DNA of 57,201 nucleotides from an uncultured SAR86 cluster bacterium (GTDB taxonomy: Bacteria; Pseudomonadota; Gammaproteobacteria; Magnimaribacterales; Magnimaribacteraceae), in the NCBI GenBank assembly GCA_902532015.1, contig CACAGI010000008.1:1-57201 (forward strand). The letters are read 5' to 3'. Position numbers and translations under genes: made by a program. Positions 1 to 57,201 of this stretch are shown here, in pieces; the stretch's first letter is position 1; every line of letters begins with the position of its first letter. The notes under the pieces are model-generated. The model was not told the DNA's origin, ran no database searches, and was given only the letters and a program-made list of their open reading frames with translations.

Positions 1-42
1 TGATTTTTAAATTTCTCAAGTAGAATAGCCACCTTTAAAATT

Positions 43-633
43 ATGACAATCCAAAAAAAGGCTGAAGCTAATCTACCTACACATTGGGGAGACTTTTCAG
101 TTATAGCTTACGAAGATGAGAAAAATGCTGAGGAGCATCTACTTCTGTATATGGGAGAACTTGCTAATGATTCTCTGCTACGCATACATTCTCAATGCCT
201 AACTGGTGACACGTTATATAGCTTAAAATGTGATTGCGGCTCTCAACTAGCTATGGCGCTAGAGAAGATAGCATCAGAAGGAAAAGGGATGATCATATAT
301 ATGGCACAAGAAGGAAGAGGTATAGGGCTTGTGAATAAAATAAGAGCTTATGAACTTCAAGACAAAGGCATGGACACAGTAGAGGCTAATGAAGCATTAG
401 GTTTTGCTGCTGATGAAAGAGATTATTCTTTTTGCAAAGAAATCTTATCTTCAGTGAATATTGAATCAGTAAGACTGATGACTAATAATCCTAGTAAAAT
501 TAATGGCTTAGAAGATGTTGGGATAAAGGTTACTGAACGAGTTGCCATTCAAGTTGACCCCAATAAACATAACGAGGACTACCTCAAAGTTAAGGCGGAC
601 AAATTAGGTCACATGATGAAGAGTTCAGATTAG
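43..633 (+). CDS. ribA: GTP cyclohydrolase II
   Basis: Converts GTP to the diaminopyrimidine precursor, formate and pyrophosphate, the first committed step of riboflavin synthesis, in the cytosol. The 196-residue length matches the stand-alone enzyme; there is no fused RibB domain. Zinc ligands are visible at C52, C63 and C65 (SQCLTGD and CDCG motifs). The nucleotide-binding stretch QEGRGIGL lies near residue 90, Y103 sits in KIRAYELQD, and R126 in ADERD corresponds to the catalytic arginine. The gene converges on dxs and its last 9 bases overlap the dxs end. ribA close to dxs-ispA-xseB is also known in Pseudomonas. The ATG at 43 is the natural start; no strong ribosome-binding site is seen. 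Confidence 0.96.
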   Translation: MTIQKKAEANLPTHWGDFSVIAYEDEKNAEEHLLLYMGELANDSLLRIHSQCLTGDTLYSLKCDCGSQLAMALEKIASEGKGMIIYMAQEGRGIGLVNKIRAYELQDKGMDTVEANEALGFAADERDYSFCKEILSSVNIESVRLMTNNPSKINGLEDVGIKVTERVAIQVDPNKHNEDYLKVKADKLGHMMKSSD

Positions 634-2520
634 CATTAGTTTCTCTTCTATAGATTTTTCTACACCTAACGCGTCTAAACCATTTAATATCTTTTGTTGT
701 TCTTGATCTCCGTGTTCAATAAACTCATCAGGTAGTCCAAGATTTAAAATTTTTGTTGTTGAATTCAGTAAAGCCAGTTGTTCATTTATTGCTGAACCTG
801 CTCCGCCTGCTATAACATTGTCTTCAAGGGTTACTATTAACTTGTAGTTATCACTAATCTCTTCTATAAGTTTATGATCTATAGGTTTAATAAATCTCAT
901 ATCGACAACTCGTGCATTGAATTTCTTACCTGCTTCAATCGCTGATTTCAGAAGACTGCCAAAAGATAAAATGATTATTTCTTTTTCGTTAGATTCAACA
1001 ACTGTATAACTTTTACCAATTTCTATTTTTTCGTCATCTCTCTTAAATATTAAACCCATACCGTTTCCTCTGGGGTATCTAACAGCTACAGGACCAGGAT
1101 GATCGAAACCTGTATTGAACATCTTCCATGCCATATTCTCATCAGAGGGAGCCATTATTATCATATTTGGAATACATCTTACGAAAGATAAGTCGAATGC
1201 ACCTTGATGTGTTGCTCCATCAAGCCCAACAAGGCCTGCTCTATCAAGTGCAAATAGAACATCAAGATCTTGAAGCGCTACATCATGTATCATCTGGTCA
1301 TAGGCTCGTTGTAAAAACGTACTATAAATAGCAACAACAGGTTTCATTCCTTCGCAAGCCATTCCGGCAGCGAAACTCACACTGTGTTGTTCGGCAATAG
1401 CGACATCATAATATCTATCAGGAAATTCTTTTGAGAACTCTATCATCCCAGATCCTTCACCCATTGCAGGAGTAATAGCAACTAATCTTTGATCTTGCCT
1501 TGCTTTAAAAGCTAGCCATTCTCCGAAAATTTGTGAATAAGTTAATTTTTTAGGTTGAGAATTATCGTGAGAGGGCAAATCTTCTTTTTTTATTTTATTT
1601 ATTGCATGAAATCCTACAGGATCGTTTTCGGCTGGAGCAAAACCTTTTCCTTTAGTTGTTATAACATGAAGAAATTTGGGACCATTAATATTTTTTAAGT
1701 CTTCCAATATGTTGATTAGATTATTTGCATCATGACCGTCAACAGGACCAAAGTATTCAAAACCCAATTCTTCAAAAAGCGATCCAGGGGCAACCATTCC
1801 TTTTGCATGTATTTCTGCTTTTCTAGCAAATTCTTTTGCTCCGGGTAGGTATGTGAGAACACTTTTTCCACTTTCCCTAATTCTATTATATGTTTTACTA
1901 GCCCATATTCGTGCCAAATAGTTTCGCATTCCACCAATATTTTCAGAGATAGACATTTGGTTATCATTTAAAATGACCATTAAGTTCTTATCTATTGAGC
2001 CTGCATGAGCTAATGCTTCATAAGCCATTCCAGCTGTCATGGCTCCATCTCCTATAACTGTTGTCACAAATCTATCTTCATTTTTCTTTTCAGACGCAGT
2101 AATCATGCCAAGGGCTGCACTAATTGAGGTACTGGAGTGACCTACTCCAAAAGTATCATATTCACTTTCTGATCTAACAGGGAAGGGTGCAAGGCCATTA
2201 CTTTGTCTCATACTTTCCATAGCATCTTTCCTGCCAGTCAGAATTTTATGTGGGTAAGTCTGATGCCCAACATCCCAGACTATGCGATCATGAGGTGTCT
2301 CAAAAGCGTAATGAAGTGCTAGTGTTAATTCAATAACACCAAGGCCGGCTCCAAAATGTCCGCCTGTTTTTCCTACCGTATAGAGTAAGAATTCTCTTAA
2401 CTCATCAGCTATTATGGGTATTTGATTTTTATCTAGTTTCCTTAAATCTTCTGGCGAGTTAATTTCATTGAGAAATTTTGAAACAGGCTCTTCGGATGGT
2501 ATAGATTCAAAAATTTTCAT
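625..2520 (-). CDS. dxs: 1-deoxy-D-xylulose-5-phosphate synthase
   Basis: Condenses pyruvate and glyceraldehyde 3-phosphate into DXP, the entry step of the MEP isoprenoid pathway, using thiamine diphosphate. The 631-residue length is normal. The TPP/Mg motif begins at G158-D159-G160 and ends at the NDNQ near 185-188. The catalytic glutamate is E377 in the AIAEQHS motif of the pyrimidine domain, and a transketolase C-terminal domain follows (about residues 495-620). It is the third gene of the minus-strand order xseB-ispA-dxs, starting 3 bases after the ispA stop, so co-transcription and translational coupling are likely. Its 3' end overlaps the convergent ribA by 9 bases. Confidence 0.97.
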   Translation of the reverse strand: MKIFESIPSEEPVSKFLNEINSPEDLRKLDKNQIPIIADELREFLLYTVGKTGGHFGAGLGVIELTLALHYAFETPHDRIVWDVGHQTYPHKILTGRKDAMESMRQSNGLAPFPVRSESEYDTFGVGHSSTSISAALGMITASEKKNEDRFVTTVIGDGAMTAGMAYEALAHAGSIDKNLMVILNDNQMSISENIGGMRNYLARIWASKTYNRIRESGKSVLTYLPGAKEFARKAEIHAKGMVAPGSLFEELGFEYFGPVDGHDANNLINILEDLKNINGPKFLHVITTKGKGFAPAENDPVGFHAINKIKKEDLPSHDNSQPKKLTYSQIFGEWLAFKARQDQRLVAITPAMGEGSGMIEFSKEFPDRYYDVAIAEQHSVSFAAGMACEGMKPVVAIYSTFLQRAYDQMIHDVALQDLDVLFALDRAGLVGLDGATHQGAFDLSFVRCIPNMIIMAPSDENMAWKMFNTGFDHPGPVAVRYPRGNGMGLIFKRDDEKIEIGKSYTVVESNEKEIIILSFGSLLKSAIEAGKKFNARVVDMRFIKPIDHKLIEEISDNYKLIVTLEDNVIAGGAGSAINEQLALLNSTTKILNLGLPDEFIEHGDQEQQKILNGLDALGVEKSIEEKLMLI

Positions 2521-2523
2521 GAT

Positions 2524-3393
2524 CTAATTATTTCTAGTCACCACATAGTCAGCTAAAAGTCGTAGATTATCAGCTTTTTTAGAAAGAGGAACTAGAATTT
2601 CTTTTGCTTGCTCAGCTAATTTATAAGCTTTGGCTTTAGATTCCTCTATACCAACAACTGAAGGATAAGTTATTTTATTTTGATTGAGATCTGATCCTTG
2701 ATTCTTGCCACTAACTGAAGTTGGTGATTCAATATCAATAATGTCGTCTTGTATTTGAAAAGCCAAGCCAATTTTTTCTCCATAACTACTTAGAAGACTT
2801 ATATCCTCACCTTTTAAATCGGACAAGAGTCCTCCGATTTCTAAACAAGTTTGAATTAATCTGCCTGTTTTTTGAAAATGCATAAGATCAAGGTCGTCAA
2901 CATGGGGTTTTTGTCCCATTTGTATGTCTTTCACTTGACCTCCTACCATTCCTGAGAAACCGCATGCATTTGCTAATTTTGATAGTAATTTAATCTTTGT
3001 CTTTTCTCCAATGCTTATACTGCAGATGAGCTCAAATGCTAAAGGTTGAAGAGCATCTCCTGCAAGAATTGCTGTAGCTTCATCAAACTTAACATGGCAA
3101 GTAGGATTACCTCTTCTTAAATCATCATCATCCATTGAAGGTAAATCATCATGAATTAAAGAGTAGCAATGTATTAACTCTACTGCACAAGCAGCTAATT
3201 CTTTTGGCTGATTATCGCAAGTACCTAATCCGGAAGACAAATAAACCAGTATCGGTCTAAGCCTTTTTCCCCCGTTAAGCACAGAATATCTCATTGCCTC
3301 AGCCAGTCTTGATTCCTCAGAAGGCAGGACTTCTTGAAGGCTTTTATTAACTTGGTCTCTGTATTCTTTTAAGAGATTCTCAAAATCAGTCAT
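2524..3393 (-). CDS. ispA: Short-chain polyprenyl diphosphate synthase (farnesyl/geranyl diphosphate synthase)
   Basis: Condenses DMAPP/GPP with IPP to make GPP/FPP for quinones, undecaprenyl phosphate and other isoprenoids. The 289 residues contain the first aspartate-rich motif at residues 82-91 ([10 protein letters not shown]), followed by LRRG, and the second (DDIID) at 216-220, plus the GGKRLRP isoprenyl-diphosphate-binding motif at 41-47. The first motif has the two-residue insert typical of bacterial FPP synthases. It lies between xseB, which it overlaps by 8 bases, and dxs in the conserved gammaproteobacterial operon. Exact product chain length is inferred from family and context. Confidence 0.95.
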
Positions 3394-3619
3394 CTTTCAA
3401 TGGAGTAGTCTTAAGTTCTCCATTTTCTTCAATGAGTTTTTGAACTTGCAATTCAGCTTTAGATAATTGTTCTTGACATTGCCTTGCTAATTTAATGCCT
3501 TTTTCAAAAGATTTTAGAGAGTTTTCAAGACTTAAATCCCCTGATTCAAGATCCTCCACAATACCTTCAAGTTCTTCTAAAGATTTTTCAAAATTTATAT
3601 CTGTCTTTTTAGTAGCCAT
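3386..3619 (-). CDS. xseB: Exodeoxyribonuclease VII small subunit
   Basis: Small subunit of exonuclease VII, which degrades single-stranded DNA bidirectionally together with XseA (not in this window). The 77-residue, highly charged helical protein shows the family signature [16 protein letters not shown] near residues 10-25 and [15 protein letters not shown] near 31-45. Its last bases overlap ispA by 8 bases, and the order xseB-ispA-dxs is a classic gammaproteobacterial arrangement. The identification rests on both the motif and this synteny. Confidence 0.95.
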
Positions 3620-3630
3620 AAATAATAAGT

Positions 3631-5688
3631 TTACAATGAATACTCTAAACCTACATAAGTTTCTCTAGGTAAGCCAGGAAAATATCTGTTTCCTCCAAAA
3701 GCATTAAAGTCAGCTCTTTCTGCATAATCCTTGTCAGTTAAATTATCTACCCTTAGGTATAACATTAGTTTTTCCGAAAATATTAATTCAGATCTAAAAT
3801 GAAGAAGTGTGTGACCTTCATATTCATGTAGATTGGCTGCATCAGTATAATAAGAATCCATTCGTTCTAGTTCTAACGAAAAAGAAAGAATATCGTTAAT
3901 TTGAGAGTTCAAAATTGCATTTGCCATCAACTTTGGTGAAGTATCAATTTTATTTCCTATCCTTATCTTCTCTCGCATTGACGTATCTGAATTAAAATCA
4001 TATTTATGATCACCATAAGTAAAGTTGCTGATTAGATTTATTGATTCGCTAATATTCAAATTTAGAGTTAATTCAATGCCTTGATGATTTGTTTTGCCAT
4101 TATCAATAACAAAATTCTCTGCATCTCTAAATATAGAGTTTCTCTTTTTACTTTTATACACACTTAAAGACCCATTTAGGTTTTCTAAATTGAAAGTTGT
4201 TCCTATTTCAATCATGGTAAGTTTTTCAGAGTCCAGGTCGCTTACATTTTGCTTTTTTTGAAGCCTGTAAGCTTCATTTATTTGAGGAGGCCTAAACCCC
4301 TGACTAGTTTGTATAAAATAATTTACGACATCGTAATCAGTTGATATACCGATTCTGGCACTTAATTCATTATAAGTATCTGATCTATCATCAGGGCGAT
4401 TGTAGTAACATCCTCCAAAACCACAATTTGTCCCATCTTCTCGCGTATTGCCACTATTCATTTTATTGTTGTAATCATATTTTATGGATTCACTTCTAAA
4501 ATCAGCATAAAAAAGAAGATCATTTTTAATATATAAATCTTCAATACCAAGAAATAAAGAGTAAATCCTAGAATCAACCTCATAGTCATAATGTTTTCCT
4601 TGAGGTCTAGTGGCATTATTAAATGCAGAGCTTGTAGTCAATGCATTGGCTTGTGTTTCTATTAACTCTGCATCTGCAAGTTCAATTTGAAAGCCGCTAG
4701 TTACGGAGAAGTTTTCAGATTTGAATAATCTCTTAAATATTAGACCTAAGCTACTATGATTGTTTTCTTCGACCGGTGTTCCTGGCAAAAAATGTTGAAG
4801 AAATTTCATGTCATTTCTTCTTAGATAGGGTGTGATTGTAGATAAGCCATTTTTTTCTTCTCGTTTCAGGTTCAATGACAGTCTTTGTGAATCAGCATCT
4901 CTAAAAGCTTCAGGATTAAAATTTTTACGATTTAAGCTTGAATCTTTATAGGAATCTATACCAGTAATATATCCAGCAGTTTCTTGGTTTAGATTAGTCA
5001 ATGTTATCTTGAGAGATGCTATGAAATCGTTCCATTGGTAATCTGATCTTATTTTTAATTTTTGTTGATCGTATCCCGAAAGTTCTCTGAATCCATTGTT
5101 TGTAGCAGTAAAAGCATTAAGACTCCAGTCAGATTGATTTCCAAGCTTTGCTTTGAGATTTTTATACCCATTTGGACCGAAGTTTGTTGAGACAGTATTC
5201 TTATAGGTTATAGGTCTTGAAATTACATTTATAACGCCATGCATAGCGTTAGCCCCATATCTAGCACTGGCTGGTCCAGTTATTGTTTCAATACCTCCAG
5301 ACAGCTCAAATGCAGTTTCAAAGAGCCCGTTAACATTACAAAATCCGGAAGGACGCACGGGTATTCCATCTTCTAATATTAAGAAAGATCCACAAGCTCC
5401 AGGTCCAGTGAGGACGGGAGAACGCATGGCCGTTAAATGCTCCTGCCCAGAACCTCTGCTAATCCAGAGCCCTGGCATTCTTCTAAAAATTTGTTTTGGA
5501 TGTTGTGCATCAAGTCTATCCAGTTCATAAGAATTGATAGATGTTATAGATACATTCTTTGACCACCCGCTTAAATTGGATATCTTTTTTTCTAAAACAA
5601 TAATTTCATCTTCTACTTTTTCTTCAGCGAACAACAGCGAACAAAAAAGTAAAAAGCCTATTGTGAATAATTTAACAAGTGACTGCAT
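3631..5688 (-). CDS. TonB-dependent outer-membrane receptor
   Basis: Outer-membrane 22-strand barrel with a plug, importing an unidentified ligand with energy from TonB-ExbBD. A signal peptide spans about residues 1-21 (hydrophobic core then FAEE), and a TonB-box-like DEIIV sits at 27-31. The plug domain covers about 40-160, with a [18 protein letters not shown]-type ending. The rest is a beta-barrel rich in alternating aromatic residues, ending in LEYSL. Cysteines in the plug (in GACGSF and SGFCNVN) could form a disulfide. The ribosome-binding site AAAGGAA lies upstream of the start. It has its own leader of about 80 bases from the RND gene. No substrate motif (heme, B12, siderophore) is recognisable, so substrate is left open. 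Confidence 0.93.
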
Positions 5689-5766
5689 TTATAATTTCCT
5701 TTTATTCAATACATGAGAATTAAGTTCACATTGTAAAATATAGGAGACTAATTTCTATTTAAAAAT

Positions 5767-8700
5767 CTAATTTTGGTTTATTTTTTTTCTAAAATTAATG
5801 ATTGGTCTAAATAAGAATCTAATTGTTCTTTTAGGAAAGCTTTTAATAGAATCACTAAAAGCTAAAGCACAAGGAGTGACTACTAAAGTTAGAACAGTAG
5901 CAACACTTAGGCCCACAACCAAAGATCCAGCCATTTGCTCCCAGAAGCTAGTTATGTAAGAACCGCTTTTTATTGTTCTATCAATTAAGTCTATGCTATA
6001 TCCCAAAGCTATAGGCATCAGACCAGCAATAGTGGTGAATGAAGTTAAAAATACCGGTCTCAGTCTTAGTACAGCACTTCTAAGAGCCAAAGATTTTATA
6101 TCTGAACCAGGATTATTTTTTTTCAGCAAATTAAAAGTATCAATAAGTACTATATTGTTATTAACTACTATTCCAGCTAAAGCCACACAACATATCCCTG
6201 TTTGCAGTGTGCTAAAGGATCTTCCTAAAATTAAAAGAGATATAAATACTCCTCCAAAAGATAAAAGTATAGCCGAAAGCACTATATTTGCTTGGTAGAA
6301 GCTGTTGAATTGAGTGACTAAAACAATCAACATTACAAACAACATAGTTATAAAGCCTAGTACTAGAAAATCAGTAGCTTCTTGGTTGTATCTATCAAAG
6401 CCATCAAATTCTATAGTTACGCCCCTTCCAAAATCAGTGGCATTTACCCATTTTTTTATTTGTTTTATTTTGTCTGACGCTATGACGCCTGGCATAGTTT
6501 CAGCGGAGAGTTTTAGAACCCTTTTACCGTCCTGTCTACTAATTGTTTTGGTTGCAGGTTTAATGCTTGTGTCTACAAAGCTGCTAACTGGAACTTGGCC
6601 TCTCATCGTCTGTATATTTAAGTTTTCGAGTTGATCAATGTTTCTTTCCGACTTAGGAAATCTGACTCTTATATCAACTTCTCTATCAAGATTTAAAGGT
6701 CTATATTCTCCAACTTTTATCCCATTCGTTACCATTTGAACAGCTGCTCCTACATCTGATAGTCCAGCGCCATATTGGGCAGCTTTTGTTCGATCTATGT
6801 TTAGTTCCCATTCAATTCCTCTTGATTCAGAGCTATCCCTTATGTCTGTGAAACCGGTAACTTCGGTTTCTATATAATTTCTAATTTTCTTTATAGCTTT
6901 TATTAAAGCTATTTCATCTTTTCCTAAAACATTTATTTGAAGGGCTTTACCTATTGGAGGTCCTCCTTTCTCAGCTTCTACTGATACTATATAACCTGAA
7001 ATATCACTTAGCTTTTCTCTCATAAGATCGAGAATTTCATATCCATTCCTATCGGAAACAGCATTATCTTCAGAGTAAAAATCAACATACATGCCTCCTA
7101 CTTTATCTGAGTCTATTCCTCGCATGCCTTGTGAGCCACCTGAGTTACTGTAGGTCCCTAGCATCTCAATATCTTCCATACCGATAATTCTTTCTTCCGC
7201 ATCAATTGCTAAATCTCTTATTTCATCTACCGAAAGATTGCCTCTAGCGTATATATTTACGTCTGCAAACTGGGGTGCAACATCTGGGAAATATATTATT
7301 CCTTTTCCATGTTGAGACCATAAACCAATGCATAGAATAATTGCTGAAAGAATGATGAAAATTGTTTGCCCGGGGGTGTCTAGATATTGATTAATTTTTC
7401 TTGCGTATGTTCCTGTGAAGCCAGGAAGGGATAGGGGGTCTGAGGATTCTAGCCTTCTAACATTATTTACTTCTTCTTCAGATTGTTTTGCTAGACCACC
7501 AAACATGGCGCCTAAAATTGGAGCAAAAACTAAAGAATAAAGAAGAGAACCAACTAAAACACAAAAGACTGTAATGGGCATATCTCTGATGAACTTACCA
7601 AATCCAGGCATTAACATTAATGGAGTAAAGGCTATTAAAGTTGTTATAGTAGAGGAAAATACAGGCCAGAACATTCTCGTTGCAGCTGCGGAATAAGCTT
7701 CTACTCTGTCCATTCCTTCAGCTAGTTTTCTATCCGCATACTCTGTTATTACGATTGAACCATCGATTGTCATACCCATTGAAATTAACATCCCAAACAT
7801 AACCATGAAATTGAATTCTTTTCCTAAGATTAGCAGTATCAATAAGGCAAATAGATAAGAAAATGGAATAGCCATGCCAACCAACATAGAAGTCCTGAAA
7901 CCTAGAGCAGCCAAAACCACAATCATCACCAAGGCAATTGAAGTTAGTACATTTCCTTGCAGTTCTGAAATCATTGCCAAGGCAAAAACTGAATCATCTC
8001 TTACAAAATTTACTTCTACTCCGCTGGGGAAGTTCTTTGCCTCTTCAAGAACTATCTCTTTTACATCCGCGACAGTGGAAATAATATTTGTACCTAATCT
8101 TTTTGAAACATCAATGGAGAGTGATTGCTTTCCATTTATTCGTGAGTATCCTCCTCGATCTTTATAAGTAAGACTAACATTAGCTACATCTCTTAAAGTT
8201 ACTACTGAACTTCCAGAAACTTTAATAGGTAATCTTTCAATATCATCTAGACTTGCAAATACACTGGGAACATTGACGGCAAATCTTCCTTTACCAGTGT
8301 CTTGAGATCCTGCTGGAATTACTCTGTTATTATTAGCAACAGCCTGGTACAGTTGGCTCATTGAGATTCCATACGATTCCAACTTACTTTTTTCTACAAC
8401 GGCTTCTATTAAATCTTCTGGCACTCCATTTAAGTCTGCTGTTAAGACATTAGGATGGGTTTCTATTACATCCAGAAGATCTTGGGTAAGGTTTACTAGT
8501 ACTCGTTGTGGGAGAACATCACTTGAGATACTGACAGTTAGTACAGGTCGGTCTGAACTATTAAATTCTCTTATGGTCGGTTCTCTGACGTCATCAGGAA
8601 GTAGCCTTTTGGCTTCGTCAACTTTAATCCTCACATCAGATAAGGCTTTATCCAGATCCATGTCTTGATCGAACTCAATAACAATTGCTGAGTAGCCAGT

Positions 8701-8958
8701 AGCTGATGTTGACCTTATTGTTTCAACTCCTTCTATAGTTCTTAGCGAGTCTTCTAAAGGCTTTGAAAGAAGTCTTTCTGAATCTTCTGGAGACACACCT
8801 TCATAGAAAACTCCAACATAAGCTCCAGGAAATGAAACATCAGGCTCTGTTGCTTTAGGTAAATAATTTAAAGCATAGAAGCCAGATAAGACTAAAAGTA
8901 TTAAGACACTTAAAGAAGTTCTACTTTTTTTGATAGCTTGAAATATAAAAGATCTCAT
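5767..8958 (-). CDS. RND-family efflux transporter permease
   Basis: Inner-membrane proton-driven resistance-nodulation-division transporter, 1063 residues, the usual AcrB-like size. TM1 lies at about 14-33, a large periplasmic porter/docking domain follows, a block of TM segments lies at about 337-560, a second periplasmic domain at about 570-850, and the last TM block at about 860-1030. In TM4 one relay aspartate is kept (D399, TIDGSIV) while the neighbouring position is G400. In TM10 the lysine position of AcrB is N933 (VVNNNIV). The gene overlaps its adaptor by 4 bases, so the two form an operon. No outer-membrane factor gene lies nearby. Substrate cannot be inferred; drugs, lipids or fatty-acid derivatives are all possible. 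Confidence 0.94.
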   Translation of the reverse strand: MRSFIFQAIKKSRTSLSVLILLVLSGFYALNYLPKATEPDVSFPGAYVGVFYEGVSPEDSERLLSKPLEDSLRTIEGVETIRSTSATGYSAIVIEFDQDMDLDKALSDVRIKVDEAKRLLPDDVREPTIREFNSSDRPVLTVSISSDVLPQRVLVNLTQDLLDVIETHPNVLTADLNGVPEDLIEAVVEKSKLESYGISMSQLYQAVANNNRVIPAGSQDTGKGRFAVNVPSVFASLDDIERLPIKVSGSSVVTLRDVANVSLTYKDRGGYSRINGKQSLSIDVSKRLGTNIISTVADVKEIVLEEAKNFPSGVEVNFVRDDSVFALAMISELQGNVLTSIALVMIVVLAALGFRTSMLVGMAIPFSYLFALLILLILGKEFNFMVMFGMLISMGMTIDGSIVITEYADRKLAEGMDRVEAYSAAATRMFWPVFSSTITTLIAFTPLMLMPGFGKFIRDMPITVFCVLVGSLLYSLVFAPILGAMFGGLAKQSEEEVNNVRRLESSDPLSLPGFTGTYARKINQYLDTPGQTIFIILSAIILCIGLWSQHGKGIIYFPDVAPQFADVNIYARGNLSVDEIRDLAIDAEERIIGMEDIEMLGTYSNSGGSQGMRGIDSDKVGGMYVDFYSEDNAVSDRNGYEILDLMREKLSDISGYIVSVEAEKGGPPIGKALQINVLGKDEIALIKAIKKIRNYIETEVTGFTDIRDSSESRGIEWELNIDRTKAAQYGAGLSDVGAAVQMVTNGIKVGEYRPLNLDREVDIRVRFPKSERNIDQLENLNIQTMRGQVPVSSFVDTSIKPATKTISRQDGKRVLKLSAETMPGVIASDKIKQIKKWVNATDFGRGVTIEFDGFDRYNQEATDFLVLGFITMLFVMLIVLVTQFNSFYQANIVLSAILLSFGGVFISLLILGRSFSTLQTGICCVALAGIVVNNNIVLIDTFNLLKKNNPGSDIKSLALRSAVLRLRPVFLTSFTTIAGLMPIALGYSIDLIDRTIKSGSYITSFWEQMAGSLVVGLSVATVLTLVVTPCALAFSDSIKSFPKRTIRFLFRPIINFRKKINQN

Positions 8959-9860
8959 GCCTCAGGTAAGCTGGTCTCTTTAACTTTAACCGTTTGTCCT
9001 TGAAAAACGTATTCCTGACCTAGAGTAATAATTCTCTCATCTTCTCCAAGACCAGAAATCCAAAGACCTTCGGTAGTATCTTCAAGTATTTCTATTACTC
9101 TGAATTCAACAGCATTACTTTGATTTACCGTTCTAATACCTAATTTTCCTTGATCATTTAAAGCAAGAATAGCAGGTGATATTTTGTGGGAGAAAACTTT
9201 TTTACTTTCTATAAAAATTTCAGCAGAAACACCATCTCTGATAGATCTATCCTCGTTATCTACTTGAATTTCTACTCTAAAGGTTCTTGTATTTTTATCA
9301 GCGGAAGTGGCTATGAATGAAACTTTACCTTGAATTTTATCTCCAGATATTAGACGGGCCATTGTATTTGCGCCTACATCAATATCCGCTATTTCCTTTT
9401 CTGCAATATCAGCAACTAAAAGCATAGGATTTGAGTCTATAAGTGAGGCACAAACTCCACCTGTATTAAGGTAATCTCCTTTATCCACTTTTAAGGATTC
9501 TAAATAACCTGAGAATGGTGCAACAATTTTTGGGTAAGCTTCTCTACCTGCTACATATAATTGACACAATAGATCACCTTCTTTCACGTAGTCACCTTGC
9601 TTGAAAGGTGTAGAAATGACTCTACCACCTAACTCAGCGCGAACTTGAATAAACTTATCAGCTTCAGTGAAACCGCTAGCCTTTATGGTTTTGGACTTCA
9701 TAATGCCTTTACTATTTAACACAGTGACTGAAGAGAGCGTTGCAAGAGAACTTTCACTCTTTGGACTAACTTTTTCCTTAACTAAAGATCCAGAAATCAT
9801 CCAAATGATAAGAAAGGTTGCAGTAATTGCAGCAGTTTTATAGGTTTGTTTAATTTTCAT
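8955..9860 (-). CDS. RND efflux periplasmic adaptor subunit (membrane fusion protein)
   Basis: Periplasmic adaptor linking the RND pump to an outer-membrane channel. The 301 residues begin with an N-terminal membrane anchor/signal at about 8-28. A biotinyl-lipoyl-like barrel is split around FKQGDYVKEGDLLCQL (about 91-106) and VAPFSGYLESLKVDKGDYL (about 117-135). A beta-barrel and a membrane-proximal domain follow. It is short, with almost no coiled-coil hairpin between the two lipoyl halves, unlike AcrA. It overlaps the permease start by 4 bases. A palindrome 15-36 bases upstream of the start suggests repressor control. Confidence 0.92.
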   Translation of the reverse strand: MKIKQTYKTAAITATFLIIWMISGSLVKEKVSPKSESSLATLSSVTVLNSKGIMKSKTIKASGFTEADKFIQVRAELGGRVISTPFKQGDYVKEGDLLCQLYVAGREAYPKIVAPFSGYLESLKVDKGDYLNTGGVCASLIDSNPMLLVADIAEKEIADIDVGANTMARLISGDKIQGKVSFIATSADKNTRTFRVEIQVDNEDRSIRDGVSAEIFIESKKVFSHKISPAILALNDQGKLGIRTVNQSNAVEFRVIEILEDTTEGLWISGLGEDERIITLGQEYVFQGQTVKVKETSLPEA

Positions 9861-9874
9861 ACTTAAATACTTAG

Positions 9875-9896
9875 GTGTTATACATGACTATAACAC
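9875..9896. promoter_or_regulatory. Candidate repressor operator upstream of the RND operon
   Basis: A perfect 8-bp inverted repeat, GTGTTATA then CATGAC then TATAACAC, centred about 25 bp upstream of the adaptor start codon. On the minus strand it covers a plausible -10 hexamer (TATAGT, plus-strand 9887-9892) with TTAAAA about 17 bp further upstream. Palindromes of this size over efflux promoters are typical TetR- or MarR-type operators. No regulator gene is adjacent, so the cognate protein is unknown. The repeat is seen directly; the function is inferred. Confidence 0.5.
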
Positions 9897-9916
9897 TAAA
9901 ATACTATATTTTTAAA

Positions 9917-10969
9917 TTAAATTTGGTGTTTTTCTTTAAGTTTTTTGAAGTTAAGTTTTGTTTGTTCACTAACTTTCAGGGATTTTTTTTCTATTTTATT
10001 TGGCTTTGAAATACTCCAACTGGATTCTATTCTTTTATCCATTAGATTCTGTCCTTTTGAATTTTTATCTTGGTTATATTTCTGCCATTGGAATTTTACA
10101 TGTTGAAGAAATTTACTATTCCAAGAATTTAGTGATTGACCAGTTTCTTTCCAGTATAGAATAAATTCAGCCATGGTTGAGTCAGCAAACTCTTTTGGAA
10201 TTTCCGTAAGACTTAAAACGTCATAGAAATCTTCATTAGGCAGCCATCTAGAATCAATTTTAAAGGGCGTATCATCAATTTCACTAATATCTTGAAACCT
10301 GCTCCATTGCCTCCTTATATGAGAAATAAATTTTGAGTTCCAGATATCTGACTCTTCTCTTTTTTCGTTCCAGTACAGAACAAATTCGGGAATCTCTTTT
10401 TCTATGAAACCATCATCTACTCCAGATTTGACTAATATCTCACGAGCTTCATCTGTAGGCTTCCAATTGCTGTCAATGGGTTTTCTTTTCTTCTTTTGGT
10501 TATCCGATGCTTCCTTTTGTCGCCATTGTTTTATGACAAAGCGAAGGAATTTTATACCCCAAGTTTTATCTTTACCTTCCCTTTCTTGATTCAGATGTTT
10601 GAAGTCTTCAACCTGAGAATAAGTAAATTCTTCTGGGATTCCATATTCTTGTATTTGATCAAGAAGCTCTTTTTCTGGTTGCCAGGAGTTTTCCATATAA
10701 CTCCTCTTTCTGCTATGCACCTGAATTTCTTTAACTACAAAAATTGATGAGTTAGAGTTTTCTTTAATTTCTGTAATTAAACCTTTGCTCAATAAATTTG
10801 ATAGGTATTCGTATAATTCTTTTTCGTTCCAGAAAGTAAGGACCTCTTGTAATTCTTCTAAGTTTAAACCTTGTCTTCCAGATTCTTTCAATATACCAAG
10901 TAAGACAGCTTCAGAAAGTCCTATCGTACTGGCTACATCTTTTGAAAAACTTATTGTTGAATCTGACAT
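9917..10969 (-). CDS. Protein with three tandem DnaT-like DNA-binding modules
   Basis: 350 residues. An N-terminal region (about 5-85) looks like a helical winged-helix fold (GLSEAVLLGIL, then GLNLEELQEVL). Three modules of about 58 residues follow at 93-150, 166-225 and 239-298. They share the pattern (S/N)xWxP near the start, a middle ExFxxYW or similar, then Wxx KF and a closing QW. This matches my recollection of the DnaT C-terminal single-strand-binding domain. The tail (300-350) is lysine-rich. DnaT helps reload DnaB at stalled forks, so a replication-restart or other ssDNA role is plausible but unproven. The identity of the third module is clearest. The start codon directly abuts a terminator hairpin, and no ribosome-binding site is visible. 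Confidence 0.72.
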   Translation of the reverse strand: MSDSTISFSKDVASTIGLSEAVLLGILKESGRQGLNLEELQEVLTFWNEKELYEYLSNLLSKGLITEIKENSNSSIFVVKEIQVHSRKRSYMENSWQPEKELLDQIQEYGIPEEFTYSQVEDFKHLNQEREGKDKTWGIKFLRFVIKQWRQKEASDNQKKKRKPIDSNWKPTDEAREILVKSGVDDGFIEKEIPEFVLYWNEKREESDIWNSKFISHIRRQWSRFQDISEIDDTPFKIDSRWLPNEDFYDVLSLTEIPKEFADSTMAEFILYWKETGQSLNSWNSKFLQHVKFQWQKYNQDKNSKGQNLMDKRIESSWSISKPNKIEKKSLKVSEQTKLNFKKLKEKHQI

Positions 10970-11010
10970 AAAAAACTTGGAAGAAGGAGATTAAATTATC
11001 CTCTCCAAGT
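10970..11010 (-). terminator. Intrinsic terminator of the DAHP synthase gene
   Basis: Read on the minus strand: ACTTGGA, then AGGA, a 10-base AT-rich loop, TCCT, then TCCAAGT followed at once by a run of six T. The outer stem is 7 bp and the inner stem 4 bp, with small bulges. It lies 27 bases past the DAHP synthase stop. The T-run ends where the ATG of the next minus-strand gene (10969) begins, so it could also act as an attenuator in that gene's leader. Confidence 0.72.
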
Positions 11011-11036
11011 AAACAAGAATAACTTTTATTTTACAA

Positions 11037-12086
11037 CTAGTTTTCTCTAGTTGATACAGCTTCTGCTAATTGATTTAGGCAAGTTTTTGTATCTTCCCAA
11101 TTTATGCAAGCATCAGTAATGCTTTGACCATACACAAGATTATTTAGGTCATTAGCGCTCTGATTGCCTTCTTCGATATTGCTTTCAATCATCACTCCTG
11201 TAATTCGAGCTTCTCCTAAAGCAATTTGATTAGCAATATCTTGACATACTATCAATTGATTCTTGTGTTGCTTACTACTATTTCCATGGCTCATATCAAC
11301 CATTATTGACTCAACTAATCCATTATCTTTAAGTATAGTCGCAGTTTTATCTATATCCTCTTTGCTGTAATTGGGTTTACTTCCACCTCTAAGAATCACA
11401 TGACAATCCTTATTGCCGCTGGAATAAAATATAGCTGCTCTCCCTTCTTTCGTTACAGATAAAAATTTATGAGGATTTTGAGCAGAACCAATTGCATCCG
11501 CTGCAACCTGAACACCGCCATAGGTGCTATTTTTAAAACCAATGGGACAAGAAGAACCAGATGCTAATTCTCTATGCACTTGGCTCTCAGTAGTTCTAGC
11601 TCCAATTGCGCCCCATGAAATTAAATCTGCAATATATTGAGGTGTTATTACATCTAAAAATTCTGTACCAGCTGGCAATCCCAAGTCATTTATATCTCTT
11701 AAAAGCTGTCTAGCAATAGCAAGCCCTTTATCGATTTGAAAAGAATCATTTAAGTCAGGATCATTGATAAGACCTTTCCAGCCCACAGTTGTTCTAGGTT
11801 TTTCAAAATAGACCCTCATTATGATATGCAATTGATCTTTATATTTGAGGCTTTCTTCTTTTAGTCTTTGGGCATAATCAACTGCAGCTGATGGATCATG
11901 TATAGAGCAAGGTCCTACAATAACAGCCAACCTTTTATCTTTTTTATTCAAGATCTTTGAAAAGTCCTCTCTAGCTTGGTGAACGGTTTCTGATGATAAG
12001 TTAGATATAGGTTGGTCAGACAATAAAGTACTTGCAGAAATTACTTCCTGCCTATCAGATATTCTTAAATCACTAGTTTTATGCAT
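11037..12086 (-). CDS. aroG: 3-deoxy-7-phosphoheptulonate (DAHP) synthase, class I
   Basis: Condenses phosphoenolpyruvate and erythrose 4-phosphate, the first step of the shikimate pathway. The 349 residues carry the AroG/F/H-type signatures: VIVGPCSIHDP near 55-65, RVYFEKPRTTVGWKGL near 91-106, AIGARTTESQVHRELASG near 160-178, and a metal-site VDMSHGNSSK near 265-275. It belongs to the family regulated by aromatic amino acids, but which amino acid inhibits it (AroF, AroG or AroH type) cannot be fixed here, so the symbol is family-level. It is transcribed alone, divergently from nadE, and ends in a clear terminator. It supplies the tyrA/pheA/aroA pathway encoded later in the window. Confidence 0.94.
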   Translation of the reverse strand: MHKTSDLRISDRQEVISASTLLSDQPISNLSSETVHQAREDFSKILNKKDKRLAVIVGPCSIHDPSAAVDYAQRLKEESLKYKDQLHIIMRVYFEKPRTTVGWKGLINDPDLNDSFQIDKGLAIARQLLRDINDLGLPAGTEFLDVITPQYIADLISWGAIGARTTESQVHRELASGSSCPIGFKNSTYGGVQVAADAIGSAQNPHKFLSVTKEGRAAIFYSSGNKDCHVILRGGSKPNYSKEDIDKTATILKDNGLVESIMVDMSHGNSSKQHKNQLIVCQDIANQIALGEARITGVMIESNIEEGNQSANDLNNLVYGQSITDACINWEDTKTCLNQLAEAVSTREN

Positions 12087-12224
12087 AAATAAACTAAAAT
12101 TGGACGTGCATTCTACATATATTATTAATAGATTAAAATTTAAGCCTTAATATAATTCTCTGCACCAATGAGATATATTACTCTCATAAAAATATAAAAA
12201 TCTTACTTATTAATTAATAAATCA
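12087..12224. promoter_or_regulatory. Divergent promoter region between DAHP synthase and nadE
   Basis: This 138-base AT-rich interval must hold promoters for both flanking genes. On the plus strand TATAAT at 12151-12156 is a good -10 for nadE, though its -35 is weak. On the minus strand TAGAAT (plus-strand 12110-12115) would give a leader of about 17 bases for the DAHP synthase gene. No clear operator or attenuator was recognised. Confidence 0.35.
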
Positions 12225-13856
12225 ATGAATTCAAGGCATTTATCTTTAGGAATAGTGCAAGAAAACCCAATTGTTGGAGATATAAAAGGCAATTTAAAGC
12301 TAGCTCAAGAAGCTATTGCAAAGATTCTTTCAGAAGAGAAGGTGGATATTATTCTCTTCACTGAGATGTTTATAACCGGCTATCCGCCAGAAGATATAAT
12401 ACTTAGGGATGATCTTTTATCTGAAGTTGATAAAGCTATAGTTGAATTGTCTAGAATTACTCCTGAAACTCATATAGTTATGGGATATCCAAGGAAGTCT
12501 GGACACATCATTTACAATACAGCAGGAGTTCTTTATCAGAATAAAATTTTACTTGAATATCATAAGCAAGAATTACCCAACTATGAAGTTTTCGACGAAA
12601 AAAGATATTTTAGTCCAGGTAAGGGTCCAGGGATATTTGAGATTGGAGAGCGTAAAGTCGCCTTAACAGTTTGTGAAGATATTTGGCATACGAAAGCTGT
12701 TAGACAGGCTTCTAGGAGGGGAGCTGATTTAATACTCAATTTGAATGCCTCTCCTTTTCATTTGAGTAAGCTAAATGAAAGGAAGAATCTTATCTCAAGG
12801 CATAGTAAGAAATACTCACTCCCAATTGTCTATTCAAATCAAGTTGGAGGACAGGATGAATTAGTATTTGATGGAGCATCAATGATTATGAATAAGAATG
12901 GTCAACAAGCAGTGCAACTCAAGAAGTTTGAAAATGATTATAGAGTCGTAAGATTTAATCAATCTCTTGAAGGTGATTTGGAAATAACTGAAGTTGATGA
13001 ACTTACGGAAGAAAATGAGCTGGAAGATATCTACAACGCTTTAGTATTGGGTGCAAAAGATTACATTCTTAAAAATAATTTTCCTGGAGTCCTCATTGGG
13101 TCTTCAGGAGGAATTGATTCAGCTTTGACAGCAGCAATCGCTAGAGATGCAATAGGCCCTGAAAAGGTTAAGACTTATATGATGCCATTTAAATTCACTT
13201 CGGATATTAGTGTAAATGATGCCCAAGAATTGGCTTCAAACCTACAAATAGAGCACCATGTTCTACCTATTGAAGATATTTATAACTCTTTTTATGACAT
13301 ATTGGAAAAAGAATTCCTCAATAAAGAACCAGACGTTACTGAGGAAAATTTGCAGTCAAGATGTAGAGGAGTCTTGTTAATGGCTCTATCAAATAAGTCA
13401 GGTGATCTAGTTTTAACAACTGGCAATAAAAGCGAAACAGCAGTGGGCTATTCAACTTTATATGGAGATACGGCTGGAGGTTTTGCTGTTTTGAAAGATG
13501 TTCCTAAGACTTTGGTATACAAACTAGCAGAATATCGCAATACTCAATCTAAGGCTATTCCTCAAAGAATTATTGATAGACCTCCAACTGCAGAATTATC
13601 TGAGAACCAAAAGGATAGTGATAGCCTACCAAGTTACGATATTTTAGATAAGATCATAGAAATGTATGTTGAATTAGATGAAAGCAAAGATAAAATAATT
13701 GGACAAGGCTTTGAGGAAAAGATCGTTTCAAAAGTCATAAAATTAATAGATTTAAGTGAATACAAGAGACGCCAAGCACCATTAGGAGTAAAAATAACTT
13801 CTAGAGGTTTTGGAAAAGACAGAAGGTATCCGATTACAAATAAGTTTTTTAAATAA
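12225..13856 (+). CDS. nadE: Glutamine-dependent NAD+ synthetase
   Basis: Makes NAD+ from deamido-NAD+ with glutamine as nitrogen donor. The 543 residues contain an N-terminal nitrilase-type glutaminase domain (about 5-260) with E46 in LFTEMFITGYPPE and the cysteine of LTVCEDIWH near 150. The C-terminal synthetase domain (about 270-540) has the ATP-pyrophosphatase loop GSSGGIDSALTAA near 292-304 and LTTGNKSE near 402. Two-domain NadE is common in proteobacteria. It is monocistronic or leads into scpA, which has its own promoter. Confidence 0.96.
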   Translation: MNSRHLSLGIVQENPIVGDIKGNLKLAQEAIAKILSEEKVDIILFTEMFITGYPPEDIILRDDLLSEVDKAIVELSRITPETHIVMGYPRKSGHIIYNTAGVLYQNKILLEYHKQELPNYEVFDEKRYFSPGKGPGIFEIGERKVALTVCEDIWHTKAVRQASRRGADLILNLNASPFHLSKLNERKNLISRHSKKYSLPIVYSNQVGGQDELVFDGASMIMNKNGQQAVQLKKFENDYRVVRFNQSLEGDLEITEVDELTEENELEDIYNALVLGAKDYILKNNFPGVLIGSSGGIDSALTAAIARDAIGPEKVKTYMMPFKFTSDISVNDAQELASNLQIEHHVLPIEDIYNSFYDILEKEFLNKEPDVTEENLQSRCRGVLLMALSNKSGDLVLTTGNKSETAVGYSTLYGDTAGGFAVLKDVPKTLVYKLAEYRNTQSKAIPQRIIDRPPTAELSENQKDSDSLPSYDILDKIIEMYVELDESKDKIIGQGFEEKIVSKVIKLIDLSEYKRRQAPLGVKITSRGFGKDRRYPITNKFFK

Positions 13857-13863
13857 AACACTA

Positions 13864-13893
13864 TTTACCCAAATAAAATTAAGTAGCTATAAT
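13864..13893 (+). promoter_or_regulatory. Sigma-70-type promoter for scpA-scpB-rluB
   Basis: TTTACC (13864-13869), an 18-base spacer and a perfect TATAAT (13888-13893). Transcription would begin near 13900, about 20 bases before the scpA ATG at 13922. It lies in the gap between nadE and scpA. Confidence 0.5.
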
Positions 13894-13921
13894 GTAGAAC
13901 CAATACATCTATATTGGATAA

Positions 13922-14761
13922 ATGGTTGATCTTAAAGCCGTAAAACCTCCTCTTAAGGAGGAAAAAAGTAGTAATCCTCGACAAGAGGAGATGTTCTTAG
14001 CGACTGTTCAAGGAAAAGAAACTACTCTACCAGAAGATTTATATGTTCCACCCAATGCTTTAGAAGTTCTTCTTGATAGCTTTGCAGGTCCATTAGACTT
14101 TCTTCTTTACCTAATTAGAAAACAGAACTTAGATATATTAGATATAAATGTTGCAGAGATCACCGAACAGTACACAGCTTATATTGACTTAATGGACGCA
14201 TTGCAGGTAGAGCTCGCTGGAGATTACCTAGTTATGGCAGCCTATTTAGCAGAATTGAAGTCTAGAATGTTATTACCTAGACCTGAAGAGCAACAGGAAG
14301 AAGAAGACCCTAGAGCTGAGCTTATTAAAAGACTTCAAGAATATGAGCGCTTTAAAGAGGCTGCAGAAAAAATAGATCAAATTCCAAGAATTGATAGAGA
14401 TATTTTTGCTGCACAGGCTAAATTACCTGAATTTGCAGTTGAAACACCGCATATCGAAGTTCCTTTAGAGGATTTAGCTTTCGCTTTGTCAGAAGTCATG
14501 AGGAGAGCAGAACAATCTCAAGCTCATTTGATCAATTTCGAAGAGCTTTCTACAAGAGAACGGATGAGTCAAATTCTGGAAAGAATGAGAAACGAGTCTT
14601 TTATAGAATTTACTTCTTTATTTGATTCAAAAGAAGGTAAGATAGGTGTTGTTGTTACTTTCCTAGCAATTTTGGAATTACTAAAAGATTCTCTGATAGA
14701 AATTGTTCAATCAGAGGAATTTGGACCTATACATATTAAAGGAATTGAAGAGGTACATTAA
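13922..14761 (+). CDS. scpA: Segregation and condensation protein A (kleisin)
   Basis: Kleisin subunit that bridges SMC heads with ScpB in the SMC-ScpAB condensin. The family signature LDSFAGPLDFLLYLIRKQ is at about residues 50-67, followed by a helical region with ELKSRMLLPRP near 114-124 and a C-terminal winged-helix domain (about 195-279). The 279 residues are within the family range, with an N-terminal extension of about 40 residues that is proline- and lysine-rich. The scpB ATG comes directly after its stop, so the two are translationally coupled. No smc gene is in the window. Confidence 0.95.
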   Translation: MVDLKAVKPPLKEEKSSNPRQEEMFLATVQGKETTLPEDLYVPPNALEVLLDSFAGPLDFLLYLIRKQNLDILDINVAEITEQYTAYIDLMDALQVELAGDYLVMAAYLAELKSRMLLPRPEEQQEEEDPRAELIKRLQEYERFKEAAEKIDQIPRIDRDIFAAQAKLPEFAVETPHIEVPLEDLAFALSEVMRRAEQSQAHLINFEELSTRERMSQILERMRNESFIEFTSLFDSKEGKIGVVVTFLAILELLKDSLIEIVQSEEFGPIHIKGIEEVH

Positions 14762-15355
14762 ATGGAACATCAATTAAATGCAATCATCGAGGCTCTTTTG
14801 TTATCCGCTTCAAGACCGGTAAGTATAGAAGAGATAGAAAAGGTTTTTGTTGAAAACCCTCCTTCTAGAGAAGAGATTAGAAATTCATTAAATGAAATAG
14901 AGGAAAGCTGCTTAAATAGAGGTATTGAACTAAAAAAAGTTTCAAGTGGGTTTAGATTGCAAGTTAAACAGGATCTTTCTAGTTATGTTGCAAAGCTATG
15001 GGAAGAAAGGCCTCAGAGATTTTCGAAAGCTACCTTAGAGACTTTATCCTTGATAGCCTACAAGCAGCCAATCACTAGAGGTGAAATTGAAGAAGTAAGA
15101 GGAGTTACAGTTGGAACTCAATTAATGAGAGGTCTGATGGAGAGAGGATGGGTTAAAATTGTGGGTCAAAGAGATGTACCAGGAAGGCCATCTTTATATG
15201 CGACAACAAAAGAATTTCTAGATTATTTTGGCCTACAGCACCTAAGAGAACTTCCAGAGCTTCCTGAATTACCTGATTTAAAATCTTTAGACTTAGAGCT
15301 TCCTATCAAAGACTCTGATCAACACGAAGATCAGGTTTCTAAATCATTAAGTTAA
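14762..15355 (+). CDS. scpB: Segregation and condensation protein B
   Basis: ScpB dimer partner of ScpA in the SMC condensin. The 197 residues contain two winged-helix domains; the signature TLSLIAYKQPITRGEIEEVR lies at about 95-114, followed by VPGRPSLYATTKEFLDYFGL at about 139-158. The C-terminal tail is acidic and rich in leucine-proline pairs (LPELPELPDL). It starts immediately after the scpA stop and is followed 7 bases later by rluB, the usual scpA-scpB-rluB order. Confidence 0.95.
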   Translation: MEHQLNAIIEALLLSASRPVSIEEIEKVFVENPPSREEIRNSLNEIEESCLNRGIELKKVSSGFRLQVKQDLSSYVAKLWEERPQRFSKATLETLSLIAYKQPITRGEIEEVRGVTVGTQLMRGLMERGWVKIVGQRDVPGRPSLYATTKEFLDYFGLQHLRELPELPELPDLKSLDLELPIKDSDQHEDQVSKSLS

Positions 15356-15362
15356 AAGTGCA

Positions 15363-16088
15363 GTGAAAAAAAGGATTCATAAGGTCCTTGCTGAACATGG
15401 CTATGGTTCTAGAAGAGGGATAGAAGAGCTAATCAGGCAAAATAAAGTTGAAGTTAATGGCGAGATTGCAAAGATAGGCCAGTTAGTCTCCGAAAAAGAT
15501 TCCTTTAAAATTGAAGGAAAAAAAATCGTTCTTAGCAGCAAGGGCCTTAAAGAGACTAGAGTTCTAATGTATAACAAAAAGGTTGGAGAGGTTTCTACCA
15601 GAAATGACCCTGAAAACAGACGTACCGTCTTTGATAATTTGCCTAGACTCAATTCTGGAAGGTGGATTTCTGTAGGAAGGTTAGATTTAAATACTTCTGG
15701 ATTAATGTTATTCACTAATAATGGTGAATTAGCTAATAAACTTATGCATCCTTCTTCAGTAATTGAACGTGAATACGTAGCAAGAATCCATGGTTTAGTT
15801 ACTAGGAAGATTGTACAAAATCTGGTTGATGGAGTGCGTCTAGAAGATGGACTCGCAAGATTTACTGATGTACAAGAAGGAAGAAAAGGTAAGACTAACC
15901 AGTGGTTTGCAATGGTAATTATGGAGGGAAGAACAAGAGAAGTTAGAAGGTTATGGGAAAGTCAAAACCTAGAAGTGTCAAGACTTAAAAGAGTGAGATA
16001 TGGTGATTTATTTTTACCGGCAAAGTTACAACAGGGCGCATATAAAGAATTATCAAAAAGCGAAGTAAAAGTTATTGAGCATTTATAG
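15363..16088 (+). CDS. rluB: 23S rRNA pseudouridine synthase (RluB-like)
   Basis: RsuA-family pseudouridine synthase that in E. coli modifies U2605 of 23S rRNA. The 241 residues have an N-terminal S4 RNA-binding domain (1-60) and a catalytic core with the aspartate in GRLDLNTSGLMLFTNNG (about 101-117) and TREVRRLWE near 196-204. The start is GTG at 15363, chosen because it gives the canonical KKRIHKVLAEHGYGSRR beginning. It lacks the long basic C-terminal extension of E. coli RluB. Linkage to scpB supports RluB over RluE/RluF. Its 3' end overlaps the convergent SDR gene by 17 bases. Confidence 0.92.
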   Translation: MKKRIHKVLAEHGYGSRRGIEELIRQNKVEVNGEIAKIGQLVSEKDSFKIEGKKIVLSSKGLKETRVLMYNKKVGEVSTRNDPENRRTVFDNLPRLNSGRWISVGRLDLNTSGLMLFTNNGELANKLMHPSSVIEREYVARIHGLVTRKIVQNLVDGVRLEDGLARFTDVQEGRKGKTNQWFAMVIMEGRTREVRRLWESQNLEVSRLKRVRYGDLFLPAKLQQGAYKELSKSEVKVIEHL

Positions 16089-16812
16089 ATGTACCATTTA
16101 TTTCTTCACTGTCATCACACATAAGGTAAACATATAAGTCCATTATTTCGTTAGGTTGGGGATTGTTTTTTGGATCTTCAGCTGGGTAAGCTTCTTGTCT
16201 CATTTTAGTTCTTACTGCACCAGGATTAATACAGTTAACCCGTATTTTTGTAGTATTCTCTAATTCATCTGCAAAAACTTCCATCATGCCTTCAGTAGCA
16301 AATTTACTTATTGCATATGCACCCCAATAAGCTCTTCCTTTTTTTCCTACACCCGAAGAAGTAAAAACTACTGAACTAGGCTTTGAATGATTTAATAAAG
16401 GTAATAAGGTTTTTGTAAGCAGAAAGGATGAATCAAGATTTACGTTCAGTACCTTTTTCCACATAGAATATTGATATTGCTCAAGAGATTTTTTTTCTCC
16501 TAAAATGCCTGCATTATTTATAAGGCCATCTAATTTACCAAACTTGTTTTTTATCGCTTCCCGAAGTTCTAGATATTGCTTCTCTTCAGCATCTTCAAAA
16601 TTCATAGAATGAATTAAAGGTTCTTTGCAGTCTTGTTTAATAATTTCTTGGCAGAGGCTTTCCAGTTTTTCTATATCTTTACTTAGAAGTATTAGCTGTG
16701 CTCCAAATTGGGCCAATGTTTCTGCTGCAGCCCTTCCTATTCCTGAACCTGCTCCCGTGATAAGAATAGTTTTATCTTTCAAACAATTTTTTGAAACTTT
16801 GAAATGATCCAT
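16072..16812 (-). CDS. yciK: Short-chain dehydrogenase/reductase, YciK-like
   Basis: Classical SDR of 246 residues. The NAD(P)-binding motif TGAGSGIG is near residues 20-27, LINNAGILG near 97-105, the catalytic serine in FTSSGVG near 150, and YxxxK in YAISK near 166-170. PGAVRT follows near 197. The substrate is unknown. It starts 2 bases after a HAD phosphatase gene that itself follows ubiG; ubiG-mupP-yciK is a conserved trio in Pseudomonas, and that supports the name. Its tail overlaps rluB by 17 bases. Confidence 0.85.
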   Translation of the reverse strand: MDHFKVSKNCLKDKTILITGAGSGIGRAAAETLAQFGAQLILLSKDIEKLESLCQEIIKQDCKEPLIHSMNFEDAEEKQYLELREAIKNKFGKLDGLINNAGILGEKKSLEQYQYSMWKKVLNVNLDSSFLLTKTLLPLLNHSKPSSVVFTSSGVGKKGRAYWGAYAISKFATEGMMEVFADELENTTKIRVNCINPGAVRTKMRQEAYPAEDPKNNPQPNEIMDLYVYLMCDDSEEINGTSINAQ

Positions 16813-16814
16813 GA

Positions 16815-17477
16815 TTAATAACTTTCTATAATCCTATTAATTTCACGAGGATGATTGATAATGAAGTCTGCACCCCAGTTTGAAACAATATCTCCTTCTG
16901 GTATGTATCCATAGGCTGCTGCAGCTGTTCTCATTTTTGCAGATTTACCAGAATTTATATCAATGAAATGATCACCTATGTATATGGAGTTTTTTGATGA
17001 TACTTTTACTAATTTGCAAGCTAATTTTAAACCTTTAGGGCTAGGCTTCCTCACACCTACATCATCAGGACAAATTAAGAAATCAGGTTGCAGGGAAGAA
17101 AATTTCTCATTTACAATTCTCTCTGCAAACCTTCTAGGTTTGTTAGTTACTATTCCCCAATTTTTATTTTTTTCATTTAGTGAATCCAAAACTTGGTTTA
17201 TTCCTTCAAATAGTTTTGCATCCAAACAACAATTTTCGTAGATTGCTAGCAACTCAAGTCTAAATTTCTCTATTTCTTCCTTTTGATTTTCTTTCAAGTT
17301 TAAGGAATAACGAGCAAGACTAGCCGCACCTTGAGAAACCCTTGATCTTACTTGCAAGAAATCTCCAGATTCTAATCCATTTGCTTTTCTTAGTTTATTG
17401 ACAGCAGAAAAAAAATCTGGAGCAGTGTCTAACAATGTTCCATCTAAATCAAAAGCATATAATTGAATTTCTTCCAT
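16815..17477 (-). CDS. mupP: HAD phosphatase, probable N-acetylmuramic acid 6-phosphate phosphatase (MupP)
   Basis: HAD-superfamily hydrolase of 220 residues. Motif I is DLDGTLLDT (near 10-18), motif II is in GIVTNKP, the lysine is in RKPSPKG and the acidic motif is GDHFIDI. The stretches WGIVTNKPRRFAE, LICPD, YGYIPEG and NWGAD resemble MupP of Pseudomonas as I recall it, and the ubiG-mupP-yciK gene order matches. MupP acts in peptidoglycan recycling, dephosphorylating MurNAc-6-phosphate. Phosphoglycolate phosphatase (Gph) is the main alternative. The protein begins MEEIQLYAFDLDG, with no extra N-terminal residues. Confidence 0.78.
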   Translation of the reverse strand: MEEIQLYAFDLDGTLLDTAPDFFSAVNKLRKANGLESGDFLQVRSRVSQGAASLARYSLNLKENQKEEIEKFRLELLAIYENCCLDAKLFEGINQVLDSLNEKNKNWGIVTNKPRRFAERIVNEKFSSLQPDFLICPDDVGVRKPSPKGLKLACKLVKVSSKNSIYIGDHFIDINSGKSAKMRTAAAAYGYIPEGDIVSNWGADFIINHPREINRIIESY

Positions 17478-17479
17478 TA

Positions 17480-18184
17480 TTACCTTTTAGTTACGTGAAC
17501 CATGTAATTGACTTGTATGTCTTTTCCAAGCCAGTAATTATCAGTTATAGGGTTATAACTTAATCCAATTGTTTCTTTAAGATTTAATCCTGAATTTCTT
17601 ATCCAACTAGCTAGCTCTGAAGGTTTTATAAATTTAGAATATTCGTGAGTACCTTTTGGTAAAAGGTTCAATATATACTCTGCTCCTATAACAGCAAATA
17701 GATAAGATTTAGGGTTTCTATTTATTGTTGAAAAAAAGATATCACCATTATCTTTTAGTAAATCACTACAACTTTCAATGATTTTACTTGGTGAAGGGAC
17801 ATGCTCCAACATTTCTAGACAGGTAATTACATCAAACGAATTTTTATCGTTATTCAATATAAAATCTTCAACTGTCGACTCTAAATAAGTCACTTTGCTA
17901 TTAACAGAATTTGCGTGAGACTTTGCTACCCCAATTGTTTGGGTTGAGGCATCTATTCCTATGACATCTGCACCAGCTTTGCTTAGAGCTTCTGATAATA
18001 TTCCACCTCCACACCCTATATCGAGGATTCGTTTTCCTTTGAGTTCCGTTCTTTCTTTTATAAAATTTAACCTTAATGGATTGATTTGATGTAGTGGTTT
18101 GAATTCACCGTCAAGGTCCCACCACTTTTCAGCAATATCATTGAATTTTTTTACTTCTTCAGGATCTAAATTTTTTATGTTCAT
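17480..18184 (-). CDS. ubiG: Ubiquinone biosynthesis O-methyltransferase
   Basis: SAM-dependent methyltransferase performing both O-methylations in ubiquinone synthesis. The 234 residues have the SAM loop ILDIGCGGGILSEALSKAGA (about 54-73), the acidic VIGIDAS, and CLEMLEHVPSP (about 122-132), which are UbiG hallmarks; the beginning has KWWDLDGEFKPLHQINPLRL near 20-39. It is the first gene of the minus-strand ubiG-mupP-yciK group and is divergent from pntA across a 58-base gap. Confidence 0.95.
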   Translation of the reverse strand: MNIKNLDPEEVKKFNDIAEKWWDLDGEFKPLHQINPLRLNFIKERTELKGKRILDIGCGGGILSEALSKAGADVIGIDASTQTIGVAKSHANSVNSKVTYLESTVEDFILNNDKNSFDVITCLEMLEHVPSPSKIIESCSDLLKDNGDIFFSTINRNPKSYLFAVIGAEYILNLLPKGTHEYSKFIKPSELASWIRNSGLNLKETIGLSYNPITDNYWLGKDIQVNYMVHVTKR

Positions 18185-18242
18185 TGTTGTAGTTTTTCAT
18201 TAAAATTACTTTAGAATTCAAACTTTCCAGAAAAATTTTATT

Positions 18243-19370
18243 ATGCAAATATTCTTTCCTAAAGAAGAAGGTCAAGAAATCCGCGCTACTATTCTACCCG
18301 AAGTAGCTAAGAAGTTTGTTGATTTAGGTCTCGATGTTGTTGTAGAAGAAGGTTTAGGGTCTTCTGTTTTTGTCGCTGATGAGCTTTATTCAGATGCAGG
18401 AGCATTAATAGCCACCTCAAGAGAAAACGCTCTCAACTCTGCAGATATAGTTTGCAGAATAAACAAACCACCTAAAGAGGAACTGTCTTCCTTGAAAAAG
18501 AATTCTATTCATATAAGTTTTTTAGATCCTTTTAATGAAAAAGATCTTGTAAAGGATTTTGCAAAACATGAAATAAGTGCGATTAGTATGGAGTTAGTTC
18601 CAAGGATAACTAGAGCTCAAAAAATGGATGCTCTTAGTTCTCAAGCTAACTTAGCAGGGTATGCTGCAGTTGTAGAAGCTTCTCGTACGATTAATAAATC
18701 TTTTCCCATGATGATGACTGCTGCAGGCACAATCTCACCTTCTAGAATTTTTGTTATAGGGGTTGGCGTAGCTGGGTTACAAGCAATCGCGACGGCTAAA
18801 AGGTTGGGTGCAAGAGTGGAGGCATTCGATACGAGACCTGTTGTTGAAGAGCAGGTTAAATCATTAGGTGCAAAATTTGTAAAGATCGATATAGGCGCGA
18901 CTGAAGAAACTGACCAAGGTTATGCGAAAGAACTTACAGAAGAACAGATTAAGATGCAACAAGAAGGAATGAAAAAGATTTGCTCTCAATCCGATGTTGT
19001 AATAACTACTGCCCAAGTGTTTGGAAGGCCAGCTCCTAGAATAGTCACTAGTGAAATGGTTCAGGCCATGCAACCTGGAAGCGTTATTGTTGATATGGCA
19101 GTATCTACTGGAGGAAACGTAGAAGGGTCAAAGGCAGATGAATATGTTTTTCAAAATGGAGTTACTATTATTGGTATGTCTAATTTACCTGGAGAGGTTG
19201 CTAAAGATGCATCACAAGTTTATGGATCTAATATATATAATATGATTGAAGAATACTGGGACTTGGAAAAAAAGAGCCTTAATTTTGATCTACATGATGA
19301 TGTTCTTAAAGGCTGTGTTATAACCCATAATGGGCAAATTGTGAATAATCTAGTAAAGAGCAGGATGTAA
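18243..19370 (+). CDS. pntA: NAD(P) transhydrogenase subunit alpha part 1 (NAD(H)-binding domain)
   Basis: Soluble domain I of proton-translocating transhydrogenase, which uses the proton gradient to reduce NADP+ with NADH. The 375 residues show the AlaDH/PNT N-terminal fold (begins MQIFFPKEEGQEIRATILP), RAQKMDALSSQANLAGY near 122-138, and the NAD-binding Rossmann motif VIGVGVAGLQAIATAKRLGA near 171-190. It is the split form with alpha in two genes, as in Rhodospirillum and many marine bacteria; the E. coli alpha subunit is one chain. Alpha part 2 follows 2 bases later. Confidence 0.95.
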   Translation: MQIFFPKEEGQEIRATILPEVAKKFVDLGLDVVVEEGLGSSVFVADELYSDAGALIATSRENALNSADIVCRINKPPKEELSSLKKNSIHISFLDPFNEKDLVKDFAKHEISAISMELVPRITRAQKMDALSSQANLAGYAAVVEASRTINKSFPMMMTAAGTISPSRIFVIGVGVAGLQAIATAKRLGARVEAFDTRPVVEEQVKSLGAKFVKIDIGATEETDQGYAKELTEEQIKMQQEGMKKICSQSDVVITTAQVFGRPAPRIVTSEMVQAMQPGSVIVDMAVSTGGNVEGSKADEYVFQNGVTIIGMSNLPGEVAKDASQVYGSNIYNMIEEYWDLEKKSLNFDLHDDVLKGCVITHNGQIVNNLVKSRM

Positions 19371-19372
19371 TC

Positions 19373-19651
19373 ATGGAAAGCCAAATAATTTTACTTATCT
19401 TTATTTTAGTTTTGTCTATTTTCTTAGGTGTAGAGTTAATTACTAAAGTTCCTTCTACTTTACATACGCCACTTATGTCAGGAGCTAATGCAATATCAGG
19501 CATAACTCTTGTTGGAGCTATTTTGTCTTCAGGTTCTTCAGAAATAATGACAATCATATTAGGCACAGCAGCAGTTTTTTTTGCATCTATTAATGTCGTT
19601 GGAGGTTATTTAGTTACAAATAGAATGCTTGGCATGTTCAAAAAGAAATGA
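19373..19651 (+). CDS. pntAB: NAD(P) transhydrogenase subunit alpha part 2 (membrane segment)
   Basis: Small integral-membrane subunit (92 residues) of the split transhydrogenase. It has about three TM helices, with the conserved TPLMSGANAISGITLVGAI near 34-52 and a C-terminal VVGGYLVTNRMLGMFKKK. It sits between pntA part 1 and pntB, overlapping pntB by 4 bases, so the three genes are translationally coupled. Together with PntB helices it forms the proton channel. Confidence 0.95.
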   Translation: MESQIILLIFILVLSIFLGVELITKVPSTLHTPLMSGANAISGITLVGAILSSGSSEIMTIILGTAAVFFASINVVGGYLVTNRMLGMFKKK

Positions 19652-21036
19652 TGGATATTTCAATATTAGTTAATCTCATCTATATAGCAGCCTCTATTTT
19701 ATTCATAGTAGGCCTAAAAATGCTTGGCTCTCCCGATACCGCTAGACAAGGTAATTTCTTGTCAGCCTCTGGTATGTTAATAGCAGTTGTAATTACCTTG
19801 TTAGATCAAAATATTGTTGATTATAGATTTATTGCAGGGGCGTTAATTGCAGGCAGTATAGTTGGTTATTTTGCTGCTACTAAAGTCCAAATGACTTCTA
19901 TGCCCGAAATGGTGGCGATCTTTAATGGATTTGGAGGTATAGCAAGTTTATTAGTTGGTTCAGCGGAATATGTAGTAAGTTCTTTAAATAACCCAGCTCT
20001 CATGGGAGCAATTTATATGACAGTCTTAATAGGGGGCCTTACTTTTACAGGAAGCTTGGTTGCATACGGTAAACTTTCAGAAATCATTTCAGGTAAGCCT
20101 TTTCTTTATAAAGGTCAACAATTTGTAAACGCAATACTTCTTTTAGCTATTCTTATTGTTGGAATTAACATGCTATTCATACAAGGGGTAATCAGTCCAA
20201 ATCAAACTCTCGTTTTATTAATAAGCTTAGCTTTCTTGCTGGGAGTTTTATTTGTTATTCCTATCGGCGGAGCTGACATGCCTGTTGTTATAGCTCTACT
20301 AAATAGTTTTTCTGGTTTAGCTGCTTGCGCTGCGGGTTTTGTTATTACTAATAATGTTTTGATTGTAGCTGGATCTCTAGTTGGAGCTAGCGGTTTGATT
20401 CTTACTAATATTATGTGTAAAGCTATGAACCGATCTTTAGCTAATGTGTTGTTTAGCGGATTTGGAGCTGTTTCAGACACAACTTCAGGAGAGGGAGAAG
20501 AGCAAGGCGAAGTTAGACCAATCAATGCTCAAGACGCGTATCTAATTTTAGAAGCGGCTTCGTCCGTCTTGATTGTTCCAGGATACGGTATGGCTGTAGC
20601 TCAAGCTCAACATGCAGTTAGAGAGTTAGGTGAGTTGCTTGAAGCAAATGGTGCTGAAGTTAAATATGCTATTCATCCCGTTGCAGGAAGGATGCCTGGT
20701 CATATGAATGTTTTACTGGCAGAGGCAAATGTATCTTACGATGTTTTGGTTGAACCCGAAGATGTTAACCCAATTATGGAAACGGTTGATGTCTGTATGG
20801 TAATTGGTGCAAATGATGTCGTGAACCCTGATGCAAAAGACAATGAAGGAAGTCCGATTTATGGCATGCCGATTATAGAAGTTGATAATTCTAAAACGGT
20901 CTTTGTCTTAAAAAGATCAATGGCTTCTGGATTTGCAGGAATTCAAAACCCACTTTTTTTTAAATCTAATACAAGAATGTTATTTGGAGATGCTAAGGAA
21001 ACCGTATCAACTATAGTATCTGAATTTAAGGGTTAA
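19648..21036 (+). CDS. pntB: NAD(P) transhydrogenase subunit beta
   Basis: Beta subunit with about nine TM helices (residues 5-270) and the NADP(H)-binding domain III (about 285-462). Domain III carries the GYGMAVAQAQHAVREL motif (about 313-328), HPVAGRMPGHMNVLLAEA (about 346-363) and VIGANDVVNPDA (about 391-402). The length of 462 is standard. It is the last gene of the pnt operon. A weak hairpin around the stop codon followed by a U-rich stretch is not a convincing terminator. Confidence 0.96.
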   Translation: MMDISILVNLIYIAASILFIVGLKMLGSPDTARQGNFLSASGMLIAVVITLLDQNIVDYRFIAGALIAGSIVGYFAATKVQMTSMPEMVAIFNGFGGIASLLVGSAEYVVSSLNNPALMGAIYMTVLIGGLTFTGSLVAYGKLSEIISGKPFLYKGQQFVNAILLLAILIVGINMLFIQGVISPNQTLVLLISLAFLLGVLFVIPIGGADMPVVIALLNSFSGLAACAAGFVITNNVLIVAGSLVGASGLILTNIMCKAMNRSLANVLFSGFGAVSDTTSGEGEEQGEVRPINAQDAYLILEAASSVLIVPGYGMAVAQAQHAVRELGELLEANGAEVKYAIHPVAGRMPGHMNVLLAEANVSYDVLVEPEDVNPIMETVDVCMVIGANDVVNPDAKDNEGSPIYGMPIIEVDNSKTVFVLKRSMASGFAGIQNPLFFKSNTRMLFGDAKETVSTIVSEFKG

Positions 21037-21085
21037 ATTACCCCTATTTTTATTGATCATTTTCGCAGTTTTTTAAGTCAAAACA

Positions 21086-21094
21086 TGGTAAAAT
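21086..21094 (+). promoter_or_regulatory. Extended -10 promoter element for gyrA
   Basis: TGGTAAAAT matches the extended -10 pattern TG-n-TAAAAT. Transcription would start near 21101, giving a leader of about 96 bases before the gyrA ATG. No good -35 is seen at normal spacing, which extended -10 promoters tolerate. The 160-base gap from pntB to gyrA otherwise holds only a small GGCAG/CTGCC hairpin in the leader. Confidence 0.35.
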
Positions 21095-21196
21095 TTTATC
21101 AACTTGATACTTAGAAAATTACACAAAAATTACTCTAATTTCTTAAGAGGATGGGCAGTGTCTTCTGCCTCTAAAATCAGCATACGGAAATAAAAA

Positions 21197-23743
21197 ATGG
21201 GCGAAATAACTGCAAAAGAGATTGTTCCAATAGGTATAGAAAAAGAACTGAAGCAATCCTATTTAGATTATGCGATGAGCGTAATAGTAGGCAGAGCCTT
21301 GCCTGATGCAAGGGACGGCCTGAAACCAGTTCATAGGCGCGCTTTATATGCTATGCATGTTTTAAATAATGATTATGGAAGACCTCATAAAAAGTCAGCA
21401 AGAATTGTTGGCGACATTATTGGTAAATATCATCCTCATGGAGATGGTGCTGCTTATGAAACCATTGTAAGGATGGCTCAGTGGTGGTCTTTAAGATACC
21501 CGTTGGTAGACGGACAAGGTAATTTTGGTTCTATGGATGGAGATGGCCCGGCTGCCCAGAGATATACGGAAGTTCGAATGGCAAAGATCTCTCAAGAACT
21601 CTTAGCTGATCTTGATAAAGAGACTGTAAATTTTGTTGAGAATTATGATGGCACCGAAACGATGCCTGAAGTCCTTCCGACGAAAGTGCCTAACATGCTT
21701 GTAAATGGTTCAGCTGGAATAGCAGTAGGTATGGCAACAAACATGGCTCCACATAATCTTAATGAAACTCTTTCAGCCTGTCTTGCATTTATAGAGAACC
21801 CAGAAATTTCTACTTCAGAATTAATGGAATTTATCCCAGGTCCAGATTTCCCTACTGGAGGGATAATAAATGGAAAAGCTGGGATAGTTAGCGCTTATGA
21901 AGGTGGAAAAGGAAGAGTGAAGATTCGAGCCAAAACACATTTTGAAGATGAGGATAAGGATAAAGCCAAGATAGTGATAACTGAGATGCCTTATCAAGTC
22001 AATAAATCTAAGCTGATTGAAAAGATAGCTGAGCTATCTAGAGATAAGAAGATAGAAGGAGTGAGGGATATAAGGGATGAATCCGATAAGGACGGAGTTA
22101 GGGTGGTCATTGATCTAAAATCAGGACAAATTCCTGATGTTTTGTTAAACAATTTATTTGCTCAAACCCAGATGCAGACAGTCTTTGGAATTAATAATGT
22201 AGCTTTAGTTGATGGAGAGCCTAAGCTTTTGAATTTAAAATCAATGCTTTCTGTGTTCTTTAATCATAGGAAAGAGGTAGTTTCTAGAAGGACTTTCTAT
22301 GATCTAAGAAAAGCCAAAGAAAGAGGTCATGTGTTAGAAGGACTGACCATAGCCTTAGCTAATATTGATGCCATGATCGATTTAATTAAAAAATCTAAAG
22401 AAGGTTCAGAAGCTAAGCAAAAACTACTATCTAAAAAATGGAAACCGGGAAAAGTTATTTCTATGTTGAAAAAGGCTGGTCCGGATGCCTGCAAGGTAGA
22501 TGGTTCAGATAAATCATTAGGCCTTGTGGGTAAGACTTATCAATTGTCTGAAGTTCAAGCTCAAGCAATATTAGATATGAGACTACAGAGATTAACCGGA
22601 TTAGAACAAGATAGGCTTATTGGTGAATACGAAGAAATAATTGAACAAATTGCATACTTACTAGGAATACTGAATGATTCTGAAAAGTTAGTAGAAGTTG
22701 TTACTGATGAATTAAAAGAAATTCAAGAAAAATACAAAGATAATAGAAGAACTGAAATACAAGAATCAGCAGCTGACCTAAGCGCTGAAGATTTAATTAC
22801 TCCAGAAGACAGGGTGGTAACGATTTCACATGAAGGCTACGCAAAAACCCAACCATTAGAAGAGTATAGAGCACAAAAAAGAGGAGGTACTGGAAAAACA
22901 GCTGCTTCTGTTAAAGACGAAGATTTTGTTGAGCAATTGCTTGTTGCAAATACTCACACAACGTTACTTTGTTTTTCAAATTTGGGACAAGTTTATTGGT
23001 TGAAGGTTTATGAAATTCCTTCTGCAGGCAGAGCTGCTAAAGGAAGACCATTAGTTAATCTCATCCAGCTTAGCGAAGGGGAAAGAATAACTAGCATGGT
23101 CCCAGTCGAAGAATATGATGATAAGCATTTTGTTTTAATGGCGACCAAAACAGGAACAGTTAAGAAAACTGTATTAACTGAATTTTCTAATCAAAGAAAA
23201 GGTGGAAAAAGGGCAATAACTTTATCGGAAGGAGATGAATTAGTAGGCACCACAGTCACCGACGGAAGTAAGTTTGTTATGTTGGTTTCAAATGCAGGTA
23301 AAGCTGCTCACTTTTCAGAAACGGAAGTTAGATCTATGGGCAGAAGCGCTAAAGGAGTAAGAGGTATAAAGCTTGATAAAGATCAGTTTGTTATATCTTT
23401 GATTATTCCAGAAGAAGAAGCATCTATTTTTACCGTAAGTGAAAACGGTTACGGGAAAAGATCAAAATCTATAGATTTTAGGAAAACCAGAAGAGGAGCT
23501 AAAGGAGTTATAGCTATGCAAATTTCTGATAGGAATGGACAGCTCATTGGAGCAGCGCAGGTTATAGATGATGATGAAGTAATGCTTATATCTGACAAAG
23601 GAATGCTTGTAAGGACAAGGGTTTCTGAAGTAAATGTCATAGGTAGGAACACTCAAGGCGTCACAGTCATTAGATTAAAAGATTCAGAAAAATTAATAAG
23701 CATCGCGCCCATAAGCGAAGAGTTCATAGGGGACGATGAGTAG
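21197..23743 (+). CDS. gyrA: DNA gyrase subunit A
   Basis: Breaks and rejoins DNA during negative supercoiling with GyrB. The 848 residues contain GRALPDARDGLKPVHRR (32-48), the active-site Y123 preceded by R122 (AAQRYTEVRM), the tower/coiled-coil gate, and a six-bladed beta-pinwheel C-terminal domain. The GyrA box is QKRGGTG at 560-566, which marks it as gyrase and not ParC. In the quinolone-contact region the residues equivalent to E. coli Ser83 and Asp87 are G84 and E88, and WW follows MAQ where E. coli has PF. It overlaps serC by one base, as in the gyrA-serC-pheA order of Pseudomonas. Confidence 0.97.
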   Translation: MGEITAKEIVPIGIEKELKQSYLDYAMSVIVGRALPDARDGLKPVHRRALYAMHVLNNDYGRPHKKSARIVGDIIGKYHPHGDGAAYETIVRMAQWWSLRYPLVDGQGNFGSMDGDGPAAQRYTEVRMAKISQELLADLDKETVNFVENYDGTETMPEVLPTKVPNMLVNGSAGIAVGMATNMAPHNLNETLSACLAFIENPEISTSELMEFIPGPDFPTGGIINGKAGIVSAYEGGKGRVKIRAKTHFEDEDKDKAKIVITEMPYQVNKSKLIEKIAELSRDKKIEGVRDIRDESDKDGVRVVIDLKSGQIPDVLLNNLFAQTQMQTVFGINNVALVDGEPKLLNLKSMLSVFFNHRKEVVSRRTFYDLRKAKERGHVLEGLTIALANIDAMIDLIKKSKEGSEAKQKLLSKKWKPGKVISMLKKAGPDACKVDGSDKSLGLVGKTYQLSEVQAQAILDMRLQRLTGLEQDRLIGEYEEIIEQIAYLLGILNDSEKLVEVVTDELKEIQEKYKDNRRTEIQESAADLSAEDLITPEDRVVTISHEGYAKTQPLEEYRAQKRGGTGKTAASVKDEDFVEQLLVANTHTTLLCFSNLGQVYWLKVYEIPSAGRAAKGRPLVNLIQLSEGERITSMVPVEEYDDKHFVLMATKTGTVKKTVLTEFSNQRKGGKRAITLSEGDELVGTTVTDGSKFVMLVSNAGKAAHFSETEVRSMGRSAKGVRGIKLDKDQFVISLIIPEEEASIFTVSENGYGKRSKSIDFRKTRRGAKGVIAMQISDRNGQLIGAAQVIDDDEVMLISDKGMLVRTRVSEVNVIGRNTQGVTVIRLKDSEKLISIAPISEEFIGDDE

Positions 23744-24822
23744 TGTCAAGAAAATTTAATTTTGGGGCTGGCCCGGGCGCTATGCCAGATATTGTATTAG
23801 AGGAAGTACAACAAGAACTTCTTGATTGGAAAGGTATGGGCTTATCGGTAATGGAGATAAGTCATAGAAGTCCAGAATTCGTTGAAGTTGCAGAACAAGC
23901 AGAAGAGGATTTTAGGTGTTTGCTAAATATTACAGATGATTACGCTGTGTTATTTCTTCATGGTGGAGCAACTCTGCAAAATGCCATGATTCCTCTTAAC
24001 TTATCTCCTGAAGGTGGAGTTGTAGATTATGTTGATAGCGGATATTGGGCAAAAAGATCAATAAATGAAGCCCAAAAATATACCAAGGTAAATATAGCGG
24101 CATCTTCTGAAGATAAGAATTTTAATTATTTTCCTAAACAATCTTCGTGGAATTTGAAGGAAAACACTTCTTATGTTCATATCACTCCTAATGAAACAAT
24201 TGGCGGTTTAAGACTAAAAGATGTAGAACAATTAGAAGTTCCAATAGTTGCAGATTATTCGTCGGGAATATTATCTGAAGTCATTGATGTAAATAAATTC
24301 TCATTAATTTATGGAGGCGCACAAAAGAATATAGGACCTGCTGGGTTAGGCTTCGCAATTATAAAAAAAGATCTTTTAGGAAAAGCCCAAAAAATAACAC
24401 CAACGATGCTTAATTATTCTGAGATGCATGAGGGCAAATCTATGTACAACACTCCACCAACTTTTGCCTGGTATGTAGCTGGCAAAGTATTCAAGTGGTT
24501 AAAGTCTAGTGGTGGCATTTCTGAGATGGAAAAAACGAATAATATAAAAGCTGAAAAGTTGTATTCTTTTATAGACCAATCAGAATTTTATGAAAACAAT
24601 ATCAATAAAGAAGATCGATCAATCATGAACGTTCCTTTTCAACTTAAAGATGAAGATTTAAATTCAATATTCTTAGAAACGTCTAAAGATGCAGGGTTGC
24701 TAGCATTAAAAGGTCACAGGTCAGTTGGAGGTATGAGGGCTAGTATCTATAATGCAATGCCTGAAGAAGGTGTAGATGCCTTAGTGAGCTTCATGGCAAC
24801 ATTTGAGAAAGAACGATCCTGA
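23743..24822 (+). CDS. serC: Phosphoserine aminotransferase
   Basis: PLP enzyme converting 3-phosphohydroxypyruvate to phosphoserine (and the equivalent pyridoxine precursor). The 359 residues start with RKFNFGAGPGAMPDIVLEE, the SerC hallmark. The PLP lysine is in YGGAQKNIGPAG near residues 190-201, and a C-terminal GHRSVGGMRASIYNAMP stretch (about 325-341) is present. The start is GTG, whose G is the last base of the gyrA stop codon, so coupling to gyrA is tight. pheA follows after 6 bases. Confidence 0.96.
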   Translation: MSRKFNFGAGPGAMPDIVLEEVQQELLDWKGMGLSVMEISHRSPEFVEVAEQAEEDFRCLLNITDDYAVLFLHGGATLQNAMIPLNLSPEGGVVDYVDSGYWAKRSINEAQKYTKVNIAASSEDKNFNYFPKQSSWNLKENTSYVHITPNETIGGLRLKDVEQLEVPIVADYSSGILSEVIDVNKFSLIYGGAQKNIGPAGLGFAIIKKDLLGKAQKITPTMLNYSEMHEGKSMYNTPPTFAWYVAGKVFKWLKSSGGISEMEKTNNIKAEKLYSFIDQSEFYENNINKEDRSIMNVPFQLKDEDLNSIFLETSKDAGLLALKGHRSVGGMRASIYNAMPEEGVDALVSFMATFEKERS

Positions 24823-24828
24823 TCCGAT

Positions 24829-25905
24829 ATGAGCAAAGAAAAAGACCTCAATTCTATTAGAGATAATATAGATTCTCTAGATGAAAGAATATTATCCCTT
24901 TTGAATGAAAGAGCCAATCTAGCAATTGAAGCGGGTCAAGCAAAAGAAGAATCAATAAAATATAAACCGGCTAGAGAGGCAACTATCTTTAATAAACTTA
25001 AAAAAATAAACAAAGGGCCTTTAAGCAATAATCAAATAATTTCTATATACAATGAAATTATTTCAGCTTGTAGATCTACTGAGTCTGATCTTAGAGTGGC
25101 CTATTTAGGACCTGAAGGAACTTACTCCCAGTCAGCATTACAAAATAAGTTTGGCTCCTCCGTCGACACAAAACCAGAACCTACAATTAGATCTGTGTTT
25201 GAAGAAGTAAAGCAAGGATTATGTGATTTTGGGATTGTACCAATAGAGAACTCGACAGAAGGGTCAGTAAATCTAACTTTAGATTGCCTAATGGATTTTG
25301 ATTTAACTATATGTGGTGAGATAGAGATGAGAATAGAGCATAATTTAATTGGCTATAACAAACCAATGCCTAAAGAAGGTATAGAAATTCATGCTCATGA
25401 GCAATCTTTAGCACAATGTAAAGATTGGTTGTCTTCATATTGCCCTCAAGCAAAACTAGTGCCTGTAAGTAGTAATTCGCAGGCAGCAATGAATGCTTCT
25501 TCAAATGATGGCGTCTTAGCGATTGGCGGGAAAGAGGCAGCGGAAAAATATAACTTAGATATCTTAGATAGCAATATAGAAGACAGTTCTTCAAATACTA
25601 CTAGATTCATAGTTATAGGTAAGAGTAATTCTAGTCAAACTGGTAATGACAAAACTTCGATAGTAGTAACAACTAAAAATGAAGAAGGAGCTTTGTATGC
25701 AGTTTTGCTTCCTTTTAATGAACTTGCTTTAAATTTAAGTCATTTAACATATAGACCTTCAAAAAAAGACAAATGGCATTATTCTTTCTTTCTAGATTTT
25801 GAAGGTCATAAAGATCAAGAGGACGTCCAACAACTGTTTAAACAGCTAGATATTCTTAATGCAGAAGTAAAGATCTTAGGGTCCTTTCCTAAAGCTATTA
25901 CTTAA
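24829..25905 (+). CDS. pheA: Bifunctional chorismate mutase/prephenate dehydratase
   Basis: P-protein of phenylalanine synthesis. The 358 residues comprise an N-terminal AroQ chorismate mutase (about 5-85, with RDNIDSLDERILSLLNERA), then prephenate dehydratase (about 92-265, with YLGPEGTYSQSA, GIVPIENSTEGSV and the catalytic TTRFIVIG), and a C-terminal ACT domain (about 275-355) for feedback by phenylalanine. In the ACT domain the usual GAL and ESRP motifs appear as GALYA and YRPSKK. The second motif is therefore altered, and inhibition may differ. Order and spacing show an operon with serC and hisC. Confidence 0.95.
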   Translation: MSKEKDLNSIRDNIDSLDERILSLLNERANLAIEAGQAKEESIKYKPAREATIFNKLKKINKGPLSNNQIISIYNEIISACRSTESDLRVAYLGPEGTYSQSALQNKFGSSVDTKPEPTIRSVFEEVKQGLCDFGIVPIENSTEGSVNLTLDCLMDFDLTICGEIEMRIEHNLIGYNKPMPKEGIEIHAHEQSLAQCKDWLSSYCPQAKLVPVSSNSQAAMNASSNDGVLAIGGKEAAEKYNLDILDSNIEDSSSNTTRFIVIGKSNSSQTGNDKTSIVVTTKNEEGALYAVLLPFNELALNLSHLTYRPSKKDKWHYSFFLDFEGHKDQEDVQQLFKQLDILNAEVKILGSFPKAIT

Positions 25906-25909
25906 GATC

Positions 25910-27001
25910 ATGAAACTTGAAGATTTAGTAAATAAAGGCATTCTAGATTTGAGTCCTTATAAGCCAGGTAAACCTATCGAAGACTTAGAAAGAGAATTAG
26001 GAATAACAAATGCGATTAAATTAGCTAGCAATGAAAATCCATTAGGCCCTAGTCCATTAGCCATTGATGCTGTTAAGAAAATATTAAATGACACTCACAG
26101 ATACCCTGATGGTAATGCCTTAAGATTGAAAGAGTGTCTCAGTAATAAATTTAAAGTTAATATTAATTGCATAACTATAGGGAATGGATCAAACGACTTA
26201 ATAGAGTTTATTGCTAGGAGTTTTCTTTCAGATAAAGATAGTGCAATCTATTCAGAGCATGCTTTTGCGGTTTATCCTTTAGTGGTGCAAGCATTGGGGG
26301 CAGAAGGTATCGAAGTCCCAGCGAGAGATTATGGTCATGACCTAGAAGCAATGAAGAAAGCTGTGCAAGATAATACAAAATTAGTATTTATAGCTAATCC
26401 AAATAACCCAACTGGATCTTTCTTGTCACCCAAAGAAATAGAATCTTTTTTAGATGATTTAGATAGAAACATTATAGTTTTACTAGACCAGGCCTATTTT
26501 GATTATTCTTCGTATAACAATGAAGATGTCGGTTTTAAATTATTAGATAAATATCCTAATTTAATAATCAGCAGAAGTTTTTCAAAAGCTTATGGACTAG
26601 CTGGTTTCAGGATTGGTTATTCTGTTTCCTCTCATGAAATAGCTAATTTTCTAAACAGAGTTAGGCAGCCATTTAATGCTAATTCTCTGGCTTTGCTTGC
26701 AGCTGAAGTGGCTTTATTAGATGACAAACATCTAAAAAAATCTTTAGAAATTAATTTTGATCAAAAAATTTATCTAATGAAAGGTTTGAATGATTTAGGT
26801 TATGACTGCATACCGAGCGAGGGGAACTTTATTAGCTTTAATTGTAATGATAATAGTCAGCAGCTATTTGAAGGTTTATTGAACGAAGGTGTTATCGTGA
26901 GAGCTTTAGGGGTTTATAAAATGCCGAATCATTTGAGAGTTACAATTGGACTTCCTCAAGAAAATGAAATTTTTTTAGAAAAGTTATCAAAATTGACTTA
27001 G
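25910..27001 (+). CDS. hisC: Histidinol-phosphate/aromatic aminotransferase
   Basis: Class I/II PLP aminotransferase of 363 residues. It has the HisC-type KLASNENPLGPSPLA near 37-51, FIANPNNPTGSF near 160-171, and the PLP lysine in SRSFSKAYGLAGFRIGY near 222-238. In the pheA-hisC-tyrA context (hisC2 of Pseudomonas) it probably transaminates aromatic keto acids or arogenate as well as, or instead of, histidinol phosphate. It begins 4 bases after pheA and ends 4 bases before tyrA. Confidence 0.92.
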   Translation: MKLEDLVNKGILDLSPYKPGKPIEDLERELGITNAIKLASNENPLGPSPLAIDAVKKILNDTHRYPDGNALRLKECLSNKFKVNINCITIGNGSNDLIEFIARSFLSDKDSAIYSEHAFAVYPLVVQALGAEGIEVPARDYGHDLEAMKKAVQDNTKLVFIANPNNPTGSFLSPKEIESFLDDLDRNIIVLLDQAYFDYSSYNNEDVGFKLLDKYPNLIISRSFSKAYGLAGFRIGYSVSSHEIANFLNRVRQPFNANSLALLAAEVALLDDKHLKKSLEINFDQKIYLMKGLNDLGYDCIPSEGNFISFNCNDNSQQLFEGLLNEGVIVRALGVYKMPNHLRVTIGLPQENEIFLEKLSKLT

Positions 27002-27005
27002 ATCT

Positions 27006-27887
27006 ATGGACTCTTCTATAAAATTTGGAAATATACTTGTAGTAGGCATAGGTCTGATTGGCGGCTCAATAATAAGAGCTCTAAAAGAGAATTCATTTGC
27101 AGGTGGTGTTTATGGAATAGATGTCGATAAAGATGCTTTATCTTCTGCATATGAGCTTGGGTTGATAGAGAATATAGACGAGAATATTCCTGGAGATTTA
27201 GATGATCTTTTGGTTATCTTTTCCGTTCCTGTTCTTTCAATTCAAGAAGCTATGTCTACAATTAATACGATGATAAGTATCGAAAATGTCACTTATACAG
27301 ATACGTTAAGTGTCAAGTCATCAGTGCTTAATACTTTACAGGCTTTAGATAAAAATGTTCTAAAAAGTTTTGTTTTATCTCACCCTATAGCTGGATCCGA
27401 ACATAGCGGTTTTAAGTCCTCTTCTGCAGATCTTTTTAAAGAAAAGTTAAGCATTATCTGTCCTCATGAAGATAATGATGCACAAGCAGTCTCAAGTGTT
27501 ACAGACTTTTGGAAAGCATTAGGGTCTTATACAAAGAAATTATCTGCTCAAGATCATGATGAATTATTTGGTAAGACTAGTCATATGCCTCATGTTATCG
27601 CTTATGCCTTGATGAATTCTTTGTACCAAGATCTTGGTGCAAAAACTTTTCTTTATTCGGGAGGCAGTCTTGAAGATTACACAAGGATAGCTTCGAGCGA
27701 CCCAGTTATGTGGAAAGATATAATGGTTTCAAATGATATATCTATACTAAATTCTATAGAGTCTTTTAAGAAAAGTTTAGATGAATTATCTGGGTTAATT
27801 GATTCTAAGAATGCAACTGGCTTAATCAAATTCTTTTCTTCTGTAAAAATAGCTAGAGATAAATCTATCTTAGGAAAAGAAGACTAA
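27006..27887 (+). CDS. tyrA: Prephenate dehydrogenase
   Basis: Oxidatively decarboxylates prephenate (or arogenate) for tyrosine synthesis. The 293 residues have an N-terminal Rossmann motif VVGIGLIGGSIIRALK (about 12-27), the substrate histidine in SHPIAGSEHSG (about 126-136) and KTSHMPHVIAYAL (about 194-206). No chorismate mutase or ACT domain is attached. It is followed by aroA, whose ATG shares a base with the tyrA stop (TAATG). In Pseudomonas the same two functions are fused in one protein. Confidence 0.94.
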   Translation: MDSSIKFGNILVVGIGLIGGSIIRALKENSFAGGVYGIDVDKDALSSAYELGLIENIDENIPGDLDDLLVIFSVPVLSIQEAMSTINTMISIENVTYTDTLSVKSSVLNTLQALDKNVLKSFVLSHPIAGSEHSGFKSSSADLFKEKLSIICPHEDNDAQAVSSVTDFWKALGSYTKKLSAQDHDELFGKTSHMPHVIAYALMNSLYQDLGAKTFLYSGGSLEDYTRIASSDPVMWKDIMVSNDISILNSIESFKKSLDELSGLIDSKNATGLIKFFSSVKIARDKSILGKED

Positions 27888-29203
27888 TGAAATTTACAAT
27901 ACAAAAGGGAAATGGCCTTAAAGGAGAAATCTCTGTTCCTGGAGACAAATCTATATCTCATAGAGCAATAATGCTTGCTTCTTTGGCAAACGGAAATTCA
28001 GAGATTTCTGGTTTTTTAGAAGGAGAGGATTGCCTTGCAACTATTGAGGTATTCAAAAAAATGGGAGTAAATATTTCAAAAAATGAAGAAAAGTTTGTAG
28101 TAGAAGGTAGAGGTCTCCATGGACTTGCAAGCCCTTCTAGTCCTTTAGATTTTAGGAATTCAGGCACTTCTGTAAGATTATGTTCTGGAGTTTTAGCAGC
28201 TCAACAATTTTCTTCAATACTTTTAGGTGATAGCTCTTTATCTTCAAGACCTATGACAAGGATAACTGAACCTTTAGAACTTATGGGTGCTAACACAATA
28301 AGCACGGAAGAGGGCACTCTCCCAATAAGAATAGAACCAGTAGAATCCCTTAAATCAATTAAATATTCTTTACCAGTGGCAAGTGCACAAGTTAAGTCAT
28401 GTATATTATTTGCCGGTTTATATTCAAAAGGAATCACTGAGATTGAAGAAAAGGTTACTACTCGAGATCATACGGAAAGAATGTTTAACCAATTTGGCAT
28501 TCCAATTGATATATCCCAATCAAAGGCAGCAAAGATAATTCAAATGAGCAGAGTAGAAGTTATAAATCCTTCTAATATTTATATTTGCGGAGATTTTTCA
28601 TCTGCATCCTTCTTTATTTTAGCTGCATTAATTACTCCGAATTCAGAATTATTACTTAAGAACGTAGGAGTAAATCCCACTAGGATCGGTTTTTTACATG
28701 CTTTGAAGCACATGGGCGCAAATATTGAGTTGCAAAATGAAATAGATTCCTTTGAACCAACTGCTGATATTCTAGTTAAAACTTCTAATCTTAAAGGTAT
28801 AACTTTAAATACAAATTTAGTTGCAAACATGATAGATGAAATGCCAGCATTCTTTATTGCTGCTTCGTTAGCAGAAGGTACTACGAAAGTTAAAGATGCT
28901 AAGGAATTAAGAACTAAGGAAAGTGATAGACTGCAGTCTATGTCTGAAGTTCTAGATTCTTTTGGAGTTAAGTTCCAGTTAAAAGATGATGGGATAATAA
29001 TAAATGGTTTGGGAAAAGAAGGCACTTTCAAAGCTTCAGAAATAAATTCTTTCGGAGATCACAGAATAGCTATGGCAAGTTCAATTGGTTCTCTTAGAGC
29101 AGATGGTGAATCTACTATTATCGATTGTCTGAATGTTAATACCTCTTTTCCTAATTTTGTTGATGTTTGTAAACAAGTTGGCATTGATATAAAACAGTTA
29201 TGA
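27887..29203 (+). CDS. aroA: 3-phosphoshikimate 1-carboxyvinyltransferase (EPSP synthase)
   Basis: Transfers enolpyruvate from PEP to shikimate 3-phosphate. The 438 residues have GDKSISHRAIMLASLANG near 19-36, the second signature FRNSGTSVRLCSGVLA near 88-103, and ELRTKESDRL near 340-349. The glycine-rich PEP loop reads RNSGTSVRL, where many class I enzymes have GNAGTA, as in class II (glyphosate-tolerant) EPSPS. This is inferred from motif memory and not tested. It overlaps cmk by 4 bases. Confidence 0.96.
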   Translation: MKFTIQKGNGLKGEISVPGDKSISHRAIMLASLANGNSEISGFLEGEDCLATIEVFKKMGVNISKNEEKFVVEGRGLHGLASPSSPLDFRNSGTSVRLCSGVLAAQQFSSILLGDSSLSSRPMTRITEPLELMGANTISTEEGTLPIRIEPVESLKSIKYSLPVASAQVKSCILFAGLYSKGITEIEEKVTTRDHTERMFNQFGIPIDISQSKAAKIIQMSRVEVINPSNIYICGDFSSASFFILAALITPNSELLLKNVGVNPTRIGFLHALKHMGANIELQNEIDSFEPTADILVKTSNLKGITLNTNLVANMIDEMPAFFIAASLAEGTTKVKDAKELRTKESDRLQSMSEVLDSFGVKFQLKDDGIIINGLGKEGTFKASEINSFGDHRIAMASSIGSLRADGESTIIDCLNVNTSFPNFVDVCKQVGIDIKQL

Positions 29204-29874
29204 ATCATCAGCTAGTGCCAGTAATAACAATAGATGGTCCAAGTGGAGCAGGAAAAGGTACCATAGCTCAGATGCTAGCATTGGACTTAAACTGGAACAT
29301 ATTAGACAGTGGGGCACTATATAGAACGTTAGCTTACTTTATGCTAATTGAACAAATCAATTCTAACGATTTTGACAAAAATCAGGAATATATTAAGGAA
29401 AACTTTAAAGTAAAATTCGACCCTGGGATTATTGGAGAACCAGTAAAAGTAATTTTCAATGATAGGGATATTACTAAAAAAGTTAGAACTGAAGAAATTG
29501 CCAGAGAAACATCAAATTTAGCCGCAGATCCTCGGATTAGAAGCTTTATAAAGCCTTGTCAGAGAGAATTTATGGCTTTGCCAGGATTAATTGCAGACGG
29601 ACGAGACATGGGAACAGTGATTTTTAATGATGCTAAACATAAGTTTTTCTTAACGGCCTCTTTAGAAGAAAGAGCAAAAAGAAGACAAACACAGTTGAAA
29701 AGACAAGGTAGCGAGGTTAACATGCGCGTCCTCTTGCAAGAGTTAGAAGAAAGAGATAAAAGAGATACTGAGCGTGAGCACTCACCATTAAGATCTGCAG
29801 ATGACTCAGTAACAATAGATACTAGTGCTTTGGACCCTAATGAAGTTTTGGAAGAGATAAAGAGATATATTTAG
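29200..29874 (+). CDS. cmk: Cytidylate kinase
   Basis: Phosphorylates CMP and dCMP. The 224 residues have the Walker A loop IDGPSGAGKGTIAQMLA near 10-26, LDSGALYRTLAY near 35-46, and DGRDMGTVIFNDA near 129-141, all Cmk signatures. It belongs to the conserved aroA-cmk-rpsA-ihfB order. Its start overlaps the aroA stop (ATGA), and 25 bases separate it from rpsA; that gap includes a TATAAT at 29878-29883 that could be an rpsA promoter. Confidence 0.96.
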   Translation: MNHQLVPVITIDGPSGAGKGTIAQMLALDLNWNILDSGALYRTLAYFMLIEQINSNDFDKNQEYIKENFKVKFDPGIIGEPVKVIFNDRDITKKVRTEEIARETSNLAADPRIRSFIKPCQREFMALPGLIADGRDMGTVIFNDAKHKFFLTASLEERAKRRQTQLKRQGSEVNMRVLLQELEERDKRDTEREHSPLRSADDSVTIDTSALDPNEVLEEIKRYI

Positions 29875-29899
29875 TCTTATAATTAACAAATAAAGAATT

Positions 29900-31585
29900 A
29901 TGTCAGCTAGTTTTGAGAAATTATTGAATGAAAATCTGAGTACTGTAGTGATGAAGCAAGGCAGTCTAGTCACTGGAATTGTTTTAGATATTTTAGATAA
30001 CCATGTTTTAGTTCATGTTGGACTGAAATCTGAAGCAGCAGTCCCGAAAGCTGAATTTAATAATGAATCTGGTGAATTAGATATAAAGATAGGAGATGAA
30101 GTCCAATTAACTCTAGAAGCTATTGAAGATGGCCATGGAAACACGAGAGTTTCTAGGGAAAAGGCTATTAAACAAGAAGTTTGGAAAAGAATTGAAGATT
30201 GTCTATCAGAAGATGCTTCTTTAAAAGGACTAATAACAGGTTCAGTTAAAGGAGGAATGACTGTAGACGTGCAAGGTGTTAAAGCCTTTTTGCCAGGCTC
30301 TTTAGCTGAAGTTATACCTACCAAGGATTTAGAGCACTTAGTAGGAGGCTATGAGGAATTTAAAGTTATCAAAATAGATAAAGATAAAAATAATGTTGTT
30401 CTTTCTAGAAAAGCTGTTCTTCAAGAAGTTAACTCAGAAGAGAGAGAAAAACTGCTATCAACTTTATCAGAAGGACAAACTATAAAAGGAATAGTTAAAA
30501 ACTTAACAGATTATGGAGCTTTTGTTGATTTAGGAGGTATTGATGGGCTTTTACATATAACGGATATATCTTGGAGTAGAATAAACCACCCTTCTGAAGC
30601 AATCTCAATTGGCCAAGAACTTGATGTAAAAGTTATTAAATATGATGAAGAAAATAAAAAGGTTTCATTAGGTATTAAGCAACTTATTGATGATCCATGG
30701 GTGGGTATAGAATCTAAATTCCCTTTGAATACGTCTGCAATGGCTAAAGTTACTAATTTAACTGACTATGGCTTCTTTGCTGAAATAGAACAAGGTGTTG
30801 AAGGTTTGGTCCACGTATCTGAAATAGACTGGACTAATAAAAATATACATCCTTCGAAAGTTGTTCAATTAAAAGATCAGGTTGAGGTAATGATTTTAGA
30901 AGTTGATGAAGAAAAAAGAAGAATCTCTTTAGGCCTGAAACAGTTATCTGAAAATCCTTGGCAAGTATTTGAACATACTCATAAAGAAGGAGATAAAGTT
31001 AGCGGAGCAATTAAATCAATCACTGATTTTGGTGTCTTTATTGAATTAGAAGGGGGTATAGATGGACTCGTACATCTTTCAGATATCTCATGGGAAGAAG
31101 ACCCTGAAGATTTAAGGCTTCTAAACAAAGGTCAAGTTATCGAAGCTATGGTTCTTTCTATAGAAGCAGAGAGAGAAAGAATATCTCTCGGTATAAAGCA
31201 ACTGGTATCAGATTCTTTCGGAGATTATATTAAGGAAAACAAGAAAGGGTCTAGAGTTGTAGGTAAGGTAGTAAGTTTTGATGATCAAAATATTAAGCTA
31301 TCCTTAGCCGATAGTGTCTTAGGTACTATGTCTCAGAAAGATTTTATAAACTCTGCGGTTGAAAGTTCCTTAGAAGAAGGACTTGAAATGGAAGTTGTTA
31401 TAGCCAATACCAATCCTAAAGATAGGGAAATAATTCTTTCTCTTAGAGCCCTTGAAAAACAAGAAGAGAAGAGTGCTCTTAAAGATAATGCTCAAAAGAA
31501 TAAAGAAATAGAAGAAGCCACAAAATCAAACATTGGAGATCTTATAAAAGCGGAAATGGAAGAAACTAGATCTGAAGATGAATAA
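29900..31585 (+). CDS. rpsA: 30S ribosomal protein S1
   Basis: RNA-binding ribosomal protein needed to initiate translation of mRNAs with structured or weak ribosome-binding sites. The 561 residues contain six S1 domains at about 20-85, 103-170, 192-260, 277-346, 364-433 and 450-517. Domains 3-5 are the most regular (GIVKNLTDYGAFVDLGG, FGVFIELEGGIDGLVHLSDI). The sixth is divergent. An acidic/lysine tail follows. It overlaps ihfB by 8 bases. Many genes in this window have no obvious Shine-Dalgarno sequence, which makes S1 likely to be important here. Confidence 0.97.
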   Translation: MSASFEKLLNENLSTVVMKQGSLVTGIVLDILDNHVLVHVGLKSEAAVPKAEFNNESGELDIKIGDEVQLTLEAIEDGHGNTRVSREKAIKQEVWKRIEDCLSEDASLKGLITGSVKGGMTVDVQGVKAFLPGSLAEVIPTKDLEHLVGGYEEFKVIKIDKDKNNVVLSRKAVLQEVNSEEREKLLSTLSEGQTIKGIVKNLTDYGAFVDLGGIDGLLHITDISWSRINHPSEAISIGQELDVKVIKYDEENKKVSLGIKQLIDDPWVGIESKFPLNTSAMAKVTNLTDYGFFAEIEQGVEGLVHVSEIDWTNKNIHPSKVVQLKDQVEVMILEVDEEKRRISLGLKQLSENPWQVFEHTHKEGDKVSGAIKSITDFGVFIELEGGIDGLVHLSDISWEEDPEDLRLLNKGQVIEAMVLSIEAERERISLGIKQLVSDSFGDYIKENKKGSRVVGKVVSFDDQNIKLSLADSVLGTMSQKDFINSAVESSLEEGLEMEVVIANTNPKDREIILSLRALEKQEEKSALKDNAQKNKEIEEATKSNIGDLIKAEMEETRSEDE

Positions 31586-31856
31586 ATCTGATTTCGCTAT
31601 TCTTTTATCTAAAAAGCATGAGTTCTTTGATAAGGATGATATTGAGACTTCTATCAAGTTAATAATTGAGTATCTTTCAAGTTCCCTATCAAAAAGAGAA
31701 AGAATAGAGATAAGAGGATTTGGTAGTTTCTCAGTTAGAAGTCGAAAGAAAAGAATAGGCAGGAATCCCAAAACAGGTAAATCGATATCAGTATCCACTA
31801 AGTACCATCCATATTTTCGAGCGTCAAAAAGCTTAAGAAATGCAATAAACAATTAA
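31578..31856 (+). CDS. ihfB: Integration host factor subunit beta
   Basis: DNA-bending HU/IHF-family protein of 92 residues. The DNA-intercalating arm has GRNPKTGKSISVSTKYHPYFRASKSLR near 61-87; the RNPKTG motif with a following basic stretch is typical of IHF. The cmk-rpsA-ihfB order supports IhfB over HU. Its start overlaps the end of rpsA by 8 bases in another frame. Confidence 0.94.
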   Translation: MNKSDFAILLSKKHEFFDKDDIETSIKLIIEYLSSSLSKRERIEIRGFGSFSVRSRKKRIGRNPKTGKSISVSTKYHPYFRASKSLRNAINN

Positions 31857-31898
31857 TTTTGTTTAATCGTGTGATATTCTTACAAGAGAAGTAAACTC

Positions 31899-32510
31899 AT
31901 GTCCGAAGAGATTCAATTAAATATAAAAAAATGCTTTGAAGAGTCAATATCTGTAAAGCAAGACGTTATTCAAAAAGGCGCTTATAAACCTTTACTTAAA
32001 GCTGGTGATGCTATAGCTGAATCAATAAGGAATGGTAATAAATTAATGATATGTGGTAATGGAGGATCGGCTGCAGATGCACAACATCTAGCAGCAGAAT
32101 TCTTGGTTCGTTTAACTTCTGAAGTTAATAGAGAGAGTATTCCTGCTATTTCTTTAGCTCTCGATACCTCTACTTTGACCGCCTGTTTGAATGATTATGG
32201 ACCTGATGTAATTTTTAAAAGAGTTTTATCTGGTTTAGCGCAAGAAGGTGATACTCTACTCGCAATAACAACTTCTGGAAATTCAACTAATGTTATTGAA
32301 GCTTTAAAATTTGCTCAATTAAAGGGTTTATATTCTATTGGTTTCTTGGGTGGAGATGGAGGGGAGGCTATTAAATATTGCAGCGAAGCATTTGTTGTGC
32401 CGAGTAACGTAACAGCCAGAATACAGGAAAGTCACATAACTGCAGGCCATGCCTTGCTTCAATATATTGAAGATAAATTATTATCAAGCGGATGGCTAAC
32501 TAAAAACTAA
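31899..32510 (+). CDS. gmhA: D-sedoheptulose-7-phosphate isomerase (GmhA-like SIS protein)
   Basis: SIS-domain isomerase of 203 residues. GmhA makes D-glycero-D-manno-heptose 7-phosphate for LPS core heptose. The motifs ICGNGGSAADAQHLAAEF (about 51-68), ITTSGNSTNVIEAL (about 124-137) and RIQESHITAGH (about 176-186) are visible. The first carries the active-site Glu and His, and the last the Gln/His residues that bind metal in GmhA. The replication-initiation protein DiaA is a close paralog and the main alternative, but the retained active site favours GmhA. It lies between ihfB and lapA, where E. coli has no such gene. Confidence 0.83.
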   Translation: MSEEIQLNIKKCFEESISVKQDVIQKGAYKPLLKAGDAIAESIRNGNKLMICGNGGSAADAQHLAAEFLVRLTSEVNRESIPAISLALDTSTLTACLNDYGPDVIFKRVLSGLAQEGDTLLAITTSGNSTNVIEALKFAQLKGLYSIGFLGGDGGEAIKYCSEAFVVPSNVTARIQESHITAGHALLQYIEDKLLSSGWLTKN

Positions 32511-32513
32511 AAA

Positions 32514-32741
32514 ATGAGTTTTTCTTTTGTTTTCTTACTATTCTTTATAACGCTTATCATCCTCTCTTGTTTCTTACTTTTAAACCTTAATAGCAATATT
32601 GTTCATCTAGACTTACTGTTTTATGAATTAGATATCAGCCTTGGATCAGTTTTACTAATAACTTTTTTGATAGGTTGTTTTATCACTATTTGTATAGAAG
32701 TTTTAGTTTTTCTAAAGAAGAGAGGTAACAAAAATGAATAA
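32514..32741 (+). CDS. lapA: LapA-like inner-membrane protein (DUF1049)
   Basis: A 75-residue protein with two TM helices (about 4-25 and 42-65) separated by a short loop with NLNSNIVHLDLLFYELDISLG, the DUF1049/LapA pattern. In E. coli LapA partners with LapB (YciM) in regulating LpxC turnover and LPS assembly. Here lapA is followed directly by pyrF (8-base overlap) with no lapB between. The identification rests on topology, motif and the position upstream of pyrF. Confidence 0.8.
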   Translation: MSFSFVFLLFFITLIILSCFLLLNLNSNIVHLDLLFYELDISLGSVLLITFLIGCFITICIEVLVFLKKRGNKNE

Positions 32742-33417
32742 ACAAATAATTGTTCCTCTAGATATGGATCATGATAAAGCAATAGAACTTGCTAAATGCT
32801 TTAATCCAGAATTATGCAGATTAAAGGTTGGGAATCAGCTATTTACTTCTTCAGGACCAAAAATTATCGAAGAGTTAAACGCACTAGGATATGAGATCTT
32901 TTTAGATCTGAAATTCCATGATATCCCTAATACAGTTTATGAGGCAGTAAGATCAGCAGCCGATCTAGGTGTGTGGATGTTAAATGTCCATATTGCTGGA
33001 GGCAGATCAATGTTAAAAAAAGCTAAAGAAGCTCTAGATTCTTACACACAACCCCCCTTATTAATTGGTGTTACTATGCTAACAAGCTTAAGTAATGAAG
33101 ATGTAAAAGAAATAGGGATAAATGATATTTCTGACAGTATTTTAAATTTAGCCAGTCTTGCAAAAGAATGTGGACTAGATGGAGTCGTTTGCTCGCCAAG
33201 AGAAGTTTCTCTTATTAAAGATAAGTTAGGTAAAGATTTTATAGCTGTAACTCCAGGAATTAGGCTTGAGACTTCAAGCGATGATCAGGTAAGAGTTTTG
33301 ACTCCAATCGAAGCTGTCAATAATGGATCTGATTTTTTAGTTATAGGAAGACCTATTACTAAAAGCAGAAATCCTTTAGAATCTCTCAAGGAAATCATTA
33401 CAGATTTAAATTCATGA
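32734..33417 (+). CDS. pyrF: Orotidine 5'-phosphate decarboxylase
   Basis: Last step of UMP synthesis. The 227 residues have the catalytic FLDLKFHDIPNTV motif near 57-69, IVPLDMDHDKA at the start, and the phosphate-binding GRPITKSRNPLESLK near 202-216. lapA-pyrF linkage is conserved in Gammaproteobacteria. It overlaps lapA by 8 bases and the following cupin gene by 4 bases (ATGA). Confidence 0.96.
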   Translation: MNKQIIVPLDMDHDKAIELAKCFNPELCRLKVGNQLFTSSGPKIIEELNALGYEIFLDLKFHDIPNTVYEAVRSAADLGVWMLNVHIAGGRSMLKKAKEALDSYTQPPLLIGVTMLTSLSNEDVKEIGINDISDSILNLASLAKECGLDGVVCSPREVSLIKDKLGKDFIAVTPGIRLETSSDDQVRVLTPIEAVNNGSDFLVIGRPITKSRNPLESLKEIITDLNS

Positions 33418-33743
33418 AACTAAATATACTAGATATAGGCGGCAAGGTAGTTAAAGAGGATGATAGATATAAGGTTAAAGATAACTCAACATTAAAGAAC
33501 CTTATTGTAAGCAGCACGGACTTAAAACCTGGAAAATCAACTTCTGGCCATACTCATGCAGGACAAGAAGAAGTTTATAATTTTGTCAAAGGTTCTGGGA
33601 CTATGAAAGTAGATGAAAGTGTTTTTCCGGTAACAGAAGGGGATGTAATACTTATAGAAGACGGGCAATTCCATCAAGTTATCAATGATTCAGAAGATAA
33701 CCTTTATTTTGTTTGCGTATTTGACGGCTCAAGAAATCATTAA
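33414..33743 (+). CDS. Small cupin-domain protein
   Basis: Single-domain cupin (109 residues) with a beta-barrel metal site: HTHAGQEEVYNFVKGSG (about 46-62) gives the first cupin motif (two His, Glu), and GDVILIEDGQFHQVIND (about 75-91) gives the second (G and His). Such proteins bind a metal and may act as isomerases, dioxygenases or sensors. No substrate is indicated. It overlaps pyrF by 4 bases and is probably its cotranscribed partner. The usual pyrF neighbour does not suggest a function. Confidence 0.75.
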   Translation: MKLNILDIGGKVVKEDDRYKVKDNSTLKNLIVSSTDLKPGKSTSGHTHAGQEEVYNFVKGSGTMKVDESVFPVTEGDVILIEDGQFHQVINDSEDNLYFVCVFDGSRNH

Positions 33744-33841
33744 TTGCTTAATTTACTATACATCTGAATAGAATTGCTGAATCCTATTTAGATCTTGACT
33801 TAGCTACATTCTGGATAATTACTTTAATTCTTTCATTTATA

Positions 33842-35692
33842 ATGATCTTAATGGAAGAACAAGCTTTTAATGATTCTCTTATAGAGATACCTTATTCGAA
33901 AGAAAACATCAAGAATCTTGCAAATAATTTACCTGAAGATCCTGGAGTGTATAAATTCTTAGATCAAGAAATGCAACCAATTTATATTGGAAAAGCAAAG
34001 AATTTAAAGAATAGAGTAATTTCTTATTTTAGAGATTCTGAAAAGAAATCTAAGAAAGTAAAAAAGTTAGTCAAATACTCAAAGAAAATAGAAATTACTT
34101 TAACGGAAAGTGAACTTGAAGCTTTGCTTATAGAACAACATTTAATTAAACAAACAAAACCAAGATTTAATGTTCAGTTTAAAGATGATAAAGGCTATCC
34201 ATGGATAAAAATCGATACTTCTAAAGAATTTCCGTCAGCTAAGTCTTATTTAGGAAAAAAAGATTTAAACAGTAAATTTTTTGGTCCTTTTCCAAGCTCT
34301 TACGCAGTTCAGGATAGTTTAAAATTATTACAAAAAACATTTAAACTAAGAAACTGTTCAGATTCTTTTTTTAAAAACCGTACAAGGCCTTGTATTCAAA
34401 ATGAAATAGGTCGTTGTTCAGCCCCTTGTATTGGAAAAATATCAAAAAAAGAATATTTGGAAGATGTTTCGTCAGCCCAAGCGCTGCTTAGTGGTAAGTC
34501 AGAAAGTTTAATTTCTAGTTTCTACCAGTCCATGGATAAGCACTCAAAAGAAAAATCATTTGAAAAGGCAGCTACTTATAGAGATAAAATTTCATCCTTA
34601 AGAGACATTCAGAGAGTTCAAAGCGTCGCAGGACATTCTATGGAAAGAGATGCAATATCTATTTTTACAGTTAATGGCCAAACTAAAACCGGAATAACTC
34701 ATGTTAAGGGTGGCTGGGTTATAGGCCATGAGAACTTTATTCAGAAGAATGTTCCTATTCACGGCTCTGTTATAGAGAATTTTATTGTGGTTCATTACTT
34801 GAATGATGTATTTTGTCCTTCCAACATAGTCATAGCTGAGCCTATTCAGAATAAAGGCATTATTGAGTCTGCATTAAGCCAATATCATGGTAAGAAAATT
34901 AAAATTATCACTAAGCTAGGGAAAAGAGATTTAGGTTTAATCACTATATGTAAAAACAATACGAAATTTTCATTTAGTAAATCTAGAAACTCTCAATCAA
35001 TAGCTCCTGTTTTGAACTCCTTAAGGGCAGAGCTGTCGATGGATCATGCAATTGAGTTAATAGAGTCATACGATATTAGTCATCATTCTAGTTCAGGAGC
35101 AGTTGGTGGATGTGTTGTTTACTCGGATAGAGGAAAGATAAAGGACAAATATCGATTGTTTAATATAAGTAAAAAGAACTCTGGTAATGATATAGCTTCA
35201 ATGGTTGAAGTTATTGAGAGAAGATTTAAAAATAATACACTAGATCTAGATGAACCGAACCTTATTATCATAGACGGAGGAAAGGTCCATTTATCTCATG
35301 TTTCGCAAAAGATGGACGAATTAGGATTAGGTCATATATGTTTAATTGCAATTTCTAAGGGTGCTAGAAGAAAAGCAGAGTTTGATTCAATTCATAAACA
35401 GGACGGAACTCTTATAAAAGTTTCAAGAGGATCTTTAGCTCACAAGTTTATACAAGAGATAAGGGATGAAACGCATAGGTTTTCTATCACCAATCAAAAG
35501 AAGAAATTGAGGAAGTACACAACAAGTTCATCTTTAGATTCTATTTCTGGTGTGGGATTAGAAAGGAAGAAAAAGCTACTTAGGTTTTTTGGTACTGTAG
35601 ATCAGATTAAAAGAGCGAGTATTAGAGATTTGATGAATGTCCCTGGTCTGGGCAAGAAAACTGCTACTTTAATTTATAACCAGTTAAAATAA
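33842..35692 (+). CDS. uvrC: UvrABC excinuclease subunit C
   Basis: Makes both incisions in nucleotide excision repair. The 616 residues contain a GIY-YIG N-terminal nuclease (about 30-115; PGVYKFL and PIYIGKAKNLKNRV), a UVR UvrB-binding motif (about 220-260), an RNase H-like 5' nuclease (SYDISHHSSSGAVGGCVVY near 409-427, IIDGGKVH) and C-terminal tandem helix-hairpin-helix (GVGLERKKKLL and VPGLGKKTA). ATG at 33842 is used; an alternative ATG three codons later (33851) is equally possible. It is followed 4 bases later by pgsA, the usual order. Confidence 0.96.
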   Translation: MILMEEQAFNDSLIEIPYSKENIKNLANNLPEDPGVYKFLDQEMQPIYIGKAKNLKNRVISYFRDSEKKSKKVKKLVKYSKKIEITLTESELEALLIEQHLIKQTKPRFNVQFKDDKGYPWIKIDTSKEFPSAKSYLGKKDLNSKFFGPFPSSYAVQDSLKLLQKTFKLRNCSDSFFKNRTRPCIQNEIGRCSAPCIGKISKKEYLEDVSSAQALLSGKSESLISSFYQSMDKHSKEKSFEKAATYRDKISSLRDIQRVQSVAGHSMERDAISIFTVNGQTKTGITHVKGGWVIGHENFIQKNVPIHGSVIENFIVVHYLNDVFCPSNIVIAEPIQNKGIIESALSQYHGKKIKIITKLGKRDLGLITICKNNTKFSFSKSRNSQSIAPVLNSLRAELSMDHAIELIESYDISHHSSSGAVGGCVVYSDRGKIKDKYRLFNISKKNSGNDIASMVEVIERRFKNNTLDLDEPNLIIIDGGKVHLSHVSQKMDELGLGHICLIAISKGARRKAEFDSIHKQDGTLIKVSRGSLAHKFIQEIRDETHRFSITNQKKKLRKYTTSSSLDSISGVGLERKKKLLRFFGTVDQIKRASIRDLMNVPGLGKKTATLIYNQLK

Positions 35693-35696
35693 TTTT

Positions 35697-36239
35697 ATGT
35701 CTATCCCTTCATACATAACACTTTTAAGAATAATCTTAATTTTTCCCATAATGTACTTAATCATAACTCCATCTTTCTGGAACAACTTATGGGCTCTTTC
35801 ATTATTTCTAGTTGCAGGTTTAACAGACTACCTAGATGGATATGTAGCAAGAAAGACTAGCTCAGAAACTTCCTTGGGTGCACTTTTAGACTTACTAGCG
35901 GACAAATTATTAGTATGTATTATTTTGATTTGGTATGTTTATGTTAATCCAGATACTTTATTGATTATTCCAGTATTATTCATAATATCTAGAGAGTTAA
36001 TAGTTTCGGTCTTACGACAATATATTGCTGAGTTGGCAGGTGATAATAACGTAAAAGTTATGAATATAGGAAAAAGCAAAACAACAATACAATTCATAGC
36101 TATTTCATTATTAATCATCAGTCCTAATTTTGGATATTTCTTTGAACTTACCTCTGTAGGTTTTCTATGGTTTGCTGCTTTTTTATCACTTTATTCTTTA
36201 TATTCTTATATAAGTGAGTGGAAAAAGTTCTTCAATTAA
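35697..36239 (+). CDS. pgsA: CDP-diacylglycerol-glycerol-3-phosphate 3-phosphatidyltransferase
   Basis: Makes phosphatidylglycerol phosphate in the inner membrane. The 180-residue CDP-alcohol phosphotransferase has about five TM helices. It carries the canonical signature D-x2-DG-x2-AR-x8-G-x3-D-x3-D, here DYLDGYVARKTS (about 43-54) then GALLDLLADK (about 61-70). uvrC-pgsA linkage is universal in Gammaproteobacteria. In E. coli tRNA-Gly, tRNA-Cys and tRNA-Leu follow pgsA; here the tRNAs come only after four more genes. Confidence 0.96.
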   Translation: MSIPSYITLLRIILIFPIMYLIITPSFWNNLWALSLFLVAGLTDYLDGYVARKTSSETSLGALLDLLADKLLVCIILIWYVYVNPDTLLIIPVLFIISRELIVSVLRQYIAELAGDNNVKVMNIGKSKTTIQFIAISLLIISPNFGYFFELTSVGFLWFAAFLSLYSLYSYISEWKKFFN

Positions 36240-36361
36240 TAATGCTTATCACTTTAATAGCTATTCTGTAAGTTCGACTTTATTTGAGAAGATTAGCTTA
36301 TAACTATAAAAAAAAGGATAATAATAAGTAATATTCCGTAATAAATATCGCAAACTAAATT

Positions 36362-37369
36362 TTGAATAAGAAACAAATCCTTGTTACAGGTGGAACTGGT
36401 TATTTAGGATCCCACATCTGCTTAGAATTGCTTGCTAATGATTATGAGCTTTTAGTAATTGACAACCTAGTCAATTCGAAGATCTCTACGATTAATTTTA
36501 TTGAAGATATCTCTTTAAAGAAATTTAAGTTTTATCAAATTGATATAAGAGATAACAAAGCAATAAAAGAAGTTTTTTCAAAGAATAACATATCTGCCGT
36601 AGTGCACCTTGCCGCGCTTAAATCAATAAGTGAGTCCTTAATAGATCCTTATGAATATTATGACGTTAACGTAAGTGGGTTAATAACTCTTTTAAGGGCG
36701 ATGGAAAATCATGGAGTAAAGAATCTCATTTTTAGTTCAAGTGCAGTAGTCTATGGACGGCAAGCAATTCAACCTATCACTGAACAAGCTAGTCTATGTC
36801 CTGAGAACCCTTATGCTTTTACAAAATCAATTGGTGAGGAGATTATAAGTTCTCTCGTAAAAGAGAAAAAACTAATAGCTGGGGTATTAAGATATTTTAA
36901 CCCTGCCGGGTCTCATGAATCTGGTCTTATTGGGGATAAGCCTAATAAAGTACAAGGAAATGTGATTCCTAAAATATTAGATGTAATTCTAGGTAACGAA
37001 AAAGTTTTTAAAGTATATGGCTCAGATTATGAAACCATTGATGGAACAGGAGTAAGAGATTACATTCATGTAAAAGACCTGTCCAGGGCTCATATTTTAA
37101 GTTTACAAAAGATTTTAAATGATAAGAAAAATCATACTCTTAATATAGGAACTGGAAAGGGGTATTCAGTTCTAGATTTGATAAAAGCTTTTGAAGCGGT
37201 TTTAGGAGAAAAGATACCTCATGTATTTGAAGAAAGAAGAGAAGGGGATGTTGCAGAGTGCTTTACAGAGACTTCATTAGCTAGAGATGTTATTGGTTTT
37301 CAAGCAGATAAGGATATTAATGACATGGTCAGTAGTGCATTAAACTTTGCAAAGAACTATTCTGCGTAA
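36362..37369 (+). CDS. galE: UDP-glucose 4-epimerase
   Basis: Extended SDR of 335 residues interconverting UDP-Glc and UDP-Gal (or the N-acetyl forms). The NAD motif TGGTGYLGSHICLELL spans about 9-24, SSSAVVYGRQ lies near 120-130, the catalytic YxxxK is YAFTK near 148-152, and YFNPAGSHESG, typical of GalE, lies near 176-186. The start is TTG at 36362, which gives the normal beginning MNKKQILVTGG. A 122-base non-coding gap with no tRNA precedes it. It opens the polysaccharide region and may supply galactose residues. Confidence 0.9.
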   Translation: MNKKQILVTGGTGYLGSHICLELLANDYELLVIDNLVNSKISTINFIEDISLKKFKFYQIDIRDNKAIKEVFSKNNISAVVHLAALKSISESLIDPYEYYDVNVSGLITLLRAMENHGVKNLIFSSSAVVYGRQAIQPITEQASLCPENPYAFTKSIGEEIISSLVKEKKLIAGVLRYFNPAGSHESGLIGDKPNKVQGNVIPKILDVILGNEKVFKVYGSDYETIDGTGVRDYIHVKDLSRAHILSLQKILNDKKNHTLNIGTGKGYSVLDLIKAFEAVLGEKIPHVFEERREGDVAECFTETSLARDVIGFQADKDINDMVSSALNFAKNYSA

Positions 37370-37390
37370 TATTGAATTATAATCAAGCCG

Positions 37391-38065
37391 ATGAGTGAAA
37401 TAGTCAAACCTCTAGTTAGTATAATAATACCTGTATTTAATGCAGAAAATCAGATTGCTCGATGTCTTCGGTCTATTCTGAATCAGTCATTTGCGAAAGA
37501 GAAATATGAAATTATTGTTATAGATGATGCTAGTGAAGATAACAGTAAATTAATATGGTCATCTTTAAGTCATGAAAGCAATGAGATAGTTTGCATAGAG
37601 AATAAAGAAAACAAGGGACTACCATATTGTCTAAATAGAGGCATAGAGCAGTCTCAGGGCAAATATTTTTTAAGACTTGATTCCGATGACTACGTGAACG
37701 AATTTTATATAGAAGCTTTATATAACTTTCTTGTAATGAATGAGCATTATGATGCAGTTGCCTGTGATTATATAGAAGTTGATGATTCAGAGAATTTTTT
37801 AAAAAGAAGGGATTGTTTTAAAAAACCTTTGGGCTGTGGAATAATCTTTAGGAAAAAGCATTGGTTAGAGATAGGAAAATATGACGAAGATTTTAAGCTT
37901 CATGAAGAAATAGATTTTATAATTCGATTCAAATCTAAATACTCTCTAGGAAGATTAGAAATGCCACTTTATAGATATAGAAAACATTCAGACAATATCA
38001 CTAATAATTTAGAAAATGTTAATAAATATAGTAAAAAATTAAAAGAAAAGCATAAGAATCTATGA
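37391..38065 (+). CDS. Family 2 glycosyltransferase
   Basis: GT-A fold transferase of 224 residues. The N-terminal SIIIPVFNAENQIARCLRSI motif (about 10-29), the nucleotide-binding IDDAS, and the DXD-like LDSDDY near residue 100 are visible, and a late CGIIFRKKHW. It is short, with little C-terminal domain. Donor and acceptor are unknown. It overlaps the NeuB-family gene by 4 bases (ATGA), suggesting a shared pathway. Confidence 0.85.
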   Translation: MSEIVKPLVSIIIPVFNAENQIARCLRSILNQSFAKEKYEIIVIDDASEDNSKLIWSSLSHESNEIVCIENKENKGLPYCLNRGIEQSQGKYFLRLDSDDYVNEFYIEALYNFLVMNEHYDAVACDYIEVDDSENFLKRRDCFKKPLGCGIIFRKKHWLEIGKYDEDFKLHEEIDFIIRFKSKYSLGRLEMPLYRYRKHSDNITNNLENVNKYSKKLKEKHKNL

Positions 38066-39126
38066 ACAGTTTAGCCATCAGACTAGGAAATAAAGAAATT
38101 TCATACAAAAGTATGCCTTATATTATCGCTGAAATAGGCGTTAATCATGAAGGCTCTAAAGAAAAAGCCTTTGAATTAATTAAACTAGCTAAAGAAGGAG
38201 GAGCAGATGCAGCAAAATTCCAAACATATAAGGCGGAAAAGATTGCTTCTAAAAACTCACCTTCTTACTGGGATCTATCTAAAGAGTCTACAGAGAGTCA
38301 ATTTCAGTTATTCAAGAAATATGACTCTTTTGAAGAGAAAGATTACTGCGATTTAGCGGATTATTGTAAAGAAATGAAAATAGATTTTCTTTCTACGCCT
38401 TTTGACCATGATGCTGTTGATTTTTTATACGAATTAATGCCTTTTTATAAGATTGCATCTGCAGACATAACAAATGTACCTTTATTGAGAAAAATAGGTA
38501 GCAAAGAGAAGCCGGTTGTTCTATCCACAGGAGCTTCTAATTATGAAGAAATAGACTTCTGTCTAAATTTATTATCAAAATTTAATATACCTTCCATATC
38601 ACTTCTTCATTGCATCCTAAATTACCCAACTCCTGATAAATATGCACATCTAGATATGATATGTTCTTTAAAAGAAAAGTATCCTCAAAATTTGATAGGC
38701 TATTCTGATCACACACTACCTGATGCACACATGACATCCTTAACAACTGCTTATAATTTTGGAGCTTGTATTATTGAAAAACATTTCACAGATGATAAAA
38801 GCTTGCCTGGTAATGACCACTACCATGCTATGGACAAATTAGATTTGATTATTTTGAAAGATCAATTCAAGAAGATCTCTCAGTTAAAGGGTAATAAGAT
38901 AATTAAAGAGCCTATCAAATCCGAAGATATTTCTAGAAAGAATGCCAGGAGGAGTATCGTAGCTGTTAGAGACTTAAAGAAAGGTGAAAAGTTAACTGAA
39001 GAAAATATTACCTATAAAAGACCTTGCTTTGGAATACCTACCTCTGATTGGGATGATGCTTTGGGGAAAGCATTAAATAAAGATATTACAGAAGATAGCT
39101 TTATTAATTGGGAAGATTTAAATTAA
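38062..39126 (+). CDS. NeuB-family N-acylneuraminate-type synthase
   Basis: Condenses PEP with a hexosamine-like sugar to make a nonulosonic acid (sialic, legionaminic or pseudaminic type). The 354 residues have the TIM-barrel signature IIAEIGVNHEGS (about 21-32), AKFQTYKAEKIAS (about 52-64), KIASADITNVPLL, GYSDHT, and IEKHFTDD with PGNDHYHAM (metal site). A C-terminal SAF/antifreeze-like domain (about 290-350, RRSIVAVRDLKKGEKLT) follows. No NeuA or NeuC/LegG-type partner is in the window, so the exact sugar is unresolved. Confidence 0.87.
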   Translation: MNSLAIRLGNKEISYKSMPYIIAEIGVNHEGSKEKAFELIKLAKEGGADAAKFQTYKAEKIASKNSPSYWDLSKESTESQFQLFKKYDSFEEKDYCDLADYCKEMKIDFLSTPFDHDAVDFLYELMPFYKIASADITNVPLLRKIGSKEKPVVLSTGASNYEEIDFCLNLLSKFNIPSISLLHCILNYPTPDKYAHLDMICSLKEKYPQNLIGYSDHTLPDAHMTSLTTAYNFGACIIEKHFTDDKSLPGNDHYHAMDKLDLIILKDQFKKISQLKGNKIIKEPIKSEDISRKNARRSIVAVRDLKKGEKLTEENITYKRPCFGIPTSDWDDALGKALNKDITEDSFINWEDLN

Positions 39127-39136
39127 AATAAGTTAT

Positions 39137-39949
39137 ATGACTTACAGCAAAATATCACAATGGTATGACCTTTCTGAAGACGTTATTGTTTTAACAGGAG
39201 CAGCTGGCAAGCTGGGTAAACACTACGCAAATGCTTTTTTGGAAGCTAATGCCAAAGTTGCTCTTTTCGATGCTAGCCAAGAAGCCTTAGATGAATATGT
39301 ATCAAATCTTGAAGAGTCTTATCGCCAGAATGTTTTATCTATAGTGTGTGATATTTCTAATAAGGAAGAAGTTATAGATTCATTTGATAAGGTAAAGAAC
39401 ACTTTTGGAAATTGTTCTATTCTCATTAATAATGCAGCTGCGGTCCAAGTTACTTTTCTTGAAGGGAGTTTAGTTGATTTTGAAGATTTCCCAATAGAAG
39501 TTTGGAAATCAAATTTAGATGTAAATTTAACAGGCGCTTTTTTATGTTGTCAGGAGGCTGGTAAACATATGTTAGAAAGAGAGAAGGGAGTAATCTTAAA
39601 TATAAGTTCTATCTACGGAGTTGTTGGTTGTGATCAAAGGATTTATGGAGATTCTGGTTTAAATTCCAACATAGCATATGCTGCAACAAAAAGTGGCTTA
39701 ATTAATTTTACCCGTTATTTAGCTTCTTATTGGCAAGGTAAGAATATCCGAGTAAATTGTTTGTCACCCGGAGGAGTTTATAATAATCAACCTGATGAAT
39801 TTTTTAATAATTATACTGAAAAGACTATGCTGAAGAAGATGTCTGAACCAGAGGATCTAGTAAGTGCTATTTTATATCTAGTCTCCGATGCTTCTGGAAT
39901 GGTCACAGGAATAAATCACTTAGTGGATGGCGGCTATACAGCCTGGTAG
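39137..39949 (+). CDS. Short-chain dehydrogenase/reductase of the NeuB gene group
   Basis: Classical SDR of 270 residues: TGAAGKLGKHYANAF near 20-34, INNAAAVQ near 98-105, the catalytic serine in ISSIYGVVG, and YAATK for YxxxK. The motif is TGxxGxLG with leucine, where most have GIG; this variant is common in SDRs near sugar-acid genes. It follows the NeuB-family gene after 10 bases and may reduce or oxidise a nonulosonic-acid intermediate, which is inferred from context only. It ends 16 bases before tRNA-Cys. Confidence 0.85.
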   Translation: MTYSKISQWYDLSEDVIVLTGAAGKLGKHYANAFLEANAKVALFDASQEALDEYVSNLEESYRQNVLSIVCDISNKEEVIDSFDKVKNTFGNCSILINNAAAVQVTFLEGSLVDFEDFPIEVWKSNLDVNLTGAFLCCQEAGKHMLEREKGVILNISSIYGVVGCDQRIYGDSGLNSNIAYAATKSGLINFTRYLASYWQGKNIRVNCLSPGGVYNNQPDEFFNNYTEKTMLKKMSEPEDLVSAILYLVSDASGMVTGINHLVDGGYTAW

Positions 39950-39965
39950 AGTGATGTAGGTATTT

Positions 39966-40039
39966 GGCTGAGTAGCAAAGTGGTTATGCAGCGGATTGCA
40001 AATCCGTCTACGCCGGTTCGATTCCGACCTCAGCCTCCA
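39966..40039 (+). tRNA. tRNA-Cys (anticodon GCA)
   Basis: Cloverleaf with acceptor GGCTGAG paired to CTCAGCC, discriminator T and encoded CCA (40037-40039). Anticodon loop TTGCAAA, anticodon GCA at 39998-40000, and a T-arm containing GGTTCGATTCC. In E. coli this tRNA also pairs with tRNA-Leu(UAA) downstream of pgsA. Confidence 0.95.
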
Positions 40040-40064
40040 CTAGAAACGTATAATGTTTGAATTT

Positions 40065-40151
40065 GCCCGGGTGGTGGAATTGGTAGACACAAGGGACTTA
40101 AAATCCCTCGAGGGAAACTTCGTGACGGTTCGAGTCCGTCCCCGGGCACCA
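40065..40151 (+). tRNA. tRNA-Leu (anticodon UAA)
   Basis: An 87-base class II tRNA with a long variable arm. Acceptor GCCCGGG pairs with CCCGGGC, discriminator A, encoded CCA (40149-40151). Anticodon stem AGGGA/TCCCT with loop CTTAAAA gives anticodon TAA at 40099-40101. A T-arm GGTTCGAGTCC is present. It lies 25 bases after tRNA-Cys. No duplicated 3' end (integration scar) was noticed elsewhere in the window. Confidence 0.95.
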
Positions 40152-40187
40152 ATCTAATAAAGAATTGTCTATAATATTCAATATATT

Positions 40188-41510
40188 ATGAAAATAACTA
40201 TAGTCGGAACAGGATATGTTGGCCTAGTCTCTGGTGCTTGCCTTTCTGATTTTGGTCATCAAGTAGTCTGTGTAGATAAAAATCTAGAAAGGATTCAAGA
40301 CTTAAAAAAAGGAATAATTCCTATATATGAACCAGGACTAGATATTCTAGTAAAGAAAAATGTAAAATCTAGACGCCTTACATTTACAGATAATATTGAC
40401 GACTCATTAAGAAGCTCTGAAGTTGTATTTATAGCTGTTGGAACTCCTTCTAGAAGGGGAGATGGGGGTGCTGATTTATCTTATGTACATGAAGCTGCTC
40501 AAGAGATTGCAAAAATATCAGATAACTATATTTTATTTGTTACAAAATCAACTGTTCCAGTGGGTTCAAATAGGGATTTAATAAAAGTTATAGAGAAAGC
40601 TAATCCAGAGTTAAAATTCGATGTTGCCTCCAACCCTGAATTTCTTAGAGAAGGATCTGCAATTGATGACTTTATGAGACCGGATAGAGTGGTTGTAGGA
40701 GTTGAGAGCGAAAGGGCTAAAGAGCTAATGCTAGAAGTATATAAACCTCTATATTTAAGAGACTTTCCTATAATGTTCACAAGCCTAGAATCAGCTGAGA
40801 CTATCAAATATGCCTCTAATGCTTTTTTAGCCACTAAGATAACTTTTATAAATGAAATAGCACAATTATGTGAGAATTCCGGTGCCGATATAAAGGAGGT
40901 GTCAAAGGGAATGGGTTTGGATGAAAGAATAGGCAATAAGTTTCTGCATGCTGGTCCTGGTTATGGCGGTTCTTGCTTTCCTAAAGATACTAAAGCATTA
41001 GTTGAAACTGGAAAAGAATTTAAATCGGAGATGGAACTTACTAAGACAGTAATAAAGGTAAATGAAAACATAAAAAAAAGGATGGTAAATAAGATTGTCT
41101 CTTCATTGGAAGACTCAGTTAAAGATAAAAAAATTACTATTTTGGGTGTAACATTTAAACCAAACACAGACGACATGAGAGAGGCTCCCTCAACAGTGAT
41201 TTTACCCGCCCTAATTAAAAAAGGTGCTATTTTAAAGATTGTAGATCCTCAAGGGTATAGGGAAGGAAATGAAATATTTGGTAAGGATGTAGAGTGGCTA
41301 TCAGATATCTACGAAGCAGTAAAAGATTCAGAACTTATTGTGATTTTAACCGAATGGAACCAATTTAGAGCTCTAAACTTACTTAAAATTTCTAAATTGA
41401 TGAAGAAGCCTCGTTTAGTTGATTTAAGAAATATTTATAGTGAAGAAGAAGCTTTATCGAATGGTTTCATTTTTTATGACTCAGTGGGAAGAAGAAACAA
41501 TAAAAATTAA
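40188..41510 (+). CDS. ugd: UDP-glucose 6-dehydrogenase
   Basis: Oxidises UDP-glucose to UDP-glucuronate with NAD+. The 440 residues have a Rossmann motif ITIVGTGYVGLVSGACLSDFG at the start, ASNPEFLREGSAIDDFMRPDR near 147-167, the catalytic cysteine in GPGYGGSCFPKDTKAL near 257-272, and the FKPNTDDMREAPS substrate motif near 323-335. It is the first gene after the tRNAs. UDP-glucuronate could feed the UDP-glucuronate-type epimerase at the window end. Confidence 0.94.
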   Translation: MKITIVGTGYVGLVSGACLSDFGHQVVCVDKNLERIQDLKKGIIPIYEPGLDILVKKNVKSRRLTFTDNIDDSLRSSEVVFIAVGTPSRRGDGGADLSYVHEAAQEIAKISDNYILFVTKSTVPVGSNRDLIKVIEKANPELKFDVASNPEFLREGSAIDDFMRPDRVVVGVESERAKELMLEVYKPLYLRDFPIMFTSLESAETIKYASNAFLATKITFINEIAQLCENSGADIKEVSKGMGLDERIGNKFLHAGPGYGGSCFPKDTKALVETGKEFKSEMELTKTVIKVNENIKKRMVNKIVSSLEDSVKDKKITILGVTFKPNTDDMREAPSTVILPALIKKGAILKIVDPQGYREGNEIFGKDVEWLSDIYEAVKDSELIVILTEWNQFRALNLLKISKLMKKPRLVDLRNIYSEEEALSNGFIFYDSVGRRNNKN

Positions 41511-41512
41511 AA

Positions 41513-42466
41513 ATGTCGAAAGTTGACTTACATAATTACTTGAAAGTAAACCATTCCGATGAAGGAGTTTTGACCCTTATAGAGGATCAATATCATGATA
41601 ACTTTGGTTACCAGTGGAGCAGATTCAGTAAGCTACAGTTAGACTCATATAACGGTTCAAAAGAATCTGAAAATAGGTTGATAAATCAGAGTGAAATGTC
41701 ACAAGAAGACTTCAAAGGCAAGGTAGTGCTTGAGATAGGAGCTGGCAATGGGAGATTTACAGAAATTTTACTGAAATTTGGAGCGCAAGTAGTTTCAGTT
41801 GACTTTTCATCAGCAATATATTCTAACTATGAAAACCATAAACAATATGCTCAGGAAGGCGATCTTCTTTGTATTAGAGGAAATCTTTTCGACTTACCCA
41901 TAGAGCAGTCAAGCTTTGACATAGTCTTATGCTACGGAGTTATCCAGCATACTGGCAATAATAAACTTGCTTTAGAAACCCTTTCATCTTACGTTAAAGA
42001 TGGAGGACTTATATTGGTTGATATTTATTCGAATAATATTAAACACTATAATCCTTGGATTTACCTTATAAGACCTATTTTCTCTAGACTAGTAAGAACA
42101 AACGAGAAAAGAATGAAATTCGTTGAGAGGTTTGTAGATTTCATGTTCCCTATTCAGGTCAAATTATTAAGTTTTTTAAAAAACAAAAAAGGAGCTTTTA
42201 AATTTTTAAGATATTTTATAAATAGATCTCCAAATAGTGTTTACGGAATCAATTTATACCTTAACGGAAATATATCTTTAGACGATGCAAAAGATTGGTC
42301 AATTTGTGATACTAATGATGCTTGGACGCCGCAACATGACGATCCTGTATCCTTTTCTCAGTGGAAAAAATTAATTATCGCAATTAATAATCAATATAAC
42401 TTCTCAACTGTGGTTATAAAAGATTGTGGACAAGGAAACTGTGCAGTTATGAAGAGTAATAGTTAA
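41513..42466 (+). CDS. SAM-dependent methyltransferase
   Basis: Class I methyltransferase of 317 residues. The SAM loop VLEIGAGNGRFTEILLKFGA is near 73-92, VVSVDFSS follows, and DIVLCYGVIQHTGNNKLAL near 136-154 gives motif IV. A basic, hydrophobic C-terminal region follows with DAWTPQHDDPVSFSQW. Such proteins methylate sugars or other glycan parts in surface-polysaccharide clusters; the substrate is not identifiable. It lies 2 bases after ugd and 14 bases before a membrane-protein gene. Confidence 0.83.
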   Translation: MSKVDLHNYLKVNHSDEGVLTLIEDQYHDNFGYQWSRFSKLQLDSYNGSKESENRLINQSEMSQEDFKGKVVLEIGAGNGRFTEILLKFGAQVVSVDFSSAIYSNYENHKQYAQEGDLLCIRGNLFDLPIEQSSFDIVLCYGVIQHTGNNKLALETLSSYVKDGGLILVDIYSNNIKHYNPWIYLIRPIFSRLVRTNEKRMKFVERFVDFMFPIQVKLLSFLKNKKGAFKFLRYFINRSPNSVYGINLYLNGNISLDDAKDWSICDTNDAWTPQHDDPVSFSQWKKLIIAINNQYNFSTVVIKDCGQGNCAVMKSNS

Positions 42467-42480
42467 TTCTTATCTTTTAA

Positions 42481-43737
42481 ATGAGTTTTTTTAACTTAAA
42501 TTTTTATAAAAATACTTTATCGAATATTAATTTTCTATATTTGCTTTCATTTTTGATAGCAATTTCCTACTTTATTTTTAATTTCTTAGATGTTGAAGAT
42601 AGTAATGTTTATTTTAATAGATTGAATTACCTTCAAGGCGGAGATATATTTATTTATTATAATGGTCAAATCGCCTTTCTCTCTCAACTTCTTGCCTACA
42701 GTTTAAGTAATTTTTCACCTTTTTTTCAAGCCTTTGGGTACATGGCTTTTTCTTTATTCTCTTTTATTTTATTTATATCAATACTTAGCAAAATTGTAAG
42801 AAATAACTTATTAATACTTATTTTTGTATGCTACTTAGGTGCATTTTTCCCATTAATTTTTTATAACTTAACGAACTCTATTTGGACCGGCCTTTTTATT
42901 ACTGCCCTTATTCCTGTGCTGGCATATAAAGAGAATAGGAAACTCTCTTGGATTGAATTTATTACTGTTTTAGTTTTCGCAACCTCTCAAGCTCCCGTTT
43001 TAGTTTCATTGCCTCTATATTTAATTTTGCTTAGAAGGACCGGTTTTGATTTTAAATTAACAATCTTAATCCCTTGGATACTTTTATTTTCTTTATATGT
43101 AATGCCTAATTGGAATAGCGAGAGGGCTGACATGTCATTTATCTTGAAAGAAAATTTATTCTTTTTCTTATCAAACCCAATTAGCTTCTTTATTCCTCAA
43201 ATAGTTTTAAAATCTGATCTTCCTTCTAGACTAGTTGAGTTTGTATCTTTTTTCGGAATGTCTTTTATATTTTTAGTAAAAGTTTTCAAAAAAGATATCG
43301 AGCAATTAGATTTTGGCATCCTGTTATTTGCTTTAGGAATTTTATTCTTAGCGTTTTCTAGCAGGTTATCTGAAACTTTTTTTATAGGCCCGAGATATTT
43401 TGTACCCTCTATGATATTTTTTATTATTTTAGTAGAGCCGTATTTATTGAAACTAACAAGAGTAGTTAATTTGATATCTATATTAAGTATATTCATAGTT
43501 TTAGTTGTATTTAGTGACAGATATTTATTGGATCCGGTTAATAGACTTAAAGATTTCAAAGATTTATTCATTGAATCAGGACCAAACGTAGTTATTGATA
43601 GAGGCGGAGGTTGGATTATTCCTTTGGGTTCTTTCATGAGGCAGAAAAATGATTGTAATGTCTATGAAAACCGGTCTAACGAAGATAAGGCCTTAATCTA
43701 CTGCGGTGAAGGGAAGGGTGAGATTCTTCTCAAATAA
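42481..43737 (+). CDS. Polytopic membrane protein of unknown function
   Basis: 418 residues with roughly ten hydrophobic helices (for example around 15-35, 70-105, 110-150, 160-200 and 240-340), then a C-terminal soluble tail of about 60 residues with PNVVIDRGGGWIIPLG and two cysteines. I do not recognise a family. The topology fits a GT-C glycosyltransferase or an O-antigen polymerase-like (Wzy) protein, but no catalytic motif is clear. It starts 14 bases after the methyltransferase, in the same direction. Confidence 0.7.
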   Translation: MSFFNLNFYKNTLSNINFLYLLSFLIAISYFIFNFLDVEDSNVYFNRLNYLQGGDIFIYYNGQIAFLSQLLAYSLSNFSPFFQAFGYMAFSLFSFILFISILSKIVRNNLLILIFVCYLGAFFPLIFYNLTNSIWTGLFITALIPVLAYKENRKLSWIEFITVLVFATSQAPVLVSLPLYLILLRRTGFDFKLTILIPWILLFSLYVMPNWNSERADMSFILKENLFFFLSNPISFFIPQIVLKSDLPSRLVEFVSFFGMSFIFLVKVFKKDIEQLDFGILLFALGILFLAFSSRLSETFFIGPRYFVPSMIFFIILVEPYLLKLTRVVNLISILSIFIVLVVFSDRYLLDPVNRLKDFKDLFIESGPNVVIDRGGGWIIPLGSFMRQKNDCNVYENRSNEDKALIYCGEGKGEILLK

Positions 43738-43754
43738 ACATTTATACTTAAGTA

Positions 43755-44615
43755 ATGAAGATATTGGTTTTTGGTAAGCTAGGCCAAGTAGGACAAGAGT
43801 TAGGGGTTTGTTTAAAAGAATATGAAGATGCTGAAATTATTTATGCAGATAGAAAAGTTGCTAATTTAGAGCATCCTGATGAATGTGCAGAAGTAATTTA
43901 TTTGAACAGTCCTGATTTAATTATTAATGCTGCAGCTTATACGAATGTTGAAAAAGCTGAAGATGAAGAGGAGTTAGCAAATATAATAAATGGTCATTCC
44001 CCGACGGCTATGGCTGAAGCGGCAAAACACATTAAATGCCCTTTTATACATCTTTCAACAGATTATGTATTTGATGGTTATGAAAAAGGACCTAAATCTG
44101 AAGATCACGCCGTTAATCCTTTAAATGCATATGGCAGATCAAAACTTTTAGGAGAAGTTGGAATAGTAAAATCAAATTGTATTTTTTTAATTTTGAGAAC
44201 TTCTTGGGTTTTCTCTTCGTATGGTAACAACTTTGTAAAAAATATACTAAATGCTTCTAATGATAATAAGACCTTAAAAATTGTATATGATCAAATAGGA
44301 GGACCAACTTCTGCTAAATCAATTGCTAGAGCAATTGTGGCAATATCTTATAAGCTTTTGGATGACTCTAGCCTTAAAGGAATTTATCATTTTTCTGGAA
44401 TTCCTGATGTTAGCTGGTCTTCTTTTGCAGAAGCCATCTTTCAAGATAAGGGCGAAGTTCAGATAAAAAAGATAAAGACCTTGGATTATGGCTCGAGGGT
44501 TGAAAGACCACTAGATTCTTGCCTAGATTGTTCTAAGATTGAAAAAAAGTTTGGCATAACTAGACCATTCTGGAAAGATGATTTAAAGAAAGTTTTAAAA
44601 GAATTAAGAGGTTAA
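43755..44615 (+). CDS. rfbD: dTDP-4-dehydrorhamnose reductase
   Basis: Last step of dTDP-L-rhamnose synthesis. The 286-residue SDR has the nucleotide motif FGKLGQVGQELGVCLKE near 5-21, INAAAYTNVEKAEDEEELA (about 57-75), LSTDYVFDGYEKGP near 98-111, and YGRSKLLGE with the YxxxK lysine near 127-135. It is followed by rfbA after 3 bases. rfbB and rfbC are not in the window. Confidence 0.93.
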   Translation: MKILVFGKLGQVGQELGVCLKEYEDAEIIYADRKVANLEHPDECAEVIYLNSPDLIINAAAYTNVEKAEDEEELANIINGHSPTAMAEAAKHIKCPFIHLSTDYVFDGYEKGPKSEDHAVNPLNAYGRSKLLGEVGIVKSNCIFLILRTSWVFSSYGNNFVKNILNASNDNKTLKIVYDQIGGPTSAKSIARAIVAISYKLLDDSSLKGIYHFSGIPDVSWSSFAEAIFQDKGEVQIKKIKTLDYGSRVERPLDSCLDCSKIEKKFGITRPFWKDDLKKVLKELRG

Positions 44616-44618
44616 TCT

Positions 44619-45488
44619 ATGAGTGAGAGAAAAGGAATAATTTTAGCAGGTGGCTTAGGATCAAGGCTTTACCCCTTAACTATAGAAAGTTCTAAGCAAT
44701 TATTGCCTATATACGATAAACCTATGATTTATTATCCATTATCAATTCTTATGCTGGCAGGTATAAAAGAGATTGCGGTAGTTGTTACTCCAAAGCATAG
44801 GAGTCAATATGAAAATTTACTAGGCGATGGAGAGCAGTGGGGTATCAGCTTAAAATTCATTGAACAAAACAAACCTGAAGGGATTGCACAGGCATATACT
44901 TTAGCTAAAGACTTTCTTGCAGGCTCTCCTTCGGTTTTAATTTTAGGGGATAATATATTCTATGGTCAGGGGCTTATAAAGTTACTTAAATCAGCAAATA
45001 AAAACACTGCAAAAGGAACAGTTTTTGGATATCAAGTTTTAGATCCTGAAAGGTATGGAGTTGTAGATTTCGATGACAAAGGAAAAGTAATTTCCATTGA
45101 AGAAAAGCCTGCCAAACCTGCTTCTAATTTTGCAGTCACAGGTTTGTATTTTTTAGATTCAACAGCTACTACAAGAGTTGAATCAATAACACCTTCTTCA
45201 AGGGGCGAATTAGAAATTACTGATCTTCTTGAATCTTATTTACAAGACGATTTACTAGATGTTGAACTTATGGGAAGAGGATTTTCATGGTTGGATACTG
45301 GCACTCAAGATAGTCTAGTAGAAGCCTCTGAGTTTGTTCGTACCATTCAAAAGAGACAAGGTTTGAGCATAGGATGTCCAGAAGAAATATCTCTTTCTCA
45401 AGGGTGGATAAGTAAAGAAAAATTAGAAAAGAATTTAGTAAATATACCTGAAAGTGATTACGGGAATTATCTTAAGTCTCTTATTTAA
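44619..45488 (+). CDS. rfbA: Glucose-1-phosphate thymidylyltransferase
   Basis: First step of dTDP-rhamnose synthesis: dTTP + Glc-1-P to dTDP-Glc. The 289 residues show GIILAGGLGSRLYPLT near 5-20, QLLPIYDKPMIYYPL near 27-41, GDNIFYGQGL near 108-117, and the product-site EKP, plus RGFSWLDTGTQDSL near 224-237. Length and motifs match RmlA. It sits just after rfbD. A 13-base gap separates it from the HAD gene that opens the next module. Confidence 0.94.
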   Translation: MSERKGIILAGGLGSRLYPLTIESSKQLLPIYDKPMIYYPLSILMLAGIKEIAVVVTPKHRSQYENLLGDGEQWGISLKFIEQNKPEGIAQAYTLAKDFLAGSPSVLILGDNIFYGQGLIKLLKSANKNTAKGTVFGYQVLDPERYGVVDFDDKGKVISIEEKPAKPASNFAVTGLYFLDSTATTRVESITPSSRGELEITDLLESYLQDDLLDVELMGRGFSWLDTGTQDSLVEASEFVRTIQKRQGLSIGCPEEISLSQGWISKEKLEKNLVNIPESDYGNYLKSLI

Positions 45489-45501
45489 TTAATTTCGATA
45501 T

Positions 45502-46200
45502 ATGAATCAAGAATTCAACATAAAAGATCTAAAAGAAATAGATTTAGAAAACATCAAAGCTATTTTTATTGATATAGACGATACTTTATATTCGTATAAA
45601 GAAACTCATCCCTTAGCTATTAAATCTTGCTATAACAAATATATGGAATATTTTGGTAAAGATTCTGAGATCTCTCTCTATGATCAAAACCAATTTGAAA
45701 TACGATATAGAAAGGCTAGAGATGAGGTCACAGATCGCCTTTTTCCTGGAAGTTCTTGTAGATCAAGATTGCTTGCATTCAAAGATATGTTTGAAGAAAT
45801 GCCCGCTTTATCAAGTATATGTGCTTACGAATATGCTTTAGAGTTCGAGGAAATCTATTGGTCTTCATTAATTCAAAATATTGAACCAAATAAGGAAATG
45901 AAAAGTTTTTTTGAATTTTGCCGAAAGCGGATTCCAGAAATAAAAATTTGTGCTATAAGTGATATGCAAACAGCGTATCAAATTAGAAAACTAAGTAAGT
46001 TGGGATATGAAGATTTTTTCTTGATTACTTCAGAAGAAGTAGGAGTAGAAAAACCAAATGCTACAATTTTTAGATATGCCTTGGAAAAATTTAATTTAAA
46101 TGCTGAAGAAGTAATAATGATTGGAGATAATTTAATTAAAGATATTGAAGGGGCATCAAAATTAGGAATAAGATCTTACCTAGTAAATTTAAATGAATAA
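45502..46200 (+). CDS. HAD-superfamily phosphatase
   Basis: 232 residues. Motif I is DIDDT at 24-28 within FIDIDDTLYSYKETH, the cap is alpha-helical (residues about 40-125), motif II/III has AISDMQTA and VEKPNATIFRYAL, and motif IV is GDNLIKDIEGASKLG. It resembles HAD type IA phosphatases such as pyrimidine 5'-nucleotidases. Its stop overlaps the next gene's start by 8 bases. In this run it could dephosphorylate a sugar or polyol phosphate made by the neighbouring kinase or aldolase. That is inference. Confidence 0.82.
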   Translation: MNQEFNIKDLKEIDLENIKAIFIDIDDTLYSYKETHPLAIKSCYNKYMEYFGKDSEISLYDQNQFEIRYRKARDEVTDRLFPGSSCRSRLLAFKDMFEEMPALSSICAYEYALEFEEIYWSSLIQNIEPNKEMKSFFEFCRKRIPEIKICAISDMQTAYQIRKLSKLGYEDFFLITSEEVGVEKPNATIFRYALEKFNLNAEEVIMIGDNLIKDIEGASKLGIRSYLVNLNE

Positions 46201-48274
46201 TAATATTTTAGATTCTAAAAATCTCATAATCTTGGGGTTTGTATTTAAGCTGTTGATTGGCACTCTTTTTGCTTCTTTTGTTCTTAAAGATCTTTTCATT
46301 CCCTTTATAGACTTCTTCGTTACTAATCTTGAAAATCCTTATAGAAATTTTTTAGATGTAAATAGTCCTCAAAATTTTCCTTATCCGACTTTGATGCTTC
46401 TTATATTATCGACTCCTGTATTTTTAGCGGAACTCTTTCTTGACCTTGAAACACTTCCTGTGCAATTAAGCTTTTCTATTTACAGATTGCCCCTATTACT
46501 GGCAGATTTAGGAATACTATTAATATTAAGTTCATGGGTTAGAGCAGAATCACAAAAGAGATTGATTTGGTTATATTGGTTTTCACCAGTCCTTTTTTAT
46601 ATCAGTTATATTCATGGACAGTTAGATGTCATCCCTATATTTCTCTTATTTTTAAGTCTTAATTATTTGTTTAAGCAGAATATTCTTTTATCGGGACTTA
46701 TTCTTGGCCTGGCAATTTCAACTAAAACAATGGTAATCCTCTCTTTGCCATTTATAGTTTTATTGCTTATTTCTAAAGATAATAGTTTTAAAAATACTTC
46801 TATATTTATTTTAAGTTCTGCAATTTGCTTTTTTTTAGTTAACTTGCCTTTCATTTTTGATCCATCTTTTCAAGAGATGGTTTTTTTTAATGAGGAACAA
46901 ACAAGAATTTTTGAATTATCCTTTCTAATAGGGGAGTCGTCCTTCTATTTTATCCCTGCTTGCTTACTATTATTGGCGCTGAGAGGATTTCTTATCAAAA
47001 CCTATAACAGAGATATTTTTATGATGTTTTTAGGTTTTTCATTTGGAATAATCCTTATGTTTATAACACCTATGCAGGGTTGGTACTTTTGGTTTATACC
47101 TTTTCTAACATATTTCTATGCAAAATCTGTAGATAGGTATTTTCTTCTTTTAATGCTTTTGCAATTTGCATATCTATTATATTTCTCTTTGGTTGAGAAT
47201 TCTGATTATCTAAATGTTTTTAGTCTTCTTCAATCTGATACAAGTATTTATTTATTATTAACAGAAGTAGGCCTTAATCCTGAAGCTTATAAAGGGATAG
47301 CATTTACACTCTTACAAGTTTCTCTTGGTGTAAATTGTTTTTTTATATATAGAAGAGGAATAGACAGTTACAGTAAACATAAAATAACTTCAGCTCCCTA
47401 CCTTGTAGGGGTGGGTGGAGATTCTGGAGCAGGTAAGACGACGATATCTGAGTCTCTGTCAAATATTTTTACTTCGATGAATTCCTTAGTTATACGAGGG
47501 GATGATATGCATAAGTGGCAAAGAGGACATGAAAAATGGGAAGAATTTACTCACTTGGATCCAAAAGCTAATTTATTACATCAAGAAATAGATATGTTGA
47601 ATAGTTTGAAAGCGGGCAAAGGTATTTTAAGAAAAATGTACAATCATGATGATGGTACTTTTTCTAATGATCTTAACCTGGCTCCAAATAACCTTATCAT
47701 TTTTGAAGGATTACATGCATTTTATCTAAGCAGGCAAAGGCAAATTTATGACGTGAAACTATTTATACAGCCCGATAAAGACCTTTCTGATCATTGGAAA
47801 ATAACTAGAGATATTGAAAAAAGAGGTTATTCAAAAGAAAAGGTTTTAGATTTGTTATCTGACAGGGAGGAGGATTCAAAGAATTATGTAAGGTCTCAAG
47901 CTAAGTACGCAGATATATTGATATCACCTAAGCCTATCAACCCTATAAATAATATAGGCGATAATCAAGAAAATATAGATATCAAATATCATCTATTAAT
48001 GCCTAATTCAATTTTCATTGAAAATTTAGTTGATAATCTTGATGGAATTGAAGATCTAAATGTATCACACAATTATTTAGATGAAGATAAGCAGGAAATA
48101 GAAATATTTGGAAATGCATCAAAAGAAGAGATTTCTGAAGTTGCAAACTCCAACATAACTAGCTTAGTAGATCTGGGCGTTGATTATCCTGACTGGCCCT
48201 CATCAAGTTTAGGCGCGCTATTGGTTATATTAACTTTCTTTATTTTTGAAGATGCAAATTATGGAAAAGAATAA
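46193..48274 (+). CDS. Fusion of GT-C-like membrane glycosyltransferase and uridine-kinase-family kinase
   Basis: 693 residues. Residues about 10-395 form a polytopic membrane domain with roughly ten helices and a loop reading YIHGQLDVIP, similar to GT-C (mannosyltransferase-type) enzymes. A P-loop kinase domain follows at about 400-620: Walker A GGDSGAGKTT at 408-417 (K415), RGDDMHKWQRGHEKW, NLLHQEID and FEGLHAFY, as in uridine kinase/phosphoribulokinase. Another hydrophobic helix lies near 670-688. The reading frame is continuous, so this is not a sequencing join. It overlaps the HAD gene by 8 bases and the aldolase by up to 29. Substrates are unknown. Confidence 0.78.
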   Translation: MNNNILDSKNLIILGFVFKLLIGTLFASFVLKDLFIPFIDFFVTNLENPYRNFLDVNSPQNFPYPTLMLLILSTPVFLAELFLDLETLPVQLSFSIYRLPLLLADLGILLILSSWVRAESQKRLIWLYWFSPVLFYISYIHGQLDVIPIFLLFLSLNYLFKQNILLSGLILGLAISTKTMVILSLPFIVLLLISKDNSFKNTSIFILSSAICFFLVNLPFIFDPSFQEMVFFNEEQTRIFELSFLIGESSFYFIPACLLLLALRGFLIKTYNRDIFMMFLGFSFGIILMFITPMQGWYFWFIPFLTYFYAKSVDRYFLLLMLLQFAYLLYFSLVENSDYLNVFSLLQSDTSIYLLLTEVGLNPEAYKGIAFTLLQVSLGVNCFFIYRRGIDSYSKHKITSAPYLVGVGGDSGAGKTTISESLSNIFTSMNSLVIRGDDMHKWQRGHEKWEEFTHLDPKANLLHQEIDMLNSLKAGKGILRKMYNHDDGTFSNDLNLAPNNLIIFEGLHAFYLSRQRQIYDVKLFIQPDKDLSDHWKITRDIEKRGYSKEKVLDLLSDREEDSKNYVRSQAKYADILISPKPINPINNIGDNQENIDIKYHLLMPNSIFIENLVDNLDGIEDLNVSHNYLDEDKQEIEIFGNASKEEISEVANSNITSLVDLGVDYPDWPSSSLGALLVILTFFIFEDANYGKE

Positions 48275-49127
48275 ACATCTTCAAAATTTCTCAAAAGCCT
48301 CTATAGAAATAGGAAAAAAAATATCTTATGTGCAAGGAGGAGGTGGCAACACTTCAGTTAAATTTAATGAATCGCAGATGGCGATAAAGGCTTCGGGAGT
48401 AAAATTAAAAGATATCACTCATGAACAAGGATTCAGCGTCGTAGATTACTCTATGTTAAATCAATATTTAAATAACCCAGACTTAAATGAATCACTTTTT
48501 ACTGAAAAGATACACTCATTTGTTGTTGAAACTGATAATAGACCATCTATCGAAACAGGTTTTCATTCGCTTTTAGGTACATACGTTGTTCATACTCACT
48601 CAGCATATGTCAACGTACTTAACTGCTCTGAAGAGGGGAAAGAAGAGATTAATAAACTATTCCCTGAATTCATTTGGATAAAATATGCTACCCCTGGAAG
48701 AGATATAACATTAGAACTCAAAGAGAATATTCCGACTCCTTTGGCTAAGGAGGGATGTATTTTTCTTCAAAATCATGGACTGATTGTTTGGGCAGATGAT
48801 TCAGAAACAGTTCTTAAAGTACATAATGAAGTCTCAAATATTATAAAAGATAAATTTAACTTAGATGATTTCGTTTTTAATGAGGAAAAAAGTTATATTC
48901 CAAGTTCTAATAAAAAAGAAGTTTTGTTTCCTGACCAGGCTGTTTATACCATGGCAAGCAATGATTTTATTAGTTCATTAGAAGCACAAGAAACAATATG
49001 CTCCTATGATTATATAATTAAAAGTATAGAAAAAATTGGGTTTAAGCCTTCTTTTTTACCAGAAAAAGAAGTTAATAAGCTCCTTGATATGGAAGGTGAA
49101 AAATATCGTCAAAGCCTTATAACATGA
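48252..49127 (+). CDS. Class II aldolase/adducin-family protein
   Basis: About 292 residues from the ATG at 48252. A TTG at 48246 and an ATG at 48261 are alternatives; all lie within the tail of the preceding gene. The fold signature GGGGNTSVK is near 31-39, the metal-site HTHSAYVN near 115-122, and NHGLIVWAD near 178-186. The family includes fuculose- and rhamnulose-1-phosphate aldolases. The long C-terminal part (residues 215-291) is outside the usual fold. Substrate unknown. It overlaps the GDPD-like gene by 4 bases. Confidence 0.8.
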   Translation: MQIMEKNKHLQNFSKASIEIGKKISYVQGGGGNTSVKFNESQMAIKASGVKLKDITHEQGFSVVDYSMLNQYLNNPDLNESLFTEKIHSFVVETDNRPSIETGFHSLLGTYVVHTHSAYVNVLNCSEEGKEEINKLFPEFIWIKYATPGRDITLELKENIPTPLAKEGCIFLQNHGLIVWADDSETVLKVHNEVSNIIKDKFNLDDFVFNEEKSYIPSSNKKEVLFPDQAVYTMASNDFISSLEAQETICSYDYIIKSIEKIGFKPSFLPEKEVNKLLDMEGEKYRQSLIT

Positions 49128-49744
49128 TGAGATTTATCAATCATAGAATAAATACGGTAACAGATTTAGATTCGGTTCCTTTTGAAAATGGAATCGAATT
49201 AGACGTTAGATATCACAATGATGAACTGATACTTCATCATGATCCTTTTCAGCATCACAAAAATAATCCAGAAAAGTTAGATTATTTTTTGGAGAAATGG
49301 AAGCATAACGGTCCTTTGATTATAAATATAAAAACTGAAGGGATAGAAGAAGAATGTATCTCCATGATGGATTCTTATGAAATAAAGAACTGGTTCTTTT
49401 TGGATATGTCTATGCCCTTTTTAGTTAAGTATTCTCTTCTAACGCAAGGTGCAAACCCTATATTATCTCCAAAAAACTTAGCAGTCAGATTCTCTGAATT
49501 TGAACCTTTAGAGTATGCTTTATCTTTTACAGGAAAAGCTGGATGGGTATGGATAGATTGTTTTAATAAACTTCCTTTAACTCATGAAATATATAAACAA
49601 TTAAAGCAATCTGGTTTTAAAATTTGTCTAGTTTCACCAGAATTGCAGGGTCATTCTTTAAAGCGGATTCCTGTATTTAAAGACTTGATACAAGATATGG
49701 AAATTGACGCTATTTGTACAAAGAGACAAGATTTATGGGTTTAA
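49124..49744 (+). CDS. Short glycerophosphodiester phosphodiesterase-like protein
   Basis: 206 residues, below the roughly 250 of GDPD enzymes. Catalytic features seem to remain: HR in FINHRINTV (near 5-8), ExD in GIELDVRYHN (near 23), and HD in LILHHDPFQHH (near 39). The barrel ends with ICTKRQDLW. The HRGxxxxxPENT motif is otherwise lost, so assignment to PI-PLC/GDPD superfamily is tentative. There is no signal peptide, hence a cytosolic role. Translation likely couples to the aldolase (4-base overlap). Confidence 0.65.
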   Translation: MMRFINHRINTVTDLDSVPFENGIELDVRYHNDELILHHDPFQHHKNNPEKLDYFLEKWKHNGPLIINIKTEGIEEECISMMDSYEIKNWFFLDMSMPFLVKYSLLTQGANPILSPKNLAVRFSEFEPLEYALSFTGKAGWVWIDCFNKLPLTHEIYKQLKQSGFKICLVSPELQGHSLKRIPVFKDLIQDMEIDAICTKRQDLWV

Positions 49745-49752
49745 CAGAGGAT

Positions 49753-50541
49753 ATGCAAATTCTCATTCCTATGACCGGCAATGGCTCTCGTTTCGTAAAC
49801 AAAGGCTATAGTCGCTTGAAACCTTTCATAGAAGTTCATGGCAGACCAATTATTGAATGGGTAGTAAAAATGTTTAAGGGAGATGAACATCTTATTAATT
49901 TTATCTGTAGAGAAAGTCATCTGAATGAATTTGATTATCTCGAGAGTGAGTTAATTCGAATCGCTCCAGAGGGAAGAATTATTTCTATAAAGGATTGGGA
50001 AAAAAAAGGCCCTGTTATGGATACTTTGAAGGCAGTCTCATTATTAAATTTGAATGGACCGATTTTAATTAGCTATTGTGATTACTATATGCATTGGAAT
50101 TACAATAAATTTAAGTCTGATTTAAAAGACTTAGATTGTGATGGCTCTATCCCTTGTTATTCAGGCTTTCATCCTCACCTCCTCCCTAAGCAAAATTTAT
50201 ATGGCTCATGCAAGGTCGATAAAGAAGATTATCTAATTCAGATTAAAGAAAAGCATGCTTGGAATGAAGATAAAACTAAAGATTTTAATTCACCAGGTGT
50301 TTTTTATTTTAAAGATGCTTCGATGTTAAAAAAATACTGTAAAGAATTAATACAATCAAATGAACATATAAACGAAGAATTCTATATGAGCCTTCCTTTC
50401 AATTACCTAGTTAGAGATGGTTTGAAGGTCTGGTGCCCTAGTAACATAGATTATTTTTGTCAGTGGGGAACCCCGGAAGATTTAGAAGATTATCTTTTCT
50501 GGATTAATGCTATAGGTAAAATTAAAAAGGCTAGCTTATGA
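49753..50541 (+). CDS. Sugar nucleotidyltransferase-like protein 1
   Basis: About 262 residues from ATG 49753, chosen because an AGAGGA Shine-Dalgarno lies 2 bases upstream of it (49746-49751); longer starts at 49714 or 49735 would overlap the GDPD gene. The nucleotide-binding loop is IPMTGNGSRFVNKGYSRLKP, the usual GxGxRF with an altered first glycine. GPILISYCDYYMHW lies near 100-113 and YFCQWGTPEDLEDY near the C-terminus. Family NTP_transferase. It probably activates a phosphorylated sugar or polyol. The next gene overlaps by 4 bases. Confidence 0.75.
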   Translation: MQILIPMTGNGSRFVNKGYSRLKPFIEVHGRPIIEWVVKMFKGDEHLINFICRESHLNEFDYLESELIRIAPEGRIISIKDWEKKGPVMDTLKAVSLLNLNGPILISYCDYYMHWNYNKFKSDLKDLDCDGSIPCYSGFHPHLLPKQNLYGSCKVDKEDYLIQIKEKHAWNEDKTKDFNSPGVFYFKDASMLKKYCKELIQSNEHINEEFYMSLPFNYLVRDGLKVWCPSNIDYFCQWGTPEDLEDYLFWINAIGKIKKASL

Positions 50542-51344
50542 TTATTTTGATTCCAATGGGAGGCAAAGGCAGTAGGTTCTTGGAGGCTGGCTATACTGAA
50601 AATAAGGCTTGTCTGCTTACTACAGACAGACACTCAGGGGAGAAATTACCAATGATTATTTGTGCCATGAAAGATCTTCCTGGTATTCAAGATAAAGAAA
50701 ATACGATCATATGTATTGATAGAAAGTTTCATGAGGAAAATGGTACTGAAAAAGAAATTTTGAAAAGATTTAAAGATACAATATTCATACATGATAATGT
50801 TTTGTTAGATCAAGCTTATGGCTGTTATTTGGCGAAAGATCATCTCAATAAAGAAGAAGAACTTCTAATCGGAGCTTGTGATAATGGAATAGATATAGAT
50901 TTAGAAGCCTTTGAGAAAGCAAAGCTTGAATCGGACGCGTTAATGATTAGTCATAGTAATGATGAAAACATAGCTCAAAATCCAGAAGCTCATAGTTGGG
51001 CTAAATTAAAAGATGATGGTAAATATTTAATCGAAATTTCTTTAAAAAAAACTGTAAGCGCAACCCCGATGAAAGATCATGCAACAACAGGCATGTTCTG
51101 GTTTAAAAGTGCTAAAACATTTTTAAGCTATTTAGAAGATATGATCCAGTCTAAGGATACTTTAGATGGGAAATATTATGTTGATAAAGTTCTCCAGTAT
51201 TATATCGAAGACCAAAAAAAGGTTAGCTTTTTTGATGTTAAATACATTTGTTGGGGCACTCCGCTTGATTACGAAAACTATGAAAATACAATCTCTTATT
51301 GGACTAATTTTTATAATAACGAAGAATGGACCAAAGAAAGATAG
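50538..51344 (+). CDS. Sugar nucleotidyltransferase-like protein 2
   Basis: 268 residues starting MIILIPMGGKGSRFLEAGY, with the nucleotide-binding glycine-rich loop intact (GGKGSRF). IGACDNGIDID lies near 116-126, and CWGTPLDYENYENTISYW near the C-terminus. It is distantly similar to the preceding NTase in outline, but sequence identity is low by eye. In the first, the lysine-proline position is LKP; here it is NKAC. It may be catalytically different or a partner subunit. Its 3' end overlaps the DPM1-like gene by 19 bases. Confidence 0.72.
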   Translation: MIILIPMGGKGSRFLEAGYTENKACLLTTDRHSGEKLPMIICAMKDLPGIQDKENTIICIDRKFHEENGTEKEILKRFKDTIFIHDNVLLDQAYGCYLAKDHLNKEEELLIGACDNGIDIDLEAFEKAKLESDALMISHSNDENIAQNPEAHSWAKLKDDGKYLIEISLKKTVSATPMKDHATTGMFWFKSAKTFLSYLEDMIQSKDTLDGKYYVDKVLQYYIEDQKKVSFFDVKYICWGTPLDYENYENTISYWTNFYNNEEWTKER

Positions 51345-52069
51345 GCTTATCAGTAGTAATTCCCTGTTTTAATGAAGCAGAAAATATCGCTTTACTTCTT
51401 AAGGAGCTTCAAAAGGTTTTCTTATCTAGTAAATATAATATTGAAGTGATAATTGTTGATGGATGCTCTAGTGATGATACGAATTTAATTTTAAAGGAAG
51501 AGTTTAGAAATTTAGATAAGAATATATTTTCACTTATTCTAATGGAAAGCCAGAATGGATATGGTAATGATATTTTAGAAGGACTTAAAAAAGCCAGATA
51601 TGAATATTTATGTTGGACTCATGCTGATTTACAGACTGATCCTAATGATGTTATCAGAGGTTTAGAAATTATTATTTCTAATATTGGAGATGAGCAATTT
51701 ATAAAAGGTAAAAGAAAATCCAGACCTTTTTTTGACTTACTGCTAACTTACGGAATGCAATTAATTGTTTTTTTCCTTTTAAAAGTCAGACTGAATGATA
51801 TAAATGCTCAACCAAAGGTCTTCCATAGATCTTTTTATGATAAATTCTTAAAAGATCGTTCGCCTAAAGATTTTTCTTTAGATCTATTTGCACTTTATGA
51901 AGCTAAAACAAATAACTATGAAATTATTTCATTTCCTGTGCAGTTTAAAAAAAGAGAATTTGGTGTAGCGAAAGGGGGTGGAGGTTCCCTCATAAATCGA
52001 TGGAACCTTGTGAAGAGAACTTTCAGATATATTTACAGACTAAAGAAAGACCGTTTGAATTCTGTTTAA
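51326..52069 (+). CDS. DPM1-like family 2 glycosyltransferase
   Basis: 247 residues. It begins with LSVVIPCFNEAENIALLLKEL (about 8-27 and onwards), then VDGCSSDDT and the DXD equivalent WTHADLQTDP near 92-101. This resembles dolichol-phosphate mannose synthase-type enzymes, which transfer a sugar to a polyprenyl phosphate carrier. No C-terminal TM anchor is visible, though a hydrophobic patch LLLTYGMQLIVFFLL is at about 132-146. The overlap with the previous NTase gene suggests that the NTase product is its donor. Confidence 0.8.
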   Translation: MDQRKIGLSVVIPCFNEAENIALLLKELQKVFLSSKYNIEVIIVDGCSSDDTNLILKEEFRNLDKNIFSLILMESQNGYGNDILEGLKKARYEYLCWTHADLQTDPNDVIRGLEIIISNIGDEQFIKGKRKSRPFFDLLLTYGMQLIVFFLLKVRLNDINAQPKVFHRSFYDKFLKDRSPKDFSLDLFALYEAKTNNYEIISFPVQFKKREFGVAKGGGGSLINRWNLVKRTFRYIYRLKKDRLNSV

Positions 52070-52091
52070 AACTTTTATTGAATTGGTGAAT

Positions 52092-53807
52092 ATGAATTAC
52101 AGGATTAAATTTAATATTCAAGAAGTTTCTTTAGTTATCTTATTTGCTTTAATAGTTGCATATTGCCTGTCATTCGTTTATCCATATCCGTATTTTTTAG
52201 CTGGTGGATTCTCTGGTGAATCTGCATATGACGGAGAGCCTGATTATTTTGCTAACATTGTTAGTAGTTTTATTAATGGTCATTCTATGGATTTTCTCCA
52301 TCCCGGAATACCCATTGTATTCTTATGTAAGTCTATATTAGTTCTTTTTAAAGACATTTACGGTGTAGAGGAAATTATATTTTCGTCCAGATTTATACTA
52401 ATTTTAATAAACCTTTTTATGGTATACATCGGCTCTAGAATATTACTGAAGCATGAGCTGTACTTCTTTTTTCTAATTTTATGCTTACTATTTGTTTTTC
52501 CAGCCGGTTTTGTATTAGTAGATCATGTATCTCCTAACGGGATACTTTTTGGTATCAGTATTTTGGTCATTGCATTAGGTTATAAATTAGATGAGGATTC
52601 AAAAATATATCTACTACTTTTTACTATTTTTTTAGGACTTGCTGTAGCAATCAAGTTTCCTGCAATAGTTTTAGGTATACCATGTTTTCTGGCCTTATTA
52701 TTAAGTGGTAGTAGCCACCAAAAATTTTCAAAAATACTTATCTTTTCTTTGTTTAGCACCGTTTTAAGCTTTTCTATTTTTACTTGGCCTGTACTCCCTT
52801 TCATTCCGTTTTTTTTGACACATCACGATTATTCTTACGATGACTTTGAGTTTATATTTTCTAATTTCTTTATAAGTTTATCCTTAATAGTTTTATTCAT
52901 AGCCTTGCTAGCCTTTATTGTTACAAGAATAAAAACTATTTATAAGTATAGCTACAAAAGAATATATAAAACCTCATGTTTACTATTTGCTATATTTCTC
53001 TTAATAGCTATTGCAATTAAAGCATGGAGTTCAAATGATTATTTATCCTTTTCCTATTCGCTGAGGAATTACATACCTCTATTTGGAATGTTCATTTTGC
53101 TATTAAATTTTTTCATTCCCAAGATGATTTCTAATCATAGATTTAATCTTCCTATCTTTTTTGTAATATTTTTAGTTATTTTTTCTACAAAACTCTATTT
53201 CAATAATATTTCTGATAAACGAGCTTTAGAAATCGATGAAAGTTTTACTAGCCTATACTCTAGTTATATAGATAAATATGACAATATAGTTCTGTATCCG
53301 GCCGGCTCTTTTGCATCAAAAAATATTTTCCTTGCTTGGTCTGATTATAGATATGGAGACTCGAGATACTTGTTTAGTGATCAAGAAGCTGAATTACCAT
53401 TTGTAATGACAGAGTCTCAAAAGAAAATTAAAGTTTTGAATACAAGAAAATTCGATCTAGACAGCCCAACCGCTAAGACCTCTTATAAGTATTTCAAACA
53501 ATCAGTTGATAATAGATATTTGCACAAAAACCAAAAGGGAGTTGCGCTAAATCAAATTAATCTTCAAATTCCCAAAGAATTTTGTAAAGAAGTTTATGAT
53601 GGTTATATGCCTGGTAACTCATCTTTATTAATTATACCTTTAAGCCTACATTCATACATCTCTGATAATGGATACAAAGATAAAGATCTTGCTGTAAATT
53701 ATGTTAACTCTCTTAATAACCGTCTTAGCAGTGAGTGTAAACTAGACACCAAAATAAGCTCAATTGTCTATGATTCTCAAAAGTTCTATCTTTTATCTAT
53801 TGAATAG
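52092..53807 (+). CDS. Large polytopic membrane protein, GT-C-like
   Basis: About 571 residues from the ATG at 52092; a TTG at 52083 would add three residues. The first ~360 residues form about ten TM helices. Loop 1 after TM1 carries GESAYDGEPDYFANIVS, with acidic residues where GT-C enzymes have a catalytic Asp/Glu. A soluble C-terminal domain follows (about 390-571). GT-C glycosyltransferase using a lipid-linked donor, such as the DPM1-like product, is plausible. No family is certain. Confidence 0.68.
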   Translation: MNYRIKFNIQEVSLVILFALIVAYCLSFVYPYPYFLAGGFSGESAYDGEPDYFANIVSSFINGHSMDFLHPGIPIVFLCKSILVLFKDIYGVEEIIFSSRFILILINLFMVYIGSRILLKHELYFFFLILCLLFVFPAGFVLVDHVSPNGILFGISILVIALGYKLDEDSKIYLLLFTIFLGLAVAIKFPAIVLGIPCFLALLLSGSSHQKFSKILIFSLFSTVLSFSIFTWPVLPFIPFFLTHHDYSYDDFEFIFSNFFISLSLIVLFIALLAFIVTRIKTIYKYSYKRIYKTSCLLFAIFLLIAIAIKAWSSNDYLSFSYSLRNYIPLFGMFILLLNFFIPKMISNHRFNLPIFFVIFLVIFSTKLYFNNISDKRALEIDESFTSLYSSYIDKYDNIVLYPAGSFASKNIFLAWSDYRYGDSRYLFSDQEAELPFVMTESQKKIKVLNTRKFDLDSPTAKTSYKYFKQSVDNRYLHKNQKGVALNQINLQIPKEFCKEVYDGYMPGNSSLLIIPLSLHSYISDNGYKDKDLAVNYVNSLNNRLSSECKLDTKISSIVYDSQKFYLLSIE

Positions 53808-53816
53808 CTCAATTTT

Positions 53817-54950
53817 ATGACTGCAAAACCAAAAAAGATTCTATTTGTTATAGTCGAGGATAGATACTTTATATCCCATAGATTACATCTAGCTCAACAT
53901 GCATTGAAACTTGGATACGAGGTAGGGTTGATATCTAAAAATTCTAAATACAAAGAATTTCTAACAAATCAAGGTATTAAGGTATTCGATTGGTCATTAG
54001 TTCGAGGTTCTTTCAATATATTTTATGAGGTGAGAGCATTTTTCGAAATTATAAAAACCTTAATAATTTTTTCTCCTGATTTGATTCATGCGGTTGCCCT
54101 GAAACCTGTAATTTATTCTTCTTTTGCAAGCAAGCTTGTTTTTTTAAGATCAAAAGTATTTGCCTTAGGCGGGCTAGGATTTATATTTAGTTCTCAAAAA
54201 TTTTTAGCTAGGATTTTAAGACCAATTATAGTATTGCTTCTCAAATTTGCGTTTAGCGGAAAAAAATCTCGATTAATTATCCAAAATGTTGATGACATGA
54301 AAATGCTTACAGATTTAGGAGTGATTAAATCTAATAAAGTTGAGCTGATAAAAGGTGCTGGTGTGGATATTAACAATTTCTCATATCTTGAAGAAACTGG
54401 TTCTGTCCCTGAAGTTATTTTGCCAGCAAGACTTTTGTGGGATAAGGGCGTTGGTGAATTTGTTAAAGCAGCAAAGATCATAAAAGACCAAGGCATAGAA
54501 GCAAATTTTTCAATTCTAGGGGAAGCTGATCCTCATAATCCTGAATGTATTTCAGATGAGCAAATAACAGATTGGAAAAAAGATGGCTTTGTTAAAATTT
54601 TAGGCTTTAAGGATGATGTGGTTAAGTATCTTCATAGATGCTCTATAGTGTGCCTTCCTTCATATAGAGAAGGCCTTCCTAAAGCTTTACTAGAAGCAGC
54701 AAGCTGCGGTCGTCCTATAGTCACAACCAATGTACCTGGCTGTAGAGAAATAGTTCAAGATGGAATAAATGGGTATCTTGTTCCGCCTAGAGATTCTGTT
54801 ATTTTAGCTCAAAGTTTATCGAAATTAATTTCTGATAAGGATTTAAGAATATCATTGGGAAGAAATGGAAGACTTTTAGTAGAAAAAGAGTTTTCTGATG
54901 AGATTGTCTCTATAAAAACAGCAAAACTTTGGAGTAGCTTGATTAAATAG
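53817..54950 (+). CDS. Family 4 (GT-B) glycosyltransferase
   Basis: 377 residues with N-terminal RYFISHRLHLAQHALKLGYE near 12-31 and a strong C-terminal nucleotide-sugar site EGLPKALLEAASCGRPIVTT near 282-301, followed by VPGCREIVQDG. The pattern (PSYREGLPK) is that of retaining GT4 enzymes. It may transfer the UDP-sugars made nearby; donor and acceptor are unknown. It starts 9 bases after the large membrane gene and ends before a promoter-bearing gap. Confidence 0.88.
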   Translation: MTAKPKKILFVIVEDRYFISHRLHLAQHALKLGYEVGLISKNSKYKEFLTNQGIKVFDWSLVRGSFNIFYEVRAFFEIIKTLIIFSPDLIHAVALKPVIYSSFASKLVFLRSKVFALGGLGFIFSSQKFLARILRPIIVLLLKFAFSGKKSRLIIQNVDDMKMLTDLGVIKSNKVELIKGAGVDINNFSYLEETGSVPEVILPARLLWDKGVGEFVKAAKIIKDQGIEANFSILGEADPHNPECISDEQITDWKKDGFVKILGFKDDVVKYLHRCSIVCLPSYREGLPKALLEAASCGRPIVTTNVPGCREIVQDGINGYLVPPRDSVILAQSLSKLISDKDLRISLGRNGRLLVEKEFSDEIVSIKTAKLWSSLIK

Positions 54951-54958
54951 ACAAATTC

Positions 54959-54987
54959 TTAGAGAAGTATGACGATTCGAGTATAAT
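54959..54987 (+). promoter_or_regulatory. Possible promoter for the UDP-sugar dehydrogenase
   Basis: A perfect TATAAT (54982-54987) lies 17 bases after TTAGAG (54959-54964), a poor -35. The gap 54951-55068 is one of the few non-coding intervals in the polysaccharide region, and transcription could restart here about 75 bases before the ATG at 55069. Nothing else was recognised in the gap. Confidence 0.35.
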
Positions 54988-55068
54988 CCAAATTTATTTA
55001 AAGCTAAATCCTCATAGAAATTTTCAAAGCAATTCACTCAAACTCTAAAATGAGCACTAGAAATCTAT

Positions 55069-56346
55069 ATGTTAAAGAATAAGAAAATCGCAGTCATAGG
55101 CTTGGGTTATGTTGGACTGCCGTTATTGGTAGAACTTTCTAAGAAATATAACGCTAAGGGATTTGATTTATCAAAAAAAAGGATTTCAGAACTAAAAAAA
55201 CTTAAAGATATAACAAATGAAGTAGATGTAAATGACTTAAGTAAACTTAAGGGTTGTCTCACCAATAAACATAAAGATATAGAAGAAGAAGATGTCTATA
55301 TAATAACGGTTCCAACCCCGATAGATAAGAAAAGAGAGCCTGATCTTAGACCTTTAAAGAAAGCCTGTGAAAATATTGGGAAGATCTTAAATATTAATGA
55401 TTTGGTAATTTTTGAGTCTACCGTTTATCCTGGCCTTACCGAAGAATTTTGTGTTCCAATATTAGAAAAAGAGTCTAGTCTTCGTCTCAATAAAGAATTT
55501 TTTGTTGGCTATAGTCCTGAGAGGATAAATCCTGGGGATAATAATAGAAAATTAACGGATATTAAGAAAATAACTAGTGGTTCTAATTCCAAAGCATTAA
55601 AGATTGTAGATGGTATATATAAATCAATAATCAAGGCTGGAACTTACCCAGTAAAATCTATAAAAGTTGCTGAAGCTGCTAAAGTTATTGAGAACACACA
55701 GAGAGATATCAACATCGCATTAGTTAACGAATTATCTTTATTATTCAAGAAATTAGATATTGATACTAACGAAGTTATAAATGCTGCTGCAACAAAATGG
55801 AATTTCATAGACTTTAGACCAGGACTGGTCGGTGGACATTGTATTGGTGTTGACCCATATTATTTAACACACAAAGCAAAAGAAGTTGGGTTTGAGCCAA
55901 AAATGATTCTATCTGGAAGGCAGACAAATGAATTTGTTCCGCACTATATTTCTAATAACCTTTTGCATGATTTAAAAAAGAAAGGAATAAAATATAAGGA
56001 TGCTCAAATTTTAATTTTGGGACTGACTTTTAAAGAAGATTGTCCAGATATGAGAAACTCTAAAGTAAAACAAATTTATGAAGATCTTAATTCTAAATCA
56101 TTAAAGGTTGATGTTTATGATCCCCAAGTTCATCAATCTGAAATACTAAGACATTACCCAAAAAAATCAGTATTAGGAAAATTTCCCCAAAAAAAGAAGT
56201 TTTACGACTGTATATTAGTAGCGGTACCACACCAAGATTTTAAAGAGTTTGGATATAAAAAGATTAAATCTTTGGGTACTAGCACCGTCTTATTTTATGA
56301 CTTGAAAGAAACTTTTCCAGATGAGGAGGTAGATTTCAAATTATGA
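55069..56346 (+). CDS. UDP-N-acetyl-hexosamine 6-dehydrogenase (TviB/WbpO-like)
   Basis: 425 residues in the UDP-glucose/GDP-mannose dehydrogenase family. IAVIGLGYVGLPLLVELSKK is near 7-26, GYSPERINPGDNNRKL near 148-163, the catalytic cysteine is in GGHCIGVDPYYL near 262-273, and GRQTNEFVPHYI is near 283-294. The motifs resemble the Vi-antigen TviB / WbpO group acting on UDP-GlcNAc or UDP-GalNAc. It is distinct from the ugd upstream. Product would be an N-acetyl-hexosaminuronate. It overlaps the next epimerase by 4 bases (ATGA). Confidence 0.85.
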   Translation: MLKNKKIAVIGLGYVGLPLLVELSKKYNAKGFDLSKKRISELKKLKDITNEVDVNDLSKLKGCLTNKHKDIEEEDVYIITVPTPIDKKREPDLRPLKKACENIGKILNINDLVIFESTVYPGLTEEFCVPILEKESSLRLNKEFFVGYSPERINPGDNNRKLTDIKKITSGSNSKALKIVDGIYKSIIKAGTYPVKSIKVAEAAKVIENTQRDINIALVNELSLLFKKLDIDTNEVINAAATKWNFIDFRPGLVGGHCIGVDPYYLTHKAKEVGFEPKMILSGRQTNEFVPHYISNNLLHDLKKKGIKYKDAQILILGLTFKEDCPDMRNSKVKQIYEDLNSKSLKVDVYDPQVHQSEILRHYPKKSVLGKFPQKKKFYDCILVAVPHQDFKEFGYKKIKSLGTSTVLFYDLKETFPDEEVDFKL

Positions 56347-57201
56347 AAACAGTCTGCTTAACCGGCGTAGCCGGATTTATAGGTTTTCATTTAGCAAAGC
56401 AATTAGAAGCCGAAGGTTATAGGGTTATTGGTATTGATAACTTAAATAGCTACTATGATCAAAAATTAAAAATAGATAGACTCTCCGAACTACAAAATCT
56501 TAATAAATTTGAGTTTTTAGAGTTAGATATTTCAGATAACTCTAAGATAATGTCTTTAGATGATAGATTTTCTTTTGATATAGTTATAAATCTTGCAGCT
56601 CAAGCAGGTGTCCAATATTCTCTTGTTAATCCCCATGAATATATATCTTCAAACGTAACTGGATTTTTAAATATTTTAGAGCTTTCTAAAAGGCAAGCTG
56701 TAGAGCATTTACTTTATGCCTCTTCGAGCTCTGTCTATGGTCTTAATAAAACTATACCTTTTAGTGAAGATCATAATGTTGACCATCCTATAAGCATTTA
56801 CGCTGCTTCAAAAAGAAGTAATGAGCTAATGGCTCATTCTTATTCTTATTTATATGACATACCTACTACTGGATTAAGATTTTTTACAGTTTACGGACCT
56901 TGGGGAAGGCCGGATATGGCGTTATTCATATTTACCAAAGCAGCCATTGAGAATAAAACTATAAGAGTAAATAATTTTGGAGATCATGCTAGAGACTTTA
57001 CTTACGTGGATGATATCGTTGCTGGTATAAATAGCATTATCCCTAAACCACCACAAACAAATAACTTATCTAAACTTAGTCCATCTCAAAGTGATGCTCC
57101 ATGGCAAATACTAAACATAGGCAGGGGGCAGAAAGTCCAACTAATGGAATTCATAGAAATTATTGAAGATTATTTTGGAAAAGAAATAAAGAAAGAATTT
57201 G
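56343..57201 (+). CDS. NAD-dependent epimerase, UDP-glucuronate 4-epimerase type (partial)
   Basis: The reading frame is open from ATG 56343 to the window end (about 286 codons). It has TGVAGFIGFHLAKQLEAEG (NAD loop) near 8-26, NLAAQAGVQYSLVNP near 83-97, SSSSVYGLN, the catalytic YxxxK in YAASKRSNE, TGLRFFTVYGPWGRPDMALF and RDFTYVDDIVAG. These are typical of UDP-glucuronate epimerases (Cap1J/LspL). The product would be UDP-galacturonate. It likely shares an operon with the overlapping dehydrogenase. The C-terminus (~50 residues) is outside the window. Confidence 0.87.
   Translation, partial: MKTVCLTGVAGFIGFHLAKQLEAEGYRVIGIDNLNSYYDQKLKIDRLSELQNLNKFEFLELDISDNSKIMSLDDRFSFDIVINLAAQAGVQYSLVNPHEYISSNVTGFLNILELSKRQAVEHLLYASSSSVYGLNKTIPFSEDHNVDHPISIYAASKRSNELMAHSYSYLYDIPTTGLRFFTVYGPWGRPDMALFIFTKAAIENKTIRVNNFGDHARDFTYVDDIVAGINSIIPKPPQTNNLSKLSPSQSDAPWQILNIGRGQKVQLMEFIEIIEDYFGKEIKKEF

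Follow-up and report, generated by a model that had tools for sequence, protein, structure and literature searches.

A conserved gene module of SAR86 bacteria that may convert a pentulose phosphate into a polyprenyl-linked surface sugar

Introduction

The genome of an uncultured SAR86 cluster bacterium (a bin of 1.16 Mb; GenBank assembly GCA_902532015.1) contains a tight series of seven sugar-related genes, and the question that this locus raises is whether they form one pathway and, if so, what that pathway makes. The genes lie in the 57,201-nucleotide stretch of contig CACAGI010000008.1 that was analysed here as a whole (the window). The original prediction, made from the sequence of the window, had proposed a compact, overlapping module as a possible means of making, activating and attaching an unusual sugar, polyol or phosphodiester group through a polyprenyl carrier, an activated short-chain polyol being its guess. 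Here we argue that the genes form a single unit that most likely converts a pentulose phosphate into a nucleotide-activated and then polyprenyl-phosphate-linked sugar for the cell surface.

Results

Seven overlapping genes on one strand

ORF calling and domain searches place seven ORFs in a single head-to-tail series on the + strand at 45502-52069, in the order HAD, GT-C::PRK fusion, ALD, GDPD, NT1, NT2 and DPM1/GtrB-like transferase (PRK, phosphoribulokinase; ALD, class II aldolase; NT1 and NT2, nucleotidyltransferases). These ORFs and the next gene downstream are as follows:

45502..46200, + strand: HAD phosphatase, 232 aa (Pfam/NCBIfam; catalytic residues conserved)
46193..48274, + strand: GT-C glycosyltransferase::phosphoribulokinase, 693 aa, with GT-C at ~aa 1-395 and PRK at ~aa 399-651 (domain searches)
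48246..49127, + strand: class II (RhaD/FucA-type) aldolase, 293 aa (Aldolase_II; catalytic residues)
49124..49744, + strand: predicted GDPD-fold phosphodiesterase, 206 aa (predicted model, fold search, residues)
49714..50541, + strand: nucleotidyltransferase NT1, 275 aa (weak NTP_transf_3 match; fold search)
50538..51344, + strand: nucleotidyltransferase NT2, 268 aa, a paralogue of NT1 (sequence comparison)
51326..52069, + strand: DPM1/GtrB-like polyprenyl-phosphate glycosyltransferase, 247 aa (Glycos_transf_2)
52083..53807, + strand: polytopic protein with no Pfam match (also 3' of DPM1 in loci L013 and L014)

The compact architecture of the original prediction is real: its ORFs, domains and GDPD fold were confirmed, and successive genes overlap by 8, 29, 4, 31, 4 and 19 bases (4-31 bases, starts as called), the 29- and 31-base overlaps depending on TTG starts and shrinking if the following ATG is the true start. 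Upstream of the module are rmlD- and rmlA-like genes, and downstream are the polytopic protein, a GT4 transferase and a UDP-sugar dehydrogenase, the wider surroundings containing rml, NeuB and UDP-sugar dehydrogenase genes. We regard the polytopic protein as an optional SAR86 neighbour, possibly a second GT-C. The base composition of the module is unremarkable, and no notable DNA repeats were seen around it.

The gene set recurs as a unit and is mobile

We compared copies from available genome collections, in which many of the genomes are bins. Among 199 SAR86-order genomes, eight encode ALD, and all eight have a strong GDPD match (>150 bits), as against one of the 191 that lack ALD (G089); the association (p ~2e-13) concerns linked genes with one shared history rather than independent events. 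All seven genes keep the order of the window in L013, L014 and L022-L023 (NT2 and DPM1 being fused in L023), DPM1 lies upstream of HAD in L019 and L020, and L021 is truncated at the contig edge. Outside SAR86, Aureimonas and two Acetobacter species carry the same set with GDPD in last place. A second arrangement (ALD, NT1::NT2 fusion, GtrA, DPM1, GDPD, GT-C::PRK, HAD) is found, with local differences, on plasmid p5 of Azospirillum brasilense, in Hirschia baltica, in other alphaproteobacteria and in one further class of the phylum. Two of the 5,426 complete genomes of E. coli also carry it, on an IncR plasmid; with E. coli O95 and its xylulose O-antigen in mind, we found no chromosomal relative in the E. 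coli genomes searched, only these two IncR plasmids.

The original prediction had set against itself a scattering of ALD, GDPD and nucleotidyltransferase homologues with no conserved adjacency. Instead, adjacency is kept across SAR86, several alphaproteobacterial families, the E. coli plasmid and phages; in G255 the genes are spread over three contigs, the set still being complete. Inter-copy distances correlate among the module families (Spearman 0.65-0.90; GDPD lower, 0.36-0.63), a correlation that may partly reflect species history. Co-location in many genomes of different classes is more than chance. We have very little doubt that the module is a real, single unit. It is also mobile: besides ocean SAR86, vinegar and soil bacteria and an E. 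coli plasmid have it, as do phages in part.

Kinase, phosphatase and aldolase have intact catalytic residues

The product of 46193..48274 joins a GT87-like GT-C part and a PRK part in a single protein (Pfam). The PRK domain contains the P-loop, the catalytic Asp and the motifs of the ribulose-5-phosphate (Ru5P) site (DDxH...R, YNH and WKxxRDxxxRG), and nine positions that cover catalysis and Ru5P binding (D437, H440, R444, Y483, H485, K536, R539, D540 and R544) are invariant in 20 copies. The closest solved structures are PRKs (130 bits), uridine kinases following at 44 bits. The domain scores 185.8 bits against NCBIfam PRK07429, under the cut-off of 236, and we therefore call it PRK-like and its PRK activity predicted. 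A kinase of the phosphoribulokinase type with intact Ru5P-site residues points to a pentulose phosphate as the substrate. The original prediction was right that the module has a kinase, which it had named only generically.

In the HAD phosphatase, the catalytic residues D24, D26, K184, D209 and D214 are invariant in 19 module copies, and the top NCBIfam match is RuBP 5-phosphatase NF053830 (119.7 bits, far under the cut-off of 330). ALD is most similar to RhaD-type enzymes, scoring under the NCBIfam equivalog cut-offs of both RhaD and FucA. Residues H116, H118 and H177, which we take from FucA/RhaD to be the Zn ligands, and E103, presumably catalytic, are invariant in 21 copies that include cyanophages. 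Class II aldolases such as ALD make and cleave ketose-1-phosphates, and AraD, a relative of ALD, changes sugar stereochemistry.

A GDPD-fold protein accompanies two paralogous nucleotidyltransferases

The product of 49124..49744 had no match in Pfam, NCBIfam or a PDB sequence profile search, and a fold search settled its identity. Its predicted model (pLDDT 92) is a TIM barrel of the GDPD type that superposes on the solved GDPD 2pz0 with Z 17.6 and an rmsd of 2.5 over 187 residues; spider-venom-type PLD and PI-PLC are also structural neighbours (Z ~13). Six residues are invariant across module copies (H7, R8, E25, D27, H39 and K70), and among them we assume H7 and H39 to be the catalytic His pair and E25 and D27 the metal-binding acids, as in other GDPDs. 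Spider-venom PLD and PI-PLC are GDPD-fold enzymes able to act via cyclic phosphates.

NT1 matches NTP_transf_3 weakly (Pfam), resembles HddC-type enzymes and reaches Z 26.3 with 4evw in the fold search. NT2 has no Pfam match, and NCBIfam and PDB sequence profile searches returned little. The two are paralogous and form a single fused protein in many relatives, and both retain the nucleotidyltransferase signature GxGxR...K and the metal Asp (R26, K36 and D123 in NT1; R13, K23 and D115 in NT2).

DPM1/GtrB enzymes transfer glycosyl groups. A GtrA_DPMS flippase gene, which the original prediction had missed, lies between HAD and GT-C::PRK in most relatives; the window has no GtrA gene, and the only two GtrA domains of the genome lie elsewhere, inside longer ORFs.

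Phage copies and variant loci separate the pathway from its delivery

Two IMG/VR phage contigs encode GDPD, ALD, both nucleotidyltransferases and a PRK that stands alone (236-257 aa); HAD is present in one of the contigs, and GT-C, DPM1 and GtrA in neither. Because of this gene content, we regard the cytosolic enzymes as the pathway and GtrA/DPM1/GT-C as one way of delivery. In cyanophages S-SM2 and Bellamy, and in most of eight IMG/VR loci, the order is NT1::NT2, GT61, ALD, a small HAD and GDPD, the cyanophage ALD and HAD having only distant similarity to those of the window. PRK is absent from these clusters; the cyanobacterial hosts, which would have a PRK of their own, produce RuBP via the Calvin cycle. 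In phage S-SKS1 a distant NT is fused to DHBP synthase, an enzyme whose substrate is Ru5P.

Two bacterial loci have the NT/GDPD/DPM1 core without PRK and ALD. In L048, HAD adjoins a 1293-aa protein that combines a P-loop region (kinase), a class II FBP aldolase and a ribulose-phosphate 3-epimerase, and in L073 (genome G089) a ribulose-phosphate 3-epimerase is present (191 bits). That such loci bring other pentulose-phosphate enzymes supports a pentulose-phosphate origin of the sugar. Both L073 and phage S-SM2 have Zn-alcohol dehydrogenases next to the core. At L108, a rhamnose isomerase and an FGGY kinase occupy the place that PRK and ALD have in the sister genome; this block may have arisen by insertion of a rhamnose catabolic operon, and we give it little weight as a functional replacement.

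Discussion

Sequence, fold and comparison establish the parts, the conservation of the set, the intact catalytic and PRK-site residues and the link with pentulose-phosphate enzymes; all substrates, the order of the aldolase and NT/GDPD steps and the identity of the sugar are our inferences. The PRK domain would add a phosphate to O1 of a pentulose-5-phosphate (ribulose- or xylulose-5-phosphate), and HAD would take off the 5-phosphate, leaving a ketose-1-phosphate with O5 available for a furanose ring. ALD could build or stereochemically remodel the ketose-1-phosphate via DHAP and an aldehyde, after which NT1, GDPD and NT2 together would convert it into an anomerically activated NDP-sugar. DPM1/GtrB would then transfer the sugar onto polyprenyl phosphate, a GtrA-type protein would flip the polyprenyl-linked sugar, and the GT-C half of the fusion would add it to a surface glycan.

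GtrB-type donors must be anomerically activated, which in a ketose means a 2-phosphate. Since enzymes of the GDPD fold can act via cyclic phosphates, we favour a form of the activation in which NT1 would make an NDP-1-ketose, GDPD would release a 2-phosphate via the 1,2-cyclic phosphate and NT2 would make the NDP-2-ketose, an order that accounts for two NTs plus a GDPD. This particular scheme, with the phosphate shifted to O2, delivery by Gtr-type proteins and the cytosolic part retained in phages, would be the first route for activating a ketofuranose, and it is tentative and rather doubtful.

We give the explanation as a whole (sugar pathway plus delivery, with a pentulofuranose product) a probability of about 0.5. 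The pentulose-phosphate origin of the sugar is somewhat probable, and that the product is a ketofuranose we consider an even bet; the sugar would probably be a pentulofuranose such as D-xylulose. Several points count against this explanation: PRK and HAD already lead to the same ketose-1-phosphate as ALD, the enzymes score below the NCBIfam equivalog thresholds of PRK, RuBP phosphatase, RhaD and FucA, and the window copy has no GtrA.

The same genes can be read in other ways. A kinase acting on O1 of an aldopentose-5-phosphate, followed by removal of the O5 phosphate by HAD and activation by one NT, would yield an NDP-ribo- or NDP-arabinofuranose; kinase, HAD, NT and DPM1 suit such heptose-like logic and NT1 is HddC-like, but PRK enzymes use ketoses, and ALD, GDPD and the second NT, kept even in phages, would be left without a task, which makes an aldopentofuranose donor unlikely. 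We find it similarly improbable that ALD condenses DHAP with some aldehyde besides glycolaldehyde and so yields a derivative of a hexulose, deoxyhexulose or tetrulose, PRK and HAD providing or recycling its precursors. The RhaD-type affinity of ALD and the L108 replacement, if it is not a catabolic insertion, fit such a product, yet all PRK site residues are conserved and the ribulose-phosphate 3-epimerases of L048 and L073 suggest pentuloses. As for the genes being generic sugar genes gathered in a polysaccharide island, the rml, NeuB and UDP-sugar dehydrogenase surroundings are of a type known for gene exchange; we give this hardly any credence, because the set recurs in varied orders, fusions and replicons, phages carry it without glycosyltransferases and, linkage notwithstanding, a strong GDPD accompanies ALD in 8/8 SAR86 genomes as against 1/191 without ALD.

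Of the original prediction, a single functional module for synthesis, activation and attachment through a polyprenyl carrier is supported, whereas the polyol is not favoured. In a phosphodiester or polyol decoration, the NTs would make NDP-polyols (e.g. of pentitol or glycerol derivatives) and GDPD would trim phosphodiesters, as its fold and the Zn-alcohol dehydrogenases near the core in L073 and S-SM2 allow. Against this, the main module lacks a polyol dehydrogenase and has no reductase in any of the copies examined, the set has no TagF-like or phosphotransferase gene, the kinase is of the PRK type, and DPM1/GtrB and GtrA serve glycosyl rather than polyol-phosphate transfer, so that we judge such a decoration quite unlikely. 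We also rejected tetronate catabolism, as both OtnK and a dehydrogenase are missing, a choline/LicC-type system, as the set has neither choline kinase nor LicD, and a sialic-acid or rhamnose pathway, whose genes stand separately in the window.

The pentulofuranose reading has a counterpart in known glycans. D-xylulose is the pentulose on record for bacterial polysaccharides, among them those of Devosia, E. coli O95, Yersinia enterocolitica O:10 and Campylobacter jejuni RM1221, and other ketofuranoses are known from such polysaccharides too (PMC8707391). A point against our explanation is that none of the loci compared could be matched to a strain with a known xylulose polysaccharide. In the open-access literature we found no description of this gene combination, of the cyanophage GDPD-aldolase clusters or of the proposed route from pentulose phosphate to activated sugar, nor an activated xylulose donor or xylulosyltransferase. 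If our reading is true, the module would supply the missing biosynthesis of a xylulose-type donor and a genetic marker for glycans bearing ketoses, and its GDPD enzymes would be used to make, not break, a phosphate ester. A complete surface-sugar pathway moves among bacteria, a plasmid and phages, and if the sugar differs, a conserved pathway without a name remains.

The module has relatives among known systems. In haloarchaea, a HAD enzyme dephosphorylates RuBP to ribulose-1-phosphate, which a FucA-type class II aldolase cleaves, as proven experimentally (PMC9700705). The module shares the HAD and class II aldolase pair of this non-carboxylating pentose bisphosphate pathway, here beside a PRK as the presumed source of the bisphosphate, but at homology below the NCBIfam cut-offs; it lacks ribose-1,5-bisphosphate isomerase, and its setting, with NTs, GDPD and a lipid carrier, is biosynthetic. 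With the NDP-heptose pathways (kinase, HAD, nucleotidyltransferase; HddC) it has in common that a phosphate is moved before activation and that the NT1 fold is near HddC and 4evw, and it differs in its PRK-type kinase, aldolase, GDPD and two NTs. The module GDPD has the fold (Z 17.6 to 2pz0) and the catalytic His/acid set of the GDPD superfamily (GlpQ, GDPDs, PLD/PI-PLC relatives), yet it has only 206 aa and no Pfam match and is always accompanied by nucleotidyltransferases; its substrate is probably a metabolite rather than a lipid head group. Finally, the module resembles the Gtr (GtrA/GtrB/GtrC) O-antigen systems in its GtrB-type GT2, its GT-C and, in most relatives, its GtrA, and because the window copy has no adjacent GtrA, we class it as Gtr-like and not as a complete Gtr operon. 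Unlike these systems, the module brings its own multi-enzyme sugar pathway, with the GT-C fused to a phosphoribulokinase.

Variants of the module in other genomes

Counterparts of the module or of parts of it, intact or altered in gene content, were located in several of the compared loci (L-numbers, followed by positions in the locus; NT, nucleotidyltransferase):

Complete module, E. coli IncR plasmid: L051 6022-14984
Sister module, located copies: L074 7253-10377; L110 9019-12088; L049 9409-16557
Sister module, further copies: L075, L111, L112, L113
Five-gene cyanophage cassette: L041 12007-16066; L042 12004-16093; L083-L090
NT fused to DHBP synthase (PF00926, 219 bits), Synechococcus phage S-SKS1: L056 6004-7431
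1293-aa fusion protein: L048 5775-9656

The plasmid-borne module is identical in two E. coli isolates, of which one was obtained from human stool and the other from a bullfrog. The sister module, which comprises two NTs, a GDPD-fold phosphodiesterase (GDPD) and a HAD and lacks the phosphoribulokinase domain (PRK) and the aldolase, recurs in SAR86, in alphaproteobacteria and on one Scandinavium plasmid, accompanied by a small cupin in the loci read gene by gene. Its HAD in L074 resembles beta-phosphoglucomutase and fructose-1-phosphatase types, and by analogy with the main module the sister module may activate fructose from fructose bisphosphate. At L108 5659-8700, within the module region, lies a block of a rhamnose isomerase, an ASRT protein and an FGGY kinase, whose place is taken by PRK and aldolase in the sister genome G736.

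The cassette common to cyanophages encodes NT1::NT2 (a fusion), GT61, a class II aldolase, a small HAD annotated as 'phosphoheptose isomerase' and GDPD; of these five, L087 yielded only NT1::NT2 and GT61. A HAD and a transaldolase-family gene adjoin the S-SKS1 fusion gene. The 1293-aa protein, neighboured by NT::NT, DPM1 and GDPD, combines a P-loop region, a middle part without assignment, a class II FBP aldolase and a ribulose-phosphate 3-epimerase.

Surroundings of the module in the window

The island in which the module lies also carries, at window positions 36362-42466, genes for an epimerase, a GT2, a NeuB-type synthase, an SDR, a UDP-sugar dehydrogenase and a methyltransferase. The glycan that would receive the module's sugar may therefore also contain a nonulosonic acid.
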